This document shows, piece by piece, positions 1-34,022 of a stretch of DNA of 34,022 nucleotides (position 1 is the first letter of the stretch; each line of letters begins with the position of its first letter). The position numbers and the translations under genes are program-made. The notes below the pieces were generated by a model. It saw nothing but the letters and a program-made list of their open reading frames with translations. It ran no database searches and was not told where the DNA came from. Source of the DNA: a virus; the IMG/VR virus record IMGVR_UViG_3300028044_000037, positions 1 through 34,022 of that record. One strand, given 5' to 3'.

Positions 1-81
1 GGTAGAACCGACTGTGCTACTCTTCCTTCGCTTTCTGTGGGCGAAAAACGAGCATATAATGAGAAAAAGGAGCAAAACTAA
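1..81 (+). CDS. 3' end of an unidentified upstream gene (partial)
   Basis: The first frame is open from base 1 to a TAA at 79-81 that touches the ATG of the small terminase gene. It would encode 26 residues ending in a charged tail (AYNEKKEQN). HK97-like phages often carry an HNH endonuclease gene just before the small terminase, so this could be its end, but no HNH residue lies inside the window. A second frame is also open here, so the call is weak. The end of this stretch contains AAGGAG, which is the ribosome binding site of the next gene. Confidence 0.35.
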   Translation, partial: GRTDCATLPSLSVGEKRAYNEKKEQN

Positions 82-510
82 ATGAAAACTGGAAAAAAGT
101 CTGCCGCTGAACTGGCTACTTTGCTTCCCCGCGAGATTTCCCCTGAAAATCGCCTGATGCCGCCTGTGCATATTAGCGATGCCGAACGTGAGGTCTGGCT
201 GCAAGTGGTTAACGATCAACCAGCCGCCGCATTTAGCCCAACGCATATGCCGCTGATGGAAGGTTACTGCCGCCATGTTGTGCAGGGTCGAGTGCTAGCA
301 GACGAAATCTCAAACTTTGATCGCGCATGGATTGCCGATGACGAAGGGTTAAAACGGTACGACAAACTTTTGGCGATGCATGAGCGAGAAGTTCGTGCGT
401 CATCCTCCTTGGCAACTCGGTTGCGGATTACTAGACAAGCAGTGCATGAATTGACTGTTGGTCGTCAGCTTGTAAATGACAAGAAATCCAAAAAGCCGTG
501 GGAAGCATGA
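82..510 (+). CDS. terS: Terminase small subunit (P27-like)
   Basis: A 142-residue protein that should bind the phage DNA packaging site and hand the DNA to the large terminase. It is short, mostly helical and charged, with a basic C-terminal tail (KKSKKPWE). It lies directly before the large terminase and shares an ATGA overlap with it, the usual arrangement for P27-family small subunits. The ATG follows AAGGAG by about ten bases. The assignment rests on size, composition and position; I see no signature residue that would prove it. Confidence 0.8.
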   Translation: MKTGKKSAAELATLLPREISPENRLMPPVHISDAEREVWLQVVNDQPAAAFSPTHMPLMEGYCRHVVQGRVLADEISNFDRAWIADDEGLKRYDKLLAMHEREVRASSSLATRLRITRQAVHELTVGRQLVNDKKSKKPWEA

Positions 511-2039
511 AGAAGGGGTCAAAAAAACTATCTGCCAGAGCGATAAGGAACATAGAGTGGATTGAGACTCACCTTAGAGTGCCGGAAGGCAGACTTGTCG
601 GACAACCAGTTAAGTTGTCTGTAGCACAGCGAGATTGGATGGAAATGATCTACGGATCACCCACCAGAACATTTATCTGCTCTTTACCTCGTAAGAACGG
701 AAAAACGGCGTGGTCGGCGATGATTTTGCTTTTGCACTTGGTTGGACCAGAGGCCGTACAAAGTGGTCAACTCTACTCCGCAGCCCAATCTCGCGACCAA
801 GCATCGATCCTGCACTCCCTCGCAGCCAAAATGGTCAGGATGTCTCAGACCATCTCTGAGTATGTGACGGTCAAGGACAGCGCAAAGCAGATTGTGTGTC
901 CGGCGCTCGGTACGGTTTACAAGGCGTTGTCGGCGGATGCGTCTACGGCGATGGGGTTGTCTCCCTCGTTGGTGGTGCATGATGAACTGGGTCAGGTCAG
1001 AGGACCACGCTTTGACCTCTACGAAGCCCTAGAAACAGCCTCCGCAGCCCAAGAAAGACCACTTTCCATCGTTATTTCCACTCAAGCAGCCAATCCTGAC
1101 GATTTATTGTCAATTTTGATCGATGACGCACTCAAATCAAACGATGTTCGTGTCAAGTGCGTTTTGTATGCCGTACCTGATGATAAAGACCCATTTGACC
1201 CAGAAGAGATTAAAAAAGCCCAACCGAACTGGCATTTGATGAACCATGAGGAAGTTTTGCGCCAAATGGAGGAAGCAAAGCGGATGCCGAGCCGAGAAGC
1301 CAGCTTTCGCAACCTGATTGCCAACCAAAGGGTCGAGACATTCTCTCCTTTCATCTCTGGGTCGATTTGGAAATCTTGCGGTGAGCGACCAGAGAAGGTC
1401 GAGGACAATATGGTTTATGTTGGTCTTGACCTTTCGTCTCGCGCCGACTTGACTGCTTTTGTGATGATTTATAAGACTCATGGCAAATGGAACGTCGAGC
1501 CGCACTTCTGGACACCAAAAATGGGGTTAATTGATCGCGCCAAGCGAGATAGAACCCCTTACGACATTTGGGTTAATGAAGGATACCTGCACGTGACCCC
1601 AGGGGCAACCGTCGATTACGAATATGTATCAAACGAGATTGTTAGTCTGATTGAAGGTCTAAATGTGCAAAAAATAGCCTATGACCGTTGGCGAATGGAT
1701 ATATTAAAGAAAGAATTTGGTAAGATTGGAGTAGAATTACCATTGGTTGAGTGTGGTCAGGGGTACAAGGATATGTCTCCAGCCATAGATACGCTTGAGT
1801 CAGAGTTGTTAAACGGCAGGTTGCGTCATGGAATGCATCCTGTTTTAACTATGTGCGCTGCAAATTCAATTGTAATTAAAGATCAATCTGGAAATAGAAA
1901 ACTAGACAAAGCAAAGTCAACCGGACGGATAGACGGGTTAGTTGCGTTAGCGATGGCATTTCATGCGGCAAACCTTGTGGAACAAGATGATGGCGATTGG
2001 GATGGTTTTTTGAGTAACCCGATTGCATTGAGACATTAA
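507..2039 (+). CDS. terL: Terminase large subunit (packaging ATPase/nuclease)
   Basis: The motor that translocates DNA into the prohead and cuts it. Counting from the ATG at 507 (510 residues), the Walker A motif PRKNGKT is at about 61-67, Walker B with catalytic Glu (VVHDE) at about 156-160 and the coupling motif (IVISTQA) at about 188-194. The RNase H-like nuclease domain begins with GLDLSSRAD (Asp about 308) and ends with an acidic GRIDGL near the C terminus. I prefer the ATG at 507, which overlaps the small-subunit stop as ATGA, over the in-frame GTG at 498. The family matches Terminase_1/YmfN-type enzymes of HK97-like phages. Confidence 0.95.
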   Translation: MKKGSKKLSARAIRNIEWIETHLRVPEGRLVGQPVKLSVAQRDWMEMIYGSPTRTFICSLPRKNGKTAWSAMILLLHLVGPEAVQSGQLYSAAQSRDQASILHSLAAKMVRMSQTISEYVTVKDSAKQIVCPALGTVYKALSADASTAMGLSPSLVVHDELGQVRGPRFDLYEALETASAAQERPLSIVISTQAANPDDLLSILIDDALKSNDVRVKCVLYAVPDDKDPFDPEEIKKAQPNWHLMNHEEVLRQMEEAKRMPSREASFRNLIANQRVETFSPFISGSIWKSCGERPEKVEDNMVYVGLDLSSRADLTAFVMIYKTHGKWNVEPHFWTPKMGLIDRAKRDRTPYDIWVNEGYLHVTPGATVDYEYVSNEIVSLIEGLNVQKIAYDRWRMDILKKEFGKIGVELPLVECGQGYKDMSPAIDTLESELLNGRLRHGMHPVLTMCAANSIVIKDQSGNRKLDKAKSTGRIDGLVALAMAFHAANLVEQDDGDWDGFLSNPIALRH

Positions 2040-2049
2040 GGAATAAACC

Positions 2050-3510
2050 GTGGCTACATTATTTCAATCAATCAGGCGCTTTTTTGGCAATGTTGGCTCA
2101 ACAGGTCAACAAGAGGGTATTCAGTATACCGAGCCATTTACCAAGGTTTACGAAACAACGCCTGATTATGGGATTGATGGGGCGCTTCAGGTTTCTGCTG
2201 TCTGGGCTGCTGTTGAACTTCTGTCGGATAACATTGCATCTCTTCCAATCTTTGTCTACGAGCGCGAGCCTGGTGAGGATGGACACAAGAAATTAGCGCG
2301 AGGCACTCCGCTTTGGATGTTGCTTCACGAAAGTCCAAACACAATGCATACGCCAATGGAATTTTGGCAATACTTGACATTGAACTACCTTTTGCGCGGA
2401 AATGCATATGCGAAGTTAAATAGAAATTCTGCGGGTGAAGTGATTTCTATGACACCTCTGGCTTCAGACCAAGTTGAGGTCGAAGTGCTAAGAGATAAGC
2501 CACAGTCGATTATTTACAAGTATTACTACGAAGGTCAGGTTGCGGTTTACTCACCTGACTCCATTCTGCACTGGCGAGACAAGGGCAATGGGATTGTTGG
2601 TATGTCTCGGCTTGATTATATGCGCTCGTCGGTCAATGTGGCGATTGGAGCGCAAAACCATACGGCAAGCGTGTTCAAGAAGAGCGCCAAGCGACCAGGC
2701 GTGTTTATGATTGATCGATTGCTGACTGAAGAGCAACGAGCAGCCATTAGACAGAATTACCGAGGTTTGGTCGAGGGAAACAACGATGATCTGCTCGTTT
2801 TGGAAGCTGGCGCTAAGTTTGAGCCTTTGTCGATGACTCCGGCAGATATTCAGTTGTTGGAGACTCGCAAGTATTCGGTAGAGGATATTGCGCGATGGTT
2901 TGGTATACCTGGCGCAATGATTAACGACACCGAGAAGACAACGACCTGGGGTACAGGCATTGACCACCTGATTCAAGGCTTTTACAAGTTCCGTTTGCGC
3001 CCAATGCTTGAGTCATTGGAGCAAGTGCTAGAGAAGCGAGTTTTAACAGCAGGACAGCGCCGCAGATATACGGTTGAGTTTAGTCTGGATGCCATCTTGC
3101 GTGGATCGCTCAAGGATCGATTGGAGATCGGCGCTCAAGCTGTTCAAAACGGCTTGATGACCAGAAACGAGTGGAGACAGCTTGAGAATCTCCCGCCAAT
3201 CAAAGGCGCAGACATTCTTACAGCTCAGGTCAACCTTGCTCCGATTGCTACGCTTGGTCAGTCCACGCAAAATATTCAGACAATTGAAAAAATGGCGCAA
3301 ACGCAACAAATGCTTGCTCAACGATTGGCTGATCTAAGCACGAAGTCAGATAACCTTAGCGTTTCGGTCACACCAAACATTCAGTTTGAAATGCCAGAGT
3401 TAAAGCTAAACATGGATGTAACCAAAGATCAAAGCAAGTCCACCAAGAATATTAAGTTAATCAGGGATGACAATGGAAACCTGATCGGCGCTGAATCAAA
3501 CGAGGCATAA
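2050..3510 (+). CDS. Portal protein (HK97 family)
   Basis: A 486-residue protein forming the dodecameric ring at one capsid vertex through which DNA enters and leaves. The N-terminal part (VSAVWAAVELLSDNIASLP, then FVYERE) and the C-terminal half with YSVEDIARWFGIPGAMI followed by a TTTWGTG segment are typical of the phage_portal family. The gene uses a GTG start preceded by AAGGA, ten bases after the terminase stop. The last roughly 80 residues are polar and low in complexity (Gln/Lys/Asn) and are probably flexible. Confidence 0.93.
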   Translation: MATLFQSIRRFFGNVGSTGQQEGIQYTEPFTKVYETTPDYGIDGALQVSAVWAAVELLSDNIASLPIFVYEREPGEDGHKKLARGTPLWMLLHESPNTMHTPMEFWQYLTLNYLLRGNAYAKLNRNSAGEVISMTPLASDQVEVEVLRDKPQSIIYKYYYEGQVAVYSPDSILHWRDKGNGIVGMSRLDYMRSSVNVAIGAQNHTASVFKKSAKRPGVFMIDRLLTEEQRAAIRQNYRGLVEGNNDDLLVLEAGAKFEPLSMTPADIQLLETRKYSVEDIARWFGIPGAMINDTEKTTTWGTGIDHLIQGFYKFRLRPMLESLEQVLEKRVLTAGQRRRYTVEFSLDAILRGSLKDRLEIGAQAVQNGLMTRNEWRQLENLPPIKGADILTAQVNLAPIATLGQSTQNIQTIEKMAQTQQMLAQRLADLSTKSDNLSVSVTPNIQFEMPELKLNMDVTKDQSKSTKNIKLIRDDNGNLIGAESNEA

Positions 3511-3511
3511 C

Positions 3512-3925
3512 ATGGCGATTACAACTGCTGTTTGCAATAGTTACAAAAAAGAAATCTTAGATGGTGTTCACGCTGCGGCGGATACTTACAAGATTGCTTT
3601 GTTTACGGATGCGGCAACACTTGGCGCAGCCACCACAGCGTATGCGACAACCAATGAGATTGTTGGCGCTGGTTATACAGCAGGAGGCGTAACACTAGCA
3701 GGTTTTAGCACTGGTTTAGCTGATGGAGTGGCTTACCTTACGTTTTCGGACGCAAGTTGGGCGAACGCCACCATCACAGCGCGTGGGTGCTTGATCTATA
3801 ACTCTAGCAAGTCAAACAAAGCAGTTGCAGCTTTTGACTTTGGCGGCAACATCACTAGCACCAGCGGTACGTTTACCGTTGACTTACCTGCGGCTGGTGC
3901 AACAGCATTGATTCGTATTGGATGA
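3512..3925 (+). CDS. Small structural protein, probably capsid-associated
   Basis: A 137-residue Ala/Thr/Gly-rich protein without charged clusters, probably all-beta (runs such as AYATTNEIVGAGYTAGG and GCLIYNSSKSNKAVAAFDFG). Proteins of this type recur among structural genes of aquatic siphoviruses and are thought to be virion components, but I know of no defined function. It starts two bases after the portal stop and overlaps the next start as ATGA, so it is translationally coupled within the head operon. A decoration or head-completion role is an inference from position. Confidence 0.7.
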   Translation: MAITTAVCNSYKKEILDGVHAAADTYKIALFTDAATLGAATTAYATTNEIVGAGYTAGGVTLAGFSTGLADGVAYLTFSDASWANATITARGCLIYNSSKSNKAVAAFDFGGNITSTSGTFTVDLPAAGATALIRIG

Positions 3926-4743
3926 ATGCGACTATCACACTAAGTGGTATAGAGTTAACAGCGAGTAATTTACCGCTGCCAGATACCTCGACTTGGTTTG
4001 ATTGGTACTACGAAAGAAACCTAGACTTTTCCGCATTAGGCAATACAGAATGTAGTGCTGTTGTGACTACAAGTGAAGTTGAGAGTATTGACGCTACTGC
4101 CAATGCAAATGCTGTTTGTAGTAACGTATCTACAACAGCAAGCAATCTGCTGTTGCCAGATGATTCGGCATGGTTTGATTTTTACTATGAGCGCAACCTA
4201 GACTTCTCGGCTAGTGCGCTGACTCAGCCAGAAGGGTTGCAATCCGAAGCTGTAATCGAAACAATCGAAGCGGTAGGCGATAGCTTATTAGAGCTAGTCG
4301 GCAATGAATTAAACTCATCAATTGCCGAAATTGATGCGGTTGCAGATGGCAATCAGTCGCTTGTCGGTCAGGATTTGACTGCCGAACTTGGCGAAATTGT
4401 TGTATCAGTTACCGATCAAGTCAATGCAAGCGTAGAAATTACAGGCGTGGCGCTCGTCTCTTTTGTTGGGAATGTGAGTACAAATGTACTTGATGACGAG
4501 ATCATTCGTCTTTCTGGCAACCCAAAACGATATTCTGCCAATCAATTTAAGTCGGGAAATGTAAAATTAACCGGAATTCAGACTAAAATATCAACAGGAA
4601 ACGTCAAAGCTATTGGCGTTATGTCGCTTTCTGTAAGAGTTGCATTACAAAATGTTGGATTATCTGCACAAATACCGACAATTTTAGCGAATGGAGTTCT
4701 TTCAATAAGCGACGAAGAATTTTTACTTTTAATGGCGGCTTGA
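3922..4743 (+). CDS. Hypothetical virion protein with an internal duplication
   Basis: A 273-residue acidic protein of unknown function. Residues 13-38 and 72-97 are near copies of each other, both containing a TASNL...LPD...WFD.YYERNLDFSA pattern, with 22 of 26 residues identical. The rest is a series of short beta-like segments (for example VKLTGIQTKISTGNVKAIGV) resembling the Val/Thr/Gly repeats of capsid-surface or fibre-like phage proteins. It overlaps the upstream stop by ATGA and ends directly before the prohead protease. The location suggests a head-associated product, but this is inference. Confidence 0.6.
   Translation: MNATITLSGIELTASNLPLPDTSTWFDWYYERNLDFSALGNTECSAVVTTSEVESIDATANANAVCSNVSTTASNLLLPDDSAWFDFYYERNLDFSASALTQPEGLQSEAVIETIEAVGDSLLELVGNELNSSIAEIDAVADGNQSLVGQDLTAELGEIVVSVTDQVNASVEITGVALVSFVGNVSTNVLDDEIIRLSGNPKRYSANQFKSGNVKLTGIQTKISTGNVKAIGVMSLSVRVALQNVGLSAQIPTILANGVLSISDEEFLLLMAA
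3958..4212 (+). repeat. Two diverged copies of a 26-codon module, 177 bases apart
   Basis: The module at 3958-4035 recurs at 4135-4212. The proteins agree at 22 of 26 positions, while many third codon positions differ, so the duplication is old and the amino-acid sequence has been kept. Both copies contain the aromatic and charged core WFD.YYERNLDFSA. Confidence 0.85.
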
Positions 4744-4745
4744 TA

Positions 4746-5777
4746 ATGCCTATTCCAACCGATTCGATGGCGGCAGAAGCAAAACGCGGGTTAGCTTGGC
4801 GAGAGGAATATAATCGCGGAGGTACGGCAGTTGGTGTTGCCAGAGCGAGAGATATTTCTAACAAAGTTAATTTGTCGGATGAAACTATTGGCAGGATGGT
4901 TTCTTATTTTGCTCGTCATGCGGTGGATAAAGAAGCCCAAGGATGGTCGCCAAGTGAGGATGGCTATCCAAGTGCGGGTCGCATAGCATGGGCTTTGTGG
5001 GGCGGCGACCCTGGCAAGTCATGGGCAGACAAAGAATGGGCAAAGATTCAAGATAAAGGTGACAAAATGATTTCTTGTAAAAATATATCGCTTAGTGAGA
5101 TGGAACTTAAATTTGTTGCCTCTGGCGGATTTAAAGGCTATGCAAGCGTGTTCGGTGGCGTTGATTCTTATAACGACACGATGATGGCTGGTGCATACAA
5201 AGAGATTATTGACCGCATTCAGAAAGGCGATGCACAAATGCCTAAAATGTTTGTCAATCATCGTTCGTATGACATTCCCATTGGTAAATGGACTTACATA
5301 GAAGAAGATAAAAAAGGTCTTTACATGGAAGGCGAATTTACAAAAGGCAATCCACAAGCAGACGTTATTAAAGCCGCCATGCAGCATGGTACAGTTGATG
5401 GTCTGTCGATTGGCTTTATGATTGGCGATTACGAAATGGTTGAAAAAGAAAATGAGCAATTACGCATTATCAAATCAATCAAGGAATTGCCTGAAGTTTC
5501 AATTGTCACCTATCCAGCCGATGACAATGCGCGAGTTGATTTGACAACAGTCAAGAGCGCGTTGGATAATATAGGCACAGTAAGAGATTTTGAAAAGTTC
5601 CTACGGGAAGTAGCTGGCTTTTCAAACTCGTTGGCGCGTGAAACGGCAAAAACAGCGCGAACGATATTTGCTCATCTGGGTGATGACGAAACTGAGACTT
5701 TGCCAAATGCGTTAAAGCTAGATGCTGAATTGCAGCGTCAAATTGCTTTGCAAGTATTACTTTCTAAATCACTTTAA
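4746..5777 (+). CDS. HK97-type prohead protease with N-terminal extension domain
   Basis: A 343-residue S78-family serine protease that cleaves the delta domain of the capsid protein during maturation. Residues 1-107 form a separate domain seen in other phage proteases (RGLAWREEYNRGGT, later GWSPSEDGYPSAGRIAWALWG). The protease domain starts near 125 (FKGYASVFG) and holds the expected catalytic residues: His172 in FVNH, Ser221 in GLSIGF and a Glu in ELPEVSIVTYPA (Glu250). I chose ATG 4746; a TTG at 4740 overlapping the previous stop is possible. A second in-frame start at 5067 could make the protease domain alone. It lies directly before the capsid gene, as expected. Confidence 0.92.
   Translation: MPIPTDSMAAEAKRGLAWREEYNRGGTAVGVARARDISNKVNLSDETIGRMVSYFARHAVDKEAQGWSPSEDGYPSAGRIAWALWGGDPGKSWADKEWAKIQDKGDKMISCKNISLSEMELKFVASGGFKGYASVFGGVDSYNDTMMAGAYKEIIDRIQKGDAQMPKMFVNHRSYDIPIGKWTYIEEDKKGLYMEGEFTKGNPQADVIKAAMQHGTVDGLSIGFMIGDYEMVEKENEQLRIIKSIKELPEVSIVTYPADDNARVDLTTVKSALDNIGTVRDFEKFLREVAGFSNSLARETAKTARTIFAHLGDDETETLPNALKLDAELQRQIALQVLLSKSL
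5055..5069 (+). promoter_or_regulatory. Possible internal ribosome binding site and start in the protease gene
   Basis: AAAGGTG at 5055-5061 lies five bases before the in-frame ATG at 5067-5069 (codon 108). This is exactly the boundary between the N-terminal domain and the protease domain. Translation from here would yield a 236-residue protease of ordinary HK97 gp4 size. The motif is clear but use is inferred. Confidence 0.45.
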
Positions 5778-5788
5778 GGAATTAAATT

Positions 5789-6976
5789 ATGAGCGACATT
5801 AATGAGATCAAAGCCCTTGCCGAAGTGCAAGGCAATCTGCTAAACACCACCCGCGAGTTGAAGGGTTGGATGGAAAAAGCCAATGGCGAAATCGAAGTTG
5901 CTCGCAGCACTTCCGTTGAAACCAAAAATGCTTTGGAAAAACTTGCAGACAAGTCTGCTGAGTTGACCGAGAAGTGCTTGGAAATCGAGCGCCGTGTTGC
6001 TGAAGGTTTTGACTCTGCTCATAAGGCACAGGATGACACCCCAGGCGAGTTGCTGACAAAATCAGACAGCTTCAAAGCAATGGCAGAAGGTCGTTCCAAG
6101 TTTGCTCGCGTTGAACTCAAGGCTGCAATCGTGAACGCAACTGGTCAAAACCAGCCACTCGTTCCTTCTGACCGTCTTGTTGGCATTATCAACAACCCAA
6201 ATCGTATCCTTACGATTCGTGACGCACTTCCAGTTGGTCGTACATCTTCCAATCTGGTCGAGTTTACTCGCGAAAACGTGTACACAAATAACGCTAATCC
6301 TCAGTACAACAGCCCTAGCTTTGAGAACGTGACTAAGCCTGAGTCGGCTATCACTTTCACATTGGCTAATTCGCCTGTTGTGACTTTGGCTCACTTTATC
6401 CCTGTGTCTCGTCAGGTGTTGGATGATGCGCCTCAGCTTGAGTCGTATGTCAACAGCCGTCTCGTTTACGGTCTGAAGCTGGAAGAAGAAGATCAGCTTT
6501 TGAACGGTAACGGCACTTCTGGCAACATCGGCGGTATCTTGAAATCTGGTAACTTCACAGCTTACAACCGCGCAGTGACTGGCGACAGCAAACTTGATGC
6601 TCTGCGTCGTGCTATTACTCAGGCTCAATTGTCTGAGTTCATGGCAGACACAATCGTTCTGAACCCTGCTGATTGGGAAGCGATTGAGTTGCTCAAGGCG
6701 ACTGACAACCAGTACGTTTGGTCTAACCCTGTGGCGATGGCTGGTCCTCAGATTTGGGGCAAGCGTGTCATTCCTACGAACAGCATCACTGCTGGCACGT
6801 TCTTGGTTGGCGCTTTCGCAATGGGCGCTCAGGTCTGGGATCGTATGGACGCAGCTGTGCAAATCTCCTTTGAAGATGGCGACAACTTCAAGAAGAACAT
6901 GGCTACCTTGTTGGCTGAAGAGCGTCTTGCTCTGACTGTCTACCGTCCTGCTGCCTTTATCAGCGGCTCGTTCTAA
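5789..6976 (+). CDS. Major capsid protein (HK97 gp5-like) with N-terminal delta domain
   Basis: A 395-residue HK97-fold capsid subunit. Residues about 1-100 are a charged coiled-coil scaffold (delta domain) to be removed by the upstream protease. The shell domain follows, with clear gp5 resemblance: IRDALPVGRTSSN, KPESAITF, RQVLDDAPQLESY, QLLNGNGT, AQVWDRMDA and DNFKKNM. The three residues that make the HK97 isopeptide crosslink are conserved: Lys183 (gp5 Lys169), Asn370 (Asn356) and Glu377 (Glu363), so a covalent chainmail capsid is likely. AAGGA precedes the ATG. The exact cleavage site cannot be read from sequence; somewhere around 103-115 would fit. Confidence 0.97.
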   Translation: MSDINEIKALAEVQGNLLNTTRELKGWMEKANGEIEVARSTSVETKNALEKLADKSAELTEKCLEIERRVAEGFDSAHKAQDDTPGELLTKSDSFKAMAEGRSKFARVELKAAIVNATGQNQPLVPSDRLVGIINNPNRILTIRDALPVGRTSSNLVEFTRENVYTNNANPQYNSPSFENVTKPESAITFTLANSPVVTLAHFIPVSRQVLDDAPQLESYVNSRLVYGLKLEEEDQLLNGNGTSGNIGGILKSGNFTAYNRAVTGDSKLDALRRAITQAQLSEFMADTIVLNPADWEAIELLKATDNQYVWSNPVAMAGPQIWGKRVIPTNSITAGTFLVGAFAMGAQVWDRMDAAVQISFEDGDNFKKNMATLLAEERLALTVYRPAAFISGSF

Positions 6977-6979
6977 TAA

Positions 6980-7138
6980 ATGCCTAAACCAGTCTCCGGC
7001 GAAACTTGGCGCAATTTCATTGCTAGATGTATGAGCGATGATGAAGCTGTCCAAGACTTTCCGGAGACTGACCAGCGACTAGCTTTCTGCTCATATCAAT
7101 GGGAAGAAAACAACGAGGAAGAAAATGGAACTGATTGA
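6980..7138 (+). CDS. Small conserved phage protein (52 residues)
   Basis: A short gene starting three bases after the capsid stop and overlapping the next gene by 14 bases. The protein begins MPKPVSGETWRNFIARCMSD and continues with a DFPETDQRLAFCSYQW segment. This small Cys-containing motif (about 40 residues) recurs in phages as a free protein or as part of portal or protease polypeptides. Its function is unknown. The family match is from memory of the pattern, so I am fairly but not fully sure that it is expressed. Confidence 0.6.
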   Translation: MPKPVSGETWRNFIARCMSDDEAVQDFPETDQRLAFCSYQWEENNEEENGTD

Positions 7139-7415
7139 AGTAGTTGCCCGAACTCATTTTTCCGATTCTCGGATTGGGTCGGTATCGCGCAAACAACGCA
7201 TCAGACTCCCTAAAGATGTTGCTGAACATCTTGTTCTTTTAGAATTGGTTGATTATCTAAACCCTCCGGTGGCGGTAGTCAAACAAACCCCCAAGATCGA
7301 AGCGGCAAGCCTTGGTGGGGACGAACCGTCTATGTCGTCGCAACAGGATCAAGTCTCACAAGAAGAGACTGCGACACTGTTTCGTCGTGGGCGGCGCAAG
7401 AAGAACAGCGAATAA
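7125..7415 (+). CDS. Small head-region protein; possibly the front half of a frameshifted gene
   Basis: A 96-residue product from an ATG preceded by GAGGAAGAAA. Residues 1-47 (THFSDSRIGSVSRKQRIRLP, then DVAEHLVLLELVDYL) resemble small proteins often found after phage capsid genes. Residues 48-96 are low in complexity and end in an Arg/Lys-rich tail (FRRGRRKKNSE). Over those same bases another frame encodes a well-conserved Rossmann-like N terminus (see the gene ending at 7921). Hence this gene may end as predicted, or feed into the next one by a -1 shift at the CCCCC run at 7288-7292. Confidence 0.6.
   Translation: MELIEVVARTHFSDSRIGSVSRKQRIRLPKDVAEHLVLLELVDYLNPPVAVVKQTPKIEAASLGGDEPSMSSQQDQVSQEETATLFRRGRRKKNSE
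7287..7294 (+). other. Candidate -1 frameshift or missing base at a CCCCC run
   Basis: Five C residues at 7288-7292 sit where the frame of the gene starting at 7125 would have to move back one base to join the conserved frame that ends at 7921. A Pro-tRNA on CCC can re-pair one base back. Alternatively one C is missing from the sequence: six C would fuse the two frames into a 265-residue protein. This cannot be decided here. Confidence 0.4.
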
Positions 7416-7921
7416 TTGCTATTAAGGATGCTTGGCGATGGTTGCCAAGCGCCGATTTAATGTACGCTTGCGATTCACATTGGTGGGATTTATATGTTGG
7501 CGAAATTAAAAGTGATTTTTCTGGCAAGTTATATACTCAAGATGCCAAGTCAGCTAAAAAATACAACTTACATCATGTGGAAGGTGTGTCCTTGCCAGGT
7601 TTGGGCATGAACAGACTACATTTTGGAAACAATAGCGGCTACCAAGCGATTAATCTCGCTTATTTGATGGGAGCAGCCAAGATTGTTTTGCTTGGGTTTG
7701 ACATGAAAACAGACGCAGGTAAGGTTCATTTCTTTGGCAACCATCCATACCACAAACAGGGTCAAGGACCGACCAACGAAGTCATGTCTCGTTGGTGCAA
7801 AAACTTTGTACAACTTGCGTATGATTTAAAGACTCAAGGCGTAGAGGTTATAAACTGCACTCGCTCTACAGCCTTAACTGCCTTTCGTATTGCGCCGCTT
7901 GAGGATTTGCGATCATGTTAA
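7292..7921 (+). CDS. DUF115-like glycan-related protein, start unclear
   Basis: The protein contains GRTVYVVATGSSLTRRDC, IIAIKDAWRWLPSADLMYAC and IVLLGFDMK. These are typical of phage proteins related to the DUF115 (6-hydroxymethylpterin pyrophosphokinase/sialyltransferase-like) fold found with glycosyltransferases. The first usable start codon in this frame is a TTG at 7442, which would delete the conserved nucleotide-binding-like N terminus. The frame is open back to 7253 without ATG, GTG or TTG. Expression as a -1 frameshift product of the gene at 7125 (265 residues) or a sequence error in the CCCCC run explains this. The ligand is unknown. Confidence 0.6.
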   Translation, partial: QDRSGKPWWGRTVYVVATGSSLTRRDCDTVSSWAAQEEQRIIAIKDAWRWLPSADLMYACDSHWWDLYVGEIKSDFSGKLYTQDAKSAKKYNLHHVEGVSLPGLGMNRLHFGNNSGYQAINLAYLMGAAKIVLLGFDMKTDAGKVHFFGNHPYHKQGQGPTNEVMSRWCKNFVQLAYDLKTQGVEVINCTRSTALTAFRIAPLEDLRSC

Positions 7922-8589
7922 CCATTTTTTGTGGGTACGATAAACGTGAAGCTGCCGGATTTCATATTTTTTGCAATAGCGTCCTTTGCCACAGTAGTAT
8001 TCCTGTTGCTTTCGTTGCGCTAAGTAACAACGGTCTAAAGCAAGGCACAAACACATTTACGCTTAGTCGATTTCTTGTGCCGTATCTGATGAAGTTTAAA
8101 GGCAAGGCTATCTTTGCTGATGCTTCAGATATGATTTGCTTAGGCGATGTCGCTGAACTGCAAGAGATAATGAAAGAGCAGACAGAGGCGGTCAGAGTCG
8201 TTAAACACGCATATCAGACAAAGCATAAAGTTAAATATGTCGGCACTGAGATGGAAAGCCCAAATGCTGCATATGATCGCAAGAACTGGGCAAGTCTAAT
8301 GCTTATTGACTGCGAACATCCAGCATGGCGATCAATGACTCCAAAAGCAATAGCTACATGGAAGATGTTGGATTTATTGCAATTCCAATTTCTTACTAGA
8401 GAAGAGATTGGGGAAATCCCTAATGCATGGAATAGGTTAGTGGATGAAGATCAGCCCGTTGAGGGAGCAAAGATATTGCACTGGACAGCAGGGATACCTG
8501 GCTTTAAACATTATGCAAACGCTCCAGGCGCAGACTTATGGCGGCAGGAATGGGCGAAAGCATCATACCCGTTACATACGCAGTCGTGA
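7915..8589 (+). CDS. Putative GT-A type glycosyltransferase
   Basis: A 224-residue protein beginning TIFCGYDKREAAGFHIF, with the order expected of GT8-like phage enzymes. TFTLSRFLVPYLMKFKGKAI precedes FADASDMICLGD, an acidic DxxD patch where such enzymes bind metal and nucleotide-sugar. A middle segment reads NAAYDRKNWASLMLIDCEH, and a C-terminal ILHWT...PGF contains the conserved His. It overlaps the previous stop and is the second of five glycan-type genes. Donor sugar and acceptor (phage head, tail or host envelope) cannot be told from sequence. Confidence 0.65.
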   Translation: MLTIFCGYDKREAAGFHIFCNSVLCHSSIPVAFVALSNNGLKQGTNTFTLSRFLVPYLMKFKGKAIFADASDMICLGDVAELQEIMKEQTEAVRVVKHAYQTKHKVKYVGTEMESPNAAYDRKNWASLMLIDCEHPAWRSMTPKAIATWKMLDLLQFQFLTREEIGEIPNAWNRLVDEDQPVEGAKILHWTAGIPGFKHYANAPGADLWRQEWAKASYPLHTQS

Positions 8590-9308
8590 GCAACCCTCGC
8601 TCAATGGACTTCTGTCGAGCCTTTGCTAAAGGTTGCGGAGGCAAAATGTCAATAAGTCAAAATATGCTGCACTCTGGTGCAGTAGCTGGCTTTTGGCTAC
8701 CAGAGATTTATTCATTGCTAAAAGAAGCGCAAAAACAATCACGCACTTGGTATTATGGTGATAAAGCATATTTTTTGCGAGATAAGTATTACCGAGTTAC
8801 AAAGAATGCAAAAATGCATGATTGCTCCGGCGACCACAAGCCAGATAGGTTTGAGAAACTAGGGTTAACCATTAAGCCTTGGCGAAACGGTAGTGAGATA
8901 TTGATTTGTCCTCAGTCGGACACTTTTTTTCTACTAAATGGCACAACTCAAGAAGATTGGCTTAATAATGTAATGACTACATTAAGAAAGCATACAGACA
9001 GACCGATCAGAATCCACTACAAAAGCGCAGGATCGGACACAGAGCGTTTTTTTAGTCGTCAGCTAGTCAACGCATGGGCTGTGGTCGTTTATTCGTCTAT
9101 GGCTGGCGTACAGGCTGTTTTAGAAGGTGTGCCGTGTTTTGCGGTAAATCCGGAATCTTCAGCTGTAAATTTCGGAATAAATGACCTATCATTAATTGAA
9201 AATCCGGTGAAGCCGGACAATCGTGAACAGTTGGCTTGGGCATTGGCTGATAATCAGTGGACGCTAGACGAGATTCGTTCTGGCATAACTTGGGAGGTTG
9301 TAAAATGA
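8538..9308 (+). CDS. Putative capsule/glycan biosynthesis protein (GT-B or KpsS-like)
   Basis: A 256-residue protein whose C-terminal half resembles capsule polysaccharide or GT-B enzymes: IRIHYKSAGSDT is followed by AWAVVVYSSMAGVQAVLEG and VPCFAVNPES, the typical region that holds the sugar nucleotide. The N-terminal part reads YAVVSNPRSMDFCRAFAKGC. The ATG at 8538 overlaps the upstream gene by 52 bases and has a weak AGGCG site; a later ATG at 8550 is possible but too close to its AGGA. Chemistry and substrate are unknown. Confidence 0.55.
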   Translation: MAAGMGESIIPVTYAVVSNPRSMDFCRAFAKGCGGKMSISQNMLHSGAVAGFWLPEIYSLLKEAQKQSRTWYYGDKAYFLRDKYYRVTKNAKMHDCSGDHKPDRFEKLGLTIKPWRNGSEILICPQSDTFFLLNGTTQEDWLNNVMTTLRKHTDRPIRIHYKSAGSDTERFFSRQLVNAWAVVVYSSMAGVQAVLEGVPCFAVNPESSAVNFGINDLSLIENPVKPDNREQLAWALADNQWTLDEIRSGITWEVVK

Positions 9309-9961
9309 AAGTATGGGAAGGGCTTTATTTGCCCGAAACTGAAACGCACCTAGTAGATTGGATGAAAGCTGCTCAAAAGTACGTTGACTTCAAACCAACC
9401 TATCAATACAACAAATACTCAGAATGTCTAAGAATCATTGATCGCCGCCGTACAGCGATTGACGTTGGTGGCAATCTTGGTCTGTGGTCAAGAGTCATGT
9501 GCTTAGACTTCAAGAGTGTTCAGTCATTTGAGCCTGTCAGCGAATATTGCGAATACTTTAAGCTAAACGCACCCGACGCTAAGTTACACAATGTGGCACT
9601 TAGCGATGAGTGCCAAGAAATCGTGATGGCGTGTGCGACTGATGGATCATGTGGCGATACAGCGCCTATGGTTAATAAACGTAAGGAAAAAGCCTTACAA
9701 ACGGTAGAAACTGTCTTGTTAGATAGCTACGAGTTTAAAGACGTAGACTTCATTAAAGTTGATTGCGAAGGCTACGAGTTGCATGTTTTGCGTGGCGCTG
9801 AACAGACTATCATTAGTAATCGACCCGTCATCATTGTCGAGCAAAAGCCTGGCAAAGGTAAAAAGTACGGTTATGCAGACGATGCGGCTGTAAAATATCT
9901 GCAAAAGCTGGGAATGAAAGTGCATACTATCATTTCTGGCGACTACTTGATGAGGTTCTAA
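9305..9961 (+). CDS. FkbM-family SAM-dependent methyltransferase
   Basis: A 218-residue methyltransferase, probably modifying a sugar hydroxyl. The SAM-binding motif I is AIDVGGNLGLWS, followed by FEPVSEYCEYF (motif II) and the FkbM signature FIKVDCEGYELHVLRGA, then PVIIVEQK. The ATG at 9305 overlaps the previous stop as ATGA and follows GGGAGG; a GTG at 9257 would add 16 unlikely residues. Its place between two transferase genes supports a role in decorating a glycan. Confidence 0.85.
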   Translation: MKVWEGLYLPETETHLVDWMKAAQKYVDFKPTYQYNKYSECLRIIDRRRTAIDVGGNLGLWSRVMCLDFKSVQSFEPVSEYCEYFKLNAPDAKLHNVALSDECQEIVMACATDGSCGDTAPMVNKRKEKALQTVETVLLDSYEFKDVDFIKVDCEGYELHVLRGAEQTIISNRPVIIVEQKPGKGKKYGYADDAAVKYLQKLGMKVHTIISGDYLMRF

Positions 9962-10695
9962 TGGGCTGGGGCGATGAACTGATGGCTTGTGGTGAGGCAA
10001 TGGCTAAAGAAGGCACTGTTGCGATCACTGATGCAAGCGGCAATCCTAGATGGCACATGGCGTGGGAAAACAATCCAAAGATTGTAAAAGAGAAGTACAA
10101 CTCAAAGATTGTTAATGCACCAGGGGCTAGACCTTACGTTAAATCAGTTGAAAGTAAGGCATGGGAATGGCAAGCGTATCGTCCCAAACCAGCCAAATTA
10201 TTCTTTTCTGAGCAAGAAGAAGAGTTTGCCAATAAACATGAAGGTAAGTTTGTTGTTGTAGAACCCCACTTAAAAGCCAAGCAAGAAAGCGTAAACAGAG
10301 ACTGGGGCTGGGACAATTTTGCTAAAGTCACTTCCTCGATTGACGCTGATTGGGTTCAATTTGGCGAATTAAGACCGAAGCTGTTGCCTAACGCAAGATG
10401 GATTTATACCCCAACGACAAGGCATATGGCGGTACTTTTGAGCAAGGCTAAGACGTTTCTTGCGCCAGAAGGCGGTATTCATCACACTGCTGCGGCATTG
10501 GGCTTGCATGGAGTTGTATTATTTGGCGGATTTGTTGCTCCACAGGTTACAGGATATACGTTGCATAAGAATATCTATATCGGAAATGGATTAGGTTGCG
10601 GTAAAAGGTTAAAATGTCAACATTGCGTCGATGCTTGGGCGAAAATACCTCCTGAACGCATTATTAAAATAATGGCTGGAATGATAAATGGCTGA
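9961..10695 (+). CDS. Putative GT9/heptosyltransferase-like glycosyltransferase
   Basis: A 244-residue protein with two GT9-like halves. Around residues 95-120 it reads FVVVEPHLKAKQESVNRDWG and then WDNF, like the GT9 P-loop region. FLAPEGGIHHTAAALGLHGV, followed by VLFGGF, corresponds to the donor-binding C-terminal domain of heptosyltransferases. A Cys-rich tail (CGKRLKCQHC) is present. It overlaps the methyltransferase stop as TAATG. It is shorter than bacterial heptosyltransferases (about 350 residues), so the acceptor domain is reduced. Last gene of the glycan block. Confidence 0.65.
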   Translation: MGWGDELMACGEAMAKEGTVAITDASGNPRWHMAWENNPKIVKEKYNSKIVNAPGARPYVKSVESKAWEWQAYRPKPAKLFFSEQEEEFANKHEGKFVVVEPHLKAKQESVNRDWGWDNFAKVTSSIDADWVQFGELRPKLLPNARWIYTPTTRHMAVLLSKAKTFLAPEGGIHHTAAALGLHGVVLFGGFVAPQVTGYTLHKNIYIGNGLGCGKRLKCQHCVDAWAKIPPERIIKIMAGMING

Positions 10696-11308
10696 CAAAT
10701 TATTTAAAGGACCGTTTGACGAGGATATGCGCTTAGTCGATATGGGCGACGGTACGTTTGCCGAGCGCTTTGAGGCGCACCCTCCGGTCAAATTGATGAC
10801 TGATGACAATGGTCAATACTCTCGCTTGCGTGTCGATGTCGGTCAGACCGGATTCTTTTCAGGGCATGAGGCTAGAACTTATTATGAATTCAGCATTGCA
10901 AGTGGCGCAAGCCAAGTCATTAAAGTTGTATCTTTGACAGATACGATTTTGCAATCATTTAGTGTTGAGACATATCTTGCTGAAATAAGGGCAGAACTTG
11001 CAACTGGCGGCACTGAGGGCGGTACGTTTACCACTGCCTTGCCAATATTCAAAACCAATACAATGTCAACGGCATCGAGCTATACGCCACAAGTGACAAT
11101 GAATCGAGGCGGGACACACACTGGTGGGACTGTAGTTGATTTGTTGTTTTCGGTTTCCGGCGCAAACGAAAATAAAGCCATTTCTGCCGGAGCATCGGAA
11201 GACTATCCACAAGGGTTTGCCGCTGGCACGTTTTACATTCGTTTGACTAATACCGACGGAAACACAGCCGCAGGAATATTTAGAGCAAGATGGGAAGAAC
11301 GTCCATGA
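10688..11308 (+). CDS. Hypothetical virion-associated protein, beta-rich
   Basis: A 206-residue protein rich in Thr, Gly and Phe (GFFSGHEARTYYEFSI, then GTFYIRLTNTDGNTAAGIF), probably all-beta. It sits between the glycan block and the head-tail connectors and overlaps both neighbours slightly. Similar proteins appear near connector genes in aquatic phages, but I cannot name a function. A capsid- or neck-attached protein is one possibility, based on position alone. Confidence 0.6.
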   Translation: MADKLFKGPFDEDMRLVDMGDGTFAERFEAHPPVKLMTDDNGQYSRLRVDVGQTGFFSGHEARTYYEFSIASGASQVIKVVSLTDTILQSFSVETYLAEIRAELATGGTEGGTFTTALPIFKTNTMSTASSYTPQVTMNRGGTHTGGTVVDLLFSVSGANENKAISAGASEDYPQGFAAGTFYIRLTNTDGNTAAGIFRARWEERP

Positions 11309-11889
11309 AATATTTAAACAAAATCACGCAGCCAAGTTCTGAGCCTGTCACGCTTTCAAAAGCGCAATTGCATCTGCGGCTAGATACTTCTGGATCGCCA
11401 CCAGCACATCCTGATGATGAACTTGTACAAATGTTTATCTCTGCCGCAAGAGAGAATGCTGAGTTATATACAGGCATGACAATCTCAAGTTGCAACTACG
11501 AAATGCAAGGCACTGTTGCAAACGACAAAATTAGCTTGCAGACTTTCCCTGTTACTTCTGTAGCAAGCGTTACATATCAAGATGAAGATGATGTTACCCA
11601 AACAGTCAGCGCAAATGATTATTTTGTAGACAACTTTGCTAGACCCTCTGTTTTGATGTTTAAGGAAAATGCTCCTATTAAGGACATTACAGTAACTTTT
11701 ACGGCAGGATGCACCGACAATCAAAGCCCAAATCCTTATCCAACTCCCTCATCGGTAAAAGCAGCAATATTGATAATGCTTGGCAATCTTTACGAGAATA
11801 GGGAATCTGTCTCTAGCGTAGAATCGTTTGAGCGTCCAATGTCGGCAACATATTTATTAACTCCTTATCGCATCAACATGGGTCTGTAA
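11305..11889 (+). CDS. Head-tail connector (HK97 gp6-like adaptor)
   Basis: A 194-residue adaptor that binds under the portal. The N terminus has the family pattern PVTLSKAQLHLRLD followed by DDELVQMFISAARENAELYTG, an alpha-helical ring-forming region, then beta segments around YQDEDDVTQTV. I use the ATG at 11305, which overlaps the upstream stop as ATGA and has GGAAG eight bases upstream, rather than the ATG at 11290. Order with the next three genes (stopper, gp10-like, terminator) matches HK97-like phages. Confidence 0.85.
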   Translation: MKYLNKITQPSSEPVTLSKAQLHLRLDTSGSPPAHPDDELVQMFISAARENAELYTGMTISSCNYEMQGTVANDKISLQTFPVTSVASVTYQDEDDVTQTVSANDYFVDNFARPSVLMFKENAPIKDITVTFTAGCTDNQSPNPYPTPSSVKAAILIMLGNLYENRESVSSVESFERPMSATYLLTPYRINMGL

Positions 11890-11890
11890 A

Positions 11891-12220
11891 ATGGATATTG
11901 GTCGCTTAAACAAACGTATTACTATTCAAAGCCAATCTGCCTCTTTTGACAGCGCAGGACAGCAGCTTGAAACATGGTCTACGTTTGCGACTGTTTGGGC
12001 GAACATTAAGCACAAGTCTGGGTCAGAAACAATTAAATCTGATTCGATGACTTCTACAGTAAAAGCCAGCATGAGAATCCGCTACTTGGCAGGAGTCAAT
12101 GCAGGAATGAGGGTTACTTATCAAAATGTTTTGTATCGCATAGAGGCGGTCTTGCCTCATGTTGATGATAAAAAATATGTTGATTTGGTTGTGGAAGTCC
12201 TGAACGGGAGTTCTCCATGA
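11891..12220 (+). CDS. Head-tail joining protein (head completion stopper)
   Basis: A 109-residue protein of the Phage_H_T_join family (SPP1 gp16-like), which closes the connector channel. Recognisable are the start GRLNKRITIQSQ, the WSTFATVWANIKHKSGSE segment and the end VLYRIEAVLPHVDDKKYVDL. It begins one base after the gp6-like stop and overlaps the next gene as ATGA. Confidence 0.9.
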   Translation: MDIGRLNKRITIQSQSASFDSAGQQLETWSTFATVWANIKHKSGSETIKSDSMTSTVKASMRIRYLAGVNAGMRVTYQNVLYRIEAVLPHVDDKKYVDLVVEVLNGSSP

Positions 12221-12786
12221 CGATCGTAGCAAAGATGACCTTGGATGAAGATTTCTCTAGGCAGCTTAAAACTCTTGAGTCTGTTGTAGAAGAGAAAGTA
12301 TTGCGATCTTCTGCCAGAGCTGGCGCATTGGTTTTTTATGATCTTATGCATGCTTATGCGCCTTATAAAGAAGGTAAGATACTAAATGCGATATATCATA
12401 AGTTTATCAATGAAAAAGAAACCAAGATATTTAAATCGTATCGCATTGGTGTAAACCATGTAAAAGCACCGCATTGGCATTTGCTTGAGTATGGTCATAT
12501 GATGTATTACCAAGTTAAAAAGAAGCCGAATGGCGAATATGTAACTTTGGTTAGACCTAGTAAGATTGGCACTCCTGCGCCATCCAGATGGGCTTCTAGG
12601 GCAGTTAAAGACGAGTATTACATTCCGCTGAAAGGTGGAGCAAAGCATATCCCTGGCAAAGCATTTATTCGCCAGAGCTTTGATGATGGCAGGGGCATGG
12701 TATTAAATGCCGTCGTAAACAGAGCAAAAGAAAGATTTAAAGAAGCAATGACAAATCCATCCTTGGTGACTTCAAATGTCGATTGA
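12217..12786 (+). CDS. HK97 gp10-like neck/tail completion protein
   Basis: A 189-residue basic protein. It contains a helix with Ala-rich SSARAGALVFYDLM, then PYKEGKILNAIY, and a hydrophobic HWHLLEYGHM. This is the usual H...LEYG motif of HK97 gp10-family proteins, which act between the connector and the tail terminator. Its C-terminal half (KHIPGKAFIRQSFDDG) also fits. The ATG overlaps the stopper's stop codon. Confidence 0.85.
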   Translation: MTIVAKMTLDEDFSRQLKTLESVVEEKVLRSSARAGALVFYDLMHAYAPYKEGKILNAIYHKFINEKETKIFKSYRIGVNHVKAPHWHLLEYGHMMYYQVKKKPNGEYVTLVRPSKIGTPAPSRWASRAVKDEYYIPLKGGAKHIPGKAFIRQSFDDGRGMVLNAVVNRAKERFKEAMTNPSLVTSNVD

Positions 12787-13147
12787 AACAGATATTAGAG
12801 CAGCGATTATTTCTACAGCGCCTAATAGGGTGTTCCCTGATTTTGCGCCAAATTCTGTTTTAGCAGAGGCTTCTCCATCTCCATTCGTTACATATCAAGT
12901 TATTGGTGGAAGGGGTAGGACAAATATACAACGTCCAGATTCGCTTAAAATGTATCGTATTCAAGTAAATTGTTATGCAAAAACAAGAATTCTGTGCAGT
13001 AATTTGGCAATTTTGGTAGAATCAGCATTGAACAATGCTTCAACCTTTAAAGCTGTTTCATTGAACGAGCCAATTTCAACCTATGAAGACGAAGTTGGTC
13101 TTTATGGTTGTATGCAAGACTTCTCTATACACTATAATGTTGTTTAA
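12776..13147 (+). CDS. Tail terminator / tail completion protein (DUF3168-like)
   Basis: A 123-residue protein of the kind that caps the tail tube and sets its end. The pattern IETDIRAAIISTAPNRVFPD near the start, SPFVTYQVIGGRG, the YRIQVNCYAKT strand and the final FSIHYNVV match DUF3168 family members. It overlaps the gp10-like gene by 11 bases. The next gene is the tail tube, consistent with the terminator role. Confidence 0.8.
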   Translation: MSIETDIRAAIISTAPNRVFPDFAPNSVLAEASPSPFVTYQVIGGRGRTNIQRPDSLKMYRIQVNCYAKTRILCSNLAILVESALNNASTFKAVSLNEPISTYEDEVGLYGCMQDFSIHYNVV

Positions 13148-13154
13148 TTAATTG

Positions 13155-13169
13155 TGCCGTGATACGGCA
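13155..13169 (+). other. Short hairpin before the tail tube gene
   Basis: TGCCGT (13155-13160) pairs perfectly with ACGGCA (13164-13169) around a three-base loop. It lies just upstream of the GGAGG site of the tail tube gene. There is no U tract, so it is not a terminator; it could affect translation or mRNA stability of this highly expressed gene. Confidence 0.45.
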
Positions 13170-13183
13170 ATTTGGAGGTAAAA

Positions 13184-13660
13184 ATGAGCGTTCAAACCGT
13201 AGCAGGTGCAGCGATTAGTATTTCTGCAAGTATTCCAGCAACATTTAACTCGGCTGGTTATTTAGCAGTTTTCACGGCTTCTCCCGTCCCGCCCGTGATT
13301 GGTCAAATTACTGATGCAGGTCAGCATGGTCGCGTTTATAACGTGGTCACGCACAACCCCATTGGATCGCGTGGAACTCAGAAATTCAAGGGTTCGTTTA
13401 ACGAAGGTCAGAAAGTCCTGACGGTTGGCGTTGATGAAGACGATGCTGGTCAGACTTTGGCAATTACCGCCTTGAACAGCGACAACGATTATTCGTTTAA
13501 AGTAGCCTATCAGGACGGTTCGATTGACTACTTCCAAGCGAAAGTTATTGGTTTCCAGAAGTCGATGACTGGTGTTGACACAATGTTGACAGCAAGTTTG
13601 ACTCTTGAAATTACAACTTCCAATGCGGGTGTTGGCGTAGTATACGTTGCAGCACCCTAA
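13184..13660 (+). CDS. Major tail tube protein
   Basis: A 158-residue protein forming the tail tube. It is uncharged to acidic and beta-rich, with GRVYNVVTHNPIGSRGTQKF, KGSFNEG and AYQDGSIDYFQAKVIGFQ, followed by a strand-turn-strand with LTASLTLEI, as is typical of tube subunits. The true start is the ATG at 13184: GGAGG at 13174-13178 is a strong site for it, whereas a TTG at 13172 would overlap this site. It follows the tail terminator and precedes an intrinsic terminator and the tail chaperones, the standard order. Confidence 0.88.
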   Translation: MSVQTVAGAAISISASIPATFNSAGYLAVFTASPVPPVIGQITDAGQHGRVYNVVTHNPIGSRGTQKFKGSFNEGQKVLTVGVDEDDAGQTLAITALNSDNDYSFKVAYQDGSIDYFQAKVIGFQKSMTGVDTMLTASLTLEITTSNAGVGVVYVAAP

Positions 13661-13689
13661 TGATCCGCCTAGTTAAAAGGCTGATGTAT

Positions 13690-13747
13690 GCCAAGAATAA
13701 GTCCGGTCTTCTGTAAAAAGAAGATTGGATTTGCTCTTGGCTTTTTT
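13690..13747 (+). terminator. Long two-tier hairpin terminator after the tail tube gene
   Basis: The outer stem GCCAAGA (13690-13696) pairs with TCTTGGC (13735-13741). An inner 11-pair stem (13702-13712 with 13719-13729, two G-U pairs) closes a loop GTAAAA. Six T follow at 13742-13747. This is a good Rho-independent terminator. It would lower expression of the tail chaperones and tape measure relative to the tube protein. Confidence 0.8.
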
Positions 13748-13773
13748 ATGGTATCAACGCTATGAGGAAAAAA

Positions 13774-14187
13774 ATGAACTCTCTTAAAAAGTACGCACTT
13801 ACCGAAACAGCAACCTTGCACCTGCAAGACCCAGACGGTGAGTTGATGTACCTAGACGACGATATGAAGATGCCAGTTATTCTGGAACTTTATGGAGTTG
13901 GTTCAAAACAGTATCAATTGGCAGAACGAAAACGCCAAGATTCCTTAGCAAGCAAATTTAAGCGGTACAAAAATAAAACAATTCCAACAGAAGAACTGGA
14001 AGAGTTAAGAGTTGATTTCTTGGTTCGGGTTGTTGCCGGATCAGAGAACTTTAACCTCGACGGACAGACTGGCGAAGACCTTTATCGCGCAGTATTTTCT
14101 GATCGTTCTTTAGTATTCATCACAGATCAGGTCGATCGTTTTATTAGCGATCAAGCAAATTTTACAGGGAAGCCTTTGACGAACTAA
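13774..14187 (+). CDS. Tail assembly chaperone (gpG-like)
   Basis: A 137-residue acidic protein expected to coat the tape measure during tail assembly. The N-terminal beta part (ETATLHLQDPDGELMYL) followed by helices resembles chaperones in the same position in other siphoviruses. The ATG at 13774 has GAGGAAAAAA upstream; an earlier ATG at 13762 overlaps that site. Near the 3' end lies the slippery heptamer A-AAT-TTT at 14157-14163, so part of the ribosomes should shift to the next frame and make a longer 277-residue form. Confidence 0.82.
   Translation: MNSLKKYALTETATLHLQDPDGELMYLDDDMKMPVILELYGVGSKQYQLAERKRQDSLASKFKRYKNKTIPTEELEELRVDFLVRVVAGSENFNLDGQTGEDLYRAVFSDRSLVFITDQVDRFISDQANFTGKPLTN
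14157..14163 (+). other. Programmed -1 frameshift site (slippery AAATTTT)
   Basis: In the chaperone frame the bases read gcA AAT TTT aca, which meets the X XXY YYZ rule with X = A, Y = T, Z = T. After a one-base backward shift the frame continues without stop to 14606. The normal frame stops at 14187, eight codons later. Lambda G/GT-type frameshifting at this genome position is widespread. No obvious strong stimulatory stem is visible by eye just downstream. Confidence 0.8.
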
Positions 14188-14606
14188 TCACTTATGTGAG
14201 GTTCATGGGATGGCTTCATGCCGTCCCTAAGTCAAAGGTTAAAAATGATAACGAAGAGAAACAAGAAACCCGACAGGGAAGATTTGTCAGGGAATTAGTA
14301 GAAATCATATATCCTCCATGTGAAATGATGCACATGGTTGAATATCTTTTTTCTGCTGGTCCTGTCATGTCTAGCCCTATGGGATCGAATCCCTTATGCC
14401 ATCAAGAAATATGGGCTTGGCAGCAGAACATGAGCATTGATTTATGCCCCTGGCAGGTCAATTGTCTAAGAGAAATGTCAAGACAATACCTCTCAGAATT
14501 GCTACAATCTGACAAGCATGACTCACCGCCTCCTTGGATTCCTGAGATAGATAAAGAACACGGAGAACTCGTAGCCAAGCGCGTGAAAGATGTTTTAAGG
14601 GGCTAA
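14163..14606 (+). CDS. Tail assembly chaperone, frameshift extension (gpT-like)
   Basis: This frame is open from 14148 and natural-looking from the slip site (YREAFDELITYVRFMGWLHA). It encodes about 147 residues added to the first chaperone by the -1 shift. Conserved-looking features are EIIYPPCEMMHMVEYLF, WAWQQ and PWQVNCLREMSRQYL. A GTG at 14196 could start it alone, but the upstream coding signal and the slippery site point to fusion. The extension should recruit the tail tube subunits to the tape measure. It ends four bases before the tape measure gene. Confidence 0.78.
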   Translation, partial: YREAFDELITYVRFMGWLHAVPKSKVKNDNEEKQETRQGRFVRELVEIIYPPCEMMHMVEYLFSAGPVMSSPMGSNPLCHQEIWAWQQNMSIDLCPWQVNCLREMSRQYLSELLQSDKHDSPPPWIPEIDKEHGELVAKRVKDVLRG

Positions 14607-14610
14607 ATAA

Positions 14611-17600
14611 ATGGCAGATCAAAAAATTGGCGCGGCGAATATTGAGGTTGGTGTAACCTCAACTGTTCCTCAAGACTTAGAAGCCTCTAAAAAGTCCTTA
14701 AAAGACTTTGCTAATGTCACGCGCCAAGCTGGTGAGCAAGTCCAACAAAGCATGAAAGAGACTGGCGAATCCGTTGCCAAAATGGAAGTCTCTAGCGAAA
14801 ATTTAAACAAAACTCAGCGCAGAACTGCTGATAGTATTATTCGCTCTGCGCAGCGTCTGTCTTCAGATACTAAAGCTGCTTATTTAGATTGGGTTGCCTC
14901 ACAGGCTGGTGTAACAAATGCCACCCAAGCAGCAAGAGATAAATTACGTCAATGGGAAGCAGGACAGACAGAAGCTGTTTCTGCCGGACGTAAATATATC
15001 CAAATGCTCAAAGAGCAGACAGAAACTATTGGAATGAATCGTCGAGAAATGCTGCAATATCAAGCGGCTCAACTTGGCGTGTCCGATCAGGCTGCTCCAT
15101 TTATTAATAAAATGTTTGACACAAGCAAGGCGTTTACATCCGTTGAGATGTCAGCCAAGCAGACCCGTCAAGCGATGCGTATGCTGCCAGCGCAGATTAC
15201 TGACGTTGTGACCTCTCTTGCGTCCGGTATGCCAATGTACTTGGTTGCCATCCAGCAGGGTGGTCAATTGCGAGATTCGTTTGGCGGGTTTGGTAACGTC
15301 TTGCGTGGTGTTGCTGCTCTTATTTCGCCTACAGCATTGGCTATTGCAGGATTGGCTGCGGTTGGCGGAGCAACGTATATTGCTTACGAGAGCGCCGCCT
15401 CAATTATGCGTGAATTTGAAAGGCTGCTGATTTCTTCTGGAAATTCTGCTGGTCTTACATCTTCACAGCTATCCAGTATGGCTAAAGAAATATCGTCAAT
15501 TACTGGTACGCAGAAGCAAGCCTCTGGCGCTCTTAATGCGATTATTTCGTCTAATAGCCTACTTGGTCAGTCTTATACGGCGATTGCTGCTGCCTCACTT
15601 AGTTGGAGCAAAGCAACTGGCGAGTCCGTTGACAAGGTTATAGAAAAGTTTGTTTCCTTGGCAAAAGACCCAGGCAAGGCGATGGAGGAGTTGGATGGTC
15701 AATTTAACTTCTTGACCGTCAGCACTTACGAACAAGTTACAGCATTGGTCGAGCAGGGTAGAAAGGCTGATGCCTCAAGAATCCTGATAGAGGCACTTTC
15801 AAACACAATGACTGAAAGAGCGCCTCAAATGATTGAGCAAACCAATGCGTTTGCTCGCGCATGGGATACCGTAGCTTCTAGCGCCAAGAAAGCGTTTGAA
15901 AGTCTCGGTCAGGCACTATCTGCTCCTACTTTGCAACAAGAATACAATGATGCGCTAAAGACATATTTTGATTTAAATAAGCAGCTTGAGGACTTGCAAA
16001 ATAGTCCGACTATGAACGTCTTGCGTGAAGAAGAAGCTCGACAGCTACAGCAGCTTATTGAGAATCAAAAGACTTATCTTTCTTCAATAAACGATGAAAT
16101 CATGGCGCAAGCCAAACTTGCTGAAGAAAGTCGCAAGCAAGCTGAAGCGAAGAAAAACCTTAACGCAATTAATACGTTCTTGCGTGAGGGTATGACCGCT
16201 GAAGAAAAAGTGCAAGGACAGATCAATATCTTGGTTGAGCAATATGTTGCTTTGCTTAAAATTGAGAACTTAACTAAATTGCAAAAACTTGCAATTGATT
16301 CTGCAATGGCAGAGCAAGTTAATAAGATTTGGGAAGGCTATCTTAAGCAGATTGATACTGGCAAGGGTGTTGTCAAAACGACAAAAGATGTAAACGAAGA
16401 AATCAGAAAGCAAATCGAAAACTATCGATTTGAGACTGATTTGTTAATTATGAATACTCAAGAGCGCGAACGAGCAAAGTTTATTCGCGACATGGAAAGC
16501 AAAGGCATTGAGGAAAACTCTGCTGCATGGAGAGACAACCTTGATGCCTTTAATGCTGCCATGATGGAGCGTATGCAGCAACAATCTTATGTAGATTATC
16601 TTAAGCGCGATCAAAAAGCGCAGCAAGATTCTATTAAAGAAAGATTAAAGTCCGAAGAAAAATACGCAAAACAAGTTGAAAAGATAAACGATCAGATTGG
16701 TCAGAGTCTTACAGACGCACTAATGCGTGGTGGGATGAATGCAAAAGACTTCTTGATAAATATGTTCAAGACAATGATCTTGCGTCCTATTTTGCAACCT
16801 ATTATCACTGGCTTTGCTGGCGCTCTTGGTATCGGCGCTGCTGGTGCTGCCTTAGCTGGCGACGGTACGGCTGCGGGTAGCAGCGCAATGGGGCAAGCCT
16901 CTGGCTTACTTGGTTTGGCTAGTGCGGCAAAAACTGCTTATCAGTTTGTTACTGGCGGATTTGAAGCAATCGGCTCAATGGCTAGTACTATTGCTTCCAC
17001 CTTTGAAGTTGCGGCAAATTATGGCACTGGTTTGCTTTCTCAGCAAACAGCAATGCTCGCTGCACAAGAAGCCGGAATAAGTACATTTAGCGCAACAGCC
17101 GGATTAGCCGCACAATATTTGGCAGGAATTGGCGCTGGTGTTATGGCAGGACAAATGATTTCTGGCGATTATAAGGTCGGCGGCTCGTCTTATTTGGCGA
17201 CCGGAGGCGGCGCTATTATTGGCGCAATTGTGGGTGGTCCACTCGGCGCTGCAATTGGCGGCGCAATCGGCGGCGTTATTAATCGTGCTTTTGGTATGGC
17301 GCCAAAAAAGACGACAAGCGCAGGATATGATTTGACGCTTTCTGCTGCTGGAGCAATCACCACTGGCTTTGAAAAGTGGGAGCAAAAAGGCGGCTGGTTT
17401 AGAAGCTCAAGATCAGGCAAGGAAATTACTGCGGTTGCTCAGGAAACAATTGATTTCTTTAATAATTCGGCACTAGCTGTCAGCGCAAGTGTTGCTGGTA
17501 TGTCTAAGATGTTTGGCGCATCGCTTGATAATATCAACAACTTCAGTCTCGACATTGTTATCGAGACGCTTGGCGCAACCAAAGAACAGATTGAGGAACA

Positions 17601-19617
17601 GATTGGCGGTGCTTTTAAGTACATGGAAACATCGCTGGTCGATTTCTTAATTCCAAGTATTTATGAATTTGCAACGGCAAGCGACAAGACTGCCTCCGAC
17701 ATTCTGAAGCGTTTGGCTAATAGCATTTCAGGCGTAAATCAAGCGTTTGAGGTTCTTGGTTACAACTTGTATGAAGTCTCATTGCAAAGCGCTAGTGCGG
17801 CATCCAAGCTGGTCGATTTGTTTGGTGGTCTTGAGAACTTTGCAAAAACCACCACTTTCTATTATGAAAACTTTTACAGCGCACAAGAAAAAATCAATTT
17901 TCAAACAGAACAACTGACAAAGATATTTAGTTCTTTTGGTCTTGTTTTGCCAGAGAGCAATGCTGCTTTCCGGCAATTGGTTGAAACTGTACAAGCTGCC
18001 GGAAACGATCAGTTGTTTGCAACGCTTGTGCAACTTGCTCCAGCTTTCAATACATTGCAAAAAGCAATGGAACAAGTATCTTCTTCAATTATTCAGCAAA
18101 GAACTCAATTAACGTCCGATCTTTTCAAGTTGATTGGCGATGAGACATATCTCCGTGCAGAAGAACGCAAAGCAATTGATGAATCAAATCTTGCCTTGTT
18201 TGATCAAATTAATGCTTTAAAAGACGCTCAATCCGCTATGAATAGCGCGAACGCTGCGGTTGAAAATGCATTAAGCGATTTAGAAAGTTCGATTAAAGAA
18301 GAAAGCAAAAAAATAGAAGATTCAATTCAGAACCAATTAAATGCATCTCTTGAGTCTTTAAAAAATCAGTTTGATTCATTGACTGAAAATATTAATGAGC
18401 AAATAAGTACTCTTCAAACTCAAAAGCAAGTTGCATCAGAAACATTAAATGGCTTGCGGTCAATATTTAACTTTTTAAGCGATCAAGTTCGTGACATTAC
18501 TGGACTAATGCAACCAGCGCAAGTTGCTGCTCAAGGTTTGGCTTTTGTTGCTCAAGCTGTTCGCAATGTTCAAGCTACAGGATACTTGCCCGATCCAGAT
18601 GAATTGCGTCAAGCAGTAAATTCTGCTCGCACAGGTTTGGGTGGTGAATCGTTTGGCTCTGCGTTTGAAATGAGAAGGGCAAATTTACAGTTTGCCAATC
18701 AGTTGACGATACTTGCAGATGTTGCAGCTACTCAATCAAATAGCGCAGAAGATCAAATTGAAAAAGCAGATGAGCAAATTGAACTGCTTAGATTGCAACT
18801 TGAGCAAGCCAAACAGCAATATGATCAAAACGTAATCAATGAGCGTAATTTTTACAATGCACAGCTAACCAGTCAGCAAGCGCAGCTTAATGCTTTGCTT
18901 GGCGTTAATTCTGGAGTTTTAAGTGTTAGCTCTGCCATTCAAGCATTGGCTATAGCAATGAATGCACAATCGGCTGCTAGTGCGGCGCTGCTGACACAAT
19001 CACAACAACAGGCGGCGGCGGCAACAACCATAGCCACAACAACGCCAACAATGACTTCCTTTGAGCAAAGCGTCAATGATACATATCAGCGACTGCTTGG
19101 ACGTACCGTGGACGTTGCTGGGTTGCAATATTGGAAAGGAACAGGGCAAAACATCTCTCAAATTGAATCCAATATTAAACTTGGTTCTGAATATCGTGAA
19201 GTTGAAATTAAGAAAATGTATCGGGATATTCTTGGTCGTGAAGCTGATGCTTCTGGACTTGCGTATTGGCTCAATGATAAATCGACATTAGATCAAATCA
19301 GACAAAATTTAATGCTTACCAAAGCAGCCGGACAATTTGCTGAAGGCGGATTCTATCCTGGTGGCATGGCTCTGGTTGGCGAGGAGGGTCCTGAACTTAT
19401 CAACTTTAATCGCCCAGGTCAGGTCTACACAGCATCAGAAACTCGTGACATCATGTCTAGTAGCGCAGATTCATCTAACGAAATTCGCCAGTTGCGCGAA
19501 GAAAACAGGGCGCAATCTAGGGCAATGGTTGCTTTACAGGCTAGAATGACAAGGATACTTGAGCAGTGGGATGGCGACGGTATTCCGACCGAAAGATATG
19601 AGGGTGCAACGGCATGA
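14611..19617 (+). CDS. Tape measure protein with C-terminal DUF4214-like repeats
   Basis: At 1668 residues this is the largest gene and sets tail length; at about 1.5 angstrom per helical residue the tail would be roughly 250 nm. The N-terminal part carries the TMP_2-type motif MRMLPAQITDVVTSLASGM, then AIQQGGQLRDSFGG (about 190-225). Long coiled coils follow, then a hydrophobic glycine-zipper stretch (GAIIGAIVGGPLGAAIGGAI, about 866-885) that may enter the host membrane. Near 1484-1570 two units with RLLGRTVDVAGLQYW and ILGREADASGLAYW match the DUF4214 pattern, unusual for tape measures. The end (AEGGFYPGGMALVGEEGPE) is typical. AAGGGG precedes the ATG. Confidence 0.93.
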   Translation: MADQKIGAANIEVGVTSTVPQDLEASKKSLKDFANVTRQAGEQVQQSMKETGESVAKMEVSSENLNKTQRRTADSIIRSAQRLSSDTKAAYLDWVASQAGVTNATQAARDKLRQWEAGQTEAVSAGRKYIQMLKEQTETIGMNRREMLQYQAAQLGVSDQAAPFINKMFDTSKAFTSVEMSAKQTRQAMRMLPAQITDVVTSLASGMPMYLVAIQQGGQLRDSFGGFGNVLRGVAALISPTALAIAGLAAVGGATYIAYESAASIMREFERLLISSGNSAGLTSSQLSSMAKEISSITGTQKQASGALNAIISSNSLLGQSYTAIAAASLSWSKATGESVDKVIEKFVSLAKDPGKAMEELDGQFNFLTVSTYEQVTALVEQGRKADASRILIEALSNTMTERAPQMIEQTNAFARAWDTVASSAKKAFESLGQALSAPTLQQEYNDALKTYFDLNKQLEDLQNSPTMNVLREEEARQLQQLIENQKTYLSSINDEIMAQAKLAEESRKQAEAKKNLNAINTFLREGMTAEEKVQGQINILVEQYVALLKIENLTKLQKLAIDSAMAEQVNKIWEGYLKQIDTGKGVVKTTKDVNEEIRKQIENYRFETDLLIMNTQERERAKFIRDMESKGIEENSAAWRDNLDAFNAAMMERMQQQSYVDYLKRDQKAQQDSIKERLKSEEKYAKQVEKINDQIGQSLTDALMRGGMNAKDFLINMFKTMILRPILQPIITGFAGALGIGAAGAALAGDGTAAGSSAMGQASGLLGLASAAKTAYQFVTGGFEAIGSMASTIASTFEVAANYGTGLLSQQTAMLAAQEAGISTFSATAGLAAQYLAGIGAGVMAGQMISGDYKVGGSSYLATGGGAIIGAIVGGPLGAAIGGAIGGVINRAFGMAPKKTTSAGYDLTLSAAGAITTGFEKWEQKGGWFRSSRSGKEITAVAQETIDFFNNSALAVSASVAGMSKMFGASLDNINNFSLDIVIETLGATKEQIEEQIGGAFKYMETSLVDFLIPSIYEFATASDKTASDILKRLANSISGVNQAFEVLGYNLYEVSLQSASAASKLVDLFGGLENFAKTTTFYYENFYSAQEKINFQTEQLTKIFSSFGLVLPESNAAFRQLVETVQAAGNDQLFATLVQLAPAFNTLQKAMEQVSSSIIQQRTQLTSDLFKLIGDETYLRAEERKAIDESNLALFDQINALKDAQSAMNSANAAVENALSDLESSIKEESKKIEDSIQNQLNASLESLKNQFDSLTENINEQISTLQTQKQVASETLNGLRSIFNFLSDQVRDITGLMQPAQVAAQGLAFVAQAVRNVQATGYLPDPDELRQAVNSARTGLGGESFGSAFEMRRANLQFANQLTILADVAATQSNSAEDQIEKADEQIELLRLQLEQAKQQYDQNVINERNFYNAQLTSQQAQLNALLGVNSGVLSVSSAIQALAIAMNAQSAASAALLTQSQQQAAAATTIATTTPTMTSFEQSVNDTYQRLLGRTVDVAGLQYWKGTGQNISQIESNIKLGSEYREVEIKKMYRDILGREADASGLAYWLNDKSTLDQIRQNLMLTKAAGQFAEGGFYPGGMALVGEEGPELINFNRPGQVYTASETRDIMSSSADSSNEIRQLREENRAQSRAMVALQARMTRILEQWDGDGIPTERYEGATA

Positions 19618-20564
19618 GTACTGATGTCAACGCTTTGACGATTGTCCGTCCTTTAAGTGTTACGGACAGCATTCTGGACGTTTCTGGTTCACCACCAGCA
19701 ACGAACGTGCCAGAAAACGATTATCCTGCTTGGTCGGCAGGAACGACTTACGCTGCCGGAGACAGAGTAATTTTGACTAGCACTCATCGAGTGTACGAGT
19801 CACTGCTGTCCGGCAATACGGGCAACGATCCGACCATGCTCTCAAGCCCTGTGTATTGGATTGAGGTTGGACCGACAAACCGCTGGGCTTGTCTTGATAC
19901 ATCTGTATCAACTCAGACAGTGCAAGCCAATAATATTACTTACAGGTTAATACCAGCGCAGGCAATCAATAGCGTTGCTGTATTGAATATTATTAGCGCC
20001 AATCAATTGACAGTCAGAATGATAAGCCCAGGGACAGGATCGCCAGGCATTGTTTACGAAAAGGTTATTGATTTGACTGGGTTGCCACTAGCATCGGGGT
20101 GGTGGGAATGGTTTTATGGCGCTAAAATCGTACCGTCGCAGTCTATCTTGCTTGATTTACCTTCTTATACTGATTGCGAATTAGAGATTGAATTGCTTGG
20201 TGGCTCTGATTTGGCGGTGGGTGTGATCCTAATTGGTCAGCAGCAGAACTTTGGTATTGGCATCAAGTATGGCGCAAGGGTAGGCATTCAAGACTACTCA
20301 CGCAAAGAGACCAATGAGTTTGGCGATACTGTGCTAGTGCAAAGAGCTTTTGCGAAACGTGCGAATTTTGATTTGTTTTTAAATCGGCAAGAAGTTGATT
20401 CTTTCCAGAATGCTTTAAGTACAATACGAGCAACGCCTGTGCTGTGGATTGGTTCGACGCAATATGAATCCACAACGCTGTTTGGTTTTTACAAGAATTT
20501 TGACATATTGATTAGTTACCCTAATCATTCCGATTGCGAACTTGAGATCGAAGGACTTATATAA
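19614..20564 (+). CDS. Tail tip protein with small carbohydrate-binding-like module
   Basis: A 316-residue protein after the tape measure (ATGA overlap). Residues about 38-88 form a small aromatic module (YPAWSAGTTYAAGDRVI, HRVYESLLSGNTG, PVYWIEVG) like the CBM5/12 chitin-binding-type domains of phage tails. The C-terminal half has YGARVGIQDYSRKETNEFG, ATPVLWIGSTQYESTTLFGF and ends SDCELEIEGLI. This pattern is common in phage tail proteins next to the tape measure. It probably belongs to the distal tail and may carry the receptor-binding protein. Exact role unproven. Confidence 0.7.
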   Translation: MSTDVNALTIVRPLSVTDSILDVSGSPPATNVPENDYPAWSAGTTYAAGDRVILTSTHRVYESLLSGNTGNDPTMLSSPVYWIEVGPTNRWACLDTSVSTQTVQANNITYRLIPAQAINSVAVLNIISANQLTVRMISPGTGSPGIVYEKVIDLTGLPLASGWWEWFYGAKIVPSQSILLDLPSYTDCELEIELLGGSDLAVGVILIGQQQNFGIGIKYGARVGIQDYSRKETNEFGDTVLVQRAFAKRANFDLFLNRQEVDSFQNALSTIRATPVLWIGSTQYESTTLFGFYKNFDILISYPNHSDCELEIEGLI

Positions 20565-22177
20565 TGGCTATCACTCCACTGCCAGCAGCACCAGAGCCAA
20601 CCGACAGTACAGCTGAATTCAATTCTAAAGCATTCGCTTGGGTTGCTGCGCTTGATACTTTCACAACCGAAGCCAATGCGCTTGAATCAAATGTAAACTC
20701 TCTTGAGTCTGCAACCGCATCTAATGCAAGTCAAGCGGCATCTAGTGCAACACAAGCATCTGAATTTTCAGCAACCGCATTGTTTCATGCTCAAGCTGCC
20801 GCTGCTAATACTAATGCTCCTCTTTGGGTTTCTGGAACAACGTATGCAATTGGTGCTTTAGTTTATAGCCCAGCTAACGGCAGGACATACCGCAGACGAA
20901 CTGCTGGTGCTGGAACAACCGATCCATCTTTAGATGCAACAAATTGGTTGTTGCTTCAAAATGAAGTGACAGTGCAATCGTTTTCTTGGAACAGCCTGAC
21001 CAGCACCCCAAATTCAATTTATGGGCAAAGCCGTGTTGCTGCTGGCGTCCACGACAAAATGCGTGGCTGCACATTAAATGATGACGGAACTGTCAATTAT
21101 TATTTGCTTGATACGGATTGGGCATTTAAGGAAGATGGTACTGCGTCAGATTTGGGCGGCGCTGATGGTCAAGTAATGGTAGAAATTCCAAAGTTTTATT
21201 ACCGAATTGAAAGGTCTGGAACGGTTACAACTTGGAAAGTTTCTGCTGTAGCACAATCTGGGTTTGACGTTCACCCTGCATTTATTAAAGATGGCACAGA
21301 GGTTGATTACCGCTACTATGGTGCTTATGATGCTTGCGTATTAGATGTAAGTTCGTCGCCTCAAGTATATATTTCTGGTCTTAACTACGATAATAACGAC
21401 GGTGCTAACGGCGTTGGCGTAAATGTTACCGCAACGACAGGTGATAAATTAGGTTCTGTTGCTGGTATATATCCAATGACAGGTCTTACTCGTGCCGAGT
21501 TTAGAACATTAGCGGCAAACCGTGGCACAGGATGGAGACAAGTTGATTTTACTTTGTGGTCTGCTGTGCAGATGTTGTACCTGATTGAGTACCAGTCGTT
21601 CTACTCGCAAAATTTGTTAGGTGCGGGCAACACTAACGGTTCATATTTATCACCTAGCGGCAATCAAAACGATAGCCCGCATACCATTGCAGGTGCGGGC
21701 AATAGTATTGGAAACAGCTCTACTAATACAACTAGCGGCGCAGGTGTTAATGCTAAACCTGGTACGAGCTTTATGAAGTACCGTGGTATTGAAAACCTTT
21801 ACGGCAACATATTTAATTGGGCAGATGGCATCAACGTTAATGTGACAGCTAATGGAAATGTTCATGTGACAAACAATTGTGCTGATTTTGCTGATAACAC
21901 AAACACTAATATGACGCTAATTACTTCTAGTTTGCCGACAGCATCTGGTTACATTAGCGATTTGCTACCAGCAGACCCGTATATGTTGCCAAAAACTAAC
22001 AGCGGCGGCTCAACAACTTACATAACAGATTATCATTTTGCATCAGCGTTATCTAATCGGGTCGTCCTTGTCGGCGGTTCTGCGTTTAATGGCGCTGTTG
22101 CGGGTGCGTTCTGTCTGGATTCGTCTTATGATTCGTCGGGTGCTTTTCGTAATTTTGGCGCGCGGCTCGCTTTTTAA
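20564..22177 (+). CDS. Receptor-binding/tail fibre protein, DGR target with C-type-lectin-like end
   Basis: A 537-residue protein. An Ala-rich helical stretch (about 45-85) is followed by a CBM-like module (PLWVSGTTYAIGALVYSP, NGRTYRRR) repeating that of the previous gene. The C-terminal 300 residues look like the formylglycine-enzyme/C-type-lectin fold of DGR targets: GWRQVDFTLWSAVQMLYLIE, RGIENLYGNIFNWADG and a final RVVLVGGSAFNGAVAGAF. The last 40 residues hold the variable region (VR), whose template copy lies downstream at 22222-22290. It should sit at the tail tip and contact the host; VR side chains line the predicted binding face. Confidence 0.85.
   Translation: MAITPLPAAPEPTDSTAEFNSKAFAWVAALDTFTTEANALESNVNSLESATASNASQAASSATQASEFSATALFHAQAAAANTNAPLWVSGTTYAIGALVYSPANGRTYRRRTAGAGTTDPSLDATNWLLLQNEVTVQSFSWNSLTSTPNSIYGQSRVAAGVHDKMRGCTLNDDGTVNYYLLDTDWAFKEDGTASDLGGADGQVMVEIPKFYYRIERSGTVTTWKVSAVAQSGFDVHPAFIKDGTEVDYRYYGAYDACVLDVSSSPQVYISGLNYDNNDGANGVGVNVTATTGDKLGSVAGIYPMTGLTRAEFRTLAANRGTGWRQVDFTLWSAVQMLYLIEYQSFYSQNLLGAGNTNGSYLSPSGNQNDSPHTIAGAGNSIGNSSTNTTSGAGVNAKPGTSFMKYRGIENLYGNIFNWADGINVNVTANGNVHVTNNCADFADNTNTNMTLITSSLPTASGYISDLLPADPYMLPKTNSGGSTTYITDYHFASALSNRVVLVGGSAFNGAVAGAFCLDSSYDSSGAFRNFGARLAF
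22059..22127 (+). repeat. Variable region (VR) of a diversity-generating retroelement
   Basis: These 69 bases, encoding residues about 499-522 of the receptor-binding protein, align without gaps to 22222-22290. Seventeen positions differ, all where the downstream copy has A: eight A to G, six A to T, three A to C. All 49 non-A positions are identical. TR AAT codons became CTT, TCT, TTT, GTT, GAT and TCT here. This adenine-only pattern is the hallmark of mutagenic retrohoming by a DGR reverse transcriptase. Confidence 0.93.
22157..22170 (+). other. GC-rich end of VR, candidate initiation of mutagenic homing site
   Basis: Thirteen of 14 bases are G or C, in the last codons of the gene and just downstream of the VR core. 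In Bordetella phage BPP-1 a G/C-only run at the end of VR is part of the IMH element where cDNA integration starts. The match is by position and composition only. Confidence 0.4.
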
Positions 22178-22221
22178 TAGTGCAATGCAGCAAAGGGGTT
22201 AAGTTTTGATGAAAATTATTC

Positions 22222-22290
22222 AGGTCGTCAATGTCAGCAGTAATGCGAATAATGGCGCTAATGCAGGTACGTTCTATCTGAATTCGAATT
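22222..22290 (+). repeat. Template repeat (TR) of a diversity-generating retroelement
   Basis: This non-target copy contains 20 A in 69 bases, many in AAT codons when read in the VR frame, as in known DGR templates. It begins about 95 bases after the stop of the target gene, where TRs usually lie. After 22290 it no longer aligns directly to VR. A shorter match (about 22287-22304 with 22151-22168) reappears if 27 bases are assumed lost from TR. The rest of 22178-22350 shows no other gene or clear signal beyond a 33-codon frame around TR. Confidence 0.9.
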
Positions 22291-22350
22291 GTGGCGCAAC
22301 CATACACTAAAATTACGCAGTAAATTTCCTAAACAATTAAGAGGTGCGAT

Positions 22351-22677
22351 ATGAAAGTTTATTCAGGTGAATCATTAGAAGTATATGCAGTTTCAGGTCA
22401 AGAATTTCGTATACGCTGGAATATTCAGGAAGTATCTGTGCCATCAATGGACGATGAGACACGCACTCAATGGGAAGCAAATGAGGCATTGTGTTCAATT
22501 TTTGATAATCGCAGCCAGATCATTCAAAAAATTATTGGTTCGGTGCATGACATTGGCGATGAGATTGCCATGATTAATAACCAATTTACTCGTAAAACAG
22601 ATTACGAAAATTATCAATCTTTTCGTGCCCAAGCAAAAGCATTAGCTGACGGTTGGCTAAATCAAATAATTATTTAA
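22351..22677 (+). CDS. Hypothetical protein downstream of the DGR template
   Basis: A 108-residue acidic protein with an N-terminal beta part (SGQEFRIRWNIQEVSVPSMD) and a helical C-terminal part (GDEIAMINNQ, TDYENYQSFRAQAKALADGW). The ATG follows AAGAGGTG. The C-terminal pattern recurs in phage proteins near tail fibre genes, with no known function. It is not a reverse transcriptase. Although it is of Avd-like length and in the Avd position, it is acidic and partly beta, unlike the basic four-helix Avd proteins. A fibre chaperone is possible but unproven. Confidence 0.6.
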   Translation: MKVYSGESLEVYAVSGQEFRIRWNIQEVSVPSMDDETRTQWEANEALCSIFDNRSQIIQKIIGSVHDIGDEIAMINNQFTRKTDYENYQSFRAQAKALADGWLNQIII

Positions 22678-22755
22678 ATAAAACAACACACTAAATATTT
22701 ACCGCACTTCCAAATAAAACTAAAATTGAATTAAATCAACAAACTAGGTGTCGAA

Positions 22756-23010
22756 ATGGACTGGCAAATCATAATCAATATCGCCGCAGGCGGCTTGGTC
22801 GGAATCGGCGGCTGGTTTGCTCGTCAGCTTTGGGATGCTGTCAAAGAACTGAAACGTGACATTAGTAAACTTGAGCTGCACATAAGCGAGAAGTATGTCA
22901 AAAAGTCTGACCTTGATTTCTTTAAGAACGACATGGACAAGCGATTCGATAAAATCGAGTTGATGATAAATAAGCTGATGGATAAGCTGGATTCCAAGGC
23001 TGACAAGTAA
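22756..23010 (+). CDS. Small membrane-anchored coiled-coil protein (holin-associated or XhlA-like)
   Basis: An 84-residue protein with a short N-terminal hydrophobic segment (IIINIAAGGLVGIGGWFA) followed by a charged coiled coil (about 28-82, rich in Lys, Asp and Leu). This layout resembles small phage membrane proteins placed just before lysis genes. It starts after AGGTG. The upstream 78 bases contain no gene. The membrane topology is clear; the lysis connection is inferred from position. Confidence 0.55.
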   Translation: MDWQIIINIAAGGLVGIGGWFARQLWDAVKELKRDISKLELHISEKYVKKSDLDFFKNDMDKRFDKIELMINKLMDKLDSKADK

Positions 23011-23054
23011 AAAGTTCGGGCTTTATGCTTTAGCCATTGGCAAGGAAATCAAAG

Positions 23055-23297
23055 ATGAAAAGCCCCAAATTGATACTTGTTGAATGGATTGACGCTTGTC
23101 ATGCTCCCGCAGGATGGCAATTTGGCAATGAGCCACAAATTGATTTTGAGCCTGTTTATAGTATCGGTTTTCTTATGCAGCAAAGGAAAGAAGGCATCGT
23201 GTTGGCGCAAACTTGGTTTGATGGGGACTACGCTAACGTCATCGCAATACCCAAGGGAATGATTAAAAAAATAACGGTCTTGGGTAAGATAAAGTAG
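23055..23297 (+). CDS. Hypothetical small protein
   Basis: An 80-residue protein starting at the ATG at 23055 with AAGGA upstream; a TTG at 23037 would overlap this site. It has a compact beta-like sequence with many aromatics (LVEWIDACHAPAGWQ, FEPVYSIGFLMQQR, GIVLAQTWFDGDYANVIAIP). The pattern is reminiscent of small phage proteins encoded near nuclease or lysis genes, but I do not recognise a domain. Next gene begins ten bases downstream. Confidence 0.55.
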   Translation: MKSPKLILVEWIDACHAPAGWQFGNEPQIDFEPVYSIGFLMQQRKEGIVLAQTWFDGDYANVIAIPKGMIKKITVLGKIK

Positions 23298-23307
23298 TGA
23301 GGCAGCT

Positions 23308-24261
23308 TTGAAAAATAAACAGATTAGTGACAGCGATTTTCTTTTGCTGTGGGAAAAATATCATAGTGCAAGCAGAGTTTCTGAAGCAACTGGCATAACA
23401 GTTCGCCATGTGTTTAGATTGAGAAAAGAGATTGAACGAAAGATGGGGGTAAACCTTAGGTCGGACACTAATATTCCCAGCCAGCGTGAGAATTTCTTTT
23501 ATAGAAATCACATGGCAAGGTCTGATTTAACGCTTACAAGTGGAACGATATTTGTAGCAAGCGATTGTCATTACCACCCTGGCGTTGAGTCAACGGCGCA
23601 TCTCGCTTTTGTTAAGCTAATAAAGAAATATAAGCCAGAAATCGTTGTAATGAACGGTGATGTTTTTGATGGCGCAACTGTCAGCAGATACCCAAGAACA
23701 GGATTTGATCCACAGCTACCACCAACAGTCAAAGAAGAACTGGAGGCGGTCACAGACAGATTGCATGAGATTGAAAAGGTCAGCGGCAACGCCAGACGCA
23801 TTTGGACAATTGGCAATCACGATATGCGCTATGAAGGAAAGTTAGCTCAAAATGCGCCTGAATACGAAGGCGTACAAGGCTTTGCCTTGCGAGATCATTT
23901 TCCTTCATGGACGCATTGTTTAAGCCTAATGGTCAATAAAAACATTATGATTAAGCATCGATACCACGGTGGTATTCATGCGACCTATAGCAACACGCTA
24001 AAGGCTGGTGTCAGCATTGTGACAGGTCACTTGCATCGACTTCAGGCAACCATTTGGTCTGACTATACTGGCTCACGTTTTGGCGTAGACACAGGCACAC
24101 TAGCGGAGATAGATGGCGATCATATGGGTTACGGCGAAGACAATCCAAAGAATCATGCAAGTGGTTTTGCTGTGCTAACAGTTAAAGATCAATTATTACT
24201 TTATCCTGAGTTTTGCTACGTTGTGGATGGCAAAGCCTATTTCCGAGGGGCAGAGGTATGA
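23308..24261 (+). CDS. Calcineurin-like metallophosphoesterase with N-terminal HTH
   Basis: A 317-residue enzyme. A helix-turn-helix-like segment (about 17-41, SASRVSEATGITVRHVFRL) precedes the phosphoesterase core. The two-metal site is complete: ASDCHYH (Asp86, His88), GDVFDG (117-122), GNHD (169-172) and GHLH (240-243). Such enzymes cleave phosphodiesters or phosphomonoesters; the HTH suggests a nucleic-acid substrate. It starts with TTG after GAGG and overlaps the endolysin gene as ATGA, so the two are translated together. Whether it acts on phage or host DNA is open. Confidence 0.8.
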   Translation: MKNKQISDSDFLLLWEKYHSASRVSEATGITVRHVFRLRKEIERKMGVNLRSDTNIPSQRENFFYRNHMARSDLTLTSGTIFVASDCHYHPGVESTAHLAFVKLIKKYKPEIVVMNGDVFDGATVSRYPRTGFDPQLPPTVKEELEAVTDRLHEIEKVSGNARRIWTIGNHDMRYEGKLAQNAPEYEGVQGFALRDHFPSWTHCLSLMVNKNIMIKHRYHGGIHATYSNTLKAGVSIVTGHLHRLQATIWSDYTGSRFGVDTGTLAEIDGDHMGYGEDNPKNHASGFAVLTVKDQLLLYPEFCYVVDGKAYFRGAEV

Positions 24262-24752
24262 GTTTTGATGTAGCTGTTGATAGAGTGCTTGGGCATGAGG
24301 GTGGCTACGTTAATCACCCAGAAGACCCAGGCGGGGAAACCAATTGGGGAATCACCATCGGTACTGCGCGTGAGAACGGCTATCATGGCGACATGAGGTC
24401 AATGAATCGCAACGAAGCCATTGTGATTTATAAAAGAGCGTTCTGGACACGAAATCGCTGTGACGAAATGCCTTTTGCTGTGGCTTTCCAAGTCTTTGAT
24501 GGCTGCGTCAATCATGGTGCTGGGAATGCCTCTAGGTGGCTACAAAAGGCTATAGGCGCTGTTTCTGACGGAGTGATAGGCAAAGAGACTATTGCAAAAA
24601 CAAACGCTGCTGATCCCGTTAAAGTCGTTTTTAATATGATGGCGGAGAGAATGACGTTTTATACCGCTATTAAACAATGGGATCATTTTGGGCGTGGTTG
24701 GATTAATCGTATCGCTGGGAACGCTAGATATGCAGCAATCGACCTCGCATGA
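24258..24752 (+). CDS. Endolysin, GH108-type N-acetylmuramidase
   Basis: A 164-residue peptidoglycan hydrolase. The N terminus holds the GH108 signature VLGHEGGYVNHPEDPGGETN followed by WGIT, with the catalytic Glu at about residue 14. The C-terminal half (RWLQKAIGAVSDGVIG, GRGWINRI) matches the PG_binding_3 module that accompanies this family. The ATG at 24258 overlaps the upstream stop and has GAGGGGCAGAGG before it. No signal peptide, so release needs a holin, which follows. Confidence 0.9.
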   Translation: MSFDVAVDRVLGHEGGYVNHPEDPGGETNWGITIGTARENGYHGDMRSMNRNEAIVIYKRAFWTRNRCDEMPFAVAFQVFDGCVNHGAGNASRWLQKAIGAVSDGVIGKETIAKTNAADPVKVVFNMMAERMTFYTAIKQWDHFGRGWINRIAGNARYAAIDLA

Positions 24753-24960
24753 AGTAGATAGATGGAAAAACAGACGCAAGATGGCGTGGGCATCGCTTGT
24801 CGCCGGATTGCTGTTTCCGCTGCTTATATTGTTCACAGGCTCAACTGAATTGTCTGAAATAGCTGTGCCTTTTTATGCTTTTGTCGGCATGGTTGTAACC
24901 GTTTACATAGGTGGCGCAGTTGTTGACGATCATTGGCAAAATCAAAATGCTAAACCTTAA
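24730..24960 (+). CDS. Putative holin (two transmembrane segments)
   Basis: A 76-residue protein with two hydrophobic spans, WASLVAGLLFPLLILFTGS and VPFYAFVGMVVTVYIGGAVV, a basic N-terminal region (RWKNRRK) and a short polar tail. Size, topology and position between endolysin and Rz genes support a holin that forms membrane holes at lysis time. I take ATG 24730 as the start, overlapping the endolysin by 23 bases; a TTG at 24688 would add residues without a good site. Confidence 0.72.
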   Translation: MQQSTSHEVDRWKNRRKMAWASLVAGLLFPLLILFTGSTELSEIAVPFYAFVGMVVTVYIGGAVVDDHWQNQNAKP

Positions 24961-25432
24961 CTCAATTGCTATTGCTTGCGCTGCAACAGCAGTTGTCACA
25001 GCAACTTCAACGTGGTGGATAACTGCCGACTACAAAAACGCAAAACACGCTGCCATTGTTAGCGAAATGCAGATTAAAGCAAACTATGCTTTACAAGAGG
25101 CATTGGTTAAAACACTTGAGGTCGAGCGCCAAAATCAGCAATTTGCTCAAGAGATTGAGTTACTCTCGACCAAACATAAACAGGAATTGCAAAATGTTCA
25201 AGATGATTTTCGTCGTCTTATTGATAACTCTGGTGGGTTGCGCGACCCCAACTCTGCCGATTGTGCAGCCAGAGAAGAAAAACCCGCCGCCTCCGCCAAG
25301 CCTTCTGGTCAAGCCACCAGAAGCAACATTTCAAAAAACCTTGAGAGATTACTTCTTTCCGAGTCAAGAAGAGCCGACGAAGCAGCAACCTACGCGCAAA
25401 CCTGCTACCAATGGTTAATGAAACTAAAGTGA
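24947..25432 (+). CDS. Rz-like i-spanin
   Basis: A 161-residue inner-membrane spanin subunit. It has one N-terminal anchor (SIAIACAATAVVTATSTWWI), then a long periplasmic coiled coil (about 35-95) and a polar C terminus. It joins the outer-membrane lipoprotein encoded inside it to bridge and fuse the two membranes at lysis. The ATG at 24947 overlaps the end of the holin gene. The last nine bases overlap the convergent leftward gene. Confidence 0.85.
   Translation: MLNLNSIAIACAATAVVTATSTWWITADYKNAKHAAIVSEMQIKANYALQEALVKTLEVERQNQQFAQEIELLSTKHKQELQNVQDDFRRLIDNSGGLRDPNSADCAAREEKPAASAKPSGQATRSNISKNLERLLLSESRRADEAATYAQTCYQWLMKLK
25194..25418 (+). CDS. Rz1-like o-spanin lipoprotein, nested in the Rz gene
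   Basis: A 74-residue lipoprotein encoded wholly within the i-spanin gene in another frame. It has a hydrophobic signal (MFKMIFVVLLITLVGC) with lipobox LVGC (Cys16), followed by a proline-rich region (KKNPPPPPSLLVKPPE), both typical of Rz1. AGGA lies eight bases before the ATG. After lipidation it should sit in the outer membrane and bind Rz. Its presence shows that the host has an outer membrane. Confidence 0.88.
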   Translation: MFKMIFVVLLITLVGCATPTLPIVQPEKKNPPPPPSLLVKPPEATFQKTLRDYFFPSQEEPTKQQPTRKPATNG

Positions 25433-25810
25433 TTTAGCTTTCATAGCAATCAATTCTCTATTTGTCTTGGTCAAGTTAAAGATGCTATTGTTGCGGGTCG
25501 CCACCATTCTCTTATAACTAGTTGCTGACCTTTCTTTTAAGGTAAAAGGCTTAATGTTCGGCTTTTTATCCAACTTGTCACCCAAGGCATACATCGGACG
25601 GATGTAAGTCCTGCCAGATATTGCGTGGCGAGTATGCCCAGATATATAAATGCGCTTAGGGAGCTGTTTACTGCTTTTGTTAAGCCTTGACAGAACGCTT
25701 GCAACCTGATCGTGCGTCAATTCTAGGCGCCGACAAATCTCAGCCTTGGTCAAAGGTTCTTCTTCCAGCAAAAGCAAGATGCGATCCGTTGTTGATCCCC
25801 AAGCGATCAT
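25424..25810 (-). CDS. Winged-helix DNA-binding protein
   Basis: A 128-residue basic protein with an N-terminal helix-turn-helix: ILLLLEEEPLTKAEICRRLE, then THDQVASVLSRLNKS, the layout of MarR/GntR-like winged helices. It could regulate early or late genes; it is the last gene of the leftward strand and meets the spanin gene tail to tail. The start at 25810 has AAAGGA six bases upstream; a farther ATG or GTG-type start would add about 18 unlikely residues. The target is unknown. Confidence 0.65.
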   Translation of the reverse strand: MIAWGSTTDRILLLLEEEPLTKAEICRRLELTHDQVASVLSRLNKSSKQLPKRIYISGHTRHAISGRTYIRPMYALGDKLDKKPNIKPFTLKERSATSYKRMVATRNNSIFNLTKTNRELIAMKAKSL

Positions 25811-25913
25811 TTCATTTCCTTTATTACATTTATTAATAACATTGCACCCCATATTGACCACCAAACTAGGTTTGCATCAAATTGATATAAAACAAACGCT
25901 GTTAATAATGAAG

Positions 25914-26276
25914 TCATGTCTTGCGCTCCTGTATAGATTTGTCGCTTTCGTGTACACGTTCTGCGGATGTGTCGCTGTTTTGCGATTTTGTAGACATATC
26001 TCTGGCTCTAATTGATTTAGCGCACCATTCGCCATCAGACAAAAATAAATCCTCACACAACCTCGCACATGCCTCTCGTTCTCTTAATATCGCCTTATCA
26101 ACGGCATCACGCATGATTTGAAGGTAGTGGTCGGCACATCCCTTTCGTTCTTCTGCGGCTACCAACTCGGCAAAGTTTTCCAAATGTACGTCAGGATATC
26201 CTGCATCGATCCAGTATGTACCTTTGGGCGTTTTGTATGCAAGTCCTGCTTCTTCAGCTAGTTTTATGATGTCCAT
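25914..26276 (-). CDS. Hypothetical phage protein
   Basis: A 120-residue protein. The N-terminal 35 residues read AEEAGLAYKTPKGTYWIDAG; then a helix (LENFAELVAAEERKGCA) and a second (REREACARLCEDLFLSDGEW, CAKSIRAR). The latter pattern is common in small early phage proteins of unknown function. AAGGTGG lies eight bases before the ATG. The roughly 100 bases between this gene and the winged-helix gene contain no further gene that I can support. Confidence 0.65.
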   Translation of the reverse strand: MDIIKLAEEAGLAYKTPKGTYWIDAGYPDVHLENFAELVAAEERKGCADHYLQIMRDAVDKAILREREACARLCEDLFLSDGEWCAKSIRARDMSTKSQNSDTSAERVHESDKSIQERKT

Positions 26277-26279
26277 GAC

Positions 26280-26504
26280 TTAAACCACCTTGTTCTTTTT
26301 GTGAAATTCGTGTCTGGCAACCATCATAGCGTCAGCGAGTTGGAACGCACTGTGCGCTGCCTCAAAAGGGTTTACAGTATGCTTTGACGTAATAATCAAC
26401 GCTTGAGCCGCAAAGTAGTCTACGAGAGACATACCAGGCATCATACTGTCGTCAGCCACCCACGTTGGAAACGCTTGCTGGGTAAAACCGTAATTGTTAC
26501 TCAT
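26280..26504 (-). CDS. Hypothetical phage protein
   Basis: A 74-residue protein with LVDYFAAQALIITSKHTV and FQLADAMMVARHEFHKK. The DYFAA...AxxxADAMxxAR pattern recurs in small phage proteins of unknown role. Its stop lies three bases before the next gene and its start overlaps the previous gene by eight bases; GGAGAAAAAC precedes the ATG. Part of the leftward run of small early genes. Confidence 0.65.
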   Translation of the reverse strand: MSNNYGFTQQAFPTWVADDSMMPGMSLVDYFAAQALIITSKHTVNPFEAAHSAFQLADAMMVARHEFHKKNKVV

Positions 26505-26784
26505 GTTTTTCTCCTAGTGCTTTTTGAATGGCAGAACGGGCTTTTTTAATGCGAGGATCGTCGTTAGGATTGTCGCCATCAAGATCAATAGCGTAGGCTA
26601 AATCGCTTGTGACAATCATCAGGGCTTGAAGCAAGTCTGGTGCTGCCGAAAATAATCTAGCATTCGCTCTATCCTCCTCGGTTGGATGTCTTGGATATGA
26701 AAGAACCATCCTGTTATTAACCCAGACCTCGCAATCCAAGTATCCATCGACGTATCTCCACTCACCTTTTGTGTAGCTGCTCAC
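26497..26784 (-). CDS. Hypothetical phage protein with ANARL-FSAAPDLL motif
   Basis: A 95-residue protein starting with GTG after GGAG. It has an N-terminal beta part (TKGEWRYVDGYLDCEVWV) and a helix with ANARLFSAAPDLLQAL, then an acidic segment and PRIKKARSAIQKALGE. The A-PDLL-AL motif is widespread in small proteins of phages of Gram-negative hosts; no function is known to me. Confidence 0.65.
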   Translation of the reverse strand: MSSYTKGEWRYVDGYLDCEVWVNNRMVLSYPRHPTEEDRANARLFSAAPDLLQALMIVTSDLAYAIDLDGDNPNDDPRIKKARSAIQKALGEKHE

Positions 26785-26799
26785 AGCAATCTCCTTGAT

Positions 26800-26943
26800 T
26801 TAAGAGGCTAATTTCCACAACCCTATTTGACTAAAAGCGTATCCAGCCCAAACGATGCCTGTTGACGGATTGCCTTTGTAAAACTGTTCTATGGCAACCC
26901 AAGTGTACGCAACTCCCGTAGCTGCAATTAACCAATGACTCAT
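26800..26943 (-). CDS. Tiny membrane protein (47 residues)
   Basis: The frame MSHWLIAATGVAYTWVAIEQ continues with FYKGNPSTGIVWAGYAFSQI and ends LWKLAS. It has two weakly hydrophobic helices separated by a short loop. GGAGAG lies a few bases before the ATG. Similar mini membrane proteins are frequent in early regions of siphoviruses. Function unknown; expression likely from the good ribosome binding site and the compact gene packing. Confidence 0.6.
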   Translation of the reverse strand: MSHWLIAATGVAYTWVAIEQFYKGNPSTGIVWAGYAFSQIGLWKLAS

Positions 26944-26970
26944 TGAACTCTCCTTATGTGTTGCAGAAAG

Positions 26971-27141
26971 TTATCCTTTTGTTTCAGCTTCTTTTTTAGG
27001 TTTGCCATACCATCCCTCTGATTTTTTGGCTAGGCAAGTCAGACATATCCATCGACTGATCTTGCTTGAGCGTTGGACAAGTTGCATACTATCGACATCT
27101 TTAAAGTAAGTACAACTACTGCAAGATTTCTTTAATTTCAT
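26971..27141 (-). CDS. Small Cys-pair protein, probable zinc binder (56 residues)
   Basis: The protein starts MKLKKSCSSCTYFKD and later has WICLTCLAKKSEGWYG, giving two CxxC pairs about 27 residues apart, the pattern of a small zinc ribbon. It is basic. It overlaps the stop of the next upstream gene by four bases. There is no clear Shine-Dalgarno motif, so it may be coupled to the upstream gene. Role unknown; DNA or protein binding is conceivable. Confidence 0.5.
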   Translation of the reverse strand: MKLKKSCSSCTYFKDVDSMQLVQRSSKISRWICLTCLAKKSEGWYGKPKKEAETKG

Positions 27142-27329
27142 AGGAAGTTAGCCAGCCAAAAAACCATCACAAACAGAATCCCGCCAAGATATGCAAGTTT
27201 TGGGATACGCTTTAAATCCTTTACATTGTGTGACCATTCACCCGTAATTCGTGACTGGCGGTTAAATCTCATGGTATAGTTTTGGTGGCTGTAGTTTGGT
27301 AAGTAGCCCCAGTTGCCGTTTCCGCGCAT
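27138..27329 (-). CDS. Hypothetical protein with C-terminal membrane anchor
   Basis: A 63-residue protein from the ATG at 27329, which follows AGGAGAAAGAA; the frame is open further up but without a better site. Residues 1-42 are polar and aromatic (GNWGYLPNYSHQNYTMRF), residues about 43-62 form one transmembrane helix (LAYLGGILFVMVFWLANF). It overlaps the DUF3310 gene by 61 bases. Function unknown. Confidence 0.5.
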   Translation of the reverse strand: MRGNGNWGYLPNYSHQNYTMRFNRQSRITGEWSHNVKDLKRIPKLAYLGGILFVMVFWLANFL

Positions 27330-27532
27330 TTCTTTCTCCTGTCGATTTCTCGTTGAATGTACCAAAGTGCCTTCTCTAAATCTTCTATCGCTTTACCCTT
27401 CAGATCAGAGCGCCAAATATATTTAATGGCATTGCCCAAACAAAAGTTCATGTGTTCTGTTATCTGTATGCATTCAATCCCTGATTTGTGACTGACATAA
27501 TGCTGCGGGTGATTAACTTGTTCTTGGCTCAT
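27269..27532 (-). CDS. DUF3310 family protein
   Basis: An 87-residue protein with the full DUF3310 signature: VNHPQHYVSHKSGIECIQIT, then EHMNFCLGNAIKYIWR and EDLEKALWYIQREI. The family is common in early phage regions; some members have been annotated as nucleotide kinases, without firm proof. AAAGGG precedes the ATG at 27532. It overlaps the upstream 53-residue gene by 20 bases. Confidence 0.88.
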   Translation of the reverse strand: MSQEQVNHPQHYVSHKSGIECIQITEHMNFCLGNAIKYIWRSDLKGKAIEDLEKALWYIQREIDRRKKCAETATGATYQTTATKTIP

Positions 27533-27674
27533 TTGCAAAACCCTTTACGTTGCTGACCATACTCATTAAATCTGGTTGGATGTCACGCGCTCTTTTCGCT
27601 GCCGCAATCATTGAGCGATCAAACTGGTATGGGCGATTAGTTACAAAACGTGTTTCTTTGGCTTTCTTCTTCAT
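27513..27674 (-). CDS. Small basic protein, first gene after the leftward promoter
   Basis: A 53-residue basic protein (MKKKAKETRFVTNRPYQFDR, then SMIAAAKRARDIQPDL). AAGGAG lies six bases before the ATG and a promoter-like sequence lies about 30 bases further upstream. Not recognised. It could be a small DNA-binding or regulatory peptide, judged only by charge and position. Confidence 0.55.
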   Translation of the reverse strand: MKKKAKETRFVTNRPYQFDRSMIAAAKRARDIQPDLMSMVSNVKGFANEPRTS

Positions 27675-27702
27675 TTACTTCTCCTTGTGGTGTGAAATTC
27701 AA

Positions 27703-27735
27703 TGAGATATTAATCTCAGGTTCAACACTCGTCAA
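27703..27735 (-). promoter_or_regulatory. Leftward promoter overlapped by a palindromic operator
   Basis: On the minus strand TTGACG (27735-27730) and TAATAT (27712-27707) are separated by 17 bases, a good sigma-70 layout. The palindrome TGAGAT-TAAT-ATCTCA (27718-27703) covers the -10 box, so a bound repressor would block the promoter. It lies at the end of the VRR-NUC gene and would drive the small-gene run below it. Confidence 0.55.
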
Positions 27736-28067
27736 CTAGGTACTTTCCCTAAGTTATGTACTTTTTCTTTTGCATCGTCAAATCCATGACCAACAATGAC
27801 GGTATGCCCAATTGACTCAAGGTAAATGATCCAATCCTTTTGGTAGGCGCTCAAAACGCCACCCTTAGCGCGTTTCATCTCGACCCACAGATTCCACTCT
27901 GGTACACATAGGTCTGGGATGCCAGGCATCGTTCCGGTGGCTTTTAACTTGGCTGCAACAGCAGGATGTCTCGCTCCACCGTTGGGCACAGAAAATATCC
28001 TAACCTTTGGATACTGTCTTCTAAACCATTGCACAAACAGCATTTGTTCTTGATCTTCGCTTACCAT
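27732..28067 (-). CDS. VRR-NUC domain nuclease
   Basis: A 111-residue stand-alone VRR-NUC nuclease. Conserved elements in order: EDQEQ near the N terminus, FSVPNGGAR (about 25-33), GIPDL (49-53), WVEMKRAKGG (61-70, the E-x-K catalytic pair) and SAYQKDWI. Such proteins act as structure-specific nucleases in phage DNA repair or resolution. It overlaps the helicase gene by seven bases, suggesting that the two act together on branched DNA. Confidence 0.92.
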   Translation of the reverse strand: MVSEDQEQMLFVQWFRRQYPKVRIFSVPNGGARHPAVAAKLKATGTMPGIPDLCVPEWNLWVEMKRAKGGVLSAYQKDWIIYLESIGHTVIVGHGFDDAKEKVHNLGKVPS

Positions 28068-29644
28068 TGTCTTGTTATAACCCTATGAAAGTTTCCGTCA
28101 CGCTGATACTTTATCACTTTTGGCGGCACAGCTTGGTTAAAAGCAAGAGCAATATTCTCAAGGGTTGGGTCGCTAAAGTCCAGCCCATGCTTCACAGCAT
28201 CGGACTTGGTAGCTATATCCACAATTTTTTCCATCGCCTTTTGACCCGCATACCCGCTATGGGTAACAGGTAAATATTCATTAATGCTTGGGTCGGTTAG
28301 CGCACCGTAGTAGGAAACCGCCAACATCTCTTTGCCGCTTGTCTTGCTAACGTGTCTTCTCCAGCGCCAGCCAGTCACCTCCATCTTGCTTGAGTCACCC
28401 ATAATATCGACATCGTGCAGACTGAGGTTCTTTGGCTTTCTCTCTGGAAATACATGACCGCAAGCAGGGCAGACTGAAACGCTTGCGTGGCATATCTCTT
28501 GGCACTTTGGGCAGACTTTAACGGGCGACTCTCCATTGCCATCAGACTTGCGTGGAGGCTCGACTGCGATGATAGGACCATGCGTCTGCACAACTCCCGC
28601 AAAGTCCAGCACAATGCAATGATCCGTATGCGACTTAATTCGCATTCCTCGACCCGCCATTTGGACGTAAAGACCTGGCGAGAGCGTTGGACGCAGCATC
28701 ACAATCAGATCAATGTCTGGGAAGTCAAAGCCTGTCGTTAAGATATTTGCATTGGTCAACGCACGAATTTTGCCAGACTTAAAGTCATTGAGAATCTGCT
28801 CACGCTGGGACTGCGGCATATCACCAGTCACAAAATCAGAAACAATCCCCTGATTGTTAAGTTCGTCTGAAATGCTCATAGCATGATTGATACCAGAGCA
28901 AAAGAATAACCAATGTTTCCTATCTGAAGCCAGCCCAAGCACCTCCTGAATGATCTCAGCGTTCTTGTTTGGGTTGTCAACAGCCTTTTGCAAATCAGAC
29001 TCGATATACTCTCCACCTCGCTTATTGACAAGACTCAAATCGTATCTGATGTCAGTCACTTTTGATCGCAATGGCGCAAGATACTTCTTGGCGATCAACT
29101 CCTCGATCAAAACTGGCTCTAGCAAGGCATCAAACAACGCTGGCTTGTCTGTAATCAGTCCATGACCTAAGCGGTAAGGCGTGGCGGTCAAACCAATAAC
29201 TTTAAGCCTTGGGTTGATATGCTTTAGGTTCTCAATCAATGCGCGATAGCCACCCTCGTTCTTATGCGAAACGAGATGGCATTCGTCGATAATAATCAAA
29301 TCGATATGACCAATCTGTTCGTGCTTATCTCGAATTGACTGTATGCCAGCAAACGTAATCGGTTCGTCAAGCTGCTTGATGCCAATGCTTGCCGAGTATA
29401 TTCCCATCGGAGCGTTAGGCCAGTGCTCACGCATCTTCTCAGCATTCTGCTCGATCAATTCCTTAACGTGCGTCATCACAAGAATGCGTGTTTCAGGATA
29501 ATTCTGCAAAGCCTCCTTGCAAAGCGCCGCAATGATATGCGACTTGCCAGAGCCTGTCGGTAGTACCAAGCAGGGATTACCAGAATTGTTACTAAACCAA
29601 TCGTAGAGTTGGTTTATTGCGCGTCTTTGATAGTCTCTAAGCAT
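28061..29644 (-). CDS. SF2 DEAD/DEAH-type DNA helicase with zinc finger
   Basis: A 527-residue helicase of the RadD/UvsW-like type. Motif I LPTGSGKS (28-35), motif II DECH (120-123), motif III GLTATPYR (151-158), and a second RecA-like domain with TTGFDFPDIDLIVM and QMAGRGMR. After it comes a four-Cys zinc finger with CPKC and CPACG. It probably unwinds DNA in replication or recombination. The start overlaps the methyltransferase stop by eight bases; GGAG precedes it. Confidence 0.93.
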   Translation of the reverse strand: MLRDYQRRAINQLYDWFSNNSGNPCLVLPTGSGKSHIIAALCKEALQNYPETRILVMTHVKELIEQNAEKMREHWPNAPMGIYSASIGIKQLDEPITFAGIQSIRDKHEQIGHIDLIIIDECHLVSHKNEGGYRALIENLKHINPRLKVIGLTATPYRLGHGLITDKPALFDALLEPVLIEELIAKKYLAPLRSKVTDIRYDLSLVNKRGGEYIESDLQKAVDNPNKNAEIIQEVLGLASDRKHWLFFCSGINHAMSISDELNNQGIVSDFVTGDMPQSQREQILNDFKSGKIRALTNANILTTGFDFPDIDLIVMLRPTLSPGLYVQMAGRGMRIKSHTDHCIVLDFAGVVQTHGPIIAVEPPRKSDGNGESPVKVCPKCQEICHASVSVCPACGHVFPERKPKNLSLHDVDIMGDSSKMEVTGWRWRRHVSKTSGKEMLAVSYYGALTDPSINEYLPVTHSGYAGQKAMEKIVDIATKSDAVKHGLDFSDPTLENIALAFNQAVPPKVIKYQRDGNFHRVITRQW

Positions 29645-30530
29645 TTTTCAATAATCTCCATGCTGTTGCTGCACATAAAGGGACTTGTCCATTTCCAATG
29701 GCTTTAAGTCTGTCCACCCTAGCGGCCACCCCATTAGCCACTCGACCCACGTTGGGTTCAACGTCCCACCAACTTTGCTTTGATTGTCCGTGTGCTGAAC
29801 TGCAACATCCAATGTGTCCCAACTTATTTTTCCGTTGCGAATCCTGCCCCCTATATAGCCCCCTTTGTGATCCCTCGTTGATGGCGTAGGCCACATTTGA
29901 TGAGGTGGGGGATAAACCACTTGTTCCCGCAAAGTTGAGTGTGTTGTGCGACCCTGCCTGTTGTTTTCGTATTGTTTCTTTAGTGCTTCCGGCTTCCTGG
30001 GGGGCAAAGAGTCCATGCAATTTGGTGTTAGCCAGTATCCAGATTCTTTCTCTTCTGTGGGGTGCACCAACGTCTGCCGCAGATATAACTCCCCACCGAC
30101 TGTCATACCCCATTGAGGTAAGGTCTGCAAGGACTCGTTCAAGTCCTCTAGTAACGAGCATTGGACTGTTCTCCACAAATGCGAATCTTGGTCGAACCTC
30201 GCCAATAATCCGTGCCATTTCTCGCCACATTCCTGATCGTTCTCCGTCAAGTCCATCTCCTTTTCCTGCAACTGAGATGTCTTGGCATGGAAATCCGCCA
30301 GATACAACGTCAACAATTCCTCGCCACGGCTTTCCGTCAAATGTTTGTACGTCATCCCAAATCGGGAAAGGCGGGAGAATTTTGTCATTTTGTCGGGCGC
30401 ACAATACGCTACTTGGGTATTGTTCCCACTCAACGGCGCAGACTGTTCGCCATCCAAGGAGGTGTCCACCAAGTATTCCTCCACCAGCACCTGCGAAAAG
30501 AGCCAACTCATTTAAATTCTCCTTGTTCAT
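29637..30530 (-). CDS. DNA (cytosine-5) methyltransferase
   Basis: A 297-residue C5 methyltransferase, likely protecting phage DNA from restriction. Motif I FAGAGGG (12-18), motif IV GGFPCQDIS with catalytic Cys82, motif VI VENS, motif VIII PHRRERIW (157-164) and motifs IX/X RVANGVAARVDRLKAIGNG followed by QVP (263-284) are present. The target recognition region between 165 and 255 is short and low in complexity. The target sequence is unknown. It overlaps the upstream nuclease gene as ATGA. A second long frame (29648-30511) runs through almost the whole gene. Confidence 0.93.
   Translation of the reverse strand: MNKENLNELALFAGAGGGILGGHLLGWRTVCAVEWEQYPSSVLCARQNDKILPPFPIWDDVQTFDGKPWRGIVDVVSGGFPCQDISVAGKGDGLDGERSGMWREMARIIGEVRPRFAFVENSPMLVTRGLERVLADLTSMGYDSRWGVISAADVGAPHRRERIWILANTKLHGLFAPQEAGSTKETIRKQQAGSHNTLNFAGTSGLSPTSSNVAYAINEGSQRGLYRGQDSQRKNKLGHIGCCSSAHGQSKQSWWDVEPNVGRVANGVAARVDRLKAIGNGQVPLCAATAWRLLKNA
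29648..30511 (-). CDS. Overlapping alternative-frame protein inside the methyltransferase gene
   Basis: A 287-codon frame nested in the methyltransferase gene. Its ATG at 30511 is preceded by AAGGAG with a seven-base spacer, a better site than that of the methyltransferase itself. The product does not look like a random shadow: HLWRTVQCSLLEDLNESLQT, WPTPSTRDHKGG and LNPTWVEWLMGWPLGWTDLK are sequences I associate with conserved phage proteins. The function is unknown. Conservation could partly mirror the methyltransferase frame, so expression needs proof. Confidence 0.55.
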   Translation of the reverse strand: MSWLFSQVLVEEYLVDTSLDGEQSAPLSGNNTQVAYCAPDKMTKFSRLSRFGMTYKHLTESRGEELLTLYLADFHAKTSQLQEKEMDLTENDQECGEKWHGLLARFDQDSHLWRTVQCSLLEDLNESLQTLPQWGMTVGGELYLRQTLVHPTEEKESGYWLTPNCMDSLPPRKPEALKKQYENNRQGRTTHSTLREQVVYPPPHQMWPTPSTRDHKGGYIGGRIRNGKISWDTLDVAVQHTDNQSKVGGTLNPTWVEWLMGWPLGWTDLKPLEMDKSLYVQQQHGDY

Positions 30531-31528
30531 CCAACTACCCTCGCACCAAATGCGTCTTTAAATTCCTGTGCAATACCAAGCGCACAAGCCTCTGGGTTTG
30601 CTAATATCTCTGAAGCGGTATAACCAGCCTGACAGTTCGCAATATCTCCGTCTGGCGTGTGCCAGATCACTTTGTCTTCTTTGTCCGTATACTTCCAAGG
30701 AACGATGTCAGGATGAATTACGCCATCAGTGCAGCCTTTGCGCTGGAACTCAACTGGAATACCGTCAGAATTATGCTTCTCACAGCGCCAAGTCGAATCT
30801 TCTTTGGCTGTCGAATGAGCGCAAGTCCGGCAACTAAACGTCTTAGGTAGCTCTTGCTTATGGCAAAAAGAATGATAATTACAAAACTTACATTCAAACC
30901 AGCTTGGGTCAGTAGATAACGGAGGTGGCATACGATCATCAAGAGCAATCCTTTTCCCTCTATCCACGTATTTTTGCGCTAAGTCTTTGTCTAAGCGCAC
31001 ACGCTCGGTATAAATCTCGTCATTGTCTTTGCAAATGCTCACATAAAGACCTCGGTCAATATTAAGACCCAACATATAAATTTGCATCTGGACATAGTGC
31101 ATGGGCTTAGACTTCTCTACGCCTTTCTTAACAAGATCATTAAACGATTTTAAGCTATGGGTCTTTATTTCGATCACGTGAGGACGCTTAGGCGACTCAG
31201 GCACTCCTGACAGAGCCACTCCATCTGCTGAACCAGATACAAAGGCATCAAAGTTTACGCGCGTCTGTGCGCCTCTGACGTCTATTCCAATCGCACGTAG
31301 ATCGCTAATGATCGTTGTTTCCTCTAATTGACCACGCCTAAACAATCTCAAGATTCGACCTTTAAATTGTTCAGGCATAACCCAACGAAAGTTAAGCCAC
31401 AAGTATCGTTCGCAGTGGTGGCCGAGCTGACTAGCGCCTAAGTGCGACCTATTTTCTGATTGACGTTGCTCGTGGTGTTGGTCAATTAAGTTGGCTATGG
31501 TGTTTTGGGGTTCAGGGATTAGTGACAT
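30527..31528 (-). CDS. PD-(D/E)XK exonuclease with probable Fe-S cluster (Cas4/AddB-like)
   Basis: A 333-residue nuclease. The PD-(D/E)XK core is GSADGV (Asp102), VIEIKTHS (Glu120, Lys122) and a following QMQIYM (Gln near 147). Cys39 together with C213-x2-C216-x5-C222 gives the four-Cys iron-sulphur pattern known from Cas4 and AddB nucleases. A further set of Cys (233, 236, 249, 266) suggests a zinc-binding tail. It probably trims DNA ends for recombination or replication. AAAAGGAATAAGA precedes the ATG; it overlaps both neighbours. Confidence 0.85.
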   Translation of the reverse strand: MSLIPEPQNTIANLIDQHHEQRQSENRSHLGASQLGHHCERYLWLNFRWVMPEQFKGRILRLFRRGQLEETTIISDLRAIGIDVRGAQTRVNFDAFVSGSADGVALSGVPESPKRPHVIEIKTHSLKSFNDLVKKGVEKSKPMHYVQMQIYMLGLNIDRGLYVSICKDNDEIYTERVRLDKDLAQKYVDRGKRIALDDRMPPPLSTDPSWFECKFCNYHSFCHKQELPKTFSCRTCAHSTAKEDSTWRCEKHNSDGIPVEFQRKGCTDGVIHPDIVPWKYTDKEDKVIWHTPDGDIANCQAGYTASEILANPEACALGIAQEFKDAFGARVVG

Positions 31529-32723
31529 TCTTATTCCTTTTCATTTGCATAAATTTTGCATAAGCAGGGCTTTTAGGTTGCGTCATACCTAAACCTTTAC
31601 ACCACCAATCGTTTCGCAACAACACTTTGCAAAGCCTCCGCCAAGACGGAACCCAATGCTCATTTTCCAATTCCTTTGGGGCGCTGTCTGGTAAATTGCC
31701 TACGTAACCTCTTTTTCGCCAACCTTTAATATGATCTTTAAACCGCTCTACATAATGATCTCTACTAACCGCAGGAAGGGTGCTTAACAATAAATTACAA
31801 AAAGTTTTATACGTATGATTTGGTGGCAATGTAATTTTGTTATAACCGTTTACATTGCCAGTTTCGTGTATATACAAAGAGCCACTATTTGCACCATTAA
31901 CCCTTGCTACAACTTTAAACCAAGACTCAGGCTCAAGTATGTGATAAAGCCAAAGGCCACGCCTTTGATCGTCACCGTAAGGTTGACACAATCTTTGTTG
32001 CGACAACGGCACACCTGCTTGATGCATCAAATCATAAATTGTGTTGTAACATTTTGACGAAATACGGTTATATACCCAAATATCTTTAGTGCGCCAATCG
32101 TAAATTGGGTAAATGTTGTATACATTTGATACAACTTTTGTTGTCCAACGCTTATTGTTAAATGTTTCTTTATCTGCAATAGCAATTGTTCTAAACCGAT
32201 TTAGGCTTTCATCGCAACGAATACCGACAAACGTTGCTAATGGTTGGCCTTCAGAATACCAATCAGCAAACATAACAATAAATTCTTCAAACTCTAATCT
32301 TGGCACAAAAAACGGATAAAAATCGTTTTCATTAACAACGCCATTCATTTTTGGCATTGGTCTAACCCAATCTGCTTGCCGTTCCTTATCCCAACAAGTC
32401 CATGTTGGCTGATATGTACTAACTGCGTTTCGCAATTTAATTGGCAAACAAATCCAATGCAAATCAATGTAATCACGGTAAAGATCAAACATTTCTTTGG
32501 CGTGGTCGGCTGTTGCTTTGTATTGCGCCTCAAAATCAATCAACATAACGCCTATTTTTCTATTGCGTAAAATAGCCTCTTCCATGACAAGATGAAACAT
32601 AACGGAAGAATCTTTACCACCAGAAAATGAAAGTAAAATTTTATCGAAATTGTCAAATGTATAAGCAATACGCTCTTTAGCAGAGGTAAGCACGTTTTTA
32701 GGTATTGGTTTTTTTAGTTCCAT
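31512..32723 (-). CDS. IbrA-like PP-loop (PAPS reductase-type, DUF3440) protein
   Basis: A 403-residue protein of the adenine nucleotide alpha-hydrolase fold. The PP-loop SFSGGKDSS is at 32-40. Other family elements are VMLIDFEAQY, FVGIRCDESLNRFRT, PIYDWRTKDIWVY and SQQRLCQPYGDD. In E. coli and prophages the homologue IbrA works with the ParB-like IbrB and activates expression of other prophage genes; the biochemical reaction is not settled. The gene directly follows its IbrB-like partner. Base composition is similar to its neighbours. Confidence 0.85.
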   Translation of the reverse strand: MELKKPIPKNVLTSAKERIAYTFDNFDKILLSFSGGKDSSVMFHLVMEEAILRNRKIGVMLIDFEAQYKATADHAKEMFDLYRDYIDLHWICLPIKLRNAVSTYQPTWTCWDKERQADWVRPMPKMNGVVNENDFYPFFVPRLEFEEFIVMFADWYSEGQPLATFVGIRCDESLNRFRTIAIADKETFNNKRWTTKVVSNVYNIYPIYDWRTKDIWVYNRISSKCYNTIYDLMHQAGVPLSQQRLCQPYGDDQRRGLWLYHILEPESWFKVVARVNGANSGSLYIHETGNVNGYNKITLPPNHTYKTFCNLLLSTLPAVSRDHYVERFKDHIKGWRKRGYVGNLPDSAPKELENEHWVPSWRRLCKVLLRNDWWCKGLGMTQPKSPAYAKFMQMKRNKNVTNP

Positions 32724-32724
32724 A

Positions 32725-33831
32725 TTAGTAAATGTTCGCTTTAGTTTTAGATTGTGATTGTTCCCATGTCAAAGCCTGCCTATTGTTAGCAACAAGCCAT
32801 TTATTGAGATATTCAAACGCTTTACGATCTGCTGCCTCCTTTTGGAGGTCAGATAGTAAGTTATAACCGCCACAATACCTTGATGAAATGCCACTATGTA
32901 AGCACATTGCAGCTTGCCCAAGCCATGCTATTCGGTTCATTTTTTCGTTGGTCAAATAATGCTCGCAACTATGCTTCCATTCAACAATCAATCTTTTTAA
33001 TGATTGTTCAAAACAATCAATGTCAGACAAAAAATCACGATAAGCAATTTCTGATTGCTCAACAGTCATTCCTTTAAGTGGTTTATCTGAATAAAAGCCA
33101 GCGGGGTAACATTCCCAATCTTGCCATTCATGAAAAATTCTAGTTTCATCTAATGACAAGACCTCAACGTCAGTTTCATCAATAATTTGCAACCGATCAT
33201 CGTCCATAATCACAGCGTCCCAAGCCTGAGAAAATTGTTCATTTGAAAAAACATCTTGTAAACCTGTAATTTGACATAAGCGCAAAACTTCATCATCGTC
33301 CATGCCTAATTCTCTTGCAATTCGTTCGTTGCTCCAATTTCGACGTTTAAGCTCAATTACCATTTCAGACATTGCTTCTACTTTATGCTTGCCTCTAGCC
33401 CGATTGTGACGAACGGTTGACGCCATACGGTTTGCTTTGTCTGTTTGTGTCGCTCTAATCTGAACAACAGGCAAATAACCATGCACACGGCTTTGTATTT
33501 CCGCACATTCTTTACCAACTCTATGACGATGAAAGCCGTCAATAACTTCTCTTTTCCCTTCATGTTCCATTGTCACAATTGGCTGAGTGTAGCCGTCCGC
33601 ATCAATTGATAACCTAAGCAATTCCATTTCAGGCGGTGCTACGCTGTTTGGGTTGTAATCGTTTGCGTGGATTAAAGGGTTTTTTACCCATTTCACAAAA
33701 TCAACTGGTTCAGAATTAAAAGGGCTAAATTCGTGCAAAACTTCACGAATATGGTTGATAGCTTCAACCTTTTCATCTAAAGATAAATCTTTAAGACTAT
33801 TTAAATAATTGTCAATATTAGGTATAATCAT
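32725..33831 (-). CDS. IbrB-like ParB/Srx-domain protein with C-terminal extension
   Basis: A 368-residue protein. Residues about 1-200 match IbrB: ANDYNPNSVAPPEMELLRLS, DGYTQPIV, the ParB box VIDGFHRHRVGKE, STVRHNRARGKHKVEAM and ELGMDDDEVLRL, a helix-turn-helix. About 150 extra C-terminal residues are unfamiliar and may be the reason for a phage-specific role. The ATG at 33831 follows AAGGAG by six bases; a GTG at 33852 lies before that site and is unlikely. It is the first gene of the ibrB-ibrA pair. Confidence 0.85.
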   Translation of the reverse strand: MIIPNIDNYLNSLKDLSLDEKVEAINHIREVLHEFSPFNSEPVDFVKWVKNPLIHANDYNPNSVAPPEMELLRLSIDADGYTQPIVTMEHEGKREVIDGFHRHRVGKECAEIQSRVHGYLPVVQIRATQTDKANRMASTVRHNRARGKHKVEAMSEMVIELKRRNWSNERIARELGMDDDEVLRLCQITGLQDVFSNEQFSQAWDAVIMDDDRLQIIDETDVEVLSLDETRIFHEWQDWECYPAGFYSDKPLKGMTVEQSEIAYRDFLSDIDCFEQSLKRLIVEWKHSCEHYLTNEKMNRIAWLGQAAMCLHSGISSRYCGGYNLLSDLQKEAADRKAFEYLNKWLVANNRQALTWEQSQSKTKANIY

Positions 33832-33863
33832 TTCATTCTCCTTGGTTGCCACAGGTAACTTTT

Positions 33864-33896
33864 GCCCCTAGACTTATTCTCTAGGGGCTTTTTTTT
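33864..33896 (+). terminator. Strong intrinsic terminator, oriented rightward
   Basis: GCCCCTAGA (33864-33872) pairs perfectly with TCTAGGGGC (33880-33888), with a seven-base loop, followed by eight T (33889-33896). The U tract is on the plus-strand transcript, while both flanking genes are on the minus strand. On the minus strand only four A follow the stem, so it does not serve those genes. Confidence 0.85.
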
Positions 33897-33897
33897 A

Positions 33898-34022
33898 CTA
33901 CTTAGCAGCCCAAGGTGGAACTGAAGATGACTTTGGGGCAGAAGCACCTTTTAATTCTTCAGGTACAGATTCGGCAGTCAGAGGCATGTTGATTAATGGC
34001 TTATAACCTTTAACCTCGTTTT
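33898..34022 (-). CDS. C-terminal end of an unidentified early gene (partial)
   Basis: The minus-strand frame is open from the window edge to tandem stops TAG-TAA. It encodes the last 40 residues, with GYKPLINMPLTAESVPEELK and then GASAPKSSSVPPWAAK. The Ser/Pro/Lys-rich end resembles the flexible tail of a phage DNA-binding or recombination protein, but there is too little to name it. Confidence 0.6.
   Translation of the reverse strand, partial: NEVKGYKPLINMPLTAESVPEELKGASAPKSSSVPPWAAK

What the first reader, a model, noticed from the sequence alone, without database searches (positions are those of the whole stretch)
22059..22290. Diversity-generating retroelement: adenine-specific VR/TR pair in the receptor-binding gene
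A 69-base stretch at the 3' end of the tail fibre gene (22059-22127) and a copy after its stop (22222-22290) differ at 17 positions, and all 17 are A in the downstream copy (of 20 A present). The 49 other positions are identical. If 17 differences fell at random, having all on those 20 sites would have a chance of about 1 in 10^12 or less (hand estimate). Eight are A to G, six A to T, three A to C. TR is full of AAT codons that become Leu, Ser, Phe, Val and Asp in VR. The target protein end looks like the C-type-lectin fold of known DGR targets. The phage probably diversifies its host-binding surface this way.
Basis: partly seen in the sequence, partly recalled or inferred. Interest (0 to 1): 0.95.

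Follow-up and report, generated by a model that had tools for sequence, protein, structure and literature searches.

The report
Fossil of a phage mutation engine
This phage carries the unmistakable mutation pattern of a diversity-generating retroelement at the tip of its tail gene, but a 1.1-kb deletion has removed the reverse transcriptase and part of the template, so the tip is probably frozen; related phages lost the same engine independently several times.

Summary
The 69-base VR (22059-22127) and TR (22222-22290) differ at 17 positions, all of them A in the TR; P = 2e-13. The longest such A-tolerant match in 40 randomised sequences had 15 non-A identities, against 51 here.

This is a diversity-generating retroelement (DGR), but a broken one. 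No reverse transcriptase (RT) exists in the 34-kb record. More than 55 relatives keep the full cassette at this site: target, ~115-bp VR, ~115-bp TR, RT, small downstream gene. In the window the TR breaks off after 68 bases and runs straight into the last 21 codons plus stop of the RT gene (22289-22354). A ~1.1-kb deletion therefore removed the 3' end of the TR, the priming spacer and about 94% of the RT.

Three relatives carry different deletion scars at the same site (L073, L079, L112). Others have the two flanking genes only 14-97 bp apart. On a target-gene tree, presence or absence of the cassette changes at least 14 times. DGR fossils were reported before (Nanoarchaeota, Treponema), so this is a known kind; the scar and repeated losses are the useful part.

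The parts
20564..22177 (+). target gene, 537 aa tail protein; C-terminal C-type-lectin-like DGR variable domain (residues ~138-537)
   Evidence: PHROG 5302 'tail protein' E=1.2e-84; AlphaFold2 model pLDDT 89.9, pTM 0.92; Foldseek to TaqVP 5vf4 E=1e-10 and Mtd 1yu1 E=1.7e-3
22059..22127 (+). VR, part with surviving template
   Evidence: 17 differences from TR, all at template A
22128..22174 (+). rest of the ancestral VR, template lost; includes IMH-like G+C-rich end at about 22157-22170
   Evidence: aligned to TR 3' half of relatives: against L001, 9 of 13 A sites differ but 4 of 34 non-A sites (P=2.5e-4); most intact relatives have VR/TR matches of about 110-130 bp ending here
22222..22289 (+). 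TR fossil: 5' part of the template repeat
   Evidence: 90% identical to the TR of L001 over 70 bp; ends where relatives continue AATGATTC...
22289..22290 (.). deletion junction: ~1.09-1.11 kb missing relative to seven intact relatives
22289..22354 (+). RT stub: last 21 codons and stop of the DGR reverse transcriptase, LWRNHTLKLRSKFPKQLRGAI*; also carries the likely ribosome-binding site of the next gene
   Evidence: frame 22286: E-LWRNHTLKLRSKFPKQLRGAI; relatives LWRKHTHSLRSTFPKQLRGAV / LWRTHTNKLRSAFPKQLRGAI; same ATGA overlap with the next gene as in L001
22351..22677 (+). conserved small gene, 108 aa, follows the DGR in relatives (tail-fibre-assembly-like by position only)
   Evidence: homologues 62-68% identical directly after RT in L006, L012-L014; lies 1240-1416 bp after the target in intact loci, 177 bp here

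Best explanation
The locus is the fossil of a recently inactivated phage DGR. In the ancestor, a reverse transcriptase encoded between the TR and the 22351 gene copied the TR RNA with errors opposite A, and the cDNA replaced the VR at the 3' end of the tail gene, varying its receptor-binding tip. A ~1.1-kb deletion from inside the TR to codon ~327 of the RT gene then removed IMH*, the priming spacer and the catalytic enzyme. It left 68 bases of template and the last 21 RT codons, which hold the likely ribosome-binding site of the next gene. The target protein remains intact and displays one fixed variant. Shown: VR/TR signature, absence of RT, the scar, intact syntenic relatives, lectin-like fold. 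Inferred: past activity in this lineage by the standard DGR route, present inactivity, role in receptor binding.
For: A-only differences, P=2e-13. No RT in the record. Syntenic relatives L001, L005-L010 carry full RTs (YCDD and GNYTSQ motifs), in L001, L006, L007 and L008 directly before a homologue of the 22351 gene. RT C-terminus fused to the TR in the window. Deletion size 1091-1106 bp against seven relatives. The VR half without template still shows the A bias against relatives' TRs. Intact relatives show activity: TR pairs differ by 0-1 bases while their VRs differ by 15-33, mostly at template A. RT and TR are needed for retrohoming in BPP-1, and cDNA synthesis is primed from the spacer at IMH* (PMC12875486). 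Fold matches DGR variable proteins.
Against: The record is a linear metagenomic contig and may lack part of the genome, so an RT elsewhere is not excluded. A misassembly of the junction cannot be excluded without reads, though it does not lie at a VR/TR repeat collapse and similar scars occur in other contigs. All 49 non-A sites still match, so there is no drift yet to prove inactivity; the 95% upper bound on divergence is about 6%.
Confidence: 0.92

Rival explanations
1. An active DGR whose RT acts in trans, from the unsequenced part of this genome, a resident prophage or a co-infecting relative.
For: Remote DGR targets are known (PMC8144416). The record is a fragment; phages with related terminases mostly have 37-47 kb genomes against 34 kb here. 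VR and TR still match at all 49 non-A sites.
Against: The RT has been lost from its canonical place. The surviving template lacks IMH* and the spacer where cDNA synthesis starts (PMC12875486), so this TR could hardly serve even a foreign RT. No second TR is in the window.
Confidence: 0.05
2. Assembly artefact: the contig skips a 1.1-kb RT segment present in the real phage.
For: DGR loci are hard to assemble. Close relative L001 has an odd VR-TR junction that may be such an artefact.
Against: The junction joins TR to an RT end that is not a repeat of it (at most a few shared bases). Three other contigs show scars at this site with different breakpoints.
Confidence: 0.03
3. Two diverged tandem repeats without a retroelement.
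For: None beyond the repeat itself.
Against: Strict A bias, more than 55 relatives with RT and the same signature, RT stub.
Confidence: 0.002

Closest known systems
DGR of Bordetella phage BPP-1 (mtd-VR, avd, TR, brt)
   Same: Adenine-specific VR/TR at the 3' end of a tail receptor-binding gene; RT of relatives is homologous to Brt (33.5% identity over 91%); predicted fold matches Mtd.
   Different: Window lacks RT, spacer and the 3' end of the TR. Avd was not sought in the relatives.
Partial DGRs ('fossils') of DUSEL4 Nanoarchaeota (PMC4372165) and target remnants in Treponema denticola (PMC4891356)
   Same: Targets left without an RT nearby (in the Nanoarchaeota with A-directed changes in the VR); loss was proposed there too.
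   Different: Here a TR fragment and an RT stub survive, with a mapped deletion scar next to intact syntenic relatives, in phages.
DGRs of crAss-like phages and Psychrobacillus phage Perkons (annotated phage relatives)
   Same: Homologous target domain and RT in the same records.
   Different: Target only 25-35% identical; RT still annotated there.

Membership tests
Diversity-generating retroelement (functional) | VR/TR pair with differences confined to template adenines | tested here: met
   17/17 at A, 0/49 at non-A
Diversity-generating retroelement (functional) | DGR-type reverse transcriptase | tested here: not met
   No RVT_1 match at E<=10 in the record; only the last 21 codons remain
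Diversity-generating retroelement (functional) | full-length TR with IMH* and TR-RT spacer | tested here: not met
   TR breaks off at 22289, about 45 bases short; spacer absent
Diversity-generating retroelement (functional) | VR at the C-terminus of a C-type-lectin or Ig-fold target | tested here: met
   VR ends at the stop codon; model matches TaqVP E=1e-10, Mtd E=1.7e-3
Diversity-generating retroelement (functional) | accessory protein (Avd or similar) | not tested
   No search for Avd homologues was made
Diversity-generating retroelement (functional) | ongoing VR variation with constant TR | not testable with these tools
   No reads; shown only for intact relatives
DGR fossil (derived from a DGR) | homologous intact cassette at the same site in relatives, and a deletion scar | tested here: met

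The most novel reading that the evidence does not exclude
In this tail-gene family the DGR is repeatedly deleted (four scars with different breakpoints, at least 14 presence/absence changes on the tree) while the hypervariable target is kept intact. This may be an adaptive 'lock-in': once a variant suits a stable host, loss of the mutator fixes it, and the cassette may be regained by recombination.
Probability: 0.2. Interest if true: 0.65.

Novelty: new member of a known kind. Interest (0 to 1): 0.45.

Why it matters
It corrects an attractive claim: a perfect VR/TR signature does not mean a working mutator. It also gives a graded series of natural DGR knock-outs in related phages, from intact through partial RT and TR fragment to nothing left between the flanking genes. 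That makes the question of when a phage gains by switching its hypermutation off open to testing with existing metagenomes.

Tried and rejected
A degenerate DNA pattern of the TR 3' part in viral contigs found nothing. Megablast of 25 kb against named phages found no near relative. An RT elsewhere in this record, or in the records of 19 RT-less or undetermined relatives, was sought and not found; for L073 the Pfam RT model misses the C-terminal RT remnant that a family-specific model finds. Pfam gives no domain for the target. A second TR or VR in the window was sought and not found. L115 and L029 first fell into odd classes in the survey: for L115 this was a misplaced target end, so it was reclassified as intact, and L029 has the RT in two adjoining pieces and was counted as intact. 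L064, L065, L068 and L080 lie in another gene context (a different gene follows), so they were not used as evidence of deletion.

Full report
Observation. VR 22059-22127 and TR 22222-22290 differ at 17 of 69 bases, all A in the TR (8 to G, 6 to T, 3 to C), with 49 of 49 non-A bases identical. The probability of that placement is 1.9e-13. The longest A-tolerant match in 40 Markov controls had 15 non-A identities against 51 here. No third copy is present.

The window is the whole IMG/VR record, 34,022 bp, a linear fragment. Its terminase is 52-56% identical to those of Pseudomonas phage PAJU2 and HK022-like phages, whose listed records are mostly 37-47 kb, so some of the genome may be missing. 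No reverse transcriptase was found at E<=10.

Relatives show what is missing. L001, found by the target protein, has the same gene order but with an RT of 347 codons between TR and the small gene that follows. Seven more contigs carry the same RT at 63-81% identity. The RTs contain YCDD and GNYTSQ; phage DGR RTs including Brt of BPP-1 match at 33-39% identity. In five loci with the full pair in hand (L007-L011) VR and TR are 113-117 bp, with 19-27 A sites changed and 1-3 non-A sites changed.

The scar. Aligned to L001, the window's TR matches up to ...CTGAATTCGAAT (22289) and the next bases match the RT end: TTGTGGCGCAACCATACA..., reading LWRNHTLKLRSKFPKQLRGAI* against LWRKHTHSLRSTFPKQLRGAV*. 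The stop overlaps the ATG of the next gene exactly as in L001. Between these points seven relatives have 1091-1106 bp more. The deletion thus removed the TR 3' end with IMH*, the TR-RT spacer and the RT catalytic core. The stub probably survived because its last bases form the ribosome-binding site of the 22351 gene (inference from AAGAGGTGCGATATG). The VR part that has lost its template still shows the signature: against the L001 TR, 9 of 13 A sites but 4 of 34 non-A sites differ (P=2.5e-4; weaker against more distant relatives).

Consequences. In BPP-1, cDNA synthesis is primed from the spacer at IMH*, and inactivation of RT or TR abolishes retrohoming (PMC12875486). The window lacks RT, spacer and IMH*. 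The target is a tail protein (PHROG 5302). Its C-terminal 400 residues are predicted with high confidence (pLDDT 89.9); the best solved match is TaqVP, a DGR variable protein (E=1e-10), then BPP-1 Mtd. Global TM-scores are modest (0.30-0.50), so I claim the fold class, not details. The most likely present state is a fixed receptor-binding tip.

Intact relatives are active or were so recently: in seven pairs the TRs differ by 0-1 bases while VRs differ by 15-33, mostly at template A.

Is the loss unique? I surveyed about 95 target relatives from viral and genome collections. After hand correction 57 have TR and RT. In those where the downstream gene was recognised, it starts 1240-1416 bp after the target. 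RT-less loci with a TR fossil are the window (177 bp), L112 (168 bp; half a TR, no RT) and L079 (392 bp; full TR, RT reduced to its C-terminus, 8 bp shared at the junction relative to L093). L073 (452 bp) keeps the full TR and RT codons 252-347. Breakpoints differ, and the four sit in separate parts of a tree of the target without its VR, each near intact relatives. About 20 further loci have neither RT nor TR with at least 1.5 kb of downstream sequence; in several the flanking genes are 14-97 bp apart. The tree needs 19 changes between cassette present and absent; for the intact group, starred branches alone force at least 14 (quick tree, long branches present). The direction cannot be read from such counts, but scars show loss in four cases. 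None of 19 records of RT-less or undetermined loci contains a Pfam-detectable RT, though these are fragments.

A crude clock: non-A mismatches between VR and TR are 42/4409 in intact loci, 5/82 in L073 and 4/46 in L112 (pooled Fisher P=1e-5), but 1/89 in L079 and 0/51 in the window. The window's loss therefore looks recent; at 0 of 49 the divergence is below about 6% (95% bound).

Known before? DGR fragments without RT were noted in Nanoarchaeota and called possible fossils (PMC4372165), and Treponema denticola has target remnants (PMC4891356). I found no paper in the held library on repeated DGR deletion in a phage family, but that library lacks most subscription journals. I file this as a known kind: a decayed DGR.

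Noticed in passing
L001 5062-5175: The VR of L001 loses its 3' end and IMH and abuts the TR leader directly, though RT and TR are intact; the target ends in SSSPC instead of GARLAF. Either another kind of DGR decay or an assembly collapse.
   Followed up: partly
L092 2255-2725: Where relatives carry TR and RT, this contig has a gene that looks like an HNH endonuclease (by eye), between target and the conserved small gene.
   Followed up: no
L029 2074-3132: Bacteroidales contig with the DGR RT split into two adjoining pieces, perhaps a frameshift like that reported for Quimbyvirus (PMC8008677).
   Followed up: no
window 19614-20564 and 20738-21007: The gene upstream of the target and residues 59-148 of the target both match PHROG 6278, so the two tail proteins share a module.
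   Followed up: no
window 31512-32723 (-): ORF with an SGGKDS motif that looks like a PAPS-reductase/PP-loop family protein; not searched.
   Followed up: no
L002/L068, L064, L065, L080: Similar target C-termini with DGR-like VR ends but a different gene downstream, without a TR in the sequence held; one lies on an 87-kb phage contig. Suggests the hypervariable domain moves between phages without its DGR.
   Followed up: partly
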